Below are positions 1 to 64,000 of a stretch of DNA of 64,000 nt, in pieces. Origin of the DNA: Flavobacteriales bacterium (GTDB lineage: Bacteria > Bacteroidota > Bacteroidia > CAIKAF01); assembly GCA_025451235.1 (NCBI GenBank), contig JANWKT010000024.1, forward strand, positions 248,001-312,000, in the 5' to 3' direction. Made by a program: the position numbers and the translations under genes. The notes beneath the pieces are model-generated. The model searched no databases. It was given only the letters and a program-made list of their open reading frames with translations, and was not told where the DNA came from. How positions within the stretch are numbered: the first letter of the stretch is position 1; every line of letters begins with the position of its first letter.

Positions 1-17
1 TAAAGTTTATCTTCTAT

Positions 18-1775
18 CTAAAAATTTTCATTCTTCACGATGATTCCCAATTCGTTCAGTTGAGCCTCATCAATAACGCTAGGCGTATCGATCATCACAT
101 CTTTGCCTGCATTGTTTTTTGGGAAGGCAATAAAATCACGGATAGACTCAACCCCTCCCATCAAAGCACATAGCCGATCGAAACCAAAAGCAATTCCTCC
201 ATGTGGTGGAGCACCGAATTCGAAAGCATTCATCAAAAATCCGAATTTTTCCTGGGCATCTTCCTTGGTAAAGCCTAAAACTTCAAAAACTTTGGCTTGC
301 AGGTTTTTATTGAAGATCCGTATAGATCCACCTGCCACTTCTGTTCCATTTAATACCAGGTCATAAGCATTGGCTTTTACTTTACCCAATTCATTGTTCA
401 TCATGGCTTCAATATCGTCGGCCTTAGGTGAAGTAAATGGATGGTGCATGGCAAACCAACGACCATCCTCTTCAATATATTCGAACATAGGAAAATCCAA
501 TACCCACAATGGTTTAAAATCATCTTTATTTCTTAAACCTAATTGGTTACCTAATTCCAGGCGCAGTTCATTCAATTGCTTCCGGGTCTTCTCCGTTTCA
601 CCGGCCATCACCAATATCAGGTCCCCTGGTTCTGCATTTAACTGGCGTGCCCAATCTTTTAAATGGTCTTCGTTATAAAACTTATCTACGGATGATTTAA
701 TGCTTCCATCTTCATTTACCCTGGCATATACTAATCCTTTTGCGCCAACCTGGGGTCGTTTAACGAATTCTGTTAATTCATCCAGTTGTTTACGGGTATA
801 GGTAGCAGCGCCTTTGGCACAAATACCCACCACGATCTCCGCCTGGTCGAATACCGGAAATCCTTTTCCTTTGGCTATCTCGGTGATCTCCTCAAATTTC
901 ATCCCGAAACGGATATCCGGTTTATCGGATCCATAATATTTCATGGCATCATCATAACTCATGCGGGGCACCTCCCCTATTTCAACTCCTCTTACTTCCT
1001 TCAGTACATGTTTGAGCAGACCTTCAAAAGTTTGTAATATATCCTCTCGTTCCACAAAAGCCATTTCACAATCGATCTGGGTAAACTCAGGCTGACGATC
1101 TGCACGCAGGTCTTCATCCCTGAAGCAACGAACAATTTGAAAATACCGATCATACCCACTAACCATGAGCAATTGCTTAAAGGTTTGCGGTGATTGTGGC
1201 AATGCATAAAATTCACCATGGTGTACACGACTGGGCACCACAAAATCACGAGCCCCCTCGGGAGTAGATTTAATCAGGAAAGGGGTTTCTATTTCCATAA
1301 AGCCCAATCCACTTAAATATTTCCTGGTTTCAAGGGCTGCCTGGTGGCGCAACATTAAATTTTGCTGCAAAGGTTTGCGACGCAGGTCCAAGTAACGGTA
1401 TTTCATCCGCAACTCTTCTCCCCCATCTGTGTTTTCTTCAATGGTAAAAGGAGGCGTATCAGCAGGATTGAGGATATGCAATTCAGAACAGATGATCTCA
1501 ATATCACCCGTCTCCATTTTATTATTTTTTGAGGAACGTTCGGCCACCGTTCCTTTCACCATGATCACGAATTCACGGCCTAGTTTCCGGGCTTGTTCAG
1601 CCAGAGCCGCATTGGTTTCCAGGTTGAAGGCCAATTGGGTGATCCCATACCGGTCGCGAAGGTCCACAAAGGTCATTCCCCCCAAATCACGGCCTTTTTG
1701 CACCCATCCACTCAGGGTAACGGCTTGTCCAACATGACTCATTCTTAATTCTCCGCAGGTATGTGTTCTGTACAT
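18..1775 (-). CDS. aspS: Aspartate--tRNA ligase
   Basis: Cytoplasmic class II aminoacyl-tRNA synthetase that charges tRNA-Asp with aspartate using ATP. The 585-residue length is usual for the bacterial-type enzyme. An N-terminal OB fold (about residues 1-110, beginning [11 protein letters not shown]) binds the anticodon. The catalytic core shows [11 protein letters not shown], motif 2 [14 protein letters not shown] and motif 3 AFGFDRL near the C-terminus. A GAD-type insertion (about 290-410) marks the bacterial rather than the archaeal form. The ATG start is preceded by an exact TAnnTTTG -7 element with a leader of roughly 45-50 nt. It is transcribed alone and divergently from the DUF1963 gene. 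Whether it is discriminating or non-discriminating cannot be told from sequence alone. Confidence 0.97.
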
Positions 1776-1828
1776 TTTACTAGATTAATATATTCAATTT
1801 CAGTATATAAACAACCAATTTACGTCGA

Positions 1829-1836
1829 CAAAGATA
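1829..1836 (-). promoter_or_regulatory. Candidate -7 promoter element of aspS
   Basis: On the minus strand this reads TATCTTTG, an exact match to the Bacteroidota -7 consensus TAnnTTTG, 53 nt before the aspS ATG. No clear -33 TTG is visible at the usual spacing. Confidence 0.5.
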
Positions 1837-1957
1837 CTATTTTAAGGGTATTCGAAAATAAATAATTACAAAAACTAATACCATTTGTATTTACAGGTGA
1901 ACTTTAGCATCTTTAACTTATGATTGGTCTTTTAGCAAAGATTAAATTCTTTCGGTT

Positions 1958-1965
1958 TAAATTTG
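1958..1965 (+). promoter_or_regulatory. Candidate -7 promoter element of the DUF1963 gene
   Basis: TAAATTTG is an exact TAnnTTTG match. It contains the in-frame TTG at 1963 that would otherwise be read as the gene start, and it argues for the ATG at 1975, which lies only 9 nt after the element. Confidence 0.5.
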
Positions 1966-1974
1966 AACTACCCA

Positions 1975-2823
1975 ATGGATAAAAAAAAAACATATACACT
2001 TTTTGAAAAAAATGGTCTAGCTAGGACATTTCCATTGATCGAACCCCTTATTAAAAACTGCATCCAACTTTCATTGAAAAAAACTGATGAAAATACCCTG
2101 AGCATTGGCCAATCAAAAATAGGAGGATTACCAGATTTGCCCAAAAGTGAAAAATGGTTTACATGGAAAAACAGGTCGCTTTCGTTTATTGGTCAAATCA
2201 ATTTTGCCGAGGTCAAAAAATTTGATATGGATGATCGGTTACCATTTTCAGGAATTGCCTATTTTTTTTATCACGCAGAACAGGAAACATGGGGTTTTGA
2301 CCCCAACGATAAAGGAAGCTTCCTGGTTTATTATTTTGACGACGATGCTCAGGAACTTGAAAGGAAACAAGCACCGAGTGATTTAGATGAGTATTCCATC
2401 TATCATGCTTGTCAACTAAGTTTTACTTCCACACCAAGTTTACCAAATCCTTATGAATATGATGAATTGGAAGGATTATTTTCGGATGAAGAAGACGAAA
2501 CCTATCATGAAATGATTAATGATGGTGATATTTTTAACCAGATGTTAGGAAGTCCTAACAATATTCAAGGTGAAATGAGGCTGGAATGCCAGCTAGTTAC
2601 CAATGGGCTTTTTTGTGGTGATTCTACCGGTTATGAAGATCCCAGAGCCGAAGAATTATCAAAAAGCAAGCATGAATGGACTTTGCTACTTCAGGTTGAT
2701 AGTAATGAGGATGAGGCTGGAATGATGTGGGGTGATTGTGGTCGAATTTATTTTTGGATCAAAGAAGATGACCTCAAAAACAAGAAATTTGAAAATATAT
2801 GGATGACGCTTCAATGCTTTTAA
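1975..2823 (+). CDS. DUF1963 (YwqG-like) protein
   Basis: A 282-residue soluble protein of the DUF1963/YwqG family. The family is widespread in bacteria, often annotated from Bacillus YwqG, and has no established biochemical role. Family features seen are GGLPDLPKSEKWF near residues 50-62, the SLSFIGQINFAEV strand, a central SGIAYFFYHAEQE and the C-terminal MMWGDCGRIYFWI. No signal peptide or membrane segment. I prefer the ATG (MDKKKTYTLF) over an upstream in-frame TTG, because that TTG forms part of a TAnnTTTG promoter element. It is followed after 19 nt by a GNAT gene on the same strand, probably co-transcribed. Family assignment is firm, function unknown. Confidence 0.85.
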   Translation: MDKKKTYTLFEKNGLARTFPLIEPLIKNCIQLSLKKTDENTLSIGQSKIGGLPDLPKSEKWFTWKNRSLSFIGQINFAEVKKFDMDDRLPFSGIAYFFYHAEQETWGFDPNDKGSFLVYYFDDDAQELERKQAPSDLDEYSIYHACQLSFTSTPSLPNPYEYDELEGLFSDEEDETYHEMINDGDIFNQMLGSPNNIQGEMRLECQLVTNGLFCGDSTGYEDPRAEELSKSKHEWTLLLQVDSNEDEAGMMWGDCGRIYFWIKEDDLKNKKFENIWMTLQCF

Positions 2824-2842
2824 TGTTTTATTCCACCTTACC

Positions 2843-3385
2843 ATGACCTTCGACAACTATACCATCCGCCAGCTCAATAACGATGACCTGGAAAATTATT
2901 TTGAGATCATCCAGAACAATCGAAAAAGGCTGGAAGATTTTTTTGCGGGTACAGTGGCAATTACAAAAACCGTGGAAGAGACCAAGACCCATTTGACCGA
3001 CATAGTTACCAAAGCCGAAAAGAAAAACTATTTTCCTTTCATCGTGGAAGAAAATGCTACCGGGAAGATCATCGCTTCTATACAGGTGAAAAGTGTGGAT
3101 TGGAGTATCCCTAAGGCCGAGTTAGGTTATTATATAGATGCAGCTTATGAAGGAAAAGGGATCGTTACCAAAGCCACAGCCATGATCATCGATTTTTGCT
3201 TCAAGGAATTAAAACTCACCAAACTTTATATCCGTACCCATGAAGCAAATATATCAAGCCGAATGGTTGCTGAGAAAAATGGGTTTAAATTAGAAGGGGT
3301 GATCCGCAAAGATTATAAAACCACCAGCGGAAATTTAGTGGACCTCATGTACTATGGATTGGTGAGTGAAGAGTACCTGAAATAG
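2843..3385 (+). CDS. GNAT-family N-acetyltransferase (RimJ/RimL-like)
   Basis: A 180-residue cytoplasmic acetyltransferase that would transfer acetyl from acetyl-CoA to an amine. It fits the RimJ/RimL branch, whose members modify N-termini of ribosomal proteins or small amines. Visible family features: ELGYYIDAAYEGKGIVTKA (motif A, acetyl-CoA pyrophosphate loop with GKGIVT), then the strand KLYIRTHEANISSRMVAEKNGF, in which N-x-x-S-x-x-V-A-E-K-x-G-F is the typical motif B ending, and GVIRKDY near the C-terminus. Full length for the family. The substrate cannot be predicted. It probably shares a transcript with the upstream DUF1963 gene. Confidence 0.88.
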   Translation: MTFDNYTIRQLNNDDLENYFEIIQNNRKRLEDFFAGTVAITKTVEETKTHLTDIVTKAEKKNYFPFIVEENATGKIIASIQVKSVDWSIPKAELGYYIDAAYEGKGIVTKATAMIIDFCFKELKLTKLYIRTHEANISSRMVAEKNGFKLEGVIRKDYKTTSGNLVDLMYYGLVSEEYLK

Positions 3386-3435
3386 TTATAAAATTTCTGA
3401 CTTTTTTTCTGTTTTTTACGTATAATTGATTAACC

Positions 3436-4446
3436 ATGAATGCTACAAAGAACCGGCTTCATTTTCTCTTTCTAACGGCTGTAATAAGCATCTTAGGGGT
3501 TTCATACTTCATCATCAGCTCAGGTTTTTATGTTTCCAACAGGTCTGTTTTTTCATTGGCCATTACTGTTGATATTTGTTTGTTGATCCCCGCATTGTAT
3601 TTTTTTCTGATCCGTAAACGAAAAGTTTCGAAGATCACCCTGATCCCTGTTATTATCCTTTCTTATACGTTGGCGTCTTTTCTGCTTCCTGCAGATGGCC
3701 AATCCTACCTGAAGATCATCAAATTTTTGTTGGCTCCTTTGGAGCTATTGGCAGTGGGTTATTTGATCTATAAAGTCAGGAAAGTTACGCTAGAACATCG
3801 ATCGAATGCCAGGAATAGCAAAGACTTTATGGTGAACCTGAGGAAGAGCTTGTATACAACCTTTGGGGAGAATAAAGCCGCTGACATAATGGCAACGGAA
3901 GTTTCCTTTTTTTACTATGCCTTTTTCGGTTGGGGGAAAACCAAAGAAATGGGAAATGAACAAGCATTTACCTACCATAAAACATGTGGATATAGCTGGG
4001 TTGTGGGTGTATTTTTCTTTTTGATCCTGCTGGAAACTTTTTCCCTTCACCTCCTGATCTCTCAATGGAGTATTACTGCCGCATGGATCTTAAGTGCATT
4101 GAGTGTATATAGCCTTGTTTTTCTGTTTGCTGATTTCAATGCCGCTAAAAAACGTCCTATTCTGGTACTTGAAGACCATCTGAACATTCGGATCGGTTTA
4201 AGATGGTGGGTGAATATTCCTTTCGATCAGATCCTATATATTGAAAAAGGTTATGCATGGAAAGATAAAAAAGAAGGGTATGTAAATGCCTCTTTAATGG
4301 GAAGTGAAAATATCATGATCATATTAAAAGAACCCATGAAAATGAAAGGTTTTTATGGAATTTCAAAAAATGTTACTAAGCTGGCATTGTCCATTGATAA
4401 TAAGGATGAATTCTATACGTTGATCCAGAAAAAGATGGAGAAATAA
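3436..4446 (+). CDS. Polytopic membrane protein with C-terminal PH-like segment
   Basis: An unrecognised 336-residue inner-membrane protein. Hydrophobic helices are seen at about residues 8-30, 35-57, 63-82, 88-110, then, after a soluble stretch with a YYAFFGWGK motif (about 155-165), two more at about 190-235. The C-terminal 100 residues look like a small beta-rich domain (PILVLEDHLNIRIGLRWWVNIPFDQILYI), resembling bacterial PH-like domains found after membrane anchors. The ATG follows TATAATTG, a one-mismatch version of the -7 consensus. Only 8 nt separate its stop from the next gene, so the two are probably co-transcribed. No function assigned. Confidence 0.75.
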   Translation: MNATKNRLHFLFLTAVISILGVSYFIISSGFYVSNRSVFSLAITVDICLLIPALYFFLIRKRKVSKITLIPVIILSYTLASFLLPADGQSYLKIIKFLLAPLELLAVGYLIYKVRKVTLEHRSNARNSKDFMVNLRKSLYTTFGENKAADIMATEVSFFYYAFFGWGKTKEMGNEQAFTYHKTCGYSWVVGVFFFLILLETFSLHLLISQWSITAAWILSALSVYSLVFLFADFNAAKKRPILVLEDHLNIRIGLRWWVNIPFDQILYIEKGYAWKDKKEGYVNASLMGSENIMIILKEPMKMKGFYGISKNVTKLALSIDNKDEFYTLIQKKMEK

Positions 4447-4454
4447 AGAAGTAT

Positions 4455-5201
4455 ATGATCCGGAAATTATTGATATTACTTTGTTTTGTAACCCTTCCTT
4501 TAATGGCCCAGGTATATCCGAACGTTGAAAAAAGAGGGGTTCCCATAACTTCGCTGGATCAATTGCAGGGTGATTGGAAATGTGTGATGGCTGATAGACA
4601 TATTATGCAGGAAGGCGTTACCTCTGATGTACATTTGAATAATGTGAGAATAAAAGGTGACAGTACCTGGTATTTTGAATATCCCTGCAAGTTTTACCGG
4701 TTAGAGGTCTCCAATATGGATTCAGTTTTCAAAACCAATCCAACTTTGGATCACCTGAAATTTCTGCATGATACCCTGGTTATTTGGTCAGACGAATCCG
4801 AAATGGAAGGGTATAGATTTTATGTTCGTGATACGTTTGACCAGAAGATCGTGAACACATTGCTCAGAGATACTGTTTATCTTCCTTCCTTATTTGGTAA
4901 ATGGTATTTACAAACACAGGATTGTATGGACTATTCCGGGAATCCTCCATGGAGAGTTACCTATCCTGTATACATGCCTCCGGTTTATAAACTCGACAAG
5001 GCTGATGTGGTGAACAAGAATACCATTCTCCTGAACATCAATGGAACATTGCGAAAGTTCAAAGTGGTTAGGTGTTCAATCGATGAAGGTTATATTGAAT
5101 TAAAACAGGATGGTTGGTATAAAAACCTTTTTAGGATAGTTACTTATTATGATTGGTACAGAACTCATGATGAGTGTGGAAATGATATTATTTATAGATA
5201 G
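4455..5201 (+). CDS. Secreted protein of unknown function
   Basis: A 248-residue protein with a clear signal peptide (MIRKLLILLCFVTLPLMAQ, cleavage near residue 19). The mature part is rich in aromatic beta strands with two conserved-looking segments, LQGDWKCVMADRHIM and SLFGKWYLQTQDCMDY. Both resemble the G-x-W opening strand of lipocalin-like small barrels, suggesting a two-lobed lipocalin-like fold, but this is inference. No T9SS sorting domain and no lipobox, so it is probably periplasmic. It follows the membrane-protein gene by 8 nt. I do not recognise the family. Confidence 0.7.
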   Translation: MIRKLLILLCFVTLPLMAQVYPNVEKRGVPITSLDQLQGDWKCVMADRHIMQEGVTSDVHLNNVRIKGDSTWYFEYPCKFYRLEVSNMDSVFKTNPTLDHLKFLHDTLVIWSDESEMEGYRFYVRDTFDQKIVNTLLRDTVYLPSLFGKWYLQTQDCMDYSGNPPWRVTYPVYMPPVYKLDKADVVNKNTILLNINGTLRKFKVVRCSIDEGYIELKQDGWYKNLFRIVTYYDWYRTHDECGNDIIYR

Positions 5202-5223
5202 GTGGACCAAGGTGCTTGGCCTA

Positions 5224-5351
5224 GCCCGGGCTGCAGCGGTATCCTTTTTTGTTGTGCTTGCTAACACTTTTGTTTAACCTAAATAGGTTCCGATAGCTAT
5301 CGGGAGATGGGAAACAGCAAGTACAACAAAAAAGATATAGCGGAAGACCGG
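5224..5351. repeat. Structured intergenic element with long inverted repeat and nested hairpins
   Basis: Between convergent genes lies a GC-richer element absent from other gene gaps except for a shared end motif near 30.2 kb. Two 19-nt arms (5244-5262 and 5316-5334) are complementary except for one position that would be G-U in RNA. They enclose two smaller hairpins: AACCT/AGGTT at 5276-5289 and the perfect palindrome CCGATAGCTATCGG at 5290-5303. Outside the arms are the palindrome GCCCGGGC at 5224 and a weaker continuation of the pairing up to CCGG at 5351. It could be a terminator for either neighbour, a dispersed extragenic repeat or a small RNA. Confidence 0.6.
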
Positions 5352-5370
5352 AAACAGCTCCAAAAAACAA

Positions 5371-8300
5371 TTACTTCAATAAAGTAACTTTACCAATATA
5401 GGTATAGGCATTGTCCATGAGATCGATTACGAAAATTTTATAGACATAGACATCCTGTTGGACCACATCGCCGGTCCCTTTAAACCTTCCATTCCAACCG
5501 ATCGATTGATCTTCTGAATGGAAAATTTCTTCTCCCCATTTATCGAAAATGGACATTTTATAGGTTTTAAATCCATGCATTACCGGGAACCATATTTCGT
5601 TTAACTCCGTTCCGTTCGGACTAAATGCATTCGGGATAAAGATGGTGGTCTCACCATAGATCAATACAGGATGCTGCATGGTATCTGTGCAACCAAACTG
5701 ATTAATAGCGACCAATGTTACAATATAAGTTCCTGTATCATTATAGGTATGTATAGGGTCCTGGCTTATATCCGAATTATTATCCCCAAACTGCCAATCC
5801 CACATGGTGGCTCCAATGGATTGATCATAAAAGTTGATCGTTGGTGTAAATATAGAGGCGGTGAACAACGGATCTGCGGTGAACTCTGCCTCCGGTTTTG
5901 GATAAACCACCACCGGATAATTTAAGGTATCTGTCATAACACAGCCATAGCTGGTAGTTAAGGTAAGTATCACAGTATAACTTCCAGGATCATAATAGGT
6001 ATGTGCCGGGTTAGGTGTATAGGTATAATTACTGTCACCGAAATCCCATAACCAATTCACAATGGTTCCACCAGGTACCGTGCTCAGGTCGCTAAATGCA
6101 GTGGTAAATTCTACACAACCACTGGCCACGGTTGGACCGAAATTAAAATCAGGGATCGGTAAAGTGGTTACCAATTGGGTGGCTGTATCTATACAACCTA
6201 AACTGGTGGTAATGATGAGACTCACCGTAAAAGAATCATTTTGGGTTTGCAATACATGATCAGGACTGTATTGGGTAGAGGTAGTTCCGTCCCCAAAATC
6301 CCATTGCGTGTTGGTAATAGTACCATCAGGTGTTACGGATGTATTGTTAAAACTGGTAGTATCGCCCCAACATACAATGCTATTGGTAAAGGAGGCGGTG
6401 GGTTGTCCATAAACGGTAACCGGCTTGATCACAGTATCGGCACATCCATTGGCATCGGTGATCATCAGGGTTACATTAAAGGTGCCGAAAGTTGCATATA
6501 TATGCGAAGGGTTCTGAACGTTGTCAGTAGAGCTATCTCCAAAATCCCAGTTCCAGGCAACCGGCCCACCTGCAGAAATATCGGTAAAGTTTGAAGGTTG
6601 TATCTGACAGGTATTGGCCGTAGTAAAATCAGCCACCGGCAATGGGTTGATGGTAATGGTATCAATGGTGGTGCTAACACATCCTCCATTGGAAGTAACA
6701 TAATGGGTGATGATATACGTTCCGGTATTTGTATAAATATGGGTGGTGTTCAATGCATTTACCAGGGGTGATCCATCACCAAAATCCCAACTGCTGCTGG
6801 CAATAAAGCCGGAGCTAATGGTAGAAGCATCGTTCATCGCCACCGTAGAATTCAAACATGCAGCATTCGGTGCCGAAATATCTGCTATTACATCTGCTAT
6901 CACCACCACTACTCTGAATGATTGATCCGAACAACCAGGACCATTCGAAACCGTTAATGAGCTTAAGTAAGAACCGGGCGCTCCGTAGGTATGTGTTGTA
7001 TTCGGTCCAATGGTATCGGTTTGTCCATCTCCAAAATCCCATAACCAGGAATTAGGCAGACCCGTTGAAAGATCTGTAAAGGAAGTGGGTGAACCAATAC
7101 AAACGGTATCGGTGATATAAATAGAATTCGGTACCACATTTACGGTTACTGGAAGAATAAAAGTACTATCACATCCATTGATGTTGGTAACGGTTAATGA
7201 AACATTGTAGATCCCCGGTGCCAGGAAAATATAATTCGGGTTTTGGGATACTGAATTATTTCCATCATCAAAATCATAGAACCAGGTGGCTATCGCAACC
7301 GAGTCAGTAGATAGATCTGTAAATGAAGTAATATTTCCCTGACAAGTGGTGGTAGCAGTAAACAACGGGACCGGCACTGTATTTACCACAACCGGTAATA
7401 CTACGGTATCTGCACAACCTGCTGAATTTTGCGATATCAGTGTGGTATTATAATTACCACCAGCCGTATAGACATGTACAGGGTTTTGAAGCGTACTCAT
7501 CGGAGTTCCATCACCGAAATCCCAGGTCCAGTTGGTCATAGCAGCTCCCACCGTTTGATCGGTGAACTGCACGGTCTGACCGGCACAAACTGTATTGAAT
7601 GTAAAATTAGCTTGTGGTTGTGGAAGTACGGTGATCAATTGACTGGAAGAGTTCGTGCAACCAAAAATATTGGTGACCAATAAAGTTACATTATAGTTGC
7701 CCGGGTTCGCATATAAATGCGATGGTGATTGAACAGGATCCAGTGGTGATGTATCTCCATAATCCCAGCTCCAGCTCACCGCTCCTGTTGAATTATCAGT
7801 AAATTGGGTTGGATAAGTATGGCAAGCAGTGGTAGCTACATAAGCAGAAACAGGATTTGGGTTGACGATAACAGCATGAACAATGGTATCGGTGCAACCA
7901 AATACATTGGTTACGATGAGTTGAACATTATAGGTCCCTGGTGAGGCATAGGTATGTGTTGGTGAATTGCTGACACTGGTCGATGCATCTCCAAAATCCC
8001 AGTTCCATCCAACAGCAGAAATTGACTGATCAGTAAAAGTAGTAGTTGAATTATGACAAACTGTATCAAAATCAAATGCTGCAATAGGAAGCGGATTCAC
8101 TACTGTATTGATGGTAATCGAATCAACACAGCCAAAAACATTTTCAGTAGTCAGGGTAACCGGATATGTTCCGGGGGCCAGATAAGTATGAGATGGGTTC
8201 TGGGTTGAATTAGTCGGACTTCCATCCCCAAAATTCCAGGTCCATATAGTGGGAGTATTGGTGGTGTTGTCGGTAAAATTAGTGGCAGCGTTTAAACAGG

Positions 8301-11300
8301 GTGTATTACTGGTAAATGCAGGACCCGTATGTGGATAGGAAACTACGGCTATTGTTACACTATTCGTACAACCTGTAAGAGAATAACCGGTGGTTAATAC
8401 TACATTATACGTATTGGCGGTTGCATACACATGTGATGGTGAAGGGTTGTTGGTATTATCAATGGTAGCATCTCCAAAGCTCCAAACGAATGTATTGGGT
8501 CCACCACCTGATGTGCTGTTAAAGAAAGTAGTATCCCCAGAGCAAACCGAACTGAATACAAAACTGGAAGTAGGTACCGGGTTGACCACCACTGCATTTG
8601 TAATGGTATCAGAACACCCACTTCCACCGAAAGCGATGAGTGTTACGTTATAAGTTCCGGCCAAACCATAGGTATGGGTGGGGTTTTGTGCATTGCTAAC
8701 CGGACTTCCATCACCAAAATCCCAGATCCAGTTGATGGGGGTTCCGCTGGTGAGATCCGTAAAATTAGTCGCCTGACCAAAGCAAGCCGTATTGTTATTA
8801 AAGGCGGCAATAGGTACAGCATTCACAATTACTGAATGCGTTATGGAGTTAGTACATCCAAAAGAATTGGTAACTGTAAGAACTACATTATAAGTTCCAT
8901 TGGAACCGTAGGCATGGGTTGGATTAGGTGTGGTCCCCAAAGGAGATCCATCTCCAAAATTCCACGACCAGCTGACAATACTGCCGGTAGAAGTGTTGGT
9001 AAACTGGGTGGCAAATCCTAAACATTCAGTAGTATTGTTGAATCCGGCTGCAGGAACCGAATCCACCACGATCAATTGCAGGACTGTATCCGTGCAAGCA
9101 AATGCTGTAGTAGCAATCAACTGAACCGTATAATTATTAGGTGTGGGGTAAGTATGATTCGGATTAGTAAGTGTACTTGTTGTTGCATCACCAAAGTTCC
9201 AAGCATAAGAAACAGCACCGGAGGAAGTATTAAAGAACATGATATTGGTATTGGCACAAACCGTATCACTGCTTGGCGTAAAAGCTGCCACAGGGTTTGG
9301 ATGCACCGTAACGGGAAGTGTGATACTATCTTCACAACCATTGGCCGCCGTAATAACCAGTGTGATATTATAAATGCTGTCGATGGTGGTTGCAGTATAG
9401 GTTTGAGCAGGCGGGTTTTGCAAAGTAGAAGTAGATCCATTCCCGAAATCCCAGGCATATACATCTCCTGCGGTGAGGACACTTGTATTGGTGATGGTGC
9501 TGGTAACCGGAGAGCAACCTGTATTCGGAACCACCGTAAATCCTGGTGTTGGCAAAGGAGCAATATTGATGAAAGTGGTATCATTCATGATACAACCCAA
9601 TACATTTACTACCAATACCACCATATTATTTCCAGCAGTGTTAAAGGTAATGGGTGGCGGAGAATACACAGCTGAAGTAGCAGGAGTAGCTCCGGCAAAG
9701 GTCCAGTTATAAGTACCGCCCAAGGTTGAATTATTGTTGAAGGTAACTACTAAACCAGCACAACCAGCCGAAAAATCAGGTACAATATCGGCCACCGGAA
9801 TTGGATTAACAGTAACGGTAACAGCTGTCATTGGACTTGTGCAGCCGGCTACCGTGGTTTGTACGTAGTACGTAGTTGTATTAGTTAAAACTGGGGTCGT
9901 ATAGGAAGCGCCGGTTTGTAATAAGGTTCCTGCCACAGGAGCATCATACCATTGATAAGTTCCACCAGGAGCTGTTGCATTCAATGTAGCGGTATTACCT
10001 GTACAAATACTGGTAGAAGCTGCGGTTGGTGCAGCTGGAATTGGATTAACGGTAACTGTTACAGCAGTTCTTGGACCCGTGCATCCAGCAACGGTTGTCT
10101 GCACATAATAAGTAGTAGTAAGGATCAACGGAGGAGTTGTATAGGTAGCTCCTGTATTTAACAAAATACCTCCTACCGGTGCATTGAACCATTCATAAGT
10201 TCCTCCAGGTGCAGTAGCAGTTAAGGTCGCAGAATCCCCGGCACAAATAGTAGTCCCCAAAACAGTGGGAGCAACCGGTGTTGGATTTACCGTAACGGTA
10301 ACTGCAGTTCTTGGACTTGTACAACCCAAAATGGTAGTTTGCACATAATACGTAGTGGTCGTTACCAATACCGGAGTAATATAAGTAGGTCCGGTTTGCA
10401 ACAACGTCCCTCCTACCGGAAGGTCAAACCATTGATACGTTCCACCAGGTGCTGTTGCAGTTAAGGTGGTGGAAGTTCCTGCGCAAATGGAAGCAGGTAA
10501 GGCTGTTGGTGCGGCTGGAATAGGATTGACGGTTACAGTTGCTGATGCAGTATCTGTTCCACAGAAACCGGTTACCGTTAACAATACCGGATAAGTTCCT
10601 GGCAATGGATAGGTTTGCGCAGGTGGGTTAGCTGATGTGGATGTATTTCCGTTTCCAAAAGTCCAGCCATAAACTAAATTGGTTCCTTGTGAGGTTTGTG
10701 TAAAGTTAACGGATCCTCCAGCACAAATGGTGGAGAAAACCGGATTGAGAATAGCCACTACAGGTGGATGCACCGTGATGGTTACCAAGCTGTCATCAAA
10801 ACCACAACCATTGGTAACCCGCAAGCGAATGGTATGCGTGGCGGTTGAATTTCCTGCAGGTGCAGTAAATACCTGGTTGGGTATATTTTGAGAAGTATAC
10901 GTTAATATACCATCAATAAACCATTGATAGGTTAAGTTGCCCCCCACTGAATTATTCACCGTTGTAACTGTTAAGGGAGAACAGCCTACTGTAGGATTTA
11001 CCGTGATCAATGCAGTAGGTATCGTATCAATAATAATAGTTTGATACAACGTATCGGTTCCACATGCATTTCCCGAGATCAGCATAATGGTATAAGTCCC
11101 TGGATTGCTATACAATTGTGGAGGAGGAAATTTAACCCCATTCAATGTATTTCCATTCCCAAAATCCCAATAAAAATTATTTACAGGTGATGCACCTGTC
11201 GTAGTATTTCCAAAGCTTACCATTTGAGGGGCACAGCCTGGCGAAGGGGTAGCTGTAAAGGCAATGACCGGTGCACCTACAATCGTAATAGGACCTACTG

Positions 11301-12450
11301 TTGAGTTGGAGGAATTACAGCTATTGGACGCAACCAGCGAAATCGTATAAGAACCACCAACGGTATATGTATGACTGGGTGGTGTAAAACTTGTAGTAGT
11401 AACAGGAGGAGAACCATCCCCAAAGTTCCATACATACAAACTGGCATTCTGCGATGCATTTACCGGAGTAACCGTATGTGGCACACAACCTGAAAATTGG
11501 ATCAACGGTACACTGAAAGAGGCAGCAACAAATTTATCAAACACCACTGTGAGGGTTCCGGTAGTTGTACAACCGTTGGCTCCAGTAGCTGTCATGGTTA
11601 CCGTATAGGTTCCATAAGCGGTATAGTTATGCACAAAACTAGCAGTAGACCCTGTATTAAAAACGGGAGATCCATCTCCAAAATCCCAACTGTAGGAAAC
11701 TGCTCCGGTAGTAAAATTAAAGAAGGTTACCGGATCAATACTTGTAGTGTCAATGGGAGCTAAACAATAAATGGTATTTCCATCACCATCATCTCCTGCT
11801 ATGTTCACCACTGGTCGAGGAAGCACCGTTACACTCTGGTTGAATGTACTAACACATCCTGCCCCATTGGTTACGGTAAGTACTACGTTGTAGGTCCCCC
11901 CTGCTGCATATACATGAGTAGGACTAATAGCGGTAGAGGTAGTAGCATCCCCAAAATTCCAGGAATAAGTGGTAAAAGCACCGGTACCAGTGGAGGTATT
12001 CGTGAAAGAAATGGTAGTCCCGGCACATTGGTTATTGTTGTTAAATGTAAAATTGGCAACGGGAATGGGGCGAATAAAAACATTTACCACCGTAGTATCC
12101 AGGCATAAAGTTCCTGTATCCTGTGCCACCAGCATATAGGTATAGGTGCCAATGAGCGAAATAGTAGAATTCGAGGGAGCTGCCAGGCCGGTAGTATTAT
12201 CAAACAAAACACCATTTAAATACCAGGCATAATTAGCAGCAGCAGCTCCAGGCCCTGTACTTGTATTTACAAATGAAATGTTGGTGGCTCCCGGTCCGCA
12301 AATAATAGTTTGCGAAGTAGTAAAAGAAGGATTGATGTTAGGGCATTGCGCCAGCAGTTTTTGAGAAAAAAATAAAGTCGAGAAAACAATTAAAAAACAG
12401 TAGAAATATTTTTTACGATAATAGGGTATATGTGGAATAGATAAATTCAC
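5371..12450 (-). CDS. Giant PKD/Ig-repeat surface protein with gliding-motility-type C-terminal domain
   Basis: A roughly 2359-residue exported adhesin-like protein. An N-terminal signal segment (YFYCFLIVFSTLFFSQKLLAQ) is followed by about 22-24 PKD domains, each with a W-x-(W/D)FGDG-type motif and a Y-x-(A/P)GTY-x-V-x-L end. A block of three nearly identical 80-residue Ig-like CHU_C-associated repeats (ICAGTSTTLTATAPGGTYQW type) sits in the first half. The last 90 residues (FIPNAFSPNGTELNEIWFP ... FDKWGEEIFHS ... DVYVYKIFVID) are the gliding motility-associated C-terminal domain (TIGR04131/CHU_C), a known T9SS substrate signal. There is no ATG at the front. I choose the GTG because a near-consensus CAAGTTTG lies 5 nt upstream; an in-frame TTG 42 nt further upstream is the alternative. 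Confidence 0.93.
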   Translation of the reverse strand: MNLSIPHIPYYRKKYFYCFLIVFSTLFFSQKLLAQCPNINPSFTTSQTIICGPGATNISFVNTSTGPGAAAANYAWYLNGVLFDNTTGLAAPSNSTISLIGTYTYMLVAQDTGTLCLDTTVVNVFIRPIPVANFTFNNNNQCAGTTISFTNTSTGTGAFTTYSWNFGDATTSTAISPTHVYAAGGTYNVVLTVTNGAGCVSTFNQSVTVLPRPVVNIAGDDGDGNTIYCLAPIDTTSIDPVTFFNFTTGAVSYSWDFGDGSPVFNTGSTASFVHNYTAYGTYTVTMTATGANGCTTTGTLTVVFDKFVAASFSVPLIQFSGCVPHTVTPVNASQNASLYVWNFGDGSPPVTTTSFTPPSHTYTVGGSYTISLVASNSCNSSNSTVGPITIVGAPVIAFTATPSPGCAPQMVSFGNTTTGASPVNNFYWDFGNGNTLNGVKFPPPQLYSNPGTYTIMLISGNACGTDTLYQTIIIDTIPTALITVNPTVGCSPLTVTTVNNSVGGNLTYQWFIDGILTYTSQNIPNQVFTAPAGNSTATHTIRLRVTNGCGFDDSLVTITVHPPVVAILNPVFSTICAGGSVNFTQTSQGTNLVYGWTFGNGNTSTSANPPAQTYPLPGTYPVLLTVTGFCGTDTASATVTVNPIPAAPTALPASICAGTSTTLTATAPGGTYQWFDLPVGGTLLQTGPTYITPVLVTTTTYYVQTTILGCTSPRTAVTVTVNPTPVAPTVLGTTICAGDSATLTATAPGGTYEWFNAPVGGILLNTGATYTTPPLILTTTYYVQTTVAGCTGPRTAVTVTVNPIPAAPTAASTSICTGNTATLNATAPGGTYQWYDAPVAGTLLQTGASYTTPVLTNTTTYYVQTTVAGCTSPMTAVTVTVNPIPVADIVPDFSAGCAGLVVTFNNNSTLGGTYNWTFAGATPATSAVYSPPPITFNTAGNNMVVLVVNVLGCIMNDTTFINIAPLPTPGFTVVPNTGCSPVTSTITNTSVLTAGDVYAWDFGNGSTSTLQNPPAQTYTATTIDSIYNITLVITAANGCEDSITLPVTVHPNPVAAFTPSSDTVCANTNIMFFNTSSGAVSYAWNFGDATTSTLTNPNHTYPTPNNYTVQLIATTAFACTDTVLQLIVVDSVPAAGFNNTTECLGFATQFTNTSTGSIVSWSWNFGDGSPLGTTPNPTHAYGSNGTYNVVLTVTNSFGCTNSITHSVIVNAVPIAAFNNNTACFGQATNFTDLTSGTPINWIWDFGDGSPVSNAQNPTHTYGLAGTYNVTLIAFGGSGCSDTITNAVVVNPVPTSSFVFSSVCSGDTTFFNSTSGGGPNTFVWSFGDATIDNTNNPSPSHVYATANTYNVVLTTGYSLTGCTNSVTIAVVSYPHTGPAFTSNTPCLNAATNFTDNTTNTPTIWTWNFGDGSPTNSTQNPSHTYLAPGTYPVTLTTENVFGCVDSITINTVVNPLPIAAFDFDTVCHNSTTTFTDQSISAVGWNWDFGDASTSVSNSPTHTYASPGTYNVQLIVTNVFGCTDTIVHAVIVNPNPVSAYVATTACHTYPTQFTDNSTGAVSWSWDYGDTSPLDPVQSPSHLYANPGNYNVTLLVTNIFGCTNSSSQLITVLPQPQANFTFNTVCAGQTVQFTDQTVGAAMTNWTWDFGDGTPMSTLQNPVHVYTAGGNYNTTLISQNSAGCADTVVLPVVVNTVPVPLFTATTTCQGNITSFTDLSTDSVAIATWFYDFDDGNNSVSQNPNYIFLAPGIYNVSLTVTNINGCDSTFILPVTVNVVPNSIYITDTVCIGSPTSFTDLSTGLPNSWLWDFGDGQTDTIGPNTTHTYGAPGSYLSSLTVSNGPGCSDQSFRVVVVIADVIADISAPNAACLNSTVAMNDASTISSGFIASSSWDFGDGSPLVNALNTTHIYTNTGTYIITHYVTSNGGCVSTTIDTITINPLPVADFTTANTCQIQPSNFTDISAGGPVAWNWDFGDSSTDNVQNPSHIYATFGTFNVTLMITDANGCADTVIKPVTVYGQPTASFTNSIVCWGDTTSFNNTSVTPDGTITNTQWDFGDGTTSTQYSPDHVLQTQNDSFTVSLIITTSLGCIDTATQLVTTLPIPDFNFGPTVASGCVEFTTAFSDLSTVPGGTIVNWLWDFGDSNYTYTPNPAHTYYDPGSYTVILTLTTSYGCVMTDTLNYPVVVYPKPEAEFTADPLFTASIFTPTINFYDQSIGATMWDWQFGDNNSDISQDPIHTYNDTGTYIVTLVAINQFGCTDTMQHPVLIYGETTIFIPNAFSPNGTELNEIWFPVMHGFKTYKMSIFDKWGEEIFHSEDQSIGWNGRFKGTGDVVQQDVYVYKIFVIDLMDNAYTYIGKVTLLK
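9803..10522 (-). repeat. Three tandem 240-bp repeats inside the PKD gene
   Basis: Three consecutive copies, at 9803, 10043 and 10283, each exactly 240 bp, encode the 80-residue Ig-like CHU_C-associated domains. The phase is exact: each unit begins with the same GGATT(A/T)AC motif on the plus strand. Protein identity between copies is far higher than between the PKD domains around them, which points to recent duplication or gene conversion. Confidence 0.85.
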
Positions 12451-12647
12451 ATTTTCAAACTTGGGAAAAATATAGGGTTTAAAAATTAACAAGTAAAAAT
12501 AAACTAATTTATTGAATAATAAAAAGTAGAGTTATATACTTATTTATCAGTGGTTTGTTGGCCTAAGAACCTACCTTTCGAAGGGAGCGGTTTCAATTGG
12601 ACGGTAGATTCGTGCTTTTTTATATATTCGTTATTCGGTCCCTTGTT

Positions 12648-13346
12648 ATGGAAAAAACTAGTCAAATTACCAAAAAGAAAAGAATTCACCTGGGTTTGCT
12701 TATTTTTTTAATCCTTTTCCATCTGGTTCACCTGGTGCTTTATGAAATGGTAAAAACAGGATTATGGCCACTTTCCGACATGGCAGTAAAAACTGCTCTG
12801 GGTTTAGTGGCTGCAGGACTTACCGTATTATGCGTTTTGTTTTTAAAATACTTTATTAAAAGAAAATGGCTGTTTGTACTCTATATTCTATTATTCATCG
12901 TTTGCATTATATTCCAACTTTCAGCACTCAGCTTAAACATAATGGAAGATCGACATACTTTACCACACAAGCTATTGATCTGGTCCGTGGTTATTTCTGT
13001 TATTATATTTTTTTCAATTCTCTTCGTTACCATCCGTGATATTTTTACCGAAAAGCATGATCTAACCTATGCATTGCTAGGGGCCGCTAATATATTTCTT
13101 TCGATCATTGTCACTTTTTCTTTTATTATTTCTTTGGTGCTTCTTTGTAATCCTGCATTTATGCCTCAAGCCGTTACTGTGAACGACATTAACAATGTAT
13201 CTTTTATTATTGGGAGTTACTCCGTGGCCGGCGTTGATTTTCCCTATGAAAATGTTCCCCAAATCATCAAGAACATTAGCACCTTCGAATCCATCATTAT
13301 GCACCTATATGCAGTAATGATCGTCGGTCGCCTTTTATCCAGGTAG
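12648..13346 (+). CDS. Polytopic membrane protein of unknown function
   Basis: An unrecognised 232-residue membrane protein. After a short basic N-terminus (MEKTSQITKKKRIH) there are about six hydrophobic helices: LGLLIFLILFHLVHLVLY, a second at about 45-63, WLFVLYILLFIVCIIF, LLIWSVVISVIIFFSILFV, ANIFLSIIVTFSFIISLVLL and a C-terminal one ending at VGRLLSR. No catalytic motif seen. I chose the ATG giving MEKTSQ; an in-frame TTG 51 nt upstream would add an odd hydrophobic leader. It lies alone between the divergent PKD gene and the arylsulfotransferase-like gene. Confidence 0.7.
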   Translation: MEKTSQITKKKRIHLGLLIFLILFHLVHLVLYEMVKTGLWPLSDMAVKTALGLVAAGLTVLCVLFLKYFIKRKWLFVLYILLFIVCIIFQLSALSLNIMEDRHTLPHKLLIWSVVISVIIFFSILFVTIRDIFTEKHDLTYALLGAANIFLSIIVTFSFIISLVLLCNPAFMPQAVTVNDINNVSFIIGSYSVAGVDFPYENVPQIIKNISTFESIIMHLYAVMIVGRLLSR

Positions 13347-13405
13347 ATCGGCAAAGGTGGTTAAATTTACTTATATGATCTAAGCTAAAATTGGAATTCA
13401 ATGAG

Positions 13406-13413
13406 TATATTTG
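13406..13413 (+). promoter_or_regulatory. Candidate -7 promoter element of the arylsulfotransferase-like gene
   Basis: TATATTTG is an exact -7 consensus match only 4 nt before the ATG at 13418. If used, the transcript would begin at or near the start codon (leaderless). Confidence 0.45.
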
Positions 13414-13417
13414 ATGA

Positions 13418-14947
13418 ATGTTGAAAAGAGTTTTCATATGGATGCTTCTTGTTACCTGTGGGTCCTATTCCTTTTCGCAAAATTTTAACCGGCCCGTTTC
13501 TCCCGACCTTTATCCATACAAATTTACTTCTTATACTTCGCTTCAAGGATATTTTCTGACCAGTCCCTTTAAAATAGGTGTTGGGACCGCAGACTCGTTA
13601 TTTAAATCCCCCTGCCCTACTATTATTGACCATGATGGATACATTGTATGGTATATGCCTAATATGGCTCATCATAACAATGATTTTAAATATTTCGAAA
13701 ATGATTCATTGTTTGGTTTTATACAAACCCATAACGGATATTCCTCCTACCAATTAATGGACTTGAATATGAATATTGTTGATTCATTTGCCAATGTAAA
13801 TAATGTTGGACCTGATGCCCATGAACTTTACATATTGTCCAATGGGAATTATATCATTGGAGGTGCAAAAGATTCGGTAATGGACCTAAGTGCTTATATT
13901 TTAGACGGAATGCAGGGAGATAGCAATACCGTGGTCCAGGCTTTTATTATTCAGGAATTTGACCCTTTGCACAACCTGGTGTTCGAATGGAACAGCATCG
14001 ACCACATCCACCCCACCGAAGCTTATGAGGTTACCTATGGATATAACCCTAATGGATTTGATTGTTATCATGGTAATGCTATAGAGGAAGATGACGACGG
14101 AAATCTATTGGTCTCTTTTCGACATCTGGATGCTGTGTATAAAATAGACCATAATACTGGAAATGTAATTTGGATCCTGGGCGGTAAATCAAGTGATTTT
14201 ACATTCCCGAATGACAGTGGATTTGGTGGTCAGCATGATATTCGTCGCTTGCCCAATGGCAATATTTCTTTATACGACAATGCCAATACATCGCCACCTC
14301 CACGCAAATCAAGAGGAGTTGAATATATACTTGATACCATTGCGTGGACGGCCACCCGGACCTGGCAATACATCCATACCCCTTTCTTTTTTGCGAGGGC
14401 CATGGGAAATCATCAAACTACGGTCAATGAAGATCACCTGATCAATTATGGCTTATTATACCGACCGAGGCCCAGTATTGTGATGGTTGATGACAATAAT
14501 TCTCTCATGGCTGATTTTTATTTCAAAGATTCGGTGATGAGTTACCGATCTTATGTATATGGGTCCATTCCGTTCAATTTTCAACAACCGAATATTTTCT
14601 GCAACAATATGGGGAATGGGATCATGTTATATGCCCCGGCGGGTTATAATAAATATATCTGGAGTACCGGTGATACCACTTCCAGCATATTCATCACCAG
14701 CCCGGATACTTTCCAGGTTTGGATGGATCATGGTGTAGGCATGTTGGGCTCCAATCCACTCATCATTACCAACATGCTTAGCGACTGTATAACAGGAATA
14801 GAAACCCCACCTGATCCAACCGAGCCAGCAACCATCCTCGCTTGGTACGATCTGCTAGGCCGCGAAGTGATGTATTTGGTTCCTAGGAATATTTACATTG
14901 CCCTTTACAGCAATGGTAAAAAAAGACTCCAGTTTGTTTATCATTGA
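13418..14947 (+). CDS. Secreted arylsulfotransferase-family (ASST-like) protein
   Basis: A 509-residue exported protein with a signal peptide (MLKRVFIWMLLVTCGSYSFSQ). The body matches the arylsulfotransferase beta-propeller family (Arylsulfotrans/Arylsulfotran_2): DHDGYIVWYMPN, HGNAIEEDDDGNLLVSFRH, YKIDHNTGNVIWILGG and QHDIRRLPNGNISLYDN, with histidines in the H-G-N and Q-H-D segments that line the active site in this family. Known members transfer sulfate between phenols, but many Bacteroidota homologues have no proven activity. The C-terminus (ILAWYDLLGREVMYLVPRN) resembles a T9SS type A sorting domain that lacks the usual YPNP start. An exact TAnnTTTG lies right before the ATG. Enzyme activity is uncertain. 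Confidence 0.82.
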   Translation: MLKRVFIWMLLVTCGSYSFSQNFNRPVSPDLYPYKFTSYTSLQGYFLTSPFKIGVGTADSLFKSPCPTIIDHDGYIVWYMPNMAHHNNDFKYFENDSLFGFIQTHNGYSSYQLMDLNMNIVDSFANVNNVGPDAHELYILSNGNYIIGGAKDSVMDLSAYILDGMQGDSNTVVQAFIIQEFDPLHNLVFEWNSIDHIHPTEAYEVTYGYNPNGFDCYHGNAIEEDDDGNLLVSFRHLDAVYKIDHNTGNVIWILGGKSSDFTFPNDSGFGGQHDIRRLPNGNISLYDNANTSPPPRKSRGVEYILDTIAWTATRTWQYIHTPFFFARAMGNHQTTVNEDHLINYGLLYRPRPSIVMVDDNNSLMADFYFKDSVMSYRSYVYGSIPFNFQQPNIFCNNMGNGIMLYAPAGYNKYIWSTGDTTSSIFITSPDTFQVWMDHGVGMLGSNPLIITNMLSDCITGIETPPDPTEPATILAWYDLLGREVMYLVPRNIYIALYSNGKKRLQFVYH

Positions 14948-14961
14948 TTTCCTCCCTATGA

Positions 14962-15066
14962 TCAAGATATTTCTCTTATCATAAGTATGAAAACCAAACA
15001 AAGATATCCTACACAATAGCTTGCATGTAAATAGTGTAAAAGCTTCTTGTTGATATTTTTTTTCAT
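14962..15066 (-). CDS. Tiny putative membrane peptide (34 aa)
   Basis: An ORF below usual length cut-offs: ATG, 34 codons, TGA. The peptide starts MKKNINKKLLHYLH, a strongly basic head, and continues with a hydrophobic stretch YCVGYLCLVFILMI long enough to cross or sit in a membrane. It begins 18 nt after the stop of a second tiny ORF on the same strand. Together they fill an otherwise empty 380-bp gap. No ribosome binding site is obvious, as is common in Bacteroidota. No known homologue comes to mind; it could be a chance ORF. Confidence 0.35.
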   Translation of the reverse strand: MKKNINKKLLHYLHASYCVGYLCLVFILMIREIS

Positions 15067-15084
15067 GGTTTCTAATTTTATCAT

Positions 15085-15219
15085 TTATACTCCGAGATAA
15101 GTGAGTAGATAAATTACACCCACTTTTACAACCGTATAGCCAATGATTACTGACTGATAAGGTTTCAACCTAAGGGAGAATCGCTTTTTAGAGGTTTGAA
15201 TTTGAGGGGTTGTTTTCAT
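15085..15219 (-). CDS. Tiny putative membrane peptide (44 aa)
   Basis: A complete 44-codon ORF (ATG to TAA). A basic soluble head (MKTTPQIQTSKKRFSLRLKP) is followed by one hydrophobic helix (SVIIGYTVVKVGVIYLLTYL) ending at the C-terminus. This is the layout of single-pass small proteins such as accessory subunits or regulators. A near-consensus -7 element (TATTTTTA, 15239-15246) lies about 20 nt upstream, and an A-rich tract precedes the ATG. A second basic-plus-hydrophobic ORF follows. Function unknown; expression unproven. Confidence 0.45.
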   Translation of the reverse strand: MKTTPQIQTSKKRFSLRLKPYQSVIIGYTVVKVGVIYLLTYLGV

Positions 15220-15330
15220 GTTTTTTTTATTTATAAAGTAAAAATACATGCCGTAGTTGATTGAATTTGGATGAACTCGTGGATGGTAAGAACGAATGAG
15301 TGAACAGAAAGTCTGAACGAATGAGTTGAA

Positions 15331-16074
15331 TTACTCTACTACTTCTTCAATGATCAAGGATCGAAAACTATTGTCTATATCTGCTGCAGGTGGTACATCA
15401 TGCAAGTCGTCATACCACTGTATCCTGATATTGGAGGGCACCATTGGTGGAACATTCAGTACATAGCTAATTCCACCGGAAGTGCTGAAACTTCCTCCGA
15501 AGGTTGCTGATGAAGTAAATACAGGTACCCCGTTGAGCAATAAGCGAAAATTCATGGTGCCATAATCGTCGTCTGAGGCGGAAACAAAAACACCACCAAG
15601 TATCCCTTCGGCCCAAAAACGTATATACACCTTATTAGTAATAGGTGTAAAGTTGATGCTCATATCCGTCATATCTGTCCAGGCAAGATTGGCACTAGAT
15701 ATATTGGATGCCCCTACCGTAGAATGTGTTCTGATAATGCCTCCACCACAAAGTGGCATCCAATTGGGAATAATGGTAGGACTTGTATTTATATAATAGC
15801 AGCCAAGATTAATATCAAAAACAGTTAATCCCAGGCAAGGATGTGGTAAATTTCCTGTAAGATCCAATAAACCATTTCCTGGGCCGGTTCGAACTGCGGT
15901 GGTTATTCTTGGTAACAACACTCCTTTTGTAGGTGATTGTACATCCAGTATTGCACAGCTATCAGGAGCGGAGCCAGTGGTATTGATGGCCACTCCACTT
16001 GCCTGACCAAAGAGCCCTTTTACAGGCATACCTGTAAAAACAGCAATTATGATTAATAAGAATATATGTTTCAT
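15331..16074 (-). CDS. Secreted Bacteroidota surface protein of unknown function
   Basis: A 247-residue protein with a signal peptide (MKHIFLLIIIAVFTGMPVKGLFGQ). Right after it comes GVAINTTGSAPDSCAILDVQSPTKGVLLPRITT, a segment seen at the head of many Bacteroidota surface proteins and resembling phage-fibre collar repeats. The remainder is a beta-rich domain (VYIRFWAEGILGGVF, GTMNFRLLLNGVPVF, SNIRIQWYDDLHDVPP). No T9SS sorting domain is evident. The chosen ATG gives a clean signal peptide; a start 42 nt upstream only adds residues before it. Transcribed in the same direction as the upstream SBBP gene but separated from it by a strong terminator. Confidence 0.7.
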   Translation of the reverse strand: MKHIFLLIIIAVFTGMPVKGLFGQASGVAINTTGSAPDSCAILDVQSPTKGVLLPRITTAVRTGPGNGLLDLTGNLPHPCLGLTVFDINLGCYYINTSPTIIPNWMPLCGGGIIRTHSTVGASNISSANLAWTDMTDMSINFTPITNKVYIRFWAEGILGGVFVSASDDDYGTMNFRLLLNGVPVFTSSATFGGSFSTSGGISYVLNVPPMVPSNIRIQWYDDLHDVPPAADIDNSFRSLIIEEVVE

Positions 16075-16176
16075 CACGGTAATTTTAAATGAATGTACAT
16101 GTAGATAAAAGACCATGGAAGGTATTATTTGAAATTACAGATCCATCGAGCCGATGGTTAAATCCAATGAGCAAAT

Positions 16177-16204
16177 AAAAAGGAAGCAGACTTACTTCCT
16201 TTTT
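16177..16204 (-). terminator. Rho-independent terminator of the DUF7948/SBBP gene
   Basis: A perfect 10-bp stem (AAAAAGGAAG pairing with CTTCCTTTTT) with an 8-nt loop. On the minus strand the stem ends in a T-run, 19 nt after the stop of the SBBP gene. Confidence 0.75.
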
Positions 16205-16222
16205 ATTGTTAACATCCACAAA

Positions 16223-18856
16223 TCAGAATTTGATTATTTTATATATGTTAATCCCGTTATCACCATACGTACGGATTGTATAAATACCGGTCGCCAGATT
16301 ATAGAGATCAAGCCTTGTCACATTACCAAGTATATCAGCAAACCTCACTACCATCCCATTGATATCAACTATTTCTATCCTGTCAATTTCATCGGGGGTC
16401 TGTATGGTTATAAAATCTGCTGTTGGGTTAGGATAAATTAAAAGTTCAGGATAATGATTGCTACTGCAATTAATAGAAAGAGGTGAATATATTTTTGTAT
16501 TACCATCAAAATCAGTTTGTAGTAACCGAAAGTATTTCTCATCCTGTGTTAAATGATCCAATGATAACGCAAAATTATATTCATTGGTGATATTACTATT
16601 TCCAGCTCCTTCAATCCTTATGACTTCCTTCCAAACCATGAGGTCTTCTGATTTTTCAAGTGTATAATAAGCATTGTTAACTTCCAATAAACTTGTCCAG
16701 GCAAACAATACTTGGGTATTATTACATTCTGCAGAAAAATTAGCCAGGTTTACCGGAAGAGGACTGGTCCAACGTATTTTAGTTATATACCCATCTCCAT
16801 TAGATCCATTGGTGGTTTGATGGGCACCGGATGTTGCTAAACCTGTGGAATTACTAGCACCAACCATATAAATAGGTCGTGCAGGATATCCGTTCCCTTG
16901 CACACAAATATCCCAGCAATCATCACTACTTGAATTCCCTAAATAAGAAGCCCATTGAACCGTGCCCGACGAATCAAACAAGGCCATGAAAGCATCATTA
17001 TTGGTTCCGTAAGTATTCTGAAATCCGTTTTGAGCAATGTTGCTGTTGGATGCTGTTTGACCCGATGCATAAATGTTTCCGAGTGCATCTATGGAATGTC
17101 TGTAGGCTCTGTCGTATCCGGTACCACCAAAATAAGTTTTCCAATCAATACTTCCATTTACATTGAACCTGCATATAAATCCATCTCCACCACCTCCGCT
17201 ATTGGATGTCTGATAGGCACCTGAAGTAGAGAATCCTGCATTGGATTGAGTGACTCCGGTAATAACAATACTTTCATAATGATCAAACTCAACTCCAAAT
17301 GCACGATCTTCGGCCGAACCTCCTGCATACGTGCCCCAAACCATGTCACCATTTGGATCAAATTTTGCTAAAAAAGCATCGTATTCGCCCGATCCCTGAT
17401 ACGAACAAACATGACAATTATTATAAGCTATTCCGGAAGAGGAACTGGTTTCACCTGCAATATAAATATTGTCATTATCATCCACCGCCACCTGATTTGA
17501 TCTGTCGGCTCCACTACCTCCATAATAAGTTCCCCATAAAAGGCTGGAACTTCCGTCAAACTTGGCCACAAATGCCTCATAATTTCCAGCAGCAGCAGCC
17601 TGGTGAGTCCCGGTAGTTGTAATGGTTCCTGAAGTGTATCCTCCATCTACCCAACCGGTAATAATAATATCATCATTCCCATCTACTGCTATTCCATATC
17701 CCAGGTCCTGGTTGGCTGCTCCAAAATAGGTACCCCAGGTTCTTGTGCCGCCTGATGTAAACTTTACCACAAAAGCATCATACGATCCACCTCCATACGA
17801 ATTGTCATATCCTCCATTGGCAATGTTCGAGTTAGATCCTGTTTGACCAACGATGTAAATATCTCCACTGCTATTCTGGTCCAACGAAAAAGCGTAGTCA
17901 TCTGATCCACCACCATAATAAGTAGCCCATATCCTGGTCCCACTGGTATCAAACTTCATCAAAGTAGCATCATAAGAGGCAGACAAACTTGTTTGGTGCG
18001 CTCCTGAAGTGGCTATATTAGTATTGGATCCAGTATAACCGGTAACAAGTATACGATCAACAGATGCCTCAATAACATCCCGGTTTACGTCGGATGAACT
18101 ACCTCCATAGTAGGTAAACCATTCGATCGCCGGAATAGGATCAATAATTAAAGTCAGGTTAGGGTCATATTGATCAATGATCTGAAGGCCAAAAGTATTT
18201 TCTCCTAAACTGGTATATGATACTTCAATATTCTGGCTGGAATTCGACTGGTAGCTATAGGGAATATTATCTTCCAACTCCCCTAACGAAGTATGAATGA
18301 TTAATCTATTATCAACTACTTGTATGTCGTCACTTCCGTTAATTTTTAGTCTTACCTGGCTGATATCTGCACCTGGCCTGAGGATGATATTGTACTTGGG
18401 GGTGCCATTTTCTATCATAAATTCCACATCAATTTTATCATAAACGTTCTTATAGAGAACTTTAGAATAATAGTGCACATCTGTCACTCCGCTTTCAGCA
18501 GTTCCAGTGGTATAATAATTGATATAATCTGTGGATTTACCTGATTTCTCCATCTCAATACCTGGATTCGAGCCCATCCAATCAATATCAATTCGATGAA
18601 TGGTTTGAATATAATGGTCTACATGTGAAGGGTTAGTGTCTGGAATTTTATCCGATCGGATGATCTCATAACTAAATCCATTTTCTCTTAATTGAATCCT
18701 GATATTACCTACGGTGAAAAAATACTTCACCTGTGGATTAAGATTTCCATATTGGTCGATGATCTGACCCTTGTTCTCAATATATCCAGGAAATATATTG
18801 GAGTATGTTTGGATGAGTGCTCCCAGCAATACGAGTAACAGTATATATTTTTTCAT
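16223..18856 (-). CDS. DUF7948/SBBP seven-bladed propeller protein with T9SS sorting domain
   Basis: An 877-residue exported protein. Signal peptide MKKYILLLVLLGALIQTYS; N-terminal DUF7948 domain (NKGQIIDQYGNLNPQVKYFF through about residue 250); seven SBBP beta-propeller repeats with W-x-TYYGG motifs (about 250-690); a linker starting LPVNLANFSAECNNTQ that is typical before T9SS signals; and a type A sorting domain beginning LLIYPNPTADF and ending GINIYKIIKF. Such proteins are secreted through the T9SS and probably stay on the cell surface; the propeller suggests binding rather than catalysis. A paralogue without DUF7948 lies near 49-51 kb. It is followed by a strong terminator. Confidence 0.92.
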   Translation of the reverse strand: MKKYILLLVLLGALIQTYSNIFPGYIENKGQIIDQYGNLNPQVKYFFTVGNIRIQLRENGFSYEIIRSDKIPDTNPSHVDHYIQTIHRIDIDWMGSNPGIEMEKSGKSTDYINYYTTGTAESGVTDVHYYSKVLYKNVYDKIDVEFMIENGTPKYNIILRPGADISQVRLKINGSDDIQVVDNRLIIHTSLGELEDNIPYSYQSNSSQNIEVSYTSLGENTFGLQIIDQYDPNLTLIIDPIPAIEWFTYYGGSSSDVNRDVIEASVDRILVTGYTGSNTNIATSGAHQTSLSASYDATLMKFDTSGTRIWATYYGGGSDDYAFSLDQNSSGDIYIVGQTGSNSNIANGGYDNSYGGGSYDAFVVKFTSGGTRTWGTYFGAANQDLGYGIAVDGNDDIIITGWVDGGYTSGTITTTGTHQAAAAGNYEAFVAKFDGSSSLLWGTYYGGSGADRSNQVAVDDNDNIYIAGETSSSSGIAYNNCHVCSYQGSGEYDAFLAKFDPNGDMVWGTYAGGSAEDRAFGVEFDHYESIVITGVTQSNAGFSTSGAYQTSNSGGGGDGFICRFNVNGSIDWKTYFGGTGYDRAYRHSIDALGNIYASGQTASNSNIAQNGFQNTYGTNNDAFMALFDSSGTVQWASYLGNSSSDDCWDICVQGNGYPARPIYMVGASNSTGLATSGAHQTTNGSNGDGYITKIRWTSPLPVNLANFSAECNNTQVLFAWTSLLEVNNAYYTLEKSEDLMVWKEVIRIEGAGNSNITNEYNFALSLDHLTQDEKYFRLLQTDFDGNTKIYSPLSINCSSNHYPELLIYPNPTADFITIQTPDEIDRIEIVDINGMVVRFADILGNVTRLDLYNLATGIYTIRTYGDNGINIYKIIKF

Positions 18857-18976
18857 ATCCTTGAAATTAGTTAATGCAATGTAGGTGGGAATGGAATGCC
18901 GATTCGGCAGAATAAGTCATTCAATAGATCCAATGAGTAAAATGTAGGCCTCCTTGAGTTTTTGGTAAAGCCTGGC

Positions 18977-21898
18977 CTAACTTAGGTTCGAAAGGGTGAA
19001 TTTGGGCATCAGAATATCCACCAATGTGCCTTTATCTCCCTGGGTTGAAAGATCAATGATCGAATAGGTATACCCCTTCTTTCCGGAAAATAACTCCAGA
19101 CGCTGCAGTACATTTTTAAGGCCAATAGACTTTTTGTTAAATATTTTTTTCTTCTGCCTCGCGGCGTCGATCCCAATGCCATTGTCCTTGATCCTAATGC
19201 GTATCCACTCTCCTTCATCCAGAATTTCTATCGCAATGGCTCCCGGGTTCTTCGATGAAAGAATCCCATGCAATATCGAATTCTCCACAAATGGCTGTAT
19301 GATCATATTGGGTAACATAATATCGTCCTGCTGTATAGTTGGATCCACATGAATGGTATACGTCAATCGATCCTCAAAACGCATCATCTCCAGGCCAATA
19401 TATAAATGGGTCCTTCTCACCTCTTCTCTTATGGGCACAATGGTGAGGTTAGAATTATCTATAATGATCCTCATGAATTTAGCAAAATCGGCAATGAACC
19501 TGGAAGCTTTGATCTGTTGATTAGAAGATACAAAATATTGGATCGCATTTAATACGTTAAATACAAAATGAGAATTGATGGCAGCATTGAGAGCTTGTAG
19601 TTTAAGGTCTATGACTTTTCTTTCAAACTCAATCTTCTTACCGGTCTTTTTATTGTTAGCTCGAATGATGAAAAAGATAAGAAGGCATAGGATTCCCAAA
19701 AAACCAACCAGGAAAAGGCCTCTGACCCAAGATCGTTCATACCAATTAGGTTGTACATAAAAGCTATACTGGACCTCATCCGACCAGACATATCCATATT
19801 CAGAAGCTTGCATCCTAATATGATGATTTCCCGGGATCAGATTGGAAATATTCAATGTGTTCCCGTTGGTATAATACCACTTGCTGTTATCTATCTTGTA
19901 TCGTAGATGGAATCTATTGGGCGACTGATAGTTAAAAAAGGCAGTTTTTATTTGTACATCTCTTTTATCTAAAACAGAAGGTTGGGGAAAAAGATATGAA
20001 TAGGTTTTATTACCTGAAACGATCTCCTCGATAATAAATTTCGGGGTTTTATATTCATTGTTGTTCAGTTGATCTAAGTAGATGGCAACTATTCCATCAT
20101 AAGAAGAGAGCCACATGATATTCCCTTCGGGTTGGTATTCAAAATTCGTGATATGTATGGAGGGCAATCCATCACTGGGCCCTAGATGGTTAATTCTATC
20201 CTTATCAAATAAATAAATGCCATTCTCGGTACTGATCCAAAGTCGATCATAACCATCCAATCCAAACCTGATGGCCAAAAAGTATTGGTTGTCGAAATCT
20301 TTAAAATGAAATATCTGGTCAGTAACCGGAGAATACATAAGGATACCCAATTCACCGGATACTAGGATCATATTTCTGTATAGAATAATATCAGAAACAC
20401 TTCGATCAAATATATGAACCTGGGGATTCGAAAAATCAAGCTCGCAGCTCATCAAACCTTTTACCGTACATATAAAATATTTGTTGTTAATGAGTTTTAT
20501 CCTGTTTACATGGGCATTTTTACCCAGATAAAGGGATTTGTTGAATTTATAACTTGAATAAAACCTGCCGGATATGTTTTTATATACCGTTAAATATTCA
20601 TCATAATGATCCACCAGGGCTACCTTTCGGTCCGTATCGCCAAAAACATATCGGGAATTAAAGAAATAGAGGGAGTCCGTTCCATTTCCTAATTTGGTTT
20701 TTATATACCCATATGGGGCTAATGCTTGGCTGGCAAAGGACACAAGAAAGTCCTTTCCAAACCTGCTGATGTTTCTAATATATTCTGTGGCATTTTTATT
20801 TTTCGCCAGCTTAAACTGCCTAATAAGCGTATCATTTTTATTGAAATAATGAAACGACGTATTGGTACCAATATATAGTTTGTTGTTAATCGAAGCAATA
20901 TCTGTGGTGTACGAAGTGGCTAACCCATTATTTGAATTATAATATTGGTAAGGCTTGTTCTTTATAAAAAAAAGTCCACCGCCAAATGTAGCCATCCATA
21001 TATCACCATTGTTATCGCAGATATAATCATTAATTACCGACTTGTTATTCAGGATGGCATTTATATTATAGGTAACTCCCTTGTAGTACATATTAGAAAA
21101 GGGCCTGTCTGCCTGACCTGAATACCATATTTTCTCATATTTGTCGACATACAATTGATTGATCCTGGAATTACAGTCGGAGCAAATTTCAATTACACCT
21201 AATAACTGGTTATCCTTTATTTTAAATATTTTGTTATAGGTTGCCAGCCAAATATTATGCTTGGCATCTTCAATCACCTTAAAAAAAGTAGTATCAGATA
21301 TACCTGGAATGGTCATCTTTTCCAATTTATCTCTTTTTACCTGATAGAATCCATTATAAGCTGCAAGCAGCACAGATCCATCGGATGACCTGGAAATGGA
21401 TCTGGCTACACCATCAGAAATGACTGACTGACTACTAATGACAAGTAAGCCCGTTACCTTTTCACTCTTTCTGTCCATACAAAATAATGCGCCGCTTTGG
21501 TCCAACCAATAAATAAAGTCCGGCTCTACTAATAGATCAACCGGTCTATATATTAATTCACCAGGATACTTGGTTTGAATGTTACCATTCTCAAATACGC
21601 AAAGACCTGAGGCAGTCCCAATCCATAGCAATCCATCCTTATCAATGTCCAACGATAAAATGTTATTATTGGGTAGTCCATCATTTTTATAATATTTTTT
21701 TATTCCATTGGGGCCCACTTTGCATAAGCCGTAAGAAGTGGCTACCCAAATAAAACCATCCTTGTCCTGGATCACCTGAAATGAATTATCATTTGACAGT
21801 CCATTTAAGCTGTTAAAATTATTAAATACAAAAGCAAAACAAGGAAAAGAAATACAGAAGCAGACTAAGGATGCCAGCAAGTATTCCTTTTTAAGCAT
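18977..21898 (-). CDS. Propeller-sensor histidine kinase (Reg_prop, Y_Y_Y, LytS-type)
   Basis: A 973-residue membrane sensor kinase. Signal peptide at the N-terminus, then two-component-regulator propeller repeats (DKDGFIWVATSYGLCKV, DKDGLLWIGTASGLCVF and others) up to about residue 630, a Y_Y_Y immunoglobulin-like domain, one transmembrane helix at about 725-745, and a LytS-family kinase core. The phospho-acceptor segment reads NSHFVFNVLNAIQ (His near 777), where most relatives have NPHFIFN. The ATP-binding N box (FVENSILHG) and G box (DNGIGI) are intact. It follows its response regulator with the two genes sharing one base (TAATG), so they are translationally coupled. Ligand unknown. The Ser for Pro change beside the His is unusual but not obviously inactivating. 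Confidence 0.92.
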   Translation of the reverse strand: MLKKEYLLASLVCFCISFPCFAFVFNNFNSLNGLSNDNSFQVIQDKDGFIWVATSYGLCKVGPNGIKKYYKNDGLPNNNILSLDIDKDGLLWIGTASGLCVFENGNIQTKYPGELIYRPVDLLVEPDFIYWLDQSGALFCMDRKSEKVTGLLVISSQSVISDGVARSISRSSDGSVLLAAYNGFYQVKRDKLEKMTIPGISDTTFFKVIEDAKHNIWLATYNKIFKIKDNQLLGVIEICSDCNSRINQLYVDKYEKIWYSGQADRPFSNMYYKGVTYNINAILNNKSVINDYICDNNGDIWMATFGGGLFFIKNKPYQYYNSNNGLATSYTTDIASINNKLYIGTNTSFHYFNKNDTLIRQFKLAKNKNATEYIRNISRFGKDFLVSFASQALAPYGYIKTKLGNGTDSLYFFNSRYVFGDTDRKVALVDHYDEYLTVYKNISGRFYSSYKFNKSLYLGKNAHVNRIKLINNKYFICTVKGLMSCELDFSNPQVHIFDRSVSDIILYRNMILVSGELGILMYSPVTDQIFHFKDFDNQYFLAIRFGLDGYDRLWISTENGIYLFDKDRINHLGPSDGLPSIHITNFEYQPEGNIMWLSSYDGIVAIYLDQLNNNEYKTPKFIIEEIVSGNKTYSYLFPQPSVLDKRDVQIKTAFFNYQSPNRFHLRYKIDNSKWYYTNGNTLNISNLIPGNHHIRMQASEYGYVWSDEVQYSFYVQPNWYERSWVRGLFLVGFLGILCLLIFFIIRANNKKTGKKIEFERKVIDLKLQALNAAINSHFVFNVLNAIQYFVSSNQQIKASRFIADFAKFMRIIIDNSNLTIVPIREEVRRTHLYIGLEMMRFEDRLTYTIHVDPTIQQDDIMLPNMIIQPFVENSILHGILSSKNPGAIAIEILDEGEWIRIRIKDNGIGIDAARQKKKIFNKKSIGLKNVLQRLELFSGKKGYTYSIIDLSTQGDKGTLVDILMPKFTLSNLS

Positions 21899-22758
21899 TA
21901 GGAGATAGAATTAAATTTTTGTGCAATAAACTCCATAAATTCTTTATGCTTTGACCTGGATATTTCAACCATGGTCTCATCTTTCAATACTACATAACCA
22001 CCATCTTTGGAATTATAGCCTTTTACACAGTTAACATTAATAATATGTGACCTATGTACCCTGAAAAAAACTGATTCATCCAAATATGGTTCAAATTCCT
22101 TCATTGTTTTGGACACTACCAGTTTATTTCCATCCAGTAAAAAAATGCTGGTATAATTGCTGTCGGATTCTAACCTAACAATATCTTTAATTTCGATAAG
22201 TGAAAAACCGTTAAACGTAGATATTTTAAGTTTGTCGACTCCTTTATTTTTACCTGTTTCCACTCTTTTGTCTAAACTATCGATAAATGTACGGGCTTTA
22301 GTTATCGCCCCATCAAGGTCTTCAACATGTATAGGTTTTAAAATATAATCAACTACACCATATTTCAAAGCCGTAACCCCATATTCGTCGTAACCTGAAA
22401 CAATAACAGTAGCAATATTTTTATGAGGGTACTTATCCAACAAGTCGAACCCAATTCCATTCTCAAGTCTTATATCAAGAAAGAAAATATCAGGCACTAT
22501 TTTTTGTATAACATCTAAAGCTTCCTCCACACTGGCCACCTTTCCTATAATTTCAATATCTTCAAACCTGGTTTCAATCATTAAAGCTAAATTTTCCCGA
22601 CCATAGATCTCATCATCCAGAATTAAAGCCTTGTACTTTTTCATTGACTTGTCTTTAGTTGAGAATTTTAATTTTTCTTTTTCGTAGCTAACCTGAAAAT
22701 CTTCCTTTAAATAGTAACCAATTCCTTTATCTGATGAATTTATTGTTTTATCGTGCAT
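21898..22758 (-). CDS. LytTR-family response regulator
   Basis: A DNA-binding response regulator partnered with the kinase that overlaps its stop codon by one base. Receiver domain: ALILDDE acidic pocket, phospho-acceptor Asp in FFLDIRL, and Lys in YILKPIH. C-terminal LytTR domain (DIVRLESDSNYTSIFL, FFRVHRSHIINVNCV, GGYVVLKDETMVEISR). LytTR proteins bind direct repeats upstream of target promoters. The long start given here adds 38 residues before the receiver; the usual family start is the ATG at 22644 (MKKYKALILDDE, 248 residues). A one-mismatch -7 element (TATATTTA) 13 nt before the long start keeps that start possible. Confidence 0.9.
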   Translation of the reverse strand: MHDKTINSSDKGIGYYLKEDFQVSYEKEKLKFSTKDKSMKKYKALILDDEIYGRENLALMIETRFEDIEIIGKVASVEEALDVIQKIVPDIFFLDIRLENGIGFDLLDKYPHKNIATVIVSGYDEYGVTALKYGVVDYILKPIHVEDLDGAITKARTFIDSLDKRVETGKNKGVDKLKISTFNGFSLIEIKDIVRLESDSNYTSIFLLDGNKLVVSKTMKEFEPYLDESVFFRVHRSHIINVNCVKGYNSKDGGYVVLKDETMVEISRSKHKEFMEFIAQKFNSIS

Positions 22759-22915
22759 TAATAGTATGAATTAAATATAGTAAAGTAATTAATAACCTGA
22801 GATAAATTGTATCACAAATTTCAATAAAACAGGAAATTGATTTCGTCTCAACCATTATTTGGGTTGTTTGATCGATTGAATGGTAGGTTCTGTTATGTAA
22901 ATGGTTCTATTTTTT

Positions 22916-22923
22916 TATTTTTG
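22916..22923 (+). promoter_or_regulatory. Candidate -7 promoter element of the cytochrome c gene
   Basis: TATTTTTG is an exact TAnnTTTG match located inside the longest ORF. It supports the GTG at 22943 over the ATG at 22901. Confidence 0.45.
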
Positions 22924-22942
22924 TTGGGCTAAAACAAGCAGG

Positions 22943-23932
22943 GTGAAAAAAAAAATAAAGATTTCAGTGATCACTATAGGGATTTCCATTCTCCTACTGG
23001 GTATCATTGTAATGTATGTTACCCAAGCCTTACCAAATATCCCTGCAGAACAGATCCATGTGGAACCAACTCCTGAAAGAGTTAAAAGGGGTGAATACCT
23101 GGCGAACCATGTGGCTGTTTGTATCGATTGTCATAGTACAAGAGACTGGGATAAATTCTCAGGCCCTCCTAAACCAGGTACTTTGGGAATGGGAGGTGAT
23201 ATATTTGATGAACGATATGGTTTCCCGGGTAAATATATAGTCCCAAATATAACTCCATATGGGCTGAAAGGTTGGAGCGACGGAGAAATCCTGAGAGCTT
23301 TTACCTGCGGTGTTGGTAAAAACAACCGTCCTTTATTTCCCATTATGCCCTATCAAAATTACAGCAGGGTTGACAAAGAAGATATGCTTTGTATCATCGC
23401 CTATTTAAAAACCTTGACTCCCATTGAGTCTCATCAGCCTGTTTCTTCCTCCAATTTTCCTATGAACATCATTATACATACCCTCCCGCGGAAGTCAGCC
23501 TTCGTTTCCAAACCTGACACCAATAACCGGGTAGCTTATGGAGAATATATGACCACCATGGCTGGATGCATCGATTGCCATACTCCATTTGAAAGAGGAA
23601 AATTAGTGAAAGAAAAGGCATTTGGTGGTGGACGTGTTTTCGATTTTGAATTCATGACCCTCACCTCCCCTAATATTACCTTCGATATTAAAACCGGCAT
23701 AGGAAACTGGACCAAGGATTATTTCATATATAGGTTCAAAGCCTTTGATCCGGATTCGTTCCCAACTCCAAACGTAAAAAAGGACGACTTCAATACCATT
23801 ATGCCTTGGACCCAGTATGCAGGAATGACAGAAAGTGATTTGTCTGCTATCTACGAATACCTAAAATCATTAAAGCCTATCGAAAATAAAACAGAACTGG
23901 TGGTATTTAAGAAAAAGAAGAAACCCAGTTAG
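22943..23932 (+). CDS. Di-heme c-type cytochrome, membrane anchored
   Basis: A 329-residue cytochrome with an N-terminal anchor (KIKISVITIGISILLLGIIVMYV) and two covalent heme sites, CIDCHSTRD in the first domain and CIDCHTPFE in the second. Each domain is followed by a candidate axial Met (IMPYQNYS and IMPWTQYAGM). The layout matches the two-domain cytochrome c subunits that pass electrons from periplasmic dehydrogenases to the respiratory chain. No dehydrogenase is adjacent. The GTG start follows AAGCAGG and lies 19 nt after an exact -7 element; the in-frame ATG 42 nt upstream would precede that element. Its stop overlaps the stop of the convergent next gene by 3 nt. Confidence 0.88.
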   Translation: MKKKIKISVITIGISILLLGIIVMYVTQALPNIPAEQIHVEPTPERVKRGEYLANHVAVCIDCHSTRDWDKFSGPPKPGTLGMGGDIFDERYGFPGKYIVPNITPYGLKGWSDGEILRAFTCGVGKNNRPLFPIMPYQNYSRVDKEDMLCIIAYLKTLTPIESHQPVSSSNFPMNIIIHTLPRKSAFVSKPDTNNRVAYGEYMTTMAGCIDCHTPFERGKLVKEKAFGGGRVFDFEFMTLTSPNITFDIKTGIGNWTKDYFIYRFKAFDPDSFPTPNVKKDDFNTIMPWTQYAGMTESDLSAIYEYLKSLKPIENKTELVVFKKKKKPS

Positions 23933-24702
23933 AATATTTTATAACCATACCAAGCTCTGTAATCCCCATCATATAAGAATACACGGTCGTTGGTAAAACC
24001 TAGTCTGAACCACTCTATTTGAGGAACATCAAAGGGCATTTGAACGGATTCCGTATAAACACCCTTAGCATTAAAGAGCAATACTTTCATATTCACTACA
24101 TCATACAATCCAAATTCATAGTTCTTATAGCCTGTAAAAAACATCGCATAAGGATTCACATAGTCCCATGAAACAGGACAGTTCTTTAAAGTGATCTTCT
24201 TCTTTTTCTTATTGGTCTTTTGATTAAAAACATGAATAGTGCCGCTTTCATAACAATACATTTCACCCTTTTTCACATCACAAACAGTTTGCACCTGTTC
24301 ACTTGGTGGCACAAAATCCATAGAATTACCCAGCATGATGGCGTTGGTAGGAAAGCCACTGCCATCCAGGTACATTTTAAATGTTCCACCCATGTACATA
24401 GTACCTTCAAAACATTTTAATTTTGGGTTATACCAGAATCCACGGCAGTCTTTTTTGGCGGTGGTGGAATAAATATTTTCTCCCTTCGAATTGAACATTT
24501 CCAATGGAAACCCGGCATTACCTGCCTGTATAGCATAATAATAGCCATTATCAGGATTATAGACCACTGTTAGTCCATTTGCCCCGCCTTCGCCCTGCAC
24601 AAAGTAGGTAATATCAAGGGTTGGATTAGCAAGAGGTTTTTTCTGAGCATTCAGTGCTACAGTAAACGCAATAAACAAGATACCAAGGGTGATTTTTTTC
24701 AT
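23929..24702 (-). CDS. Secreted protein of unknown function
   Basis: A 257-residue exported protein with signal peptide MKKITLGILFIAFTVALNAQ. The mature region has repeated short beta segments with aromatic turns (GLTVVYNPDNGYYYAIQAG, FWYNPKLKCFEGTMYMGG, YAMFFTGYKNYEFGLYD), reminiscent of a beta-propeller, and one very basic stretch NKKKKKITLK. No sorting domain or lipobox, so probably periplasmic. The ATG is preferred over an in-frame TTG 18 nt upstream, because that TTG is part of an exact -7 element. The stop codon overlaps that of the convergent cytochrome gene. Confidence 0.72.
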   Translation of the reverse strand: MKKITLGILFIAFTVALNAQKKPLANPTLDITYFVQGEGGANGLTVVYNPDNGYYYAIQAGNAGFPLEMFNSKGENIYSTTAKKDCRGFWYNPKLKCFEGTMYMGGTFKMYLDGSGFPTNAIMLGNSMDFVPPSEQVQTVCDVKKGEMYCYESGTIHVFNQKTNKKKKKITLKNCPVSWDYVNPYAMFFTGYKNYEFGLYDVVNMKVLLFNAKGVYTESVQMPFDVPQIEWFRLGFTNDRVFLYDGDYRAWYGYKIF

Positions 24703-24717
24703 ATCAAAATGTTTGTT

Positions 24718-24725
24718 CAAATATA
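24718..24725 (-). promoter_or_regulatory. Candidate -7 promoter element of the secreted-protein gene
   Basis: On the minus strand TATATTTG, an exact consensus match 15 nt before the ATG at 24702. Its last three bases form a spurious in-frame TTG start. Confidence 0.45.
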
Positions 24726-24767
24726 CAGCAGAATTCGGTTTAAGTTCATACCTATTTACAGGTATCT

Positions 24768-25304
24768 TTATTTTTCGCAGTCTTTCTTTAGGTTGGCCAA
24801 TCCCCTATCAAAATAGCCCCCAAGCATTTTATTCATGCCCATGATTACTCCTATACCTTTGAACAGGAATGGCATTTTACCTTTCATATTCCAGGTAACC
24901 TTGGTCCCAGCGCCGTCGGGCTCTAGCTTAAATTCAGAATAGCCCGGATCGCTGTCGTTGGGTTGAAAATATAACGCAGTCTTAATATAAGTATAAGGTT
25001 TGATCTCCTCAATCACCTGACGACCACTCCCCTCCTTTTTACTTTTCCATTCTACCTGGTGCCCTTTTGTATAAGGTGTTCCGGTGTATACACTGTTAGC
25101 CGGAATTTGTGGATCATTTTGGGTCCATGGACTCCATGAATCCCATTGCTTAAAGTCACCAAATTTAGAAAAGATGACACTGTCTTTTGCGTTGATCACG
25201 ATCGATCTTTCAACTTCCATCGGTGGAGCAGCAATACATAAAATAAGGTATATCAATACTATGACCAGTAATGATATTCCGGTGATCTTCAAAAATTTTT
25301 TCAT
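24768..25304 (-). CDS. SRPBCC (START/AHA1-like) protein with N-terminal membrane anchor
   Basis: A 178-residue protein. An N-terminal helix (ITGISLLVIVLIYLILCIA) anchors it, followed by a polyketide-cyclase/SRPBCC helix-grip domain: MEVERSIVINAKDSVIFSKF, FKQWDSWSPWTQNDP (the W-x-x-W-x-P-W signature of this subgroup), GTKVTWNMKGKMPF and a long C-terminal helix ending NLKKDCEK. The fold binds hydrophobic ligands in a cavity; the ligand here is unknown. Short gap to the upstream transglutaminase-like gene on the same strand, so the two are probably one transcript. Confidence 0.85.
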   Translation of the reverse strand: MKKFLKITGISLLVIVLIYLILCIAAPPMEVERSIVINAKDSVIFSKFGDFKQWDSWSPWTQNDPQIPANSVYTGTPYTKGHQVEWKSKKEGSGRQVIEEIKPYTYIKTALYFQPNDSDPGYSEFKLEPDGAGTKVTWNMKGKMPFLFKGIGVIMGMNKMLGGYFDRGLANLKKDCEK

Positions 25305-25326
25305 GATAATGAGTTTTAGTTAATGA

Positions 25327-26241
25327 TTAATTTCCGATTGGCACTGTAACCAAGGTCTTTTTTGCATAACGGATGGAAATATACCCATCTACACCGATAT
25401 CTTCGGGAAAGGTAAAAGTGATAATACCATCTTTAATTTCAGGTTTAAGGTCGAATTCTTTTTTTTCTTTAACGTCCGTATAGGTCCAGGTAGCAGGTTT
25501 TATTTCACCTACATATTCAAAGGATAAAGAAGGTGTTTTGGTACTAGAATAATCAATCATTTTTGCTCCTGAAGGTTTAAAATAAAACTCTTTTGGAAAG
25601 TTCTTGGTGATGTATAAAGGAGCATCATAAAACGATTGCAATGATTGTGCTGAATAGGCAATGTACTGAAACCCCGAATCAGGGTGATGATTCAGAGAGA
25701 ATAATTCCTTATTGGTAAGAAAATAGCTCCCATCGAGTTCATGCACAAATTCTTTCGTTTTTTTATCCATATAACCACTGGCCCATGTGCAATCCAATGG
25801 CCTCCAAAACCCATTAATTTTTACCATATTCCATGCATGGTATGATTTTTTATTGACCTTGCCGATATCCCGATACGAAGACTTACTCCATCCATAGATC
25901 ATCCTGGTTTCCAGGCCCACTGCATCGGCCATATCGCAAAACAATTGAGAATATTGCCAGCAAACGCCCAAGCCCTGTTCTGTGGCTTTACCAAATCCTT
26001 CTTTGACCATCTCGTAGTCATAATCGTAATAATTGGCTACAAAATCATAAATGGCCCTGGCCTTCAAAGAATCCGAATCAAACTTGTCGGCCACCAGATG
26101 GGCAGTTGCTTCCAGATTCTTTGGCGTAATAACGGGCATTTTGATGCTTTTTACATATTCATCCACATCCTTATAGGTGGTGCGTTGGGAAAACAGGCTC
26201 GTGGAAGCAGAAAAAACCAAAAAAAGAAGCAATCTTTTCAT
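25327..26241 (-). CDS. Secreted transglutaminase-like (papain-fold) protein
   Basis: A 304-residue exported protein with signal peptide MKRLLLFLVFSASTSLFSQ. The transglutaminase-like core shows a full catalytic triad: Cys94 in GLGVCWQYSQLFCDMA, His135 in SYHAWNMVKI and Asp150 in WRPLDCTWASGY. Members act as proteases, peptide N-glycanases or cross-linking enzymes; in Bacteroidota they are often annotated as transglutaminase domain or kyphoscoliosis-like proteins. The C-terminal 110 residues are an extra beta domain. The ATG is chosen over an in-frame TTG 21 nt upstream that is part of the promoter. This gene has one of the best promoters in the window. It precedes the SRPBCC gene. Confidence 0.88.
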   Translation of the reverse strand: MKRLLLFLVFSASTSLFSQRTTYKDVDEYVKSIKMPVITPKNLEATAHLVADKFDSDSLKARAIYDFVANYYDYDYEMVKEGFGKATEQGLGVCWQYSQLFCDMADAVGLETRMIYGWSKSSYRDIGKVNKKSYHAWNMVKINGFWRPLDCTWASGYMDKKTKEFVHELDGSYFLTNKELFSLNHHPDSGFQYIAYSAQSLQSFYDAPLYITKNFPKEFYFKPSGAKMIDYSSTKTPSLSFEYVGEIKPATWTYTDVKEKKEFDLKPEIKDGIITFTFPEDIGVDGYISIRYAKKTLVTVPIGN

Positions 26242-26259
26242 TGTAGCTAAGTGTATACA

Positions 26260-26289
26260 CAAACTTAAAAATTAATTTTAAATATTCAA
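26260..26289 (-). promoter_or_regulatory. Promoter of the transglutaminase-like gene (-33 and -7)
   Basis: On the minus strand TTG (26289-26287), 19 nt of spacer, then TAAGTTTG (26267-26260): both Bacteroidota promoter elements at the expected distance, 18 nt before the ATG. Confidence 0.65.
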
Positions 26290-26373
26290 TCGAATTAACA
26301 GCCCGATTTGACAAAAAAAATGTTTATCTGAAATGCAAAAACATTTGTATATTCGGCCCATACGTACAGGTGT

Positions 26374-29349
26374 ATGGGTTTAAAGTCGTTCATATTTTAT
26401 GAACAAAGCAAACGAAACCCTCAATCTAAACCACATTTTACAATATTCCTGCGGAATGGAAGCATTTTCATGGTCGCTATGTTGCTAAAAGCTTCTCTTT
26501 GGGGGCAAAGTCTCAACTACGTTAATTTCAATGTCCAAAACGGACTTACCAGCAATGAGGTATTTGATATATTCCAGGACGCTGAAAAAAATATTTGGAT
26601 AGCCACTGGTCAGGGTGTTGTAAAGTACGATGGGGAAGAATTTGTTCATTATACCACCAAGGATGGGCTCGGTGATAACTCCGTATACTACATACACCAG
26701 GATAAACGCGGAAGGATCTGGTTTTTACCTAACAACGGAATGTTGTCTTATTATTACAAGGGAAAAATACTTTCCTACCAATATAATAAAATCCTTAAAG
26801 ATCATATCCTGTACAAAGGAATTCCAAGAGGCTTATTTATTGATGAAAAAGAAGACATGTATATCGGTTTTCTGGCCAAAGGTGTCGTGAAAATAACCGA
26901 CTCAGGAAAACTCGAAGACCTAACAGGTACTCAACAGAAACCCAGCAGGGTATTTGGATTGTATCATCAATCCGGAGCATACCTTCCTTATATTGTATCT
27001 CCACAAATCAGGAACAAAAAGAGTTATTTAGCATTCAACTGTGGAACCAAAGACAGCTTATACAGCATTACTTCCGGGGGAGGCATGCAGAACATTTTCT
27101 TTGTGCAAAGAAAAAACGGGGACTTCCTGATTTCCATTTCCAGCATACTTTATTTAGTCAGGGATTGCCAGATCCTCAACAAATTTGTTTATTCAAACGA
27201 GATCATTTCTATGTATGAGGACAGGGACTCAAATATTTGGATCGGATGCAAAGCGACGGGGGTTAAAAAATTCAAGACCGTTCATCATTTCGAAGAAAAT
27301 GAAGCGGTCGAATGTTATTTTAATAACCTGTCCATCACTAAAACTTTACAAGACCATTCAGGTAATTATTGGTTCACCAGCCTTGAGAATGGAGTATTTT
27401 ATATTCCCAATATGCATATAAAGACCATGATTGACGTTACAAAGGTCATTTCAGGCTTTTACATTTCTAAAATCAGGGCAATAAATGGAAAGCTTTATGT
27501 AGGCACCAACAACGGGGAAATTTATAGTTATGTCAACAATAAACTTGTAGAATATAGAGTCCCTGGCAACACGAAAATTGGCTATGTACTCACCATTGAG
27601 CAATTGAAAGATGGGTTTTTCATATCTGGATCAGGGAATTCAATTTTTATCCAAAAAAAAGAAGTCCATCACAACACGATGCCTATTCATACAATCACAA
27701 ACGACGGTAAAGGCAACACCTATTTTTGTGCAAGCAGGAGTATCAACAGAATATCCGGTAACGGAGACACCACCATCATACAAAATCGAAAAACGGTAAA
27801 ATTTGCTTCCATTTTCTGTGATAGTCGAGGCACTATATGGTTGGGTGGGTATGATGGACTCTATTGCATAAAAGATGATACCTTATGTCAAATCAACCTA
27901 CCCTTTATTTCATCGTTCAGTATAACCCAAATTGTTGAAAATAAGAACAGACTGTACCTTTCAACAACTGGCCATGGAATTATTATACTTTCGGCAACCT
28001 CCATGGAATGCATTAATGTGGATAAAGGGCTTCCATCAGATATGGTTAATTCGATCCTTGTTCAGGATAAAAAAACTCTATGGGCAGCTACTACCGGTGG
28101 AGTATGTAAGATTAATCTGGATGATCATTCGGTGGAAATGGTCATTAACGAAAAAAAAGGGCTCCCCTCCTCCGAAGTGAGAATGCTTGCCATGATCAAC
28201 GATACCCTGTTCATGGCAAGTAACAATTACCTTTCGTTTTTCAATATTCATTCGGTGACTTCCACCCCTTTTTCTCCCGAAATATTTATTAAAGAAGTAA
28301 AGGTAAACAATCATAGCCTAAAAAGTCTTGTAAGCAATAGTTTTGAATATACTGAAAACAATATAGAGTTTAAAGTGCATAGTTATTTATATAATCAATT
28401 AGGTAATATTGAATATAAATACAGGTTAAGGGGATTGTCAGATGAATTCAGCTATACTACTAACAATACGATTAGATTTAATTTTTTGCCGGCGGGAAAA
28501 TACACATTTGAAGTGTATGCATTGAATGAAGATAATATGTACAGCGATAAGCCTGCCATATTTAATTTTATCATTACAAAAGCCTATTGGAAAACAGGAT
28601 GGTTCTATGTAGCAGTTTCAGTGGGTATTATGTTACTTATTATTTCGTTGGTATATATCTATTTCAAACGTCTTGCTGTTAGAAAAGATACGCAACTGCA
28701 ATTATTAGAATCAAAACAACAGGCATTTGCCAATCAGATGAACCCTCATTTTATTTTCAATGCGCTTAATTCCATCCAAACCTATATACTCGCTGAAAAT
28801 AAAAACAAAGCCATCGATTACCTGAGTAAATTTTCGAAATTGATGCGATTGACCCTCCAAAATACCAGGGAAGCGCTGGTGTCTATGAAGGAAGAAATTG
28901 AACTATTGACCCATTATCTGGAACTGGAAAAAACAAGGTATACCAAGATGGATTATATAATAGAAGTGGATAAAACGGTATTAGCAACACAAATCCATAT
29001 ACCAACTATGCTTATACAACCGTTTGTAGAAAATAGTTTAAAGCATGGTATCCTGAAAAAAAATGACAAAGACGGAATGATAAGGATCTCCTTCCACAAG
29101 ATATCTGGCTTTTTATACTGTAGTGTAGAAGATAATGGGGTAGGAATTAATCACAGCAAATCCGAAATAGCACCTCAGGAGCATATTTCAGCGGCCATGG
29201 AAATTACACAAAGCAGGCTTAAAATGCTTTGTCAGGTGCATAAAACCCAGTATGAGTTCGAAATCAGGGATAAATCTGATCAGAATGCCAATGAAACTGG
29301 AACCATCGTTAAATTTATCATCCCTTATAAAACAGTTGAAAATGTATAA
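26374..29349 (+). CDS. Propeller-sensor histidine kinase (Reg_prop, Y_Y_Y, LytS-type)
   Basis: A 991-residue sensor kinase related to the one at 19-22 kb. Export signal near MVAMLLKASLWGQS; propeller repeats (DAEKNIWIATGQGVVKYDG, DKRGRIWFLPNNGML, DRDSNIWIGCKATGV, SRGTIWLGGYDGL and others); Y_Y_Y domain at about 660-735; one transmembrane helix at about 741-764; and a LytS kinase core with QMNPHFIFNALNSIQ (phospho-acceptor His about 792), N box FVENSLKHG and G box EDNGVGI, all canonical. The gene overlaps the following response regulator by 8 nt (ATGTATAA). A start 96 nt downstream (MVAMLLK) would give a shorter signal peptide; a one-mismatch -7 element (TATATTCG) 18 nt before the long start favours the one given. 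Confidence 0.92.
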   Translation: MGLKSFIFYEQSKRNPQSKPHFTIFLRNGSIFMVAMLLKASLWGQSLNYVNFNVQNGLTSNEVFDIFQDAEKNIWIATGQGVVKYDGEEFVHYTTKDGLGDNSVYYIHQDKRGRIWFLPNNGMLSYYYKGKILSYQYNKILKDHILYKGIPRGLFIDEKEDMYIGFLAKGVVKITDSGKLEDLTGTQQKPSRVFGLYHQSGAYLPYIVSPQIRNKKSYLAFNCGTKDSLYSITSGGGMQNIFFVQRKNGDFLISISSILYLVRDCQILNKFVYSNEIISMYEDRDSNIWIGCKATGVKKFKTVHHFEENEAVECYFNNLSITKTLQDHSGNYWFTSLENGVFYIPNMHIKTMIDVTKVISGFYISKIRAINGKLYVGTNNGEIYSYVNNKLVEYRVPGNTKIGYVLTIEQLKDGFFISGSGNSIFIQKKEVHHNTMPIHTITNDGKGNTYFCASRSINRISGNGDTTIIQNRKTVKFASIFCDSRGTIWLGGYDGLYCIKDDTLCQINLPFISSFSITQIVENKNRLYLSTTGHGIIILSATSMECINVDKGLPSDMVNSILVQDKKTLWAATTGGVCKINLDDHSVEMVINEKKGLPSSEVRMLAMINDTLFMASNNYLSFFNIHSVTSTPFSPEIFIKEVKVNNHSLKSLVSNSFEYTENNIEFKVHSYLYNQLGNIEYKYRLRGLSDEFSYTTNNTIRFNFLPAGKYTFEVYALNEDNMYSDKPAIFNFIITKAYWKTGWFYVAVSVGIMLLIISLVYIYFKRLAVRKDTQLQLLESKQQAFANQMNPHFIFNALNSIQTYILAENKNKAIDYLSKFSKLMRLTLQNTREALVSMKEEIELLTHYLELEKTRYTKMDYIIEVDKTVLATQIHIPTMLIQPFVENSLKHGILKKNDKDGMIRISFHKISGFLYCSVEDNGVGINHSKSEIAPQEHISAAMEITQSRLKMLCQVHKTQYEFEIRDKSDQNANETGTIVKFIIPYKTVENV

Positions 29350-30058
29350 AGCCATTATTATTGACGACGAAGAAAATGCTATTAGCGGTTTGAGTTTGCT
29401 AATTAAACATTTGGCCATGCCGATAGAAATTTCCGGAACAGCTTCGAATGTAGTAGAAGGATTAAAAATATTAAAACAAAAAAATCCGGATATTGTTTTT
29501 CTTGATATAGAAATGCATGGCCCCGGTGGATTTGATTTTCTTGAACTGGCGAATAAAAACAATAAGTATTTTATTTTTGTTACCGCACATGAAGAATATG
29601 CCATTAAAGCCATTAAGAACAATATCAACGATTACTTGCTCAAACCTGTTTCGGCTGATGATCTAAAGCTGGCGATGAATAAAGCGGTTAGTTTTTTCAA
29701 AAAGGCCAATCCAACCTCGTCTGATAGTGGAGTGAACGCCAAACTGAGTATCAACTCCGAGGATGTTACGCTTTTCAAAGACCTTAAAGAAGTTATTTAC
29801 ATCAAGGCCAAAAACAGGTATTCGGAAATATTTTGTATTGATGGATCAGTCTATACTGTTTGCCGAAATATTGGTGAATATGAAAGTGAATTATCCAACA
29901 AAAAATTCTTTCGGGTCCATAAATCATTTTTGGTGAATTGTGAGCATGTAACCAAAATGAACAATATCGATGGAGGGTTTATCGAACTTACGGGAGGAGC
30001 TGAAGTAGAAATATCCAGGAGAAAAAAAACTGAGTTCCTGGATCTTATCAAAGGCTAG
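29342..30058 (+). CDS. LytTR-family response regulator
   Basis: A 238-residue regulator translated from an ATG that overlaps the end of its kinase gene by 8 nt, which fixes the start at MYKAIIIDDEEN. Receiver domain with acidic pocket IIDDE, phospho-acceptor Asp55 (VFLDIEMHG) and Lys101 (YLLKPVS). C-terminal LytTR DNA-binding domain (LKEVIYIKAKNRYSEIF, FFRVHKSFLVNCEHV, GGFIELTGGAEVEISRR). Forms a signalling pair with the upstream sensor. Targets unknown; the periplasmic, cytochrome and secreted genes nearby are possible but unproven members of its regulon. Confidence 0.93.
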   Translation: MYKAIIIDDEENAISGLSLLIKHLAMPIEISGTASNVVEGLKILKQKNPDIVFLDIEMHGPGGFDFLELANKNNKYFIFVTAHEEYAIKAIKNNINDYLLKPVSADDLKLAMNKAVSFFKKANPTSSDSGVNAKLSINSEDVTLFKDLKEVIYIKAKNRYSEIFCIDGSVYTVCRNIGEYESELSNKKFFRVHKSFLVNCEHVTKMNNIDGGFIELTGGAEVEISRRKKTEFLDLIKG

Positions 30059-30296
30059 GTCATCGCGTTTGCCCCAACCTACCTCTTAAAGTAGCATGAC
30101 CCTGTGCCACCTAGCGAAAAGGTAACCTTGATCACCTCAACTTGGCCGGGTTGAGGTCAGGAGGCCCAAAGCTATCTGGACAGGCCAGGCGCATAAACAA
30201 AGGCTATAGCGAAAGAACGGGCCTCCGGCCTAAAAAAAGGAAAAACCTATTCACACTTCTTCAGACCATTCTGTTTGCTTAATCCCTCCAAAAAAT
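30059..30296. other. Structured GC-rich intergenic region
   Basis: No coding region seen. The stretch is GC-richer than its surroundings and has a perfect 8-bp hairpin (ACCTCAAC at 30134 with GTTGAGGT at 30150). A distant 8-bp pairing joins GGAGGCCC at 30160 with GGGCCTCC at 30219. The 16-nt string starting TATAGCG at 30205 matches the end of the structured element at 5336-5351 in 14 of 16 positions. It may be the terminator of the response regulator plus a repeat-family member. Confidence 0.45.
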
Positions 30297-30304
30297 TACT
30301 TTTG
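30274..30304 (+). promoter_or_regulatory. acnA promoter (-33 and -7)
   Basis: TTTG at 30274-30277, 19 nt spacer, TACTTTTG at 30297-30304: both Bacteroidota elements at canonical spacing. The predicted leader is about 40 nt. Confidence 0.7.
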
Positions 30305-30349
30305 CAGTGATCCTACAACACGTTTTTCAACATTCTAAATTACCTACAC

Positions 30350-33073
30350 ATGAACCAGGACATCTTTGGTGTTATTAAAGAGCTCGACACCGCCCAAGGA
30401 AAAGTAAAATACTATAGCTTAAAGGAATTACAGAAACAAGGTTTCGCTATCAATAAGCTCCCTTTTTCCATTCGGATACTAGTGGAAAATGCATTACGTA
30501 ACCATGACGGTTTACGTGTTACCGAAGAAAATGTAAGAACTATATTGGGCTGGACCTCAAAAGAAGCCAGTGACAAAGATATCCCGTTTATGCCTGCCCG
30601 TGTATTGTTGCAGGACTTTACCGGCGTGCCTTGTGTGGTGGACCTTGCATCGTTAAGGGCAGAAGCTGCCCGTAAAGGAAAAGATGTTAGCAAGATCAAT
30701 CCGTTGATCCCTGTAGATCTGGTGATCGACCACTCTGTACAGGTAGAATTTTATGGCACCAATTCATCTTTGAAAAAAAATGTAGACCTGGAATATAAAA
30801 ACAATGCTGAACGTTATATGTTGCTCAAATGGGCGCAAAAAGCGTTCAATAATTTTTCGGCTGTGCCTCCGGGTATGGGGATCTGCCACCAGGTGAATTT
30901 AGAATATTTAAGTAAGGCGGTACTTACCAGGGATGGGGTGGCTTTCCCGGACTCATGCTTTGGAACAGATAGCCATACTCCTATGGTGAATGGTATAGGC
31001 GTTGTGGCCTGGGGTGTTGGTGGGATAGAGGCGGAAGCTGCCATGTTAGGTCAGCCTTCCTATTTTATCATGCCTGAAGTGATCGGATTGAAATTAACGG
31101 GCAAACTACCCGAAGGAGCTACGGCTACTGATCTAGTGTTGGCGGTTACCCAGTTGTTGCGTAAGCATGGGGTAGTTGGAAAATTTGTGGAAGTATTTGG
31201 AAATGGTTTAAATAACCTGGCGGTAACGGATAGAGCTACTATTTCGAACATGAGTCCCGAGTTTGGATGTACCATTACTTATTTCCCGGTGGATGATCAA
31301 ACCATCAACTTTATGCGCAGAACGGCACGGGATGAAAACACCTTGAAACTGGTGGAAACATACTGCAAAGAAAATATGCTTTGGAGAGAGAACGAAGACC
31401 AGATTGAATACAGTGCAGTAGTGGAATTAGATCTATCAACCATTGAACCAGCAGTTGCAGGTCCGAAAAGACCCCAGGACAGAATCATCCTGAAGGATCT
31501 TGATAAAACAGTGAGAAAAGTATTGGCGGATTCTTTCCAACGTGAATACGTGGCAGATGCTGATAGATGGCTGGATGATGGTGGACCTGTTATTGCCGCC
31601 AACAACGGAAAATTGAAAAGTGTAACGTTGAAGGTTGGAGATATCAAGTATCAATTACACGATGCATCTGTTGTAATTGCGGCCATTACCAGTTGTACCA
31701 ATACATCGAATCCAAGTGTAATGCTGGGTGCAGGGTTGGTAGCTAAAAAGGCAGTAGAAAGAGGTTTAGACATTAAACCCTGGGTAAAAACTTCTTTAGC
31801 ACCAGGATCCAGGGTGGTTACCAAATATCTAGAAAAAGCAGGCCTTACAGAGTATCTCGAAGCTTTAAAGTTCCATACCGTAGGTTATGGTTGTACTACC
31901 TGCATCGGTAACTCAGGTGCCTTACCTCCACATATTGATAAAGCCATTACCGAACATGACCTGGTGGTGGCTTCCGTTCTAAGTGGAAATAGAAATTTTG
32001 AAGCCCGGGTACATCCAAATGTAAAAATGAATTTCCTGGCCTCCCCTATGCTCGTAGTTGTGTATGCTATTGCCGGAAGAACCGATATTGATATTTATAA
32101 CGAGCCTATCTCTTTTGATGTAAATGGTGAACCTGTTTATATGAAAGATATATGGCCTACCGACAAAGAAATTGCCGATGCATTGAATATGGCCCTTGAT
32201 CCAAATGATTATGCCACTAACTATGCCACTGCCTTTGACGGGGATGCCGCCTGGCAATCGTTACAAGCACCCACTGGTCAGCTTTTCGAATGGGATCCTA
32301 AATCCACCTATGTAAAAGAAGCTCCATTTTTCCAGAATATTTCTGAGACCGTGGATGAGCCTAAAAATATATTGAACGCAAAAGCTTTATTGGTTCTGGG
32401 TGATTCAATTACAACAGATCATATTTCGCCGGCAGGCTCATTTAAAGAAACCACCCCAGCCGGAAAATATTTAATTGAGCGTGGAGTGCAAAAAAGTGAA
32501 TTCAATAGTTATGGTGCACGTCGCGGTAACCATGAAGTTATGATGCGTGGTACTTTTGCCAATGTTAGGATCAAAAATAAACTGGCCACCAAAGAAGGTG
32601 GATATACTTTGTATCATCCAACACAGGAAGAAACGACTGTATTTGAAGCCGCAGAAAAATACATGGCTGCAAAAATTCCAACCATCATTTTAGGTGGTAA
32701 GGAATATGGAAATGGTAGCAGCCGGGATTGGGCAGCGAAAGGTCCGAATTTATTAGGAGTAAAAGCAGTGATCGCCGAATCTTTTGAACGGATCCACCGC
32801 TCCAACCTGGCCGGTATGGGTGTACTCCCCTTGTTATATTTGGATGGGCAAAATGCAGAAAGCTTAGGGTTAACAGGGCATGAAACTTATACCATTACAG
32901 GAATAGAAGAAGGATTGGTTCCTCAACAGATCATCAACATAAAAGCCGTAAACGATAAAGGGGTGGTTACCGAATTCAAAACCAAATCGAGGTTAGATTC
33001 GAAAATTGAGATCGAATATTATAAGAATGGTGGTATCTTGAATTATGTATTGAGACAGTTTTTGAAAGCATAA
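30350..33073 (+). CDS. acnA: Aconitate hydratase A
   Basis: A 907-residue cytoplasmic TCA-cycle enzyme that isomerises citrate to isocitrate through cis-aconitate. It belongs to the AcnA/IRP1 branch, with the length expected for it. The three [4Fe-4S] ligands are present: Cys449 in AITSCTNTSNP, and Cys515 and Cys518 in GYGCTTCIGNSG. Other signatures are FGTDSHTPMVNGIGVVAWGVGG, GDSITTDHISPAG and the C-terminal swivel-domain motif GKEYGNGSSRDWAAKG. Its own promoter with -33 and -7 elements is visible. The next gene starts 9 nt after the stop and could be read on the same mRNA. Confidence 0.97.
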   Translation: MNQDIFGVIKELDTAQGKVKYYSLKELQKQGFAINKLPFSIRILVENALRNHDGLRVTEENVRTILGWTSKEASDKDIPFMPARVLLQDFTGVPCVVDLASLRAEAARKGKDVSKINPLIPVDLVIDHSVQVEFYGTNSSLKKNVDLEYKNNAERYMLLKWAQKAFNNFSAVPPGMGICHQVNLEYLSKAVLTRDGVAFPDSCFGTDSHTPMVNGIGVVAWGVGGIEAEAAMLGQPSYFIMPEVIGLKLTGKLPEGATATDLVLAVTQLLRKHGVVGKFVEVFGNGLNNLAVTDRATISNMSPEFGCTITYFPVDDQTINFMRRTARDENTLKLVETYCKENMLWRENEDQIEYSAVVELDLSTIEPAVAGPKRPQDRIILKDLDKTVRKVLADSFQREYVADADRWLDDGGPVIAANNGKLKSVTLKVGDIKYQLHDASVVIAAITSCTNTSNPSVMLGAGLVAKKAVERGLDIKPWVKTSLAPGSRVVTKYLEKAGLTEYLEALKFHTVGYGCTTCIGNSGALPPHIDKAITEHDLVVASVLSGNRNFEARVHPNVKMNFLASPMLVVVYAIAGRTDIDIYNEPISFDVNGEPVYMKDIWPTDKEIADALNMALDPNDYATNYATAFDGDAAWQSLQAPTGQLFEWDPKSTYVKEAPFFQNISETVDEPKNILNAKALLVLGDSITTDHISPAGSFKETTPAGKYLIERGVQKSEFNSYGARRGNHEVMMRGTFANVRIKNKLATKEGGYTLYHPTQEETTVFEAAEKYMAAKIPTIILGGKEYGNGSSRDWAAKGPNLLGVKAVIAESFERIHRSNLAGMGVLPLLYLDGQNAESLGLTGHETYTITGIEEGLVPQQIINIKAVNDKGVVTEFKTKSRLDSKIEIEYYKNGGILNYVLRQFLKA

Positions 33074-33082
33074 GTTTTTTAC

Positions 33083-33568
33083 ATGATGAAAAAAGGAATT
33101 CCATTGGTTTTGTATTTATTGGTAGTAGCTGGGGGCATGCTGCTCTTAAGTAATTACCGTGAATCCAGCCGATTGGCTACTATTACCTTTTCCAGGCATG
33201 TGATTGGGGATTATTATTTGTATAAGAAAACCGAAAGTCTTATCTATGTGTCGAAGGAAAGTGGAAGGAATGTATGGGGTGCCGAAAAGATTAAACCTTG
33301 TATTTATGAATTAGCCATATACAATGATTTTATTCTGGCAAAATCTCATCCCATCAGCTATAGTTTTCCGGAGAGTAAAGCCCAGGAAGGTTTGAGCAGT
33401 GAATTGGCCAATCAAATAAAAGTAGATACCACCCGAACGGTTTACACGATTTGTAATGTCAAAAATGAGTATACCAGCACTGTGTCGGAGTGGAGCTTAT
33501 TTGAAAAAGAGTTGGCCAAGAATCTAATACCGGTGAGTATTCAATTCATAAGGATCGAAAATCTCTAA
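33083..33568 (+). CDS. Membrane-anchored protein of unknown function
   Basis: A 161-residue protein with one N-terminal hydrophobic segment (GIPLVLYLLVVAGGMLLLS), probably an uncleaved anchor or signal peptide, and a mixed alpha/beta remainder without recognisable motif (DYYLYKKTESLIYVSKESG, VYTICNVKNEYTSTVSEW). It begins 9 nt after acnA and probably shares its transcript, but nothing in it suggests a link to aconitase. It ends 6 nt from the stop of a convergent gene; a 6-bp hairpin (GTTCTA/TAGAAC, 33572-33588) spans that junction. Confidence 0.6.
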   Translation: MMKKGIPLVLYLLVVAGGMLLLSNYRESSRLATITFSRHVIGDYYLYKKTESLIYVSKESGRNVWGAEKIKPCIYELAIYNDFILAKSHPISYSFPESKAQEGLSSELANQIKVDTTRTVYTICNVKNEYTSTVSEWSLFEKELAKNLIPVSIQFIRIENL

Positions 33569-33574
33569 TAAGTT

Positions 33575-34303
33575 CTAAGGAATAGAACAACTATAGTTCA
33601 ACTTTAGGAACATATTTTCTCTTCCTTTCAGCACAGACTCTTCAATATAAGAAACAGGTAAGTTTTTTTCGTTGTATACATATTCTACATTCTCAACAAT
33701 ACCTTCCTCATTATCCCAAACGTAAGTAAGGGGACTTCCATGATCAGCATAGGTATATACAACAATAGGTCTTGTTTTTTTGCCTTCATATTCATCATAA
33801 GACCTTATTTCCCTGCCCAGACTATCCAGATCAGATATTTGGATACACCGATTCCATCCTTCGGATTCATACCAGGTATATTTTAATCTCTCCTTATAAA
33901 AAAAGGTCTGTTTCCATTGGTACCAGCCATCCACATGGTGCATCTTAATGATCCTATCCAATGAATCATACTCAAATTTAGTGGTTCGATAACTTTTCGT
34001 ATTTTCAATCGTAGAATCCAGGATACATAGTCCCTTCGCATTATAAAAATAGTGATCGGTCTGGTAAACACTGGAGTCAGGATTAAGTATGACCACTTTT
34101 GTTCTTCTTCCCCATTCATCAAAATAGATGTAACCGGCATTGTAAGGCTTGCTTCCATGATTGCTATAATCTACCTGAATGCACCTTACCTTATTTTTCA
34201 TGAGCACTGCAGAATTAAACTCAATAAAGGTTAACGGGACAAAATCAGCCCACAACAAAACTGGAATGAAACAAACGAAAAACAGGACCATTGCCTTTTT
34301 CAT
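33575..34303 (-). CDS. Secreted YD-repeat-like protein
   Basis: A 242-residue exported protein with signal peptide MKKAMVLFFVCFIPVLLWA. The mature part has short repeated strands of the form Y-(Y/F)-x-x-x-G-x-x-x-x-x (FDEWGRRTKVVI, YNAKGLCILDS, YDSLDRIIKMHHVDG, DLDSLGREIRSYDEY, YNEKNLPVSYIEE), resembling the YD/RHS-type repeats seen in small Bacteroidota secreted proteins. No toxin domain, lipobox or sorting domain. Only 11 nt separate it from the propeller sensor upstream on the same strand, so the two are very likely co-transcribed; it may work with that sensor. Confidence 0.68.
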   Translation of the reverse strand: MKKAMVLFFVCFIPVLLWADFVPLTFIEFNSAVLMKNKVRCIQVDYSNHGSKPYNAGYIYFDEWGRRTKVVILNPDSSVYQTDHYFYNAKGLCILDSTIENTKSYRTTKFEYDSLDRIIKMHHVDGWYQWKQTFFYKERLKYTWYESEGWNRCIQISDLDSLGREIRSYDEYEGKKTRPIVVYTYADHGSPLTYVWDNEEGIVENVEYVYNEKNLPVSYIEESVLKGRENMFLKLNYSCSIP

Positions 34304-34314
34304 AGGTAATAGAG

Positions 34315-36813
34315 CTATATTTTTTTCTTTTTTTCCACCGTTCTATTCATCAGGCGTTTCACCAATTTTTCCACGGGTTGTAATATGGCCGCCAGGATAA
34401 TATTCATCACCAATTGGAAAATAGGAATACCATTGGTAAGAGGATTGATAAATCCAGATAGATAAAAGATAGAAGACTCAAAAAGAATAATGATCGTTAA
34501 GAAGGTCATTACTTGTCCGAACCTATTGTCGGATGACTTGGAGGTGAACAAAAAGCTAAGGAAAACGATCATACCAAAAATAAACACTTCCAATGCATAG
34601 AACCATATTCTTTCCCAAAAGGGTTTTTCGATATGGATCTTTATTTTTACTTCGTTGGTTTCAAATCCATCCGAATCGATGGCCTTGGCAATAAACTCAT
34701 AATCCCCGGGCTCCAGATTGGTATAGTTGACCTGTTTCGCATAAGTATAGGGCATAAAATCCTTGTCATAGCCTTTTAGCTTCCAGGTATATTTTACTTT
34801 CGCCGCATTTACAAAATCCAATGCACATAAATTGATCTGCAAATTATTTTCATTGTACTGAAGGTCCAAAGGAGGAATGGAATCCTGGAAATACGTCTCG
34901 CGGAAATATACTTTATCGCGGAATTTTACCTCCTGCAATCTCAATTGTGTATGTTTATTTTCAGGAATGAGTTGATCCAGGTTGATTTGATAAAGATTAT
35001 CCACTGAACCTGCCCACAATTCTCCCTTTCTATCTACCAATAAAGTTCTTAAGTTGGTGATCACAGTTCTAAAGCCTTGGTCATAACCCAGGTAGGAAAA
35101 GGTTCTCTTGTCCACATCAATACAGGTAAGTCCTCTGTCGTGACCCACCCAGATCCTTCTTTGACGGTCCTGAGCAATGGATACAGGCATATCAGAGTTC
35201 AAACCATTTTTTGCATGCAGCACCAACGTATTTTTTCCATTCCAAACAATCAAACCGGCATTGGTACAAAACCAATATAATCGATGGAAGGGATCATAGT
35301 ACCCATCCCATAAATTATAATTCTGTGGATTAATGATGCCTTGCATGGGTTCCATTTTTCCATCTTTCCATTTAAAGATCTCTCCTTTATCACCCAATAT
35401 CCAATAATATCCTTGGTCGTCAGTAAAAACAGTTCTGCAGAAAACAGATGGGATCTCCGTCATCTTCACCCTTTCAGGATAACCAGGGGCAATCGTATAA
35501 CAGCCATCATCTGATAAGATCATCAACTGAAGGCTGTCTATAAATTCAATATCATAGGCAAGTTTTACATGCTCTTTATCCGGCTCGTATCCTCCAATGA
35601 TCTTCCCATTTTTCATCCAGTATATAAAGCCGGTAGTGCTGGTGAGAATAGTAGTTGAATAATCAGTGTTATGGGCAGTAGCATAAGAGGAGCGGATGGC
35701 CGTTATAGCAGGCTCTTCAAATTTTTTAAATTGACCATTCTCATAATAAAAATAACCGTTCATTTCAGTTCCAAAGATCAATCTACCCTGGTTATCTTCT
35801 ACAATGTCGTAGATCATCGATTCAAAACTAACATCCCCCTGGTGGTCATATATAGTGATCCCTCTCTTGTCGTATTTCACGGCTCCACCTCCGGCACTGC
35901 TTAACCATATCTCCTTATTTTCATCTTCATAAATATCCCAGAACTGGGTATTGCTGAGCCCACTTGATTTATCAAGCACAGTAATAGAATCATTTTCGAG
36001 GATCAATAAATTTGAAACGGTACCCAGGTAGATCTTATCTGAAGTTTTGCTGGCGTGAATATCCAGCAGTATAGTGCCTGGTGGCATTAAATGAGTGAGG
36101 TTGGTAACAGAATCTTTTCCAATTTTTACCAGGTTATAGGCCCCTCCTCCCCAAATATTTCCATGTATATCCTTAGACACCGAAGTAAAAGTAAACGCCT
36201 CCACATATCTTGCTTCGTATTCGTAGTTTTTACTTTTTTCAAATTCCCCAATACCTGAAATAGCGGCTACCCAAATATCCCCTTCATCATCTTCCAATAT
36301 ACTCCATGGATTTAAAAATGGGTTCCCATTTTTTTGTAAGACAATTTCCGGTGCTTTCCCTTTTCTTACCCTTACCACCCCCATATCTTCGGTGGCGGCC
36401 CAAAGATCTCCATCCCTGCTGAACAACAAACTTCTTACATAGCTGGCCGGAAATCCATTGGTGGGATTATAAGAATGGAAACTATTCCCGTCAAAACAAG
36501 CAATCCCTCCTCCATAGGTGGATATCCACATATTCTTGTTCTGATCAAAATCAATATCAAGTACATAATTCCCTGAAAAACCATCCCTCACTGTATAATA
36601 TCGAAAATTCGATCCATCATAGCGGATCACCGACGCATCTGAAGCCATCCACATATATCCCTGCGGATCTTTGGCCACCTCGTAAATGGATGACTTGGCC
36701 AATCCATCATCATAGTCAATAACGGTTAATGGGTATTGCTGGGAATAAACCAGGCTGCCAGAAAGCAACCATAAGGATAAGAATCCCCATATGTAAAGAT
36801 AGTTTGTCTTCAA
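34315..36813 (-). CDS. Propeller (Reg_prop/Y_Y_Y) sensor-like protein without kinase domain
   Basis: An 832-residue membrane protein. Signal peptide (YIWGFLSLWLLSGSLVYSQ), about a dozen two-component-regulator propeller blades (DPQGYMWMASDASVIRYDG, DQNKNMWISTYGGGIACF, DEDGDIWVAAISGIGEF in pattern), then a Y_Y_Y domain (VKYTWKLKGYDKDFMPYTYA). Where relatives continue into a His kinase there is only a membrane segment with three helices (FYALEVFIFGMIVFLSFLF, VMTFLTIIILFESSIFYLSGF, GIPIFQLVMNIILAAIL) and a short basic tail ending EKKKKI. No His box, N box or DNA-binding domain is present. The start is a TTG: no ATG is in frame, and an exact -7 element lies 17 nt upstream. Confidence 0.85.
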   Translation of the reverse strand: MKTNYLYIWGFLSLWLLSGSLVYSQQYPLTVIDYDDGLAKSSIYEVAKDPQGYMWMASDASVIRYDGSNFRYYTVRDGFSGNYVLDIDFDQNKNMWISTYGGGIACFDGNSFHSYNPTNGFPASYVRSLLFSRDGDLWAATEDMGVVRVRKGKAPEIVLQKNGNPFLNPWSILEDDEGDIWVAAISGIGEFEKSKNYEYEARYVEAFTFTSVSKDIHGNIWGGGAYNLVKIGKDSVTNLTHLMPPGTILLDIHASKTSDKIYLGTVSNLLILENDSITVLDKSSGLSNTQFWDIYEDENKEIWLSSAGGGAVKYDKRGITIYDHQGDVSFESMIYDIVEDNQGRLIFGTEMNGYFYYENGQFKKFEEPAITAIRSSYATAHNTDYSTTILTSTTGFIYWMKNGKIIGGYEPDKEHVKLAYDIEFIDSLQLMILSDDGCYTIAPGYPERVKMTEIPSVFCRTVFTDDQGYYWILGDKGEIFKWKDGKMEPMQGIINPQNYNLWDGYYDPFHRLYWFCTNAGLIVWNGKNTLVLHAKNGLNSDMPVSIAQDRQRRIWVGHDRGLTCIDVDKRTFSYLGYDQGFRTVITNLRTLLVDRKGELWAGSVDNLYQINLDQLIPENKHTQLRLQEVKFRDKVYFRETYFQDSIPPLDLQYNENNLQINLCALDFVNAAKVKYTWKLKGYDKDFMPYTYAKQVNYTNLEPGDYEFIAKAIDSDGFETNEVKIKIHIEKPFWERIWFYALEVFIFGMIVFLSFLFTSKSSDNRFGQVMTFLTIIILFESSIFYLSGFINPLTNGIPIFQLVMNIILAAILQPVEKLVKRLMNRTVEKKKKI

Positions 36814-36830
36814 TGTTTAGGGATTTATGT

Positions 36831-36838
36831 CAAATATA
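36831..36838 (-). promoter_or_regulatory. Candidate -7 promoter element of the kinase-less propeller gene
   Basis: Minus strand TATATTTG, exact consensus, 17 nt before the TTG start. Confidence 0.45.
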
Positions 36839-36943
36839 ATGAATTATTATTTAGGTCAGCACACTGGCTTCGCGTCCGGCTTAAAAAGAATCCGCTCCTA
36901 TCCGGATCAATATGAAAAATCATACCTTTAATATTATTTTCTT

Positions 36944-37231
36944 ATGCCAGATAAAGTCGACATATCTATCGAGATCTCCCAATATGAACTTGTCATGGGA
37001 AGATATTATTCGTGGAGATATCCGGTAATCCTTTGCCTGTTGTTTTTATATATCCCAGGCTTGATTTGGTTCATCATTCGTTTGAGAAAAAAAAGAAAGT
37101 TAATGAAAAAGTACCAGGAACTGATACAAAAAGTAAATGACATCTCCGGTGAGATAACGGTGGATGAATTTATCCTGTTCAAAAAAAGATTGGCCATGGC
37201 AAAAACGCCCTATGAATATAAATTGGTTTAA
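36944..37231 (+). CDS. Small single-pass membrane protein
   Basis: A 95-residue protein. After a short polar head comes one hydrophobic helix (YPVILCLLFLYIPGLIWFII), then a strongly basic patch (RLRKKRKLMKK) that predicts a cytoplasmic C-terminus, then a helical tail (YQELIQKVNDISGEITVDEFILFKKRLAMAKT). The tail resembles the short helical regions that follow a TM anchor in SHOCT-like proteins, but I cannot assign it. A one-mismatch -7 element (TACCTTTA, 36923-36930) lies upstream. Divergent from the propeller gene. Confidence 0.6.
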   Translation: MPDKVDISIEISQYELVMGRYYSWRYPVILCLLFLYIPGLIWFIIRLRKKRKLMKKYQELIQKVNDISGEITVDEFILFKKRLAMAKTPYEYKLV

Positions 37232-37348
37232 CCTCCTCTTAACAACATTTCCATTCTCTTTTGAAAACAAAGCTAAAAATTTGAGATCGTTAAGACTTCT
37301 TGGTTTTTGCATTTTCATTGCCTACGTAATATTGTACTCATAAACCAC

Positions 37349-37370
37349 ATCATGACCGAAACGTCATGAT
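37349..37370. promoter_or_regulatory. Inverted repeat upstream of yiaA
   Basis: A perfect 8-6-8 inverted repeat (ATCATGAC, CGAAAC, GTCATGAT) lies 16 nt before the yiaA ATG, with no T-run after it. Its position and symmetry suit a dimeric-regulator operator or a leader hairpin. Confidence 0.4.
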
Positions 37371-37386
37371 TTAAAAACAAAGCGTT

Positions 37387-37818
37387 ATGACTACAAAACC
37401 ATCACCCGCCTTTATTGCCTCCTCATGGGTGGCATTAGGCATTGGTATGTTATGTTACAACATTGGCTTAGGAGCTGCCCATAACATGGAGCTCAACGAA
37501 AAGGGTTATTATTTCACCATCCTTATGTTCGGACTCTTTTCCGCTGTCTCCCTGCAAAAAGCAGTGAGGGATAAAATGGAGAACATTCCTGTAACCCCTC
37601 TTTATTTTGGTATCGCTTGGGTGGCGACCATTCTTTCACTCTTATTGTTGGTGATCGGATTATGGAACGCAGATATCCCGTTGGCAGAAAGGGGGTTTTA
37701 TGGGATTGCTTTCGTATTAAGTATGTTTGGTGCCATTGCTGTGCAAAAAAATACGAGGGATGTTAAGCAAGCTGATAAGATGAGCATGCACTCAAAGAAT
37801 ACAAATACTACACTATAA
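37387..37818 (+). CDS. yiaA: YiaA/YiaB-family inner-membrane protein
   Basis: A 143-residue protein made of two similar halves, each with two transmembrane helices (SSWVALGIGMLCYNIGLG, GYYFTILMFGLFSAVSLQKAVRD; then YFGIAWVATILSLLLLVIGLW, RGFYGIAFVLSMFGAIAVQKNTRD). This is the yiaA/B two-helix domain duplicated; the repeated end Q-K-x-x-R-D is diagnostic. The role of the family is not established. It is followed by a strong bidirectional terminator shared with the M43 protease gene. A perfect inverted repeat sits just upstream of the start. Confidence 0.85.
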   Translation: MTTKPSPAFIASSWVALGIGMLCYNIGLGAAHNMELNEKGYYFTILMFGLFSAVSLQKAVRDKMENIPVTPLYFGIAWVATILSLLLLVIGLWNADIPLAERGFYGIAFVLSMFGAIAVQKNTRDVKQADKMSMHSKNTNTTL

Positions 37819-37837
37819 GGCAGAGATGAATAAAAAA

Positions 37838-37867
37838 GGAGCAGGAGGAAATTCCTGCTCCTTTTTT
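37838..37867. terminator. Bidirectional terminator between yiaA and the M43 protease gene
   Basis: A perfect 9-bp stem (GGAGCAGGA with TCCTGCTCC), a 6-nt loop, flanked by an A-run on the left and a T-run on the right, so it can stop transcription in both directions between the convergent genes. Confidence 0.85.
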
Positions 37868-37871
37868 ATTT

Positions 37872-39131
37872 TTAGATCTTAATGAACTTGATCGTTTTTA
37901 CCGTTTTGTTGCTTACGTATATTTCAGCAAAGTAAATTCCAGGACTCAACATTGAAACGTCCATTCCCTCACCAGGCTCCACTTGTAAATAATCTGCCAG
38001 CACCTCCCCGCTCAGGTTGATGATCCTCACCCTTGCATTCTCATTTTTATTCCATTTAATATTCAATACATCCAACGTTGGATTTGGATATATAGAGAAC
38101 AGTACATCTTCCATGTTTTCCATTCCTACATAACTACAACCTTTGTTAGAGGTAAAGAGGGCATTCCTGTTGGGATCTCCATATAGGAAAGAATGCATCC
38201 TTTGTTTCTGACCTTTAGAAAACATACCCATACAAGTATCATTGCTATAATCCATATAATTTTGAACCATGTCAGTGGGGTCAAATAGTCCCCAAAAAGG
38301 ATCTTCATTAGCGCAGGTGTTGATATTAATATTACAATCTTGTTGGGAGGAAACCGTATGATTGGGTGTATCAGCAATAGAATCACTTCCAGTGCAATTG
38401 TTATCGTCGCCCCATATATGCCTTAACCCAAGCCAATGGCCAATTTCATGAACGGCCGTTCTTCCCCCAGGTGTTAGGGTATTTATGTTCCCCACAGTAC
38501 CGAAGGAAGTGGTGGTGAGTACTACTCCATCAGTATTGGCAATGCCTCCCGGAAATTGTGCATATCCTAATAGTCCGGGAAACAGATCACACACCCATAG
38601 ATTCAGATATTCATCGGTAGGCCATGCATTTTTTCCACCCAGGCTATCAAATTTTGCGTCTTCTCCCAGAGGACTAAAATAACCCAATATCTGTCCACCG
38701 GCGGTGGAAGTTCTGGTAATTCCATTGGTTGGATTTCCTAAAGGGTCAACACTGGCCAAACAAAATTCTATTTCAATATCCGCCTTCAACGAATCAAAAT
38801 AAGGTGGCAAATAAGTTATATTCAAAGCCCTATAATCTCTGTTAAGCACGTCTATTTGTGAGGCTATTTGAGCATCGCTGATATTTTGAGCCGCATCTTT
38901 GTATAATACGTGTACCACCACTGGAATGGTCAACAACAATGCTCTTTCCCCATCATCTGCAGGATGTTCCGCTCTCCATTGCCTGGCCAGGTTTTCCGAT
39001 TGTAAAAACCCATCCTGATATTGGGAATTATTCTCCATCTGATGCTGATGAAGGTCATAAGTGGCACATTGTTGAGCATGCAACGAAAGGAACAAAGAGA
39101 GGATAAAAAAGTATACAGTTTTTCTCAGCAT
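37872..39131 (-). CDS. M43-family (cytophagalysin/pappalysin-like) metalloprotease, T9SS-secreted
   Basis: A 419-residue secreted zinc protease. Signal peptide MLRKTVYFFILSLFLSLHAQ. The metzincin zinc site is complete: HEIGHWLGLRH (first His about 228), and a Met-turn NYMDYSNDTCMGMF follows about 60 residues later. The C-terminal 75 residues form a T9SS type A sorting domain (LFSIYPNPTLDVLNIKW ... LSPGIYFAEIYVSNKTVKTIKFI). Members of M43B digest extracellular proteins and are typical Bacteroidota exoproteases. The ATG chosen gives a compact signal peptide; an in-frame TTG 21 nt upstream is less likely. A bidirectional terminator follows. Confidence 0.93.
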   Translation of the reverse strand: MLRKTVYFFILSLFLSLHAQQCATYDLHQHQMENNSQYQDGFLQSENLARQWRAEHPADDGERALLLTIPVVVHVLYKDAAQNISDAQIASQIDVLNRDYRALNITYLPPYFDSLKADIEIEFCLASVDPLGNPTNGITRTSTAGGQILGYFSPLGEDAKFDSLGGKNAWPTDEYLNLWVCDLFPGLLGYAQFPGGIANTDGVVLTTTSFGTVGNINTLTPGGRTAVHEIGHWLGLRHIWGDDNNCTGSDSIADTPNHTVSSQQDCNININTCANEDPFWGLFDPTDMVQNYMDYSNDTCMGMFSKGQKQRMHSFLYGDPNRNALFTSNKGCSYVGMENMEDVLFSIYPNPTLDVLNIKWNKNENARVRIINLSGEVLADYLQVEPGEGMDVSMLSPGIYFAEIYVSNKTVKTIKFIKI

Positions 39132-39166
39132 AGTAGTTCGGTTTTGAAACAATAAAAATATAAAAA

Positions 39167-39194
39167 AAAGGGTAAAAGTTTTCCTTTACCCTTT
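39167..39194. terminator. Terminator downstream of the FKBP gene
   Basis: A 10-bp stem (AAAGGGTAAA with TTTACCCTTT) and an 8-nt loop. On the minus strand it is followed by eight T, 23 nt after the FKBP stop codon. Confidence 0.8.
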
Positions 39195-39216
39195 TCGTAT
39201 GGTGTATTTTCAAATA

Positions 39217-39915
39217 TTATTTTACTTCCAATAATTCTACCACGAAGATCAAGGTAGCATGCGGAGGGATGGTCCCACCAGCTCCTTTTTCACCGTAAGC
39301 CAGGTCTGCCGGGATGTATAATTCCCATTTGCTACCCTGTGGCATCATTAATAAAGCTTCGGTCCATCCTTTTATTACTCCGGTAACCGCAAATTCAATG
39401 GGTTCACCTCTATCATAAGAACTGTCAAATACTTTACCATCGATCAGGCTTCCTGAATAATGGACCTTCACAGTATTCAACTGTTTAGGAATAGTTCCCT
39501 GTCCCATGGTGATCACTTTGTATTGAAGACCGGATGGAGTGGTTTTTACACCTTCTTTGGTTTTATTCTCTTCCAACCATTTGCTTTGAACCAGCTTGTC
39601 TTTTTCAGCTTTTTCCATGTATTGCTTATAGAAATAATCGTTTACATACTGGTTGGCTGCTTCGGGTGAAATGGTAAATGTATTGGCTTTCACATCGTTC
39701 ATTCCTTTTAACAATGCATCCATATTCATCGAATCCACCCCTTGGTCGGTGATGTTTTTCATCACTGCTACTCCAATGCAATAGCTCAATGAATCTGTTA
39801 CCGTTTTCAGTTCCACTTTACCTTTTTGTTTTTTGTTCTTATTTTTTTGGGCTGAAACTTGAGTTGCTCCTAAAAATAAAAAAGCCGACAATACAATTAA
39901 TGCTGAATATTTCAT
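39217..39915 (-). CDS. FKBP-type peptidyl-prolyl cis-trans isomerase (periplasmic, Mip/FkpA-like)
   Basis: A 232-residue exported foldase that speeds proline isomerisation in periplasmic or outer-membrane proteins. Signal peptide MKYSALIVLSAFLFLGATQVSAQ, a lysine-rich spacer, an N-terminal helical dimerisation domain (DSLSYCIGVAVMKNITDQG, as in Mip/FkpA) and a C-terminal FKBP domain at about 125-232: VKVHYSGSLIDGKVFDSSYDRG, VIKGWTEALLMMPQGSKWEL, AYGEKGAGGTIPPHATLIF. Key FKBP pocket residues (Y, F-D, V-I, W, Y) are present. Terminator just downstream. It may help fold the many secreted proteins encoded around it (inference). Confidence 0.95.
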   Translation of the reverse strand: MKYSALIVLSAFLFLGATQVSAQKNKNKKQKGKVELKTVTDSLSYCIGVAVMKNITDQGVDSMNMDALLKGMNDVKANTFTISPEAANQYVNDYFYKQYMEKAEKDKLVQSKWLEENKTKEGVKTTPSGLQYKVITMGQGTIPKQLNTVKVHYSGSLIDGKVFDSSYDRGEPIEFAVTGVIKGWTEALLMMPQGSKWELYIPADLAYGEKGAGGTIPPHATLIFVVELLEVK

Positions 39916-40015
39916 ACGTTTCGTTTATAAGGCAAATCTATCAAAAATATGCCAAAACCCTCCTAGGTGACCCATGAATTAATAATAAAATCAAAAAAAT
40001 CGCTAATTTTAGAAT

Positions 40016-40513
40016 ATGATCAGCTATACGGCACTTATTCAAAAGTTCGGGGATAAAGGAGAGAAAACGGGCTGGACCTATATTGAGATCCCTTCAGAAA
40101 TGGCGCAACAACTCAAGCCCGATAACAAGAAAGGATTTAGGGTAAAGGGAAGCCTGGACAAGTATCCCATTAAGGGGGTAAGTCTGCTTCCCATGGGCGA
40201 AGGGGATTTTATTATGCCACTGAATGCAGCCATGAGAAAAGGGATCAAAAAAAAGAATGGCGAAAAAGTATTAGTTAAGATAGAAGTAGACCAGGAAGAG
40301 AAAAAAATATCCCAAGAATTACTTATCTGCCTGGAAGATGACCCGAAAGCCAATAAAATATTCAAATCCCTACCGGGGTCGCATCAGCGATATTATTCCA
40401 ATTGGATCGAGTCGGCCAAAACAGAAGCAACCAAAGCCAAGAGAATTGCAAAAACTGTTAGAGGATTATCATTGGGACTTAGTTTCGGGGAGACCATGAA
40501 AATGGACATCTAG
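40016..40513 (+). CDS. YdeI/OmpD-associated family protein (DUF1905 plus OmdA)
   Basis: A 165-residue soluble protein. The first 95 residues are the small beta-barrel DUF1905 domain (GWTYIEIPSEMAQQL, VKGSLDKYPIKGVSLLPMGEGDFIMPLNAAMRKGI, VKIEVDQEE). The last 50 residues are the OmdA helical motif (FKSLPGSHQRYYSNWIESAKTEATKAKRI). The family is widespread in soil and marine bacteria; proposed roles in stress or antimicrobial-peptide resistance are weakly supported. The ATG lies 5 nt after TAATTTTA, a one-mismatch -7 element, another case of a very short leader. A single-gene unit between convergent neighbours. Confidence 0.85.
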   Translation: MISYTALIQKFGDKGEKTGWTYIEIPSEMAQQLKPDNKKGFRVKGSLDKYPIKGVSLLPMGEGDFIMPLNAAMRKGIKKKNGEKVLVKIEVDQEEKKISQELLICLEDDPKANKIFKSLPGSHQRYYSNWIESAKTEATKAKRIAKTVRGLSLGLSFGETMKMDI

Positions 40514-40525
40514 TGGAGGTATGAT

Positions 40526-41095
40526 TTATTCAGGCAATGGGCCTGAGTATCCAACACAGGGAACCCCCTCCGGTGTAAAACAGGGCCTGTGAACATGAAA
40601 GTTAACGTTGGTAAGATTTGAATCGGAAATAGAAAAAGCATAAAAACAGCTATTGAACCAATCCTGCAAACATTTCTTATCACCTACCTTCAGGTTACTA
40701 TTCGGATCATTCTTTAATAAAGATCGCAAAAAACTGGTATCCGCCCTGAATTTATCGATCATGCAGTATTTTCCCGGAGGTAATTGAACAGAATAATTTC
40801 CACCAGTATCGGTAACTACCGTATATAAAATAGGGGCATTGATATTGTTCATGGTTCCAGCCTTGATGTAAAAAGTTTTCCCTTGATAGGGTATGGGTGT
40901 AGCCAATTGATCTAAAAGCTCAGGAGGTGGCTCTGCTCCGCCACAATAATCACTGGTTGAGGTAACCTTGCCCGAGAGTTTATAGGTCTTCTTATGGGGA
41001 TTATTTGCCCCTTCCGTTGTTTCACCCTTCATTTTACAGGCGGATAAAACAATCATCCAACAAAATATATAGCAACCAATGAATTTTACTTTCAT
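40526..41095 (-). CDS. Lipoprotein with carboxypeptidase-regulatory-like beta domain
   Basis: A 189-residue predicted lipoprotein. The N-terminal signal ends in a lipobox (WMIVLSAC), giving a lipidated Cys near residue 20. The mature part has KLSGKVTSTSDYCGG at the start of a prealbumin-like beta sandwich and GGNYSVQLPPGKYCMIDKF, the strand-turn-strand typical of carboxypeptidase regulatory-like domains. The C-terminal part contains several Cys (KCLQDWFNSCFYAF, HRPCFTPEGVPCVGY) that could form disulfides. The ATG giving MKVKFIGC is preferred to an in-frame GTG 21 nt upstream. Function unknown. Confidence 0.72.
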   Translation of the reverse strand: MKVKFIGCYIFCWMIVLSACKMKGETTEGANNPHKKTYKLSGKVTSTSDYCGGAEPPPELLDQLATPIPYQGKTFYIKAGTMNNINAPILYTVVTDTGGNYSVQLPPGKYCMIDKFRADTSFLRSLLKNDPNSNLKVGDKKCLQDWFNSCFYAFSISDSNLTNVNFHVHRPCFTPEGVPCVGYSGPLPE

Positions 41096-41157
41096 ACCTA
41101 CGGGTATTTCTACCACAATGATAATTCAAAACCTGTACCAAAATAAAATAAAGTGTG

Positions 41158-41352
41158 CTACGAATGTCGGCTCATACGCCTTAGAAGACGAATAATGCCT
41201 ACGATCAACGCCACCAGCCCGAATGGAAGCGGAATATACCAATACTGACTGAGGGGGTTTAAATTTGAATAGGTATTGCCTAGAATAAACATCATATAAC
41301 CACCGGCTAACAGCAGCAGTCCTATCATCATTAAAACAGCATTCTTTACCAT
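41158..41352 (-). CDS. Small two-helix membrane protein
   Basis: A 64-residue protein with two hydrophobic helices, AVLMMIGLLLLAGGYMMFILG and YIPLPFGLVALIVGIIRLL, joined by a polar loop (NTYSNLNPLSQY) and ending in a basic tail RRMSRHS. The competing longer reading frame on the same strand is hydrophilic and Cys/Arg/Tyr-rich, so it is a shadow. Probably an inner-membrane protein; no family recognised. It lies upstream of the lipoprotein gene on the same strand, 62 nt before its ATG, and could share its transcript. Confidence 0.6.
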   Translation of the reverse strand: MVKNAVLMMIGLLLLAGGYMMFILGNTYSNLNPLSQYWYIPLPFGLVALIVGIIRLLRRMSRHS

Positions 41353-41580
41353 GTTCGGTCACAAACCTAAGTACCCTTCGTCACTCCCTTCGAAAATATA
41401 GGGCCAATTTGGGGTTTTTATGAGTGAATCCCTTTGTTATTCAGCAAGTTCAATCGATTATAGTCTATTTAGCCTCGTTTAATCAATGAGCCCTATCGTT
41501 GAGTAAACGATGCCCTGAATATTTGCCGTCAGCATGGTATACCTCTACATTTACGGCATCAAAACAAGAAACAAAGAAGC

Positions 41581-41913
41581 ATGAAAAAATTATTCAAAGT
41601 CCTTCCAGCTATTTGCATGGTGGCCTCTCTTGCCATCAGCACCACATCTTTTAAATCAGCCGATGCGAAATCTATGTTAGTAAAACATGAGACCGGAAAT
41701 GTTGAGTTTAAGATCACGAATAATACAAGTTCTGAATTTAAATATTGTGTAAACGGCGGGCATAATTATATCAGCAGCGGTTCTACAAAGTCGTTCAGTT
41801 ATTCAAGCGGTCAAGATTTTTATTATATCGAGGGAAGTAGCTGCGGAAAACAATGGTTTGAAGTAACCAGCGATATGAATGGTAAAGATTATAAATTAAC
41901 AGATCTTCTATAA
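41581..41913 (+). CDS. Small secreted protein of unknown function
   Basis: A 110-residue exported protein with a signal peptide (MKKLFKVLPAICMVASLAISTTSFKSADA). The mature 80 residues look like one small beta sandwich: VEFKITNNTSSEFKYCVNGGHNYISSG, SFSYSSGQDFYYIEG, CGKQWFEVTSDMNGKDYKL. Two Cys could pair. An intrinsic terminator follows the stop. A one-mismatch -7 element (TACATTTA, 41546-41553) lies 27 nt upstream of the ATG. No family recognised. Confidence 0.7.
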   Translation: MKKLFKVLPAICMVASLAISTTSFKSADAKSMLVKHETGNVEFKITNNTSSEFKYCVNGGHNYISSGSTKSFSYSSGQDFYYIEGSSCGKQWFEVTSDMNGKDYKLTDLL

Positions 41914-41940
41914 TATTTAACTCTTTTGATTTGGGGAAAG

Positions 41941-41973
41941 GGGCTGTAAACCTATGTTGAACAGCCCTTTTTT
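41941..41973 (+). terminator. Terminator after the small secreted-protein gene
   Basis: A 7-bp stem (GGGCTGT with ACAGCCC) and a 13-nt loop followed by a T-rich run on the plus strand. It reaches the stop of the convergent metalloprotease-like gene. Confidence 0.75.
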
Positions 41974-43147
41974 ATTTTTTCACAATTTTTATCGCCTTGC
42001 CATTTACTATAGCTATATAGATTCCCCCGGGCAGTTCCGACAAATCAATGGTGATCTTTTCCCCCATTTCCACCACTTCGCATTCAAGCATGATATTACC
42101 CTGTGCATTGAGTAATGTAAATGCATATAGGTCGTCACCATGATAACCAGTGATGGAAACTTGATGGGTGGAGGGATTCGGAAATGCATTCAAGGAATTT
42201 TCTGAAAACTCATTTTCCATTCCAATATGATAATCAACTGTCCACCCTATATCCTCTAAAATTCCCAGGTTCACTTCTCCGGGTCTATGGTGAACTTCAG
42301 CAAGCATGAGATCAGGACTCATTAAACTATTGTCATATAAAGGAGAATAATCGGCTTCGTTGATGTGCTGTAAGGACCTTCCAGGTTCATACACATTCGG
42401 GGTATACAGGGGTATCCTGGCAAGGTTGTTTGCAATAAATGAGTTGGGTCCATTAAAGTATAGATCGTCCGAAGTATATTGATCAAATAAATTCGATGAT
42501 GGGTTTGGAAATAATAACTGGTTATCCAGTCCTTCTCCAGCTCCGTTTTCTACAAACCTGGTAAAGACGGCATGTTTCATTTCAAGGTCAGGATAAGCAT
42601 AGGAGGTTGGCTGAAATTCATTCAACTCAGCTGCTGTTATGGTGCCAATGGAGCCAACAGTATCATTTTCGACCTTTACCAGGCTCATCATCCCTAACCC
42701 ATGACCTATTTCCCTGAGCAAGAACGTCACGAAATCATATGCTGTTTCGGGGCATTGCATGTCAGTCCCCAGGTACCAGGGAATGGCATCGCTGATAAAA
42801 ATGTCCATATCAGCTTCCCCTGGGTTCAGTTCGGTCATTTGCAGTTTATTGGCCAAGGATGTAGGGTACCAGGTTGAATCGAAGGAAGCATTGCTAAAAT
42901 CTTTTCGAACATTGCTGATGGTAACCATTTTTAAACCTGGTATGATCATAAATACATAGTGAACATGCACTTTAATGGGTATGGAAGAGCTGACATAACT
43001 ACTCCAGATCTGTCCGGTATAGTTAATCGCTGAATCCATGGCGGCATTTGTGCCATCATTGGTAAAGACAAAACTGGCCGGCTGTGCTTTTGCCGTGTTT
43101 AACTGAATGGAAAAAAACAGAAACGATATAAGAATACCAGGCTTCAT
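41972..43147 (-). CDS. Metalloprotease-like secreted protein with degenerate zinc site, T9SS sorting domain
   Basis: A 391-residue exported protein. Signal peptide MKPGILISFLFFSIQLNTAKAQ. The body matches Bacteroidota metzincin-like proteins: ADMDIFISDAIPWYLGTD before the active-site helix, and NSLMSPDLM plus LGILEDIGW after it. However, the zinc-binding helix reads LREIGHGLGM (Arg145-Glu146-x-x-His149) where the family has HExxH. The codon is AGG, several changes away from His, so a single sequencing error is unlikely. The C-terminus has a T9SS type A sorting domain (LNAFPNPSTHQVSITGY ... LPGGIYIAIVNGKAIKIVK). It probably binds but does not cut substrate. An intact M43 protease is encoded 3 kb away. 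Confidence 0.8.
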   Translation of the reverse strand: MKPGILISFLFFSIQLNTAKAQPASFVFTNDGTNAAMDSAINYTGQIWSSYVSSSIPIKVHVHYVFMIIPGLKMVTISNVRKDFSNASFDSTWYPTSLANKLQMTELNPGEADMDIFISDAIPWYLGTDMQCPETAYDFVTFLLREIGHGLGMMSLVKVENDTVGSIGTITAAELNEFQPTSYAYPDLEMKHAVFTRFVENGAGEGLDNQLLFPNPSSNLFDQYTSDDLYFNGPNSFIANNLARIPLYTPNVYEPGRSLQHINEADYSPLYDNSLMSPDLMLAEVHHRPGEVNLGILEDIGWTVDYHIGMENEFSENSLNAFPNPSTHQVSITGYHGDDLYAFTLLNAQGNIMLECEVVEMGEKITIDLSELPGGIYIAIVNGKAIKIVKK

Positions 43148-43168
43148 GCAGATAAACATACAAAAAAA

Positions 43169-43196
43169 ATCATCATGACGATACCGCCATGATGAT
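43169..43196 (-). terminator. Terminator of the small lipoprotein gene
   Basis: A 9-bp stem (ATCATCATG with CATGATGAT) extended by an inner CG/CG pair. On the minus strand it ends in a run of eight T, about 35 nt after the lipoprotein stop codon. Confidence 0.75.
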
Positions 43197-43230
43197 CTGT
43201 TTATAAAACCTAACTAACTCTAACAATTTA

Positions 43231-43431
43231 TTATCTAACAACAATGATCCTATTATGTCGATGGTGGTTACGTGGATGAACCACTACTACTCTATTTGCT
43301 CTTGGTTGTTTTACCACCACCACTTTGGGTTGGTTTCTTACAACCACTGTATTTGTTCTGGTGGGAGCACAGGAAGCCAAAGAGATCATTAAAACGATCA
43401 CAAAAGCACCTAAAAATTGGATAGTTCTCAT
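43231..43431 (-). CDS. Small basic lipoprotein
   Basis: A 66-residue protein. Lipoprotein signal MRTIQFLGAFVIVLMISLASC (lipobox LASC), leaving only about 46 mature residues of very biased composition: VVVRNQPKVVVVKQP, then RVVVVHPRNHHRHNRIIVVR. The alternation of Val runs with Arg/His/Asn suggests a short beta hairpin or a polyanion-binding tail on the membrane. Its own terminator lies downstream. Similar Val/Arg/His-rich mini-lipoproteins are found in other Bacteroidota without assigned function. Confidence 0.7.
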   Translation of the reverse strand: MRTIQFLGAFVIVLMISLASCAPTRTNTVVVRNQPKVVVVKQPRANRVVVVHPRNHHRHNRIIVVR

Positions 43432-43590
43432 ATCGTATGGATTTGTATATATGACCAGGATAAATAGAGAAGGTTTAAACTAGATCAATTAAAAAACCAT
43501 TAAACAATTTAAAGAAATTATTCCAAAACTGATATAGATCATTGATTATACGTGATAGCCCTGTTAATATTGTTGAATAATTCTGATTAT

Positions 43591-43965
43591 ATGAGAACAA
43601 AAACCATTTTGAGATCCATTTTTATTATTTCATTTCTTTTAGTATTCCTTCAATCCTGTCAACAGACCCAGGAATATCATGTAATGCTAAAAGTTTATAA
43701 TTTAACCAGTACTGATACCATTCAGTTTGGTGCCAGTCCTACAGCGGTTTTTCAGTCAGTGTATATTCCACCAGGTCAGAATTCTACAATTGAAGTAAGA
43801 AAAATTGATGCTATACCTTATATGGATGTGACCAAACTTACATGTTATATAGGAAAGGACAGTACTATTGTTGCTGAGGCAGAAGGAGAACGGGTGGTCT
43901 TGGGCGATACTCACATCATATTATCCTTTCATTGGAATGGCCAAAATTTAGAGTTCATGAATTAA
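43591..43965 (+). CDS. Small lipoprotein of unknown function
   Basis: A 124-residue predicted lipoprotein: signal MRTKTILRSIFIISFLLVFLQSC with lipobox LQSC. The mature 100 residues form a single beta-rich domain (EYHVMLKVYNLTSTDTIQF, SVYIPPGQNSTIEV, LTCYIGKDSTIVAEAEGERVVLG, IILSFHWNGQNLEFMN). The ATG is chosen because the longer frame from an upstream GTG breaks the signal. Divergent from the basic mini-lipoprotein and convergent with the arrestin-like gene. No family recognised. Confidence 0.68.
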   Translation: MRTKTILRSIFIISFLLVFLQSCQQTQEYHVMLKVYNLTSTDTIQFGASPTAVFQSVYIPPGQNSTIEVRKIDAIPYMDVTKLTCYIGKDSTIVAEAEGERVVLGDTHIILSFHWNGQNLEFMN

Positions 43966-44017
43966 AGAGTATCGTTAGTGGTCGCCTGAATGTATGCTTA
44001 GAACACCAGCCAAAAAA

Positions 44018-44040
44018 AAGACCGGAATAAATCCGGTCTT
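44018..44040. terminator. Terminator downstream of the arrestin-like gene
   Basis: A perfect 9-bp stem (AAGACCGGA with TCCGGTCTT) and a 5-nt loop. On the minus strand it is followed by a run of T, placed 19 nt after the arrestin-like gene's stop. Confidence 0.8.
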
Positions 44041-44058
44041 GAATATTTAAAAAGAAGG

Positions 44059-44511
44059 TTATCTTACTCTGATTTCGATCCATCCTGAATCGGGATCATT
44101 ACCCTTTACATCCAAGGCTCCTTTTACTTCCCATACCTGGTGACCCATGGTACCATGGAAGGTAGGCTGAGCATTGCTGGGTAAGGTAAATTCCATTTCC
44201 CAATCATAGGATTGTTTTCCCTCCAATGCAGTTGTGATCACCGCCTGAACTTTATGGGTATAACTTACATGGTCCTCATGAATGTTTTCGGTTTTACCAT
44301 TAATGTTTTTGCGAAGAGAAACATATTCCCTGGCACGAATATCCAGGTAAGCAGCCGTTGCATTGATCGGAGCATCTTTTATCTGTGCGGTAATGCGTAC
44401 TTTAATAGGTGCAGCTTTATCAAATTCTGATCCTTCTGGAGCAATGGTTACATTGGCTCCTCCACCGGTAACAAAGTTGGTGGCTTGTTTAATCTTATCA
44501 AATAGTCCCAT
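44059..44511 (-). CDS. Arrestin-like beta-sandwich protein (Spo0M-like, tentative)
   Basis: A 150-residue cytoplasmic protein starting MGLFDKIKQATNFVTGGG. The remaining sequence is beta-rich: VTIAPEGSEFDKAAPIKVRITAQIKDAPINATAAYLDIRA, then YTHKVQAVITTALEGKQSYDWEMEFTLP and HQVWEVKGALDVKG. This is the strand order of one arrestin-type lobe, as in Spo0M-like proteins; the family link is tentative. The start is set by the internal ATG; the longer frame adds 49 residues with no homology-like features. No signal peptide. Flanked by terminators on both sides, so a one-gene unit. Confidence 0.65.
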   Translation of the reverse strand: MGLFDKIKQATNFVTGGGANVTIAPEGSEFDKAAPIKVRITAQIKDAPINATAAYLDIRAREYVSLRKNINGKTENIHEDHVSYTHKVQAVITTALEGKQSYDWEMEFTLPSNAQPTFHGTMGHQVWEVKGALDVKGNDPDSGWIEIRVR

Positions 44512-44663
44512 AATAGATTGTTTTAATTGGTTATTGTTTACTCTTGATATATTCGTTTTTATTTGTACCCATGTTCTCACCCTTAACGCTGGTTCGAATG
44601 GAGGCCGAAAGGTAGAAAAAGAATGATTAACTGGTTTTATTTCTTTGTTAAAAAACAAATAAA

Positions 44664-44687
44664 AAGCCCTGTCAATTGACAGGGCTT
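44664..44687. terminator. Terminator of rpsA
   Basis: A perfect 24-nt palindrome, AAGCCCTGTC on each side of AATT. On the minus strand it is followed by a T-rich tract, 24 nt after the rpsA stop codon. Confidence 0.8.
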
Positions 44688-44710
44688 CTCCTTATTTTAA
44701 AAGACCAGGA

Positions 44711-46534
44711 TTATTTTTTATCCTTATCGTCTTCCATTTTTTGTTTTAACTCAGATAGAACATCCAAATCACCCAAGGTAGTTTTCTCGGAGTTTTTGCT
44801 GTTGTTTTTGGCAACTGCATCTTTGGTTGTTTTCTTCTCTTTTTTCTCTTCTTTTTTCACAGCTTCTTCTTTTGCTGCTTCCCAAGTACGGGTATGAGAA
44901 ACCAGGATCTTTTTATCATCCTTCGAGAATTCAAGAATACCAAATGGCAGTTTTTCGTCTACCACCATTTTGCTTCCATCTTCTTTTTTGGTATGACGTG
45001 CAGGACAGAAAGCCTCAATTCCATACATTAAAGAAACAATGGCACCTTTATCGTTAATGTCGGTAACAGTACCTTCGTGGTTGCTGTTAACATCCAATAC
45101 CGATGCAAATACTTCCCATGGATCTTCTTCCAATTGTTTAACACCCAGGTTCAATTTGCGGTTTTCTTTATCGAGTCCCAGTACTTTTACATCAATTCTT
45201 TCATCCAATTTGCAGAATTCTGATGGATGTTTGAACTTTTTGGTCCAGCTCAGGTCGCTGATATGGATCAAACCATCCACTCCTTCTTCCAGCTCAACAA
45301 ATATTCCGTAGTTGGTGAAATTTTTCACCAGGGCAGAATGTTGAGTTCCCACTGCATATTTATTTTCAATATCCGCCCATGGATCAGCTTTCAATTGTTT
45401 AATACCCAGGCTCATTTTTCTTTCTTCACGGTCCAAAGTAAGCACAACTGCTTCTACTTCATCCCCTACGTGTAAGAAATCCTGTGCACTTCTCAAGTGG
45501 CTACTCCAGCTCATTTCACTTACGTGAATTAAACCTTCAACACCAGGGGCAATTTCAATAAATGCACCATAGTCGGCCAATACCACTACTTTACCTTTTA
45601 CTTTATCACCCACTTTTAATTCGGTATTCAATGATTCCCAAGGATGAGCTGATAATTGTTTTAGTCCAAGAGCAATACGTTTTTTCTCTGGATCGTAATC
45701 GGTAACCACCACTTTAATTTTCTGGTCAAGCTGAACGATCTCTTCCGGATGGTTGATACGTCCCCAGCTTAAGTCGGTAATGTGGATCAATCCATCAACA
45801 CCGCCTAAGTCGATAAATACACCGTAAGAAGTAATGTTCTTCACAATACCTTCCAGGATCTGACCTTTTTCCAACTGTGACATGATCACTTTTTTCTGTT
45901 CTTCTAACTCTTCTTCCAACAGAATTTTATGTGATACTACTATATTTTTGAATTCATGGTTTATTTTCACCACTTTGAACTCCATGTTTTTACCTACATA
46001 GATATCGTAATCACGGATAGGTTTCACATCGATCTGAGAACCTGGTAAGAATGCTTCGATACCGAATACATCAGCGATCAAACCACCTTTGGTTCTGCAT
46101 TTAATATTACCTGTAATTACTTCATCTTTGGCATGTGCTTCGTTTACACGATCCCATGCTTTAATAGCACGTGCTTTTTTATGGCTCAGGTCGAGCTGGC
46201 CGTTGCGATCTTCTAAAATATCAATGTACACTTCTACCTCATCGCCTAATTTAAGATCAGGATTGTAACGGAATTCTGTACGTGGGACGATCCCTTCGCT
46301 TTTATAGCCAATATTGATCACCACATCTTTGGGGGTCAATCCAACTACTTTTCCGAAAACAATTTCGTGTTCATTAATGGTTTGCAAAGTGGTGGAATAT
46401 AATTTCCCGTACTCTTCGCGTTCTTCTTTTGTGTATACGTTCCCGTATTTGTCGATACCATCCCAGTTGAATTCAGTGATGGGTACGTTGGTGGTAACAG
46501 TTTCTTCAACTGTTGGATTTGTTTCTTCTGACAT
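44711..46534 (-). CDS. rpsA: 30S ribosomal protein S1
   Basis: A 607-residue mRNA-binding ribosomal protein that helps the small subunit capture and unfold messages. Six S1 RNA-binding repeats follow one another, at about residues 55-115, 135-205, 220-290, 307-377, 394-466 and 480-550. The middle ones are canonical (GVFIDLGGVDGLIHITDLSW, GAFIEIAPGVEGLIHVSEMSW, GIFVELEEGVDGLIHISDLSW). The last 50 residues are a Lys/Glu-rich tail (EEAVKKEEKKEKKTTKD), common in Bacteroidota S1. It has a strong -33/-7 promoter and a leader of about 120 nt, long enough for the autoregulation known for S1 in other bacteria (not shown here). Confidence 0.97.
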   Translation of the reverse strand: MSEETNPTVEETVTTNVPITEFNWDGIDKYGNVYTKEEREEYGKLYSTTLQTINEHEIVFGKVVGLTPKDVVINIGYKSEGIVPRTEFRYNPDLKLGDEVEVYIDILEDRNGQLDLSHKKARAIKAWDRVNEAHAKDEVITGNIKCRTKGGLIADVFGIEAFLPGSQIDVKPIRDYDIYVGKNMEFKVVKINHEFKNIVVSHKILLEEELEEQKKVIMSQLEKGQILEGIVKNITSYGVFIDLGGVDGLIHITDLSWGRINHPEEIVQLDQKIKVVVTDYDPEKKRIALGLKQLSAHPWESLNTELKVGDKVKGKVVVLADYGAFIEIAPGVEGLIHVSEMSWSSHLRSAQDFLHVGDEVEAVVLTLDREERKMSLGIKQLKADPWADIENKYAVGTQHSALVKNFTNYGIFVELEEGVDGLIHISDLSWTKKFKHPSEFCKLDERIDVKVLGLDKENRKLNLGVKQLEEDPWEVFASVLDVNSNHEGTVTDINDKGAIVSLMYGIEAFCPARHTKKEDGSKMVVDEKLPFGILEFSKDDKKILVSHTRTWEAAKEEAVKKEEKKEKKTTKDAVAKNNSKNSEKTTLGDLDVLSELKQKMEDDKDKK

Positions 46535-46856
46535 AAAATAACTTCTGTCTGGCGATTGATGTTTTGGGGCTTTATACAGGATGTTCGGTAAAGCCTTTCA
46601 ACACTTACGCCTTTGGTTAAACGTTTCGTTTATAGTTCATGAACATCCCAAAAAGGGTTGCAAATATAAGGAATATTCGTAAAAAAACCAAGGATCCGTT
46701 TACCTCCTAAAACCCTAATTGAAAATACTTTAAGTAATCGGGTCGGCCAATCGTTCAGAAAAACAAAAATAACGGGGTTATTTCTCCCTAAAAAGATTGA
46801 TTGAGTTAACAAACAAAAGCCTATTTTTATATCCTGAACGCTTAAAATATTTCGTC
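46535..46856. other. Divergent intergenic region between rpsA and the Gly-rich protein gene
   Basis: Holds the rpsA leader (about 120 nt), the rpsA promoter, and on the other strand a one-mismatch -7 element (TATTTTTA, 46822-46829) 27 nt before the likely TTG start of the Gly-rich gene. The rpsA leader contains a 9-codon ORF and the palindrome AAACGTTT; neither is convincing as a functional element. Confidence 0.5.
46661..46691 (-). promoter_or_regulatory. rpsA promoter (-33 and -7)
   Basis: On the minus strand TTG (46691-46689), 20 nt spacer, then TATATTTG (46668-46661). Both Bacteroidota elements are exact. Confidence 0.65.
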
Positions 46857-48632
46857 TTGAAAAATCCAAGGTTACCCTATTGGTTGGTTATTTTTATCAC
46901 CTCTACCAGCTTGCAAACGATGCAGGCCCAATGCCCATCCATCCTTTGCCCAGCTGATACCGTCCTCAGCAATGATTTGGGTACATGCGGAACAATCGTA
47001 AATTATACTGTCCCCATTGGTACCAATCCATGTGCTCAACAATCCCAGACTTTTACGTTTACCGGTGCTCCTGAAACATGGACAGTACCGGCTGGTGTTA
47101 CTACCGTTGATGTGGACCTTCGGGGAGCCGCAGGCGGAGGAGATGCCATATACCTGCCAGGTCTGGGTGGAAGATTGCAAGCCACCCTACCTGTCATACC
47201 GGGTCAAGTGTTGAATATGTATGTGGGTGGTGAAGGATTGGTTTTGGGGAATGCTGGGTGGAATGGCGGTGGATTAGGCGCCGGTGGTATGGTTTCAAAT
47301 CCCGGCTCCGGTGGAGGTGGGGCATCTGATATCCGAATTGGAGGAATTGCATTAACCGATAGAGTTCTGGTAGCCGGTGGTGGCGGAGGTGCCACTGAAA
47401 ATGGAGGAGCTGCGAATGGTGGACATGGCGGTGGTTTAATAGGTGCAGATGGCGCTCCAGGTGGCAATCCATGGGGGTGTACTCCTTTAACAATAGCAAC
47501 CGGGGGAACACAGTCTGCCGGTGGGCTGGGTGGAACTTCCACCAGCTGCGCATGGAATGGGACCGACGGAAGTTTTGGACAGGGTGGAGATGCTTATCCT
47601 GTTTATCGTTGCGCAGGAGGTGGTGGTGGATATTATGGAGGTGGTGGTGCACATAATGGTTGTTCAGGAGCGGGGGGAAGTAGTTTCTCCATTCCAACTG
47701 CCACCAATGTGATCCATACACAAGGATACAATGCCGGAAATGGATCGATTGTCATCAGCTGGGTATTAATGGATACATCACTCACTACGGTTCAAACTGC
47801 AGGACTGCCTTCAGGAGCCGTTTTCCCGGTTGGTATTACCACCAACACCTATCAGGTAACAGATACGATGAGCAATATAGCTACTTGTTCTTTTACCGTA
47901 ACGGTATTAGACACCGAGGCCCCAACTATTATTTCTCCTGCAGATGTAACCACTTGCGATTCGATAGTTGCAAATATTTCACCATCTGCAAGCGATAATT
48001 GTTCAGGAGAAACGGTTAGTTTCTATACGACAGGGGCAACATCTACCTCAGGAACCAATGATGCAAGTGGAACTACTTTCAATATTGGAACTACCACTGT
48101 TTGGTATATAGTTACGGACCAGGGGGGCAATCAAGACAGTTCTTCATTTAACATCATCAGAAATCCAATACCCACGGTTACGATCGGTGCATTTAATATA
48201 GATACGGTATGTGCAAATCATTTAGCTGTTAACTTGCCCATTGGAACACCGGCATCCGGAACATATACGGGTCCAGGAGTAAGTGGTTCAACATTTGATC
48301 CAGGTATGAGTGGAGTTGGAGATTTTTGGATCGTATATACCTATGTGGATACCAATAGTTGCAGTAATTCCGATTCAACTCAAATGACTGTGATCGGATG
48401 TGCTGGTATGGATGAAGAATTGAATACTGAATGGACCATTTATCCAAATCCTGTGAGTAGCCAATTATACTTTTCAGCACCTGTAAAGAGTGCTTTAAGG
48501 GTATACAATGTTTCTGGACAATTGATTTTAATCATTCAAGAAGGAAGCCAGGAAATCAATGTAATGGGTCTAAGTCCTGGAATATATTTTATCCGTGGAG
48601 ACTCCATTCAACGTAAGTTTATCAAGTTATAG
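46857..48632 (+). CDS. Glycine-rich/HYR-domain surface protein with T9SS sorting domain
   Basis: A 591-residue exported protein. After a signal peptide (MKNPRLPYWLVIFITSTSLQ) comes a partial HYR-like segment (CPADTVLSNDLGTCGTIV). A glycine-rich domain spans about residues 65-300, rich in GGGG runs (GGGGASDIRIGG, VLVAGGGGGATENGG). A HYR domain follows (FPVGITTNTYQVTDTMSN, CSFTVTVLDTEAPTI), then another Ig-like module and a T9SS type A domain (WTIYPNPVSSQLYFSAP ... LSPGIYFIRGDSIQRKFIKL). Composition suits an adhesive or ligand-binding surface protein. No ATG lies before the signal peptide. I pick the TTG just before KNPRLPYW; another in-frame TTG 60 nt upstream precedes the putative -7 element. 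Confidence 0.82.
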   Translation: MKNPRLPYWLVIFITSTSLQTMQAQCPSILCPADTVLSNDLGTCGTIVNYTVPIGTNPCAQQSQTFTFTGAPETWTVPAGVTTVDVDLRGAAGGGDAIYLPGLGGRLQATLPVIPGQVLNMYVGGEGLVLGNAGWNGGGLGAGGMVSNPGSGGGGASDIRIGGIALTDRVLVAGGGGGATENGGAANGGHGGGLIGADGAPGGNPWGCTPLTIATGGTQSAGGLGGTSTSCAWNGTDGSFGQGGDAYPVYRCAGGGGGYYGGGGAHNGCSGAGGSSFSIPTATNVIHTQGYNAGNGSIVISWVLMDTSLTTVQTAGLPSGAVFPVGITTNTYQVTDTMSNIATCSFTVTVLDTEAPTIISPADVTTCDSIVANISPSASDNCSGETVSFYTTGATSTSGTNDASGTTFNIGTTTVWYIVTDQGGNQDSSSFNIIRNPIPTVTIGAFNIDTVCANHLAVNLPIGTPASGTYTGPGVSGSTFDPGMSGVGDFWIVYTYVDTNSCSNSDSTQMTVIGCAGMDEELNTEWTIYPNPVSSQLYFSAPVKSALRVYNVSGQLILIIQEGSQEINVMGLSPGIYFIRGDSIQRKFIKL

Positions 48633-48732
48633 AAATGGGCTTAAGTGGGGTTGTCTTCGGTTTACAACCCTAGCTATCACTTCAACTGTCCTCAAAATAA
48701 TATTTGGTTACCTTTAAGCCTTATCCATCTCT

Positions 48733-48933
48733 ATGAACTACAATTCACTTCTCGACTCCTGGTTCGGTAATCCCTGGTTATCTTATGGTGTGCCGCTAGG
48801 TATTTTTGTGCTCATGATCGTTTATTTATTTCGCCAACGAAAAAGAAAAAAAGAAGTATTTGCCATCAATATAAAAGACGGAAAGCTGGCCTGGAGACAA
48901 AATTATAATTCTATATTTCTGATCCTACGGTAA
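48733..48933 (+). CDS. Small single-pass membrane protein
   Basis: A 66-residue ORF with one hydrophobic helix (LSYGVPLGIFVLMIVYLFR) followed by a basic stop-transfer stretch RQRKRKKE and a short tail. The layout (polar head, helix, basic patch) predicts an inner-membrane protein with its C-terminus inside. It lies in the gap between two secreted-protein genes. No family recognised; the composition is credible for a real gene but evidence is limited. Confidence 0.5.
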   Translation: MNYNSLLDSWFGNPWLSYGVPLGIFVLMIVYLFRQRKRKKEVFAINIKDGKLAWRQNYNSIFLILR

Positions 48934-48980
48934 AAACAATAAATGCCTTTTCGTTTGTTCCCAAAAGAAATAATAATTTC

Positions 48981-48988
48981 TATATTTG
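48981..48988 (+). promoter_or_regulatory. Candidate -7 promoter element of the second SBBP gene
   Basis: TATATTTG, exact consensus, 83 nt before the ATG at 49072 and downstream of the first ATG of the longest open frame (48943). It supports the later start. Confidence 0.45.
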
Positions 48989-49071
48989 GTTACATTCCGG
49001 GCCATGTTGAAATGCTTAGTATATTTATGAAGCCTTTTCAACCAAATCATTTAATCATTCATTTAAACTAT

Positions 49072-50757
49072 ATGAAAAAACTATACTTTACTGTAGGGAT
49101 CGTTGCTATTTCCTTGACCATGAATTTTGGGCAAGATGTACGCCTATGGGCCACTTATCACGGGGATACTGGTAACGAAAGTGGGGTAAGTGTTGCCACT
49201 GATCCATGGGGAAATGTATACCTGGCTGGAATTACCAGCAGTATTTCCAACCTGGGTATCGGAGGACATCAAACTTTTTTTGGAGGTGGGAATGTAGATG
49301 CCTATGTGGTAAAATTCAATCCAGCCGGTAACCTGGTATGGTCTACCTGGTATGGCGGTCCAGGTGATGAAATGACATTTTTGGGAGGAAAATTAGGCAT
49401 TGCAACCGATTTACAGGGGAATGTTTTCCTGGCTGGATTGACCAATAGCGCCACCAATATTGCTTCTATCGGATCTTATCAGGACGTGATCGGAGGCAGT
49501 CTGGATGCTTACCTGGTAAAATTTGATTCATCAGGAGTTCGTCAATGGGCTACCTATTATGGAGGAACCGATATTGAATATGGATACAATGTTGGTACCG
49601 ATCCTTTAGGAAATGTATACCTAACCGGTATTACCGGAAGTGCAGCCGGAATTGCCTCAGGTGGATTCCAGAATACATTGAATGGACCCGGAGATGCTTT
49701 TCTGGTAAAATTTAATGCAGCGGGAAATCGATTGTGGGGAACTTATTATGGTGGACCCAATGGAGATGAAGGTTTTGCTATTGCAACCGATGATTCTGCT
49801 CATGTTTATTTAGCCGGAGTTACTGGTAGTACTTCGGGAATTGCTTCCGGTGGATTTCAAAATACTTACGGAGGTGGAAGCTATGATGCTTTTCTTATAA
49901 AGTTCGATTCGTCAGGTGCAAGGATCTGGGGAACCTATTATGGTGGGACCGGAGATGAAATGGCGATTTTTAATGGTGATATAGATGTGGCAATAGATGA
50001 CCTGGGCAATCCATACTTAACAGGAATGACTACGAGTACTTCATCCATTGCCAGTGGTGGATTTCAAAACAGTTATGGAGGTGGTGGCTCGGATGCATTC
50101 CTGGTAAAATTTACGCCCGGAGGGGCAAGGTCATGGAGTACCTATTACGGGGGCAATGGGGACGATAAAGGGTATAGTATAGCGGCAGATGCTTCCGAAA
50201 ATATTTTCATGGCAGGTCGCACAACAAGTACATCGGGTATTTCTTCAGGAGGTTTTCAGAATGTTTATGGCACCAATGAAGATGGATTCGTAGTAAAATT
50301 CAATAGTGCAGGTAGCAGGTATTGTGCTACCTATTATGGAGGAAATGATTATGATGTTTTATACGGGTTGGATGTGGACAATAGCGGAAATATTTACACC
50401 GGAGGAGGGACCGCCACTACAACTGGTATGGCATCGGGCGGAGCTCAAAATTCTTTTGGTGGAGGGCAGTCGGATGCATATCTGGTAAAATTAGGCTCGT
50501 GCATTGGTAGTGTTGGAGTGGAAGATCCGAATCTAAATGATCTGTTTATTTACCCAAATCCATCCAATGGAAAATATTTCATAGAAACCAACGGTGAACC
50601 AATTGAGGATATTCAGGTATATGATGTTCAGGGAAAAATCATTTATACATCGAAATACCAAAAGCAAATAGATATTTCATCATCACCAAAAGGAATTTAT
50701 TTTTTTAAAATAAATATTGGAGAGAAGACTTATGTCAAAAAAATAATCGTGGATTAA
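49072..50757 (+). CDS. SBBP seven-bladed propeller protein with T9SS sorting domain
   Basis: A 561-residue exported protein: signal peptide MKKLYFTVGIVAISLTMNFGQ, then seven SBBP repeats, each with a W-(A/G/S)-T-Y-(Y/H)-G motif and a GNVYLAG-like strand, and a type A sorting domain (DLFIYPNPSNGKYFIETNG ... KGIYFFKINIGEKTYVKKII). It is a paralogue of the DUF7948/SBBP protein at 16-19 kb but lacks the DUF7948 module; in the last blade the motif Trp is replaced by Cys (YCATYYGG). I set the start at MKKLYF because an upstream ATG 129 nt earlier gives a non-signal leader and lies before an exact -7 element. Expected to be surface-exposed; ligand unknown. Confidence 0.9.
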   Translation: MKKLYFTVGIVAISLTMNFGQDVRLWATYHGDTGNESGVSVATDPWGNVYLAGITSSISNLGIGGHQTFFGGGNVDAYVVKFNPAGNLVWSTWYGGPGDEMTFLGGKLGIATDLQGNVFLAGLTNSATNIASIGSYQDVIGGSLDAYLVKFDSSGVRQWATYYGGTDIEYGYNVGTDPLGNVYLTGITGSAAGIASGGFQNTLNGPGDAFLVKFNAAGNRLWGTYYGGPNGDEGFAIATDDSAHVYLAGVTGSTSGIASGGFQNTYGGGSYDAFLIKFDSSGARIWGTYYGGTGDEMAIFNGDIDVAIDDLGNPYLTGMTTSTSSIASGGFQNSYGGGGSDAFLVKFTPGGARSWSTYYGGNGDDKGYSIAADASENIFMAGRTTSTSGISSGGFQNVYGTNEDGFVVKFNSAGSRYCATYYGGNDYDVLYGLDVDNSGNIYTGGGTATTTGMASGGAQNSFGGGQSDAYLVKLGSCIGSVGVEDPNLNDLFIYPNPSNGKYFIETNGEPIEDIQVYDVQGKIIYTSKYQKQIDISSSPKGIYFFKINIGEKTYVKKIIVD

Positions 50758-51055
50758 ACATTATTTTCATATATGCCATCAGAGTCTAGATTCCTAAAAT
50801 CTGTAACATATATAAACTTCTACGGAAAACTTGTAAGCTTAAAAATTCATAAGCTTAGACCTTTGTACGATCAAACCCTCAAAAAATTCAAGCAAAAAAA
50901 AGAGGGATCGAAAATTTAGTGGTAACTTGCCTGACAAGTCCTTTAGCTTTATGAATTAGATTTTTATGACAATGTCGGTAACTGGTTATACCGCCTTGGT
51001 TCATTTATACTCAACCAGAAAATAGTAGATAAAATTTCTCAACACAACAGCTCTC
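50758..51055. other. Intergenic region before the AraC-type gene
   Basis: No gene seen. Contains two copies of the self-complementary octamer TAAGCTTA (50834-50841 and 50850-50857), 8 nt apart, which can pair as a hairpin but have no T-run, followed closely by GACCTTTG, a two-mismatch -7 element. A possible operator/promoter arrangement for the downstream regulator; support is weak. Confidence 0.3.
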
Positions 51056-51616
51056 ATGAAGCTATATATCAAATACATGGTAAGTTTGCGGTGCAAAATG
51101 GTTGTAAAGGCAGAGCTGGAAACCCTCGGCCTCAAGCATATAATGGTAGACCTTGGGATGGTTGAGGTGATGGAAAATATTACCGAAGAACAACATCAGC
51201 AATTAAAAAAAAACCTACTCAGATCCGGTCTTGAGTTGATGGATGATAAAAAGAGCATTCTGATTGAAAGGATAAAAAACGTGATCATAGAAATGATCCA
51301 TTACTCCGATGAATTACCTAAAATGAACTATTCTGATCATATCAGTCAAAAACTGGGCTATAATTATACGTACCTGTCCAATATATTCTCGGAAGTAAAG
51401 GGTATTACCATCCAGCAGTTTATCATTATACATAAGATCGAGAAGGTAAAAGAACTTTTATTGTATGACGAACTTAATCTTAGCCAAATCGCTTATAAAC
51501 TCCATTATAGCAGTGTGGCACATTTATCCGGTCAGTTCAAGAAAATCACCGGTCTCTCCGCTTCCTATTATAAAAGTCTCAAACAAAAGCGGAAGAACAA
51601 CCTAGAAAATATGTGA
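51056..51616 (+). CDS. AraC-family helix-turn-helix regulator
   Basis: A 186-residue DNA-binding protein. The N-terminal 60 residues (MKLYIKYMVSLRCKMVVKAELETLGL) form a short domain found in a Bacteroidota-specific subgroup of AraC proteins that lacks the usual sugar-binding cupin. The C-terminal 100 residues hold the two AraC helix-turn-helix motifs: LGYNYTYLSNIFSEVKGITIQQFIIIHKIEKVKELL, and LNLSQIAYKLHYSSVAHLSGQFKKITGLSASYY. Likely controls nearby stress genes (CsbD-like, cupin, YceI), which follow in the same direction; this is inferred from position. Confidence 0.88.
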   Translation: MKLYIKYMVSLRCKMVVKAELETLGLKHIMVDLGMVEVMENITEEQHQQLKKNLLRSGLELMDDKKSILIERIKNVIIEMIHYSDELPKMNYSDHISQKLGYNYTYLSNIFSEVKGITIQQFIIIHKIEKVKELLLYDELNLSQIAYKLHYSSVAHLSGQFKKITGLSASYYKSLKQKRKNNLENM

Positions 51617-51711
51617 TTTATATAAGCCTTCTTTTTAAATATATAACTTCTCCAAGTCCGCTTGTGCCCACCTTTGTATTGTAGTAATAAATCCACAAAT
51701 GCAATCATATC

Positions 51712-51936
51712 ATGGGCAAAGCATCAAAAAATAAAAGCGAGATATTTACCCTCATCCTTAACTGGGAAGCCCGGTCAAAAAAACTACAGCAAAAGTATGA
51801 TCATTTAACGGACGCTGATCTGAAATTCGATACAGGCAAAGAAAACGAGTCGTTAAACAAGGTTGAAAAAAGATTGAACAAAAAACAGCAAGAGGTTCTC
51901 CACATAATTAAAAAAGGACCACCTAAAGAATCCTGA
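51712..51936 (+). CDS. CsbD-like stress protein
   Basis: A 74-residue acidic/basic helical protein. The segment NWEARSKKLQQKYDHLTDADLKFDTGKENESLNKVEKRLNKKQQEV follows the CsbD pattern (W...K.KQKW..LTD.DL....GKEDEL....QKRLGK..EE). Members are general stress proteins without enzymatic activity, induced by osmotic or stationary-phase stress. It is somewhat divergent from typical CsbD (Asn where many have Asp in the GKE-D-E core). Its own intrinsic terminator follows. Sits between the AraC regulator and the cupin gene. Confidence 0.75.
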   Translation: MGKASKNKSEIFTLILNWEARSKKLQQKYDHLTDADLKFDTGKENESLNKVEKRLNKKQQEVLHIIKKGPPKES

Positions 51937-52000
51937 ATCTCCCTGATCAGATCTTACCATTTGATTGTTCAGATCAGGCACCAGAAGCAAACACAACCAA

Positions 52001-52031
52001 AAGGACAGGACTCAACTGCCTGTCCTTTTTT
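52001..52031 (+). terminator. Terminator after the CsbD-like gene
   Basis: A perfect 9-bp stem (AAGGACAGG with CCTGTCCTT), a 9-nt loop and a T-run. Confidence 0.85.
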
Positions 52032-52051
52032 AAGAAACAAAACACACGAGC

Positions 52052-52399
52052 ATGGGCCATACAGAACTAGAAAAAGAAAAAGTACATATCATCGTCGAGA
52101 TCATTGAATATGTTCCCAAAGCGGTGGTAAGCAAAACAATTATTAAAAAAACCACCGGGAATATTACTGTTTCATCCTTTGATGCGGGTGAGGAGTTGGC
52201 TGAAAAAACCTCTCCATTCGATAATTATATTCAAATAATTGATGGGGCAGCGGAGGTTACCATTAAAGAAAAAAAATATAAGCTCAGGTTAGGTGAAGGA
52301 ATCGTTATACCAGCCCATGCAGCTCATTGCTTCAACGCCAATGAACAATTCAAAATGATCTCTACTATCATCAAAAGCGGGTATGAAGAGGTTAGTTAA
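52052..52399 (+). CDS. Cupin-domain protein
   Basis: A 115-residue single-domain cupin: SFDAGEELAEKTSPFDNYIQIIDGAAEVTIKEKKYKLRLGEGIVIPAHAAHCFNANEQF. Motif 2 keeps its histidine (PAHAAHCF), but motif 1 lacks the usual H-x-H pair (F-D-N-Y where metal ligands are expected), so metal binding is doubtful. Small cupins of this type recur beside CsbD, YceI and AraC-type genes in Bacteroidota stress islets. It starts soon after a terminator, implying its own promoter, and is followed by a terminator. Role unknown. Confidence 0.82.
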   Translation: MGHTELEKEKVHIIVEIIEYVPKAVVSKTIIKKTTGNITVSSFDAGEELAEKTSPFDNYIQIIDGAAEVTIKEKKYKLRLGEGIVIPAHAAHCFNANEQFKMISTIIKSGYEEVS

Positions 52400-52475
52400 A
52401 GCCCCCAAAATATAAGCAATCATGTACCAATACCTTCTGGCAGATTGATCAAGCGATAGTAAATAAATAACAGGC

Positions 52476-52509
52476 AAAAAACCATAGCAGGCGTGCAATG
52501 GTTTTTTTT
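52476..52509 (+). terminator. Terminator after the cupin gene
   Basis: A stem AAAAAACCAT with ATGGTTTTTT, extended by an inner GCA/TGC pair, followed by a run of T. Confidence 0.8.
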
Positions 52510-52619
52510 GTTTTCAATATCCATGTCCAACACCTGTTAATTATATAAATGATTGTTTCATTCATATAAAGATTTCTGTTGCCCTTCCTCTCATCTTTGC
52601 ATGATAAAAGAGAAAAAGC

Positions 52620-53222
52620 ATGTTAACCAGGCAAGAAACCGAATGGTCTTTAGATAGAAGCCATAGCGAGGTCAGCTTTAAAGTAAGAAATCTTATTGTA
52701 TCACAGGTAAGTGGTATTTTCAACAAATTTGATGCGAACATTACCACCAAAGGAGATAACCTAAAAACAGCTGAAATTGAGCTTAGAATGGATATGACCT
52801 CTATCACAACCGGTGATCCAAAACGTGATGAATACTTGAAAAGCGATGGCTTCCTGGATGTGGAAAAATACAACCAGTTAATTTTCACATCCACTTCCAT
52901 CGGAAAAAGGGAAAGAGATGGCAGTCATGAGTTATGGGGAAGGCTCACTTTCAAGGGTGTTACCAAGTATGTAATGATGCATATACAATTCGGTGAGAAA
53001 TTAAATGGACATAGCAAGAATGAAAAAGTTCAGTTTACTATCACCGGAAAGATCAACCGAAGCACTTGGGGACTCACCTGGAACAAGACAATTAAAAGTA
53101 GTGGGATTCTGATCAGCAAAGAAATCTATATTTTCTGCAAAATGGAACTTACAAAGGCGCATCAAAAAGAGTTGATGATGAAATGGAAGCCAGCTATCAA
53201 CCTGATAACAATGCTTAATTAA
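52620..53222 (+). CDS. YceI-family lipid-binding-type protein
   Basis: A 200-residue protein with the YceI lipocalin-like barrel: TEWSLDRSHSEVSFKVRNLIVSQVSGIFNKFDANI, IELRMDMTSITTGDPKRDEYLKSDGFLDVEKYNQLIFTSTSI, GRLTFKGVTKYVMMHIQF, GKINRSTWGLTW. YceI proteins bind polyisoprenoid-like lipids and are linked to acid or osmotic stress. There is no signal peptide, so this copy is probably cytoplasmic, as for many Bacteroidota YceI proteins. A C-terminal extension of about 20 residues (LTKAHQKELMMKWKPAIN) is beyond the usual barrel. Last full gene of the stress-type islet. Confidence 0.9.
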   Translation: MLTRQETEWSLDRSHSEVSFKVRNLIVSQVSGIFNKFDANITTKGDNLKTAEIELRMDMTSITTGDPKRDEYLKSDGFLDVEKYNQLIFTSTSIGKRERDGSHELWGRLTFKGVTKYVMMHIQFGEKLNGHSKNEKVQFTITGKINRSTWGLTWNKTIKSSGILISKEIYIFCKMELTKAHQKELMMKWKPAINLITMLN

Positions 53223-53232
53223 CCCATCGATC

Positions 53233-53316
53233 ATGAAAAAAACATTTAAAAACCCTGCATCCGTATTGAGCGTTTTATTATTCCTGTTATTCGGGATTCG
53301 TGTTACGCTTTATTAG
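53233..53316 (+). pseudogene. Remnant of an exported-protein gene (27 codons)
   Basis: MKKTFKNPASVLSVLLFLLFGIRVTLY followed by TAG. A basic start and hydrophobic core are typical of a signal peptide, but the ORF ends where the mature protein should begin. It starts 10 nt after the YceI stop. The structured region that follows may have interrupted or replaced the rest of the gene. It could also be a genuine tiny membrane peptide. Confidence 0.3.
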
Positions 53317-53340
53317 AATAGGGTTCTCAGAACACCGTCG

Positions 53341-53426
53341 CTGAGGAGGATTTGCTCCTTTTCAGATACCCTGAGTAGGTAACATGAGGAAAGCAGCCGT
53401 GAAAGGCTGCGCCAACCGAAGGGTTG
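53341..53426. ncRNA. Candidate structured RNA element with four consecutive hairpins
   Basis: Four hairpins lie in a row: CTGAGGAG with CTCC/TCAG (53341-53365), TACC/GGTA (53367-53381), GCAGCC/GGCTGC with loop GTGAAA (53393-53410) and CAACC/GGTTG with loop GAAG (53413-53426). The stretch is GC-richer than surrounding intergenic DNA and contains no ORF. Function and strand are unknown. It shows some likeness to signal-recognition-particle and group II intron motifs but lacks their diagnostic parts. Confidence 0.4.
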
Positions 53427-53488
53427 TAGGATAGGCACCAAAATAATAAATCATCTTAAAAATCGTACCTATTTAAATATCTTATGTT

Positions 53489-53496
53489 TACTTTTG
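53489..53496 (+). promoter_or_regulatory. Candidate -7 promoter element of the delta-60 gene
   Basis: TACTTTTG, exact consensus, 6 nt before the ATG at 53503. It overlaps an in-frame TTG that is therefore unlikely to be the start. Confidence 0.5.
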
Positions 53497-53502
53497 AAGG
53501 GT

Positions 53503-55095
53503 ATGAATAATTCTTTTATGAAATCCGCTGCTCTTCTTACCACTTTCTTTTTATTTTCCTCTTATACGGTCTTTGCTCAATCAGGTGTTCTGGATCTTGG
53601 CTTCGATGTGGATGGAATACAAACCACCGATATTGGTTCGCTCAACGACAATGGAAATGACCTCGCCTTACAGGCAGATGGAAAAATAGTAGTGGTTGGA
53701 ATGGCATCGAATATCAACGAATCCGACTTTGCTGTATTACGATATTTGCCCAATGGGTCATTGGATAGTAGCTTTCATTTCGATGGAATTGTTACACTTG
53801 ATTTTGATACGGCGATCGATCAACCAGACCAGGCCCTTACAGTGGTTATTCAGCCTGACGGAAAAATAGTAGTGGCAGGTTGCGCAACTATACAAGGAAA
53901 TTATGATCTGGGAATTGCCCGTTTCAATACAGATGGAAGTTTGGATAATAGTTTTGATGGGGATGGGGTAAGAACCATTCATTTCGGAATTACAGGTGGC
54001 CATAATGAAGTATTTGATGCCAAAATCGATGGGAATGGAAAAATAACCATGGCTGGCTATACCCAAACAGCATCCTCGGGCAAAAATTTTGCTTTATTCA
54101 GATTGAACAGCGATGGAAGTACAGATAGCAGTTTTGGTAATGCCGGTTTAGTGAATACGGATTTCTCCGGTTTGGAAGACATTGCATATTCTTTGGTTAT
54201 TTTAAATGACGGAAGGATCGCGGCTGCAGGAAGTTCAGTTGCGATCACCACAACCGATTATGCATTGGCCATGTATTCATCCTCCGGACAACCAGACAAT
54301 AGCTTCAGTGCGGATGGAAAGCTGACCACGGATTTCGGTGCTTCCTTTGATGTGGCCTATGATTTGGTCCAGCAAGGTGATGGGAAATTAGTGGCCGCAG
54401 GCTACAGTTATGTTTTCGCTGATAAAGACTTTTCGATCGCCAGGTATTCTCTAACAGGCCAGTTGGATCCAAATTTTGATACGGATGGAAAAAATACGGT
54501 TGATATCAATGGAAGTTCTAACGACGATGAAGCCCATGCATTAACCATTCAGCCTGATAACAAAATTTTGGTCGGAGGTTTTGCCCTCAATGGAACCTCA
54601 CAAAATCTAGGAATGGCGAGATATGATTTCGACGGTTCGTTGGATGGAAGCTTTGGTGCCGGGGGTAAAGTGATCACAGATATCTTGACCTCACCCAATG
54701 ACGTGATCAGTGCAATGGCTGTTCAAAGTACAGACTTGAAGCTAATCGTAGCTGGAACGGCAGGAGTGGCCAGCAGGGATATTGTCCTTGCCCGTTATAC
54801 TACCGGATTGAACATTGGAATTACGGAATTTACATTTTCGGATCATGTACTGATCTATCCAAATCCCATTGAGGAAATGGCGCTGTTACAATATACTTTA
54901 TTGAATACTGAAAATATTACCATTCAATTAAAGAACATGGAAGGGAAAATAGTGAGCACAATAGTAAATGAACAAACCCAAAGTCCGGGTGTATATGAGC
55001 AAAAAATCCAGTTACCCAACCATTTGTCATCAGGTATTTATTTTATTGTGGTTGCCTCTGCTCATGGTTCAGTAGCCGTAAAGATTCTACATTAA
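53503..55095 (+). CDS. Delta-60 repeat (DUF5122) propeller protein with T9SS sorting domain
   Basis: A 530-residue exported protein. Signal peptide MKSAALLTTFFLFSSYTVFAQ preceded by MNNSF. Seven delta-60 repeats (pattern GSLDSSFxxDGxxxTDF ... QPDGKIVVAGxxxxxxxxFAxxRYxxxG), then a T9SS type A sorting domain (DHVLIYPNPIEEMALLQYTL ... LSSGIYFIVVASAHGSVAVKI). Delta-60 repeats form a beta propeller and are common in surface proteins of Bacteroidota. The start is either the ATG given or the ATG 15 nt downstream; a TTG upstream is part of the promoter. Confidence 0.88.
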   Translation: MNNSFMKSAALLTTFFLFSSYTVFAQSGVLDLGFDVDGIQTTDIGSLNDNGNDLALQADGKIVVVGMASNINESDFAVLRYLPNGSLDSSFHFDGIVTLDFDTAIDQPDQALTVVIQPDGKIVVAGCATIQGNYDLGIARFNTDGSLDNSFDGDGVRTIHFGITGGHNEVFDAKIDGNGKITMAGYTQTASSGKNFALFRLNSDGSTDSSFGNAGLVNTDFSGLEDIAYSLVILNDGRIAAAGSSVAITTTDYALAMYSSSGQPDNSFSADGKLTTDFGASFDVAYDLVQQGDGKLVAAGYSYVFADKDFSIARYSLTGQLDPNFDTDGKNTVDINGSSNDDEAHALTIQPDNKILVGGFALNGTSQNLGMARYDFDGSLDGSFGAGGKVITDILTSPNDVISAMAVQSTDLKLIVAGTAGVASRDIVLARYTTGLNIGITEFTFSDHVLIYPNPIEEMALLQYTLLNTENITIQLKNMEGKIVSTIVNEQTQSPGVYEQKIQLPNHLSSGIYFIVVASAHGSVAVKILH

Positions 55096-55176
55096 ACCTA
55101 AAAAGTTTAAAAAAAAATCAACGGTCCGGTAGGCTGGTTCTATTTTTTGTACCTTGTGTGCTATTGAAATTAAATC

Positions 55177-56292
55177 ATGGGTAAAGCATGTCTACTTGCT
55201 GGTATTGCATTTTTGTCACTCATTTGTGCAAATACACAAACATTTCTGAACGGTAGTTTTGAAAGTACCACCGGTACCTGTAACTACAACATCAGCAATG
55301 CCAGTTTTAATAGCATGATGAACAATTGCACCGGGTTCGGTATCGGCAGTCAGATCGATATTATGCAAACAAGTTGTGGTTATGGGGCGGCTCAGCAAGG
55401 CAATATGCTTATAGCACTTGCCATTGCCATTGATAATACTTCGTATGATGCATTGTCTTTAACCTTAAGTGCACCTTTAACCGCCGGTACCAGTTATACT
55501 GTTTCCTTTTACCATCGCAAACATGCCTCTTATGTTTCGAATAATATGGAGTTGGGATATTCAACTACAAGCACCACCTTCGGCACCTCGATAGGAACGG
55601 TGGCAGCCCCCACTTCAACCAGTTGGACCCAGGTAAGCTTTAGTTTTACACCCACCTTTGCCACCAGTTATATTACTGCGAGGATCATTCCTGGGGCCTA
55701 TGGCTGGAACCATGTGGATAATTTTACCATTGTAGCCAACCCATTACCTGTTGAACTGGTTTCTTTTACCGCTGAATGTGTTGAACAAGGTACTTTGTTG
55801 AAATGGTCCACAGCTTCAGAAAAAAACAACGCTTATTTTACGCTTGAATCAAGCATTGATGGTATTCACTATGTTGAACAGGCAACTATACCAGGTGCAG
55901 GCAATAGCAATACAATCCGAGAATACAATGAAACCATTCTAAGAACTCCTATACCGCAAGAATATTACCGTCTTAGCCAAACCGATCATGACGGAACCAT
56001 ACAGCACTTCCCTCCTATTTTTATTGCATGCCATTCATCTTTCAAGGATCATTGCCCCATCGTTTCAGTGAATTCAGACCATGCAACCTTTGATATTTAC
56101 TCCAGCCAGGAGGAAAAAATTGATTTGGTATTAATTGATGCCAGTGGCCGGACCCATCAACATATGAATCTAGAGTTGGTAAAGGGCAGCAACACTATTG
56201 GGGTCAACCTTTCCGATTTGGCAGCTGGGATGTATATTGCAATGATCTATGGCAAGAATATCCAATGCAGTACCAAATTCTTTAGGCCATAA
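55177..56292 (+). CDS. Secreted protein with jelly-roll-like N-terminal domain and T9SS-type C-terminus
   Basis: A 371-residue exported protein: signal peptide MGKACLLAGIAFLSLICANTQ, then a domain starting NGSFESTTGTCNYNISNASF and continuing LTLSAPLTAGTSYTVSFYHRKH, with a jelly-roll/carbohydrate-binding-like strand pattern seen in choice-of-anchor or DUF642-like domains. A linker LPVELVSFTAECVEQGTLLKW follows, as in many T9SS cargo proteins, then a C-terminal domain without YPNP but with the usual ending (DLAAGMYIAMIYGKNIQCSTKFF). No catalytic motif. Likely surface-displayed. Function unknown. Confidence 0.75.
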   Translation: MGKACLLAGIAFLSLICANTQTFLNGSFESTTGTCNYNISNASFNSMMNNCTGFGIGSQIDIMQTSCGYGAAQQGNMLIALAIAIDNTSYDALSLTLSAPLTAGTSYTVSFYHRKHASYVSNNMELGYSTTSTTFGTSIGTVAAPTSTSWTQVSFSFTPTFATSYITARIIPGAYGWNHVDNFTIVANPLPVELVSFTAECVEQGTLLKWSTASEKNNAYFTLESSIDGIHYVEQATIPGAGNSNTIREYNETILRTPIPQEYYRLSQTDHDGTIQHFPPIFIACHSSFKDHCPIVSVNSDHATFDIYSSQEEKIDLVLIDASGRTHQHMNLELVKGSNTIGVNLSDLAAGMYIAMIYGKNIQCSTKFFRP

Positions 56293-56322
56293 TCATCGGT
56301 ATTTAGCTGAATCCTAAAAATG

Positions 56323-56330
56323 TATATTTG
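56323..56330 (+). promoter_or_regulatory. Candidate -7 promoter element of the PLP decarboxylase gene
   Basis: TATATTTG, exact consensus, 7 nt before the ATG, implying a very short or absent leader. Confidence 0.45.
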
Positions 56331-56337
56331 ACAGATC

Positions 56338-57795
56338 ATGAATCATCTTATTGAGAAGATATCCGCTTTAGCATCCATTTCGGATCAATTAGAGCCCTCG
56401 GAAAGGGAAAGGGATCAATATAATCAACAAATTCAGCAATATGCTGATCGGTTTATCAACACGATCCATGATAGAAATGCTTTTTCAAATGGAAAAGTAA
56501 ATCCGGGTTCCCTCGCCATTAACGGTGAGAAAAAATCATTGGAAGAATTATTGGATCTATATACGAAAGAAGTAACCGCTAATGGGATCAACCCAGCTTC
56601 GGGCGGACATATAGGCTACATTCCCGGAGGTGGGATATTTGCAGCAGCCCTGGGAGATTTCCTGGCAGATATTACCAATGAATATGCTGGCATGTACTAT
56701 GCCTCTCCTGGGGCGGTAACCATTGAAAACGAACTCATCAATTGGATGAAATCTGTTTTTGGGTTTCCTGACAATGCCATAGGTAACCTTACTTCAGGTG
56801 GATCAATAGCTAACTTAATTGCGCTAACAGCCGCAAGAGACCAGCATCAGATAAAAGGGACTCAAATCAATCGGTCAGTGATCTACTTAAGTCCTCAGGT
56901 ACATCATTGTATCCATAAGGCCATCCGCATCATTGGTTTGGAAGATATCGTCATTCGGGAATTAAACTTAGATGAGAAATTCCGGATTGATCCCAACTAT
57001 TTGGAGCAACAGATCATGCAGGATGAAGCTAACGGATTATATCCATTTTGTGTGATAGCATCTGCCGGCACTACAGATACCGGAGCAGTGGATCCATTGG
57101 AGGATATTGGTACCATAGCCTCTGCCCATTCTTTATGGTATCATATTGATGCAGCATATGGAGGTTTCTTTATTTTAACGGGATCCAAAAAGCATTTATT
57201 TAAAGGAATTGAAAGGGCCGATTCATTGGTGATCGATCCGCATAAAGGAATGTTCCTCCCCTACGGCACCGGGGCGGTATTGGTAAAAGATAAAAAAGCT
57301 GTTTTTCATTCACATCATTACCTGGCCAACTATATGCAGGATGCCATTGCGGATGACCTGGATCTTAATCCGGCGGATGTTTCGCCGGAACTTACCAAAC
57401 ATTTCAGGGGCTTAAGAATGTGGCTTCCACTACAGTTGCACGGCATTGAACCCTTTGTCGCCTGCCTGGAAGAAAAACTTCTCTTAACTCAATACTTCAG
57501 GAACCAACTCGTAGATATCGGGTTTGAGGTAGGGCCTGAGCCCGATCTTTCCGTAAGTTATTTCTGGTATCCAAGCAAAAATATGCCTGCCGGTCATGCG
57601 GGCTTGGATGAAAATACTTTCAATAAAAAATTGATGGAATTGATCCACCAGGACGGAAGGGTCTTCCTGAGTTCAACTGTATTGGAGGATAAATTTGTGA
57701 TCAGAATGGCCATTCTATCCTTCAGGACCAAATTGAAGACGGTTGATAAGGCCATAGAAATGGTCAAGGATGCGATGGCCCAATTGTTAAAATAG
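56338..57795 (+). CDS. Pyridoxal-dependent decarboxylase (group II, aromatic amino acid type)
   Basis: A 485-residue cytoplasmic enzyme that would remove CO2 from an amino acid. Signatures of group II decarboxylases: SPGAVTIENELINWM (substrate/PLP region), SGGSIANLIALTAAR, stacking His190 in SPQVHHCIHKA, SAGTTDTGAVDPL, Asp271 in YHIDAAYGGF, and the PLP lysine Lys303 in DPHKGMFLPYG. The length fits AADC/histidine/tryptophan decarboxylase relatives; in Bacteroidota the same fold also includes diaminobutyrate decarboxylases, so the substrate is open. Monocistronic, with a consensus -7 element right upstream. No biosynthetic partners are encoded nearby. Confidence 0.92.
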   Translation: MNHLIEKISALASISDQLEPSERERDQYNQQIQQYADRFINTIHDRNAFSNGKVNPGSLAINGEKKSLEELLDLYTKEVTANGINPASGGHIGYIPGGGIFAAALGDFLADITNEYAGMYYASPGAVTIENELINWMKSVFGFPDNAIGNLTSGGSIANLIALTAARDQHQIKGTQINRSVIYLSPQVHHCIHKAIRIIGLEDIVIRELNLDEKFRIDPNYLEQQIMQDEANGLYPFCVIASAGTTDTGAVDPLEDIGTIASAHSLWYHIDAAYGGFFILTGSKKHLFKGIERADSLVIDPHKGMFLPYGTGAVLVKDKKAVFHSHHYLANYMQDAIADDLDLNPADVSPELTKHFRGLRMWLPLQLHGIEPFVACLEEKLLLTQYFRNQLVDIGFEVGPEPDLSVSYFWYPSKNMPAGHAGLDENTFNKKLMELIHQDGRVFLSSTVLEDKFVIRMAILSFRTKLKTVDKAIEMVKDAMAQLLK

Positions 57796-57923
57796 TAGTT
57801 TGATACCGCCGGATCACACCTGTTTAGCGGTTATTGAGGGACAAAAAGGAGCGGTTAACGACATTACATCTGTTTTAGGTAAAACTTATGGTTAAAATTG
57901 ATAGCAAATAAAAACCATTTTTT

Positions 57924-57931
57924 TATTTTTG
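57924..57931 (+). promoter_or_regulatory. Candidate -7 promoter element of the laminin-G-like gene
   Basis: TATTTTTG, exact consensus, 31 nt before the ATG. Confidence 0.45.
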
Positions 57932-57962
57932 TCATCTGAATCAATTTAAACTATACAAGTGT

Positions 57963-59660
57963 ATGAAAAGAACTCTACCAATTATTATTCTATGCTTTAT
58001 TTTATCTGCCACGGCTACTTTAGTTAATGGGCAGAACATTCCTGAAGTGTTATATTATAAATTTAATGGGGCCGGAACTACGGTACCTAATTATGCTTCA
58101 GCCCCACCCCCAGGAACGGCAACGGCCACTATTATGGGAGGAGTAACCCAAGGCGGCACAACCCTTTGTCAGGGAAGTTTGATAGGAACAGGTGCAGCAT
58201 CCACTACTGATTACCTGAATACCGGTTGGGCCCCTAATCTGGGAGCAGGTTCATGGACCATATCCTTTAGAACAACAGGAATTTCAACCAATGCAACTTT
58301 ATATTATATTTTTGGTGATATTAATACCGCCAGTTTTAGATGTTTTACCAATGGAGTAGCAGGATCTACTAATTGGATTCTAAGAGGGGCAGGATTGACG
58401 GATATCTATATCAATGGGGGAGCATTAATGACTCCGACCATGTGTACTTTCGTCTATGATAATGCACTCGCCAACGTAAAAGGATACTTAAACGGGGTAC
58501 TGGTTACTACCGTTGCGCAAGGTGCGGTTAATATGACAGGAACTGGTCCTTTAAAAGTAATGGGGTATTCAACCAATGTGGGTGCTCCTTCCGGAGGATT
58601 GATAGATGAATTCAGGTTTTATAGCCATGCATTGACTGCGGGTGAGGTAGCGCAATTATATGATCCATATGCTACCCCGGGTTTCCTTGGCCCTGATATT
58701 TCATTTTGTTCGGCTGATACAACTCAACTTGATTTGATTTGGCCTACAAGTACCGTTTTATGGTCCGATGGGTCTACTGCCGATAGCCTTTATATCACCT
58801 CCTTGGATACTTTTTCTGTAACCCTTTCTGGCGTTTGTGGTAACAATAGTGATACCGTTATTGTATATAGTGGTGCAACTACCGATTCAATTGCACCTGC
58901 TTTATGTGATACAGCCTATGCAGCACCCAGCGGAGCCATTTATTCAGTTTCAGGGGTGTATATAGATACTATTCCAAACTTTGTAGGTTGCGACAGTGTA
59001 ATCACCATTAATTTAACGTTGAACAGCAATACCTCTGGCTCGGCAAATGCTTCCATTTGCGTCGGTGATATTTATACCGCGCCAAGCGGTGCCATGTACT
59101 CTTCAGCTGGAACTTATATGGACACCGTCCCCAACTTTATAGGTTGTGACAGTGTCATCACCATTAATCTTACGTTGAATTCCGCAAATGTATCGGTATC
59201 ACAAACAGGAACTGATGGAGAAGACCTCATGGCCAATGCAGCCATTGCCACCTATCAATGGGTTAATTGTCCTGCTATGACCCCTATTGCAGGAGCCACT
59301 AACCAATCGTATACAGCAACTGTAGACGGAATGTATGCGGTAATAGTAACTGAAAGCGGTTGTACTGATACTTCTGCCTGCTTTACCGTTGCAGGATTGG
59401 GAATTAGTATGAATGGAATGCAGGACATGATCCAATTATATCCTAACCCAAGCAAAGGACAGTTTACGGTTGATCTTGGAATCGTTCTGGATGAATTTAC
59501 CATTGAGATCACCAATAATGTGGGACAAGTTTTACAAACCAAAAAATATACAAACACCAGTAAGGCCGTTCTTGAAATAACCGGAGCTGAAGGTGTATAC
59601 TTTATCAGGATCACCAATACCAAAGGCGAAAAAGCCATCCTGAGAATGATTAAAAACTAA
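57963..59660 (+). CDS. Laminin-G/concanavalin-like secreted protein with T9SS sorting domain
   Basis: A 565-residue exported protein. Signal peptide MKRTLPIIILCFILSATATLVNGQ; a LamG-like lectin/glucanase fold at about 25-240 (YYKFNGAGTTVPNYAS, WTISFRTTGISTNATLYYIFGD, GYLNGVLVTTVAQG, GLIDEFRFYSHALTAGEVAQLYDPY); an Ig-like WSDGSTADSLYI segment; two tandem 52-residue repeats (APSGAIYSVSGVYIDTIPNFVGCDSVITI); and a type A sorting domain (DMIQLYPNPSKGQFTVDLG ... AEGVYFIRITNTKGEKAILRMI). Likely a surface carbohydrate-binding protein. A strong terminator follows. Confidence 0.88.
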   Translation: MKRTLPIIILCFILSATATLVNGQNIPEVLYYKFNGAGTTVPNYASAPPPGTATATIMGGVTQGGTTLCQGSLIGTGAASTTDYLNTGWAPNLGAGSWTISFRTTGISTNATLYYIFGDINTASFRCFTNGVAGSTNWILRGAGLTDIYINGGALMTPTMCTFVYDNALANVKGYLNGVLVTTVAQGAVNMTGTGPLKVMGYSTNVGAPSGGLIDEFRFYSHALTAGEVAQLYDPYATPGFLGPDISFCSADTTQLDLIWPTSTVLWSDGSTADSLYITSLDTFSVTLSGVCGNNSDTVIVYSGATTDSIAPALCDTAYAAPSGAIYSVSGVYIDTIPNFVGCDSVITINLTLNSNTSGSANASICVGDIYTAPSGAMYSSAGTYMDTVPNFIGCDSVITINLTLNSANVSVSQTGTDGEDLMANAAIATYQWVNCPAMTPIAGATNQSYTATVDGMYAVIVTESGCTDTSACFTVAGLGISMNGMQDMIQLYPNPSKGQFTVDLGIVLDEFTIEITNNVGQVLQTKKYTNTSKAVLEITGAEGVYFIRITNTKGEKAILRMIKN

Positions 59661-59678
59661 GAATAAATAATTGATTAA

Positions 59679-59708
59679 AAGCCGATCTCGATGAGGTCGG
59701 CTTTTTTT
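59679..59708 (+). terminator. Terminator after the laminin-G-like gene
   Basis: An 11-bp stem with one G-T wobble (AAGCCGATCTC with GAGGTCGGCTT) and a 3-nt loop, followed by a run of T. Confidence 0.85.
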
Positions 59709-59743
59709 ATGAATGGTATTGAAGGAGTCAGAATGATAATATC

Positions 59744-59751
59744 TATATTTG
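59744..59751 (+). promoter_or_regulatory. Candidate -7 promoter element of the DUF1801 gene
   Basis: TATATTTG, exact consensus, 13 nt before the ATG. Confidence 0.45.
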
Positions 59752-59764
59752 AATCACTCAAAGA

Positions 59765-60232
59765 ATGATTCATATGCGTATAGAAGCCTCTACATTTGAA
59801 GAATATATTGCCCAGGTTCCGGAAGAAAGGAAAAAGGCCATTACCGAATTAAGAAAAGTGATTAAAAAAAATCTTCCAAAGGGTTTTAAAGAAGGATTTA
59901 GTTATGGTATGATGGGTTATGCGGTTCCACATTCATTGTATCCTGCAGGATACCATTGTGATCCTAAGCTTCCACTACCATTCTTGGGGTTCGCATCACA
60001 GAAGAACTTTATCGCAGTTTATCATATGGGAATATATGCTGATCCCAAATTATTGAAATGGTTCACAACAGAGTTTGCCAAACAAAGCCCAACTAAACTG
60101 GATATGGGTAAGAGTTGTCTACGCTTTAAAAAGCCCGACCAGATCCCATTTAAATTAATAGGTGAGCTGGCTTCAAAAATGACCCCTCAGGAATGGATCG
60201 AGATCTACGAGAAAAAGTTCAAGAAGAAATAG
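59765..60232 (+). CDS. DUF1801 (YdhG-like) protein
   Basis: A 155-residue soluble protein of the DUF1801 family: TFEEYIAQVPEERKKAITELRKVIKKNLPKGFKEGFSYGMMGYAVPHS, then LPFLGFASQKNFIAVYHMG and KSCLRFKKPDQIPFKLIGELA. The fold is a small alpha/beta domain related to the frataxin-like YdhG; no enzyme activity is established. An alternative ATG nine bases downstream would start MRIEAST. Convergent with the DUF721 gene, the two stops being 1 nt apart. Confidence 0.85.
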   Translation: MIHMRIEASTFEEYIAQVPEERKKAITELRKVIKKNLPKGFKEGFSYGMMGYAVPHSLYPAGYHCDPKLPLPFLGFASQKNFIAVYHMGIYADPKLLKWFTTEFAKQSPTKLDMGKSCLRFKKPDQIPFKLIGELASKMTPQEWIEIYEKKFKKK

Positions 60233-60233
60233 G

Positions 60234-60524
60234 CTATTTAAATTCTACTTCAGCTAATATATTACCGCCAAGTTCCTTGTTCAGCAATTCGATGATCTTT
60301 TCTTTTTCCATTGAAAACTCCTTGCGCATTACGGAGGATTTTAAATAGATAATGGCCCTGGATTTTACAAATTCCACCTTGGTGGTATTGCCTGCTACAA
60401 AGGCCCCCATGGATTTGATCCAGGCCTTCAAAATGTCGGTTTCTGTAGCCTTTTGCTCCAGCCTGTATTTTTTCAACATCAGGTCCAGCGCTTCTTTTAT
60501 AGTTAGATCATTCGACTTTTGCAT
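60234..60524 (-). CDS. DUF721/DciA-like protein
   Basis: A 96-residue protein of the DUF721 family: SNDLTIKEALDLMLKKYRLEQKATETDILKAWIKSMG, then VEFVKSRAIIYLKSSVMRKEFSMEKEKIIELLNKELGG. DciA, a member of this family, helps load the replicative helicase; in Bacteroidota a DUF721 gene usually sits beside recF, as here. I use the ATG giving MQKSNDL; an in-frame TTG 15 nt upstream is less likely. Transcribed after recF on the same strand. Confidence 0.85.
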   Translation of the reverse strand: MQKSNDLTIKEALDLMLKKYRLEQKATETDILKAWIKSMGAFVAGNTTKVEFVKSRAIIYLKSSVMRKEFSMEKEKIIELLNKELGGNILAEVEFK

Positions 60525-60617
60525 GTAAAAAAAATTCAATGATTCAAGAAGTTCAATGGTTCAAAAAAAGTAGTATAACCTGGGCCTTTTGAACTAATGA
60601 GCCCTTTGAATCTTCAT

Positions 60618-61700
60618 TCAAATATCGTAAAACTTAGCTTGTATTCCAAGCTCTTCAAACAAATGCTTTAACTTATCCGAACCTGTGTCGGTTATAAAAA
60701 CCTGGCCGAATCCTTCCGATGAAATATTTTTGATCAGCTGTTTTACCCTTTGTGGATCAAGTTTATCAAAAACATCATCGAGCATGAGAATGGGTGAGGT
60801 GTTTAATTTGCCTTTTAAAAAATGTTGTTCCGCCAGTTTTAATGCGGTTAAAAACGACTTTTGTTGCCCTTGCGAGCCAAATTTCTTGATACTCATCCGG
60901 TGAATAGTAAATTCCAGATCGTCCTTATGGATACCGGCGGTAGTATATTGCAAAGCTCTGTCCTTATGTCGGTTTTCTGTTAATAAGGCTGCATAGTTCT
61001 TTCCTTGGTCGAGCTGCGAGCTGATTTTTAAACCCACCTCCTCTGCTCCACTGGTAATGAATTGGTAGAACTCATTAAAAACGGGCATAAACTCATCGAT
61101 AAACTGGATCCTTACCTGGTAAACTTCCTGGCCATACTTGGCCAACTGGGCATCGTATACCGAAAGGGTCCCTTCATCCCACCGGTTACTTTCCACCATT
61201 TGTTTAATCAGGCTGTTCCTCTGAAGCAATACCCGCTGATAGTTCATGAGGTTTTGTAGGTAAAGTGGGTCAAATTGGGAGATCAAGGTATCCAGCCATC
61301 TCCTTCTTTCCTCGCTGCCGCCAATAACGATGGTTGAATATTGTGGACATACCATTACTGCAGGCAAAAAGCCAATATGATCGGCCATTTTCTCATATTC
61401 CTTCTTATTCCTTCTTACCTGCTTCTTTTGTCCTCGTTTAAAGCTTACCTGAATATGTTCTTCGTTCCCTTCTTTACGGAACCTGCCTTCGAGCATAAAA
61501 AAGGGCTCATCTAACCTTATATTCTGAGTATCTGAGGTATTCAGGAAACTTTTGGTAAAACATAAATAGTAAATGGCGTCCAATAGGTTGGTTTTGCCTT
61601 TGCCATTCGGCCCTACCAGACAATTGATGCCCGGCTGGAAACTGATCTCTCTTTCCTGAGCATTCTTAAAATTCAAAACGTGTAACCAATCCAGCTGCAT
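60618..61700 (-). CDS. recF: DNA replication/repair protein RecF
   Basis: A 360-residue SMC-like ATPase that helps load RecA at single-strand gaps. Walker A is GPNGKGKTN (about residues 30-38), the ABC signature region lies near KKFGSQGQQKSFLTALKLAEQ, and Walker B is LMLDDVFDKLD (about 300-310) followed by the D-loop. The N-terminal MQLDWLHVLNFKNAQ is typical. The ATG follows AAGGAG with almost no spacing; a minus-strand -7 element (TAACTTTG) lies 28 nt upstream. It overlaps the promoter region of the divergent TPR gene and is followed by DUF721. Confidence 0.96.
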   Translation of the reverse strand: MQLDWLHVLNFKNAQEREISFQPGINCLVGPNGKGKTNLLDAIYYLCFTKSFLNTSDTQNIRLDEPFFMLEGRFRKEGNEEHIQVSFKRGQKKQVRRNKKEYEKMADHIGFLPAVMVCPQYSTIVIGGSEERRRWLDTLISQFDPLYLQNLMNYQRVLLQRNSLIKQMVESNRWDEGTLSVYDAQLAKYGQEVYQVRIQFIDEFMPVFNEFYQFITSGAEEVGLKISSQLDQGKNYAALLTENRHKDRALQYTTAGIHKDDLEFTIHRMSIKKFGSQGQQKSFLTALKLAEQHFLKGKLNTSPILMLDDVFDKLDPQRVKQLIKNISSEGFGQVFITDTGSDKLKHLFEELGIQAKFYDI

Positions 61701-61728
61701 CTCCTTAATTATTGACCCAAATAAGGTA

Positions 61729-61736
61729 CAAAGTTA
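61729..61736 (-). promoter_or_regulatory. Candidate -7 promoter element of recF
   Basis: On the minus strand TAACTTTG, exact consensus, 28 nt before the recF ATG. Confidence 0.45.
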
Positions 61737-61756
61737 TACTCATTAGAAAAAAAGTA

Positions 61757-61764
61757 TATTTTTG
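61757..61764 (+). promoter_or_regulatory. Candidate -7 promoter element of the TPR-ribH unit
   Basis: TATTTTTG, exact consensus, 19 nt before the ATG at 61784. It lies inside the longest open frame and rules out its upstream ATG. Confidence 0.5.
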
Positions 61765-61783
61765 CAGCCTAAAGAAATCAACA

Positions 61784-62470
61784 ATGGCAGAAAATAAGGA
61801 CCAGGAAACAAAAAGTACAGGTTTTTCTGTAAGAGGAATTGAGAATTTTTACAATAGAAACAAGAAGGCTGTAATTGGTGGTGCGGTAACATTGGTGGTA
61901 CTTGTAGGAGCATTTTTATATTACAGGACCCAGATATTGGCCCCTCGCGAAAAGACCGCCTATACCGAAATGTACAAAGCTGAATATTATTTCGGCAAAG
62001 ATTCCTTTAGCCTGGCTTTAAATGGTAAACCAGGTGTTTTTATGGGCTTTGAGGAAATTATCAGTGAATATGGCGGTACGGATGCCGGAAACCTGGCCAG
62101 GTACTATGCCGGGATCTGTCACCTTCACCTGGGCCATTATGACGATGCCATCGCTAACCTAAAAAAGTTCTCATCTGATGATGTGATCATTGGATCCATT
62201 GCTTTAGGCTGCATTGGAGACTCATACCGTGAACTGGGTGATGGAGAAAATGCGGTAAAATATTACGAGAAAGCAGCTCGCCGTAACTCCAATTCGTTTA
62301 CCACCCCTATGTATTTGAAAAAGGCAGCCATGACCTATGAGGAAGACCTTCAGAATTATGACAAAGCCTTAGCCACCTATATCAAGATAGAAAAGGAGTA
62401 TGGCAATACCAACGAAGGTAGAGATGTGAGCAAATATATTGCACGCCTCAAAACCATGACCGGCAAATAG
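61784..62470 (+). CDS. Membrane-anchored TPR protein
   Basis: A 228-residue protein. N-terminal cytoplasmic head (MAENKDQETKSTGFSVRGIENFYNRNKK), one transmembrane helix (AVIGGAVTLVVLVGAFLYY), then tetratricopeptide repeats (YYFGKDSFSLALNGKPG, AGICHLHLGHYDDAIANLKKF, LGCIGDSYRELGDGENAVKYYEKAARR, MTYEEDLQNYDKALATYIKIEKEY). It resembles the YfgM-like TPR proteins that assist folding in the periplasm. Its neighbour 2 nt downstream is ribH, an arrangement common in Bacteroidota. The start is fixed by the consensus -7 element just upstream. Confidence 0.88.
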   Translation: MAENKDQETKSTGFSVRGIENFYNRNKKAVIGGAVTLVVLVGAFLYYRTQILAPREKTAYTEMYKAEYYFGKDSFSLALNGKPGVFMGFEEIISEYGGTDAGNLARYYAGICHLHLGHYDDAIANLKKFSSDDVIIGSIALGCIGDSYRELGDGENAVKYYEKAARRNSNSFTTPMYLKKAAMTYEEDLQNYDKALATYIKIEKEYGNTNEGRDVSKYIARLKTMTGK

Positions 62471-62472
62471 CG

Positions 62473-63150
62473 ATGGCTGCCAAAAACAAAAATCTAAGCA
62501 ATTTTACTTCCGAAACACCCAATGGTAAAGACTATTCAATAGCTATTATTGTAGCTGAATGGAATAGCGAGATCACCATTGCTTTGCGGGATGGAGCCAT
62601 CTCCACCTTGCAAAAAGCAGGGGTTTCGAAAGACAATATCCACGTACACCTTGTTCCGGGCAGCTACGAGCTTCCCTATGCGGCTTATACCGTGCTCCAG
62701 AATTATAATGTGGATGCAGCTATATGTCTGGGCTGCGTTATTCAGGGAGAAACTCCCCATTTTGATTATATATGCCAGGCTGTTGCCAAAGGATGCATGG
62801 ATGTTCAACTCCAATTGAAGAGGCCGGTAGTATTTGGAGTGTTAACTACGCTCAATTACCAGCAAGCTGAAGACAGGGCCGGCGGAAAACATGGAAATAA
62901 GGGAGAAGAAGCGGCGCATACGGCATTAAAAATGATCCAACTAACACATTTATGCGAAGAGAAGGGTGATCGTGACCCTATGCTGGATGCTATCAATGGC
63001 CCATTGGGCAGTCTCTTGCTTCAGTCAGCAATGGTGAATGATGAGGATGATAACTTTGATTTTGATATTGAAGAAGAAGATCCTGACGAAAGTTATTTTG
63101 CCAAAGGCAAAAAAGTAGAACTCAATCCTAAAAAGAAAAAAAAGAAATGA
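62473..63150 (+). CDS. ribH: 6,7-dimethyl-8-ribityllumazine synthase
   Basis: Catalyses the next-to-last step of riboflavin synthesis, joining the ribityl-aminouracil with dihydroxybutanone phosphate. The first 160 residues match lumazine synthase: IAIIVAEWNSEI, HLVPGSYELPYAAYTV, AICLGCVIQGETPHFDYI (catalytic His96), VVFGVLTTLNYQQAEDRAGG. At 225 residues it is longer than the usual 155-170. The extra C-terminal part is a highly acidic stretch (DDNFDFDIEEEDPDES) ending in a Lys-rich tail KKVELNPKKKKKK; such tails occur in other Bacteroidota RibH. It follows the TPR gene by 2 nt, so the two are co-transcribed. Confidence 0.95.
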   Translation: MAAKNKNLSNFTSETPNGKDYSIAIIVAEWNSEITIALRDGAISTLQKAGVSKDNIHVHLVPGSYELPYAAYTVLQNYNVDAAICLGCVIQGETPHFDYICQAVAKGCMDVQLQLKRPVVFGVLTTLNYQQAEDRAGGKHGNKGEEAAHTALKMIQLTHLCEEKGDRDPMLDAINGPLGSLLLQSAMVNDEDDNFDFDIEEEDPDESYFAKGKKVELNPKKKKKK

Positions 63151-63217
63151 TTATTTGAAATTTCAAATCTCTGGGTTTGAATTTCGGGTATGTTATTGGC
63201 CAACGCCTTTGGCTTAT

Positions 63218-63335
63218 TACTGCTGTGCTCTGCAGTAGTGTCTTTATTCCGGCCACCTATCAAATCATGCTATAAAGAGTTCGCTGGCGCTCCACTTTTA
63301 TAGCATTGTTTGCTATGGGCCTTCATGGCAGCCTG
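63218..63335. other. Hairpin-rich intergenic stretch after ribH
   Basis: Within the gap before the O-antigen ligase-type gene are TACTGC/GCAGTA (63218-63237) and a perfect 10-bp inverted repeat ATGCTATAAA/TTTATAGCAT (63267-63306). A further GGCAGCC/GGCTGCC stem (63327-63349) runs into the next gene's stop codon. No ORF. None has a clean T-run, so they are more like repeats or RNA structure than classic terminators. Confidence 0.45.
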
Positions 63336-64000
63336 CTACTGCGGCTGCCCTGCAGCAACCTCCGAAATGATTTTTCCTTTTGCATCCCTTTTTACATGGT
63401 AAAGATCAATCGCCACCAGCATTGCAATAAAACCCCAATAAGGAACGGCTGCTTTATCCGTATCCAAAAAGTTGTTGAGGAAACCATGGAACCAATAAGT
63501 GATCAGAGATAACAAGATCATGATCGTAAGATAACGGATATGCCTGGGAGCCTTGCTGAATATAATCCTTGATCCGGTGTAAAAGGCGCATACCACTACT
63601 AAAATTACATTGATCATACCCATGATCCCTTGTTCGGATAAAGGCCCCAAATACTCGCTATGTGCATTACCTCCATCACCAAAGTTTGTGCTGATAATGG
63701 TGAGCTCATACGATTTTTGGAACGGTGCGTAAACAAAAGAATACGTTCCAGGTCCCCATCCGAATACGGGCCTTTCCCTATACATCCTCAAGGCACAATT
63801 CCATCTCAACAACCTTTCAAGGTTCGAAGCATCTGTTCGAATGTTTGACATCGATTGGATATGTTCCGAAAAATCCTCCGAACTATCCTGTTTATTTTTT
63901 TCCAGCTTCTGGATAATAGAGGTCCAGTTTATAAATAAAAAGCTCGCCACAATACCCGCAACCCCTACAATAAAATACCACCGTATCTTAAAAGAAAAAA
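63336..64000 (-). CDS. O-antigen ligase/polymerase family membrane protein (partial, N-terminus beyond window)
   Basis: The C-terminal 221 codons of a membrane protein whose reading frame stays open to the window edge, so the start is missing. Visible: a helix (WYFIVGVAGIVASFLFINW), then a long periplasmic loop with the O-antigen ligase signature RPVFGWGPGTYSFVYAPFQ ... NAHSEYLGPLSEQGIMGMI, followed by further helices (VILVVVCAFYTGSRIIF, YLTIMILLSLITYWFHGFLNNFLD). The H-S-E-Y-L-x-x-L-x-E-x-G motif is typical of Wzy_C/WaaL-type glycan ligases or polymerases. It likely acts in surface polysaccharide or lipid A-linked glycan assembly. The stop codon lies in a hairpin. Confidence 0.85.
   Translation of the reverse strand, partial: FSFKIRWYFIVGVAGIVASFLFINWTSIIQKLEKNKQDSSEDFSEHIQSMSNIRTDASNLERLLRWNCALRMYRERPVFGWGPGTYSFVYAPFQKSYELTIISTNFGDGGNAHSEYLGPLSEQGIMGMINVILVVVCAFYTGSRIIFSKAPRHIRYLTIMILLSLITYWFHGFLNNFLDTDKAAVPYWGFIAMLVAIDLYHVKRDAKGKIISEVAAGQPQ

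Follow-up and report, generated by a model that had tools for sequence, protein, structure and literature searches.

What is the element with several hairpins that occupies the gap between two genes near the beginning of the window, i.e., the whole 64-kb stretch of DNA analysed here, and to what kind of family does it belong? The initial annotation placed it at 5224-5351, suggested a dispersed structured repeat or RNA family, and proposed that Rfam models including Flavo-1 be searched and that other genomic copies and compensatory changes be looked for. When the whole 64-kb window was scanned with Rfam, the single gathering-level match was indeed Flavo-1 (RF01705), located at 5219-5358 on the + strand and covering positions 1-76 of the 76 in the model with 55.3 bits against a cut-off of 42. 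Our own covariance model (R1), built from 32 elements, assigned 5217-5366 to the same element at 41.7 bits; the structure recognised initially was thus real, but its limits were drawn too narrowly, since both models give a larger extent. The window gap is one copy of Flavo-1, a family already in Rfam whose function has never been explained. The Flavo-1 RNA motif was described in 2010 (Weinberg et al., PMC2864571), and no functional study was found in the literature searched for Flavo-1 or RF01705. The features of the gap and its borders are:

5219-5358 (5217-5366 in our own model), + strand: Flavo-1 element, from RF01705 and own model R1
5222-5244, + strand: left hairpin arm with the conserved AGCGG core, from the arm-pattern search and the Rfam alignment
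5334-5361, + strand: right arm with an AGCGGA core and the 3' end AGCTCC, from the Rfam alignment and the consensus
5244-5262, + strand: 5' half of the distal stem, the 19-nt repeat of the initial annotation, from the inverted-repeat search (arm I1)
5316-5334, + strand: 3' half of the distal stem, from the inverted-repeat search (arm I1)
5276-5289, no strand assigned: small tip palindrome, from the inverted-repeat search (I8)
5290-5303, no strand assigned: CCGATAGCTATCGG, a separate dispersed palindrome within the Flavo-1 tip, found at 22 genomic places
4455-5201, + strand: flanking gene of 248 aa without NCBIfam match, ending 17 nt before the element
5371-12492, - strand: flanking gene of 2373 aa with a T9SS type B sorting domain, ending 12 nt after the element

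The Flavo-1 copy sits between the stop codons of these two convergent genes. For the 248-aa neighbour no relative was found in the genome contigs searched, and the T9SS type B sorting domain of the other neighbour fits the Bacteroidota occurrence of Flavo-1. The left-arm pattern matched the window once, with 2 mismatches, where 0.05 matches were expected. The + strand folded better than its shuffled versions both as RNA (z -4.1) and as DNA (z -6.4), none of 200 shuffles equalling it in either case, and no intrinsic terminator (a GC stem with a T run after it) was found in 5150-5450 on either strand.

The individual repeats reported for this gap were all present. The 19-nt inverted repeat pairs 5244-5262 with 5316-5334 at 95% and has a G-T as its single mismatch, and the two inner perfect hairpins pair 5276-5281 with 5284-5289 and 5290-5296 with 5297-5303. 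The cloverleaf that they were said to form holds as far as the hairpins are concerned, but the family as such does not have this look, which comes from other palindromes lying in the variable tip. The 14-mer CCGATAGCTATCGG, which makes up the larger inner hairpin, was found 22 times in this genome (0 for the reversed control), and at five fetched places its surroundings were unlike Flavo-1 arms; for its larger inner hairpin, the cloverleaf look is therefore explained by a 22-copy repeat nested in the tip. The window copy differs from the RF01705 consensus in having a distal loop of 63 nt, which holds another repeat, instead of 1 nt. The small palindrome at 5276-5289 was absent from the other loci of this genome that were scanned. 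Two tips were tested for nested repeats, those of the window copy and of copy L002, and both were positive, the tip of L002 holding GACGGGCAATTGCCCGTC, which is found at 6 places in the genome.

A second claim, that a 16-nt end string of the element has a relative at 30205-30220, failed. The 14/16 identity between the two strings does exist, but Rfam gave no Flavo-1 match there up to E = 5 and our own model, run without filters, did not exceed 1.7 bits. A degenerate 16-mer fitting both strings matched the window 3 times at ≤3 mismatches against 0.94 expected, and 6 of 100 shuffles reached 3 matches, so the string match is not far from chance. The region 30160-30226 is a GC-rich gap upstream of an ORF, is not Flavo-1, and carries a perfect 8-bp inverted repeat (GGAGGCCC / GGGCCTCC) around the TATAGCG string.

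The family structure itself is well defined. Across 32 aligned elements the 16 arm pairs were paired in 86.8% of cases compared to 66.8% in shuffles, and the compensatory changes looked for were abundant: 99 double-change cells were counted, whereas shuffles gave 33.7 (0/500 shuffles as high); shifting the pair partners along the alignment abolished this signal. Between the pairs lie four purine mismatches that are nearly invariant (A.G 32/32, G.A 32/32, A.G 31/32, and G.A 32/32). By eye, the window copy carries a matched T-A to C-G double change at a pair showing no variation among the 32 elements, and the A.G beside it is mirrored to G.A, a further difference from the RF01705 core. These data show Flavo-1 to be an imperfect, strand-specific hairpin with covarying arms and a tip that is free to vary.

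The proposal of a dispersed structured family was likewise borne out by further genomic copies together with the compensatory changes. In this genome, the Rfam model gave at least 8 matches, 2 of them above the cut-off, in a search that under-scored the window copy, and our own model gave at least 18, from a list for which 150 of 888 candidates were scored and which lacks two copies, that of the window and one at C14:95366. At least 28 of 198 genomes of the phylum had a Flavo-1 match at E <= 0.001; 22 candidates were scored per genome, so that the counts are lower bounds. Two complete single-contig relatives held at least 38 and at least 30 Rfam Flavo-1 matches, and in these no two-block pattern of replication-strand bias was seen by eye, with the origin unmapped. 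Among the named records listed, exact arm matches were mostly from Flavobacterium and Chryseobacterium, followed by Kaistella, Polaribacter, Algibacter, Halpernia, and others, and all 80 named records listed with an arm match were flavobacteria or Bacteroidota bins. The window copy therefore agrees with RF01705 both in scoring above the cut-off over the full model and in its Bacteroidota-type distribution. Within single genomes of another genus, paralogues were approximately 92-98% alike over approximately 90 bp and had unrelated flanks. At seven loci of genome G185 (L107, L111, L115, L119, L125, L129, and L133), TGAAA, seven bases, and CCC or TCC precede TAGCCC, and this TGAAA...TAGCCC subset is a possible longer left end. 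An 88-bp query had no match in phage and plasmid collections and one exact arm pattern had none in viral contigs, and the idea of a phage or plasmid passenger was rejected on these grounds.

Individual copies could be followed across species in an 18-kb stretch of one genus. This stretch was searched in 61 genomes, and 11 genomes with long matches together with G185 formed a selected set of 12, in which sites A and B were each filled in 10/12, site C in 8/12, and site D in 2/12, absence meaning no model match at E <= 0.05 in the fetched stretches. At the same site in different species, flanks and outer arms are kept, while the inner stem may differ wholly, the interior being replaced and yet remaining an inverted repeat; the pairs L004/L023, L054/L132, and L049/L130 show the same, and the nearly constant site B is the exception. 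At site B (L135:3790-4540), Flavo-1 lies between copies of a palindromic repeat like CCTACAAGGTTTTGAAAACCTTGCAGG, and genome G269 is without the stretch between these copies. Sites without Flavo-1 occur and have ragged boundaries, and the target-duplication comparison was made on these sites only. The preserved flanks and arms, the replaced interiors, and the paralogues with unrelated flanks together indicate that Flavo-1 is dispersed, long retained, and internally remodelled. In the site D gap (L135:8253-8372), several genomes carry a long palindrome other than Flavo-1, made up of GTCATTCCGAGGAACGAGGAATC and its complement. Upstream of alaS, a genus-mate has a Flavo-1 (L020), and the orthologous place in this genome (L027:1305-1375) has the same outer arms with a different inner stem.

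Does the element act on its neighbours, and on which strand does it work? Two sets of copies were compared with the orientation of adjacent genes. Set 1 (92 rows, compiled without L135, without loci numbered L184 and above, and without one partner of each orthologous pair) comprised 68 copies once 9 lying at contig edges and 15 that overlap a possible ORF had been dropped. Set 2 (80 matches) comprised 62, as 6 each were dropped because no right arm was found, because of an edge position, or because of overlap with a possible ORF. Tandem sense, antisense, divergent, and convergent placements numbered 22, 21, 14, and 11 in set 1 and 18, 18, 15, and 11 in set 2. No conserved promoter was found upstream of 74 copies, TAnnTTTG occurring in 7/74 compared to 103/2000 in the background. 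The unbiased orientation and the lack of a promoter motif argue against both a cis-acting RNA and an sRNA driven by its own promoter, and a cis-regulatory RNA or neighbour-gene switch was rejected on the sense/antisense ratios of 22/21 and 18/18. The window copy is neither a neighbour-gene switch nor an intrinsic terminator. As to the strand, G.T outnumbered A.C in the tips by 25:2 in the 67 stems of set 2 and by 17:13 in 88 stems of a first collection drawn by a different search. The latter divides into 7:2 in 75 short stems and 10:11 in 13 long tips, from which the A.C mismatches of that collection mainly come, and a reading of 17:13 as evidence against RNA was given up on these results; the same crude count gave 14:5 in 26 SRP RNA sequences, which does not differ significantly from 17:13 (Fisher p 0.36). 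The excess of G.T in short tips suggests that the element strand, and not its complement, is under selection for single-strand folding. Such strand-specific tolerance of G.T is compatible with both single-stranded DNA and RNA.

Our favoured interpretation is that Flavo-1 is a strand-specific dispersed hairpin with an exchangeable tip. In its full form, to which we would give about an even chance, it is a dispersed intergenic hairpin that folds from a single strand, with arms read by a putative cellular factor and tips that are exchanged. The element strand would fold while single-stranded, either as lagging-strand or repair DNA or in a read-through transcript; a putative factor would recognise the arms with their purine mismatches; and tips may be exchanged by template switching or by copying between palindromes. 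Recognition of the arms would account both for the long retention and for the spread into gene gaps regardless of orientation. Against this interpretation, no mobilising enzyme was found, empty sites have ragged ends, and G.T does not clearly exceed A.C in long tips (10:11) or in the whole first collection (17:13); strand-specific tolerance of G.T would suit RNA as well. Many copies are also old and have come down by vertical inheritance, so that present-day movement is hypothetical.

A further reading, which we put forward tentatively and consider somewhat improbable, is that Flavo-1 is a landing pad, i.e., a strand-specific single-stranded DNA hairpin rather than a classical RNA gene, whose tip takes up other palindromes. 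The conserved purine mismatches would then be read by a hypothetical Bacteroidota enzyme, and repeats would come to nest inside repeats.

It is also possible, though on the whole doubtful, that Flavo-1 acts as RNA, either as a trans-acting sRNA or as a protein-binding UTR hairpin that has been multiplied, the mismatches forming the protein site. Rfam lists Flavo-1 as an sRNA, and the strong covariation of the arms and the preference for G.T in short tips are in line with such a function, but neither the unbiased orientation to genes nor the 74 copies without a conserved promoter upstream are expected from it. Moreover, G-U pairs are rarer in Flavo-1, at 9/443 cells, than in the SRP RNA of this phylum, at 80/858 standard cells (57/830 when one constant U-G pair is excluded), as counted in alignment A2 of 28 of 30 SRP loci (L231 and L233 left out) with G-U sums added by hand. 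The passages on Flavo-1 in the F. psychrophilum transcriptome study point both ways, reporting several 5' transcribed regions that coincide with Flavo-1, but also hits in sense and antisense, many of them outside transcribed regions (PMC9723704).

Neutral fossil palindromes offer an improbable account, in which template switching within hairpins keeps correcting old copies, gene gaps tolerate them, and no factor reads them. The wholesale replacement of tips that nevertheless remain inverted repeats is in line with this account, as is the fact that no autonomous partner with separated arms was seen in approximately 0.99 Mb of examined sequence; the latter negative is a weak one, because a strict regular expression scored 30 left arms as solitary and 106 as paired with a right arm, and many of the 30 show a missed right arm by eye. 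However, correction by template switching would erase the purine mismatches, which are nearly invariant, and neither the G.T bias of short tips nor a site filled in 10 of 12 species agrees with the fossil account.

Finally, that Flavo-1 is REP/REPIN-like and mobilised by a Y1 (RAYT) transposase is very unlikely, for although Flavo-1 is palindromic, intergenic, and present in many copies, and this genome has five Y1 transposase genes (L025-L029), one of them beside a degenerate Flavo-1-like alaS hairpin (by eye), Flavo-1 was found by our own model within approximately 1.5 kb of a Y1 transposase at only 3/35 loci, no Y1 transposase match was obtained in two genomes that hold at least 21 copies, and REP tags were at background (approximately 5%), with GTAG at 5/115 and CGTC at 1/115 left ends and 3/115 each at right ends. 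Among the five transposase loci of this genome, our own model found one Flavo-1 (L025) and the Rfam model none at E <= 1. Both RAYT mobilisation, on account of the few nearby loci and the two high-copy genomes, and a tagged REP, on account of the tag rates, were consequently rejected. Several Y1 genes are ringed by their own short palindromes, e.g., GACCCC..GGGGTC around L029, which look like private REP families.

Compared to known systems, Flavo-1 resembles ERIC/MITE-type intergenic palindromes, which are hairpins of approximately 70-160 bp lying in gene gaps in either orientation and in tens of copies, in size, placement, orientation, and copy number. It differs from them in that its purine mismatches are conserved and its base pairs covary strongly, in having no autonomous partner in the approximately 0.99 Mb examined, and in its ragged empty sites. 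With REP/REPIN elements, as they are portrayed in passages of PMC3733652, it shares imperfect palindromes in gene gaps, tens of copies, and strand-specific irregularities, but it is longer (approximately 70-160 bp compared to 20-40) and has neither a GTAG/CGTC tag nor a dependence on Y1 transposase. In conclusion, the evidence shifts Flavo-1 from an sRNA towards a REP-like dispersed hairpin; automatic annotation of sRNAs may thus count a repeat as genes, and a striking multi-hairpin structure can arise where one repeat lies inside another.
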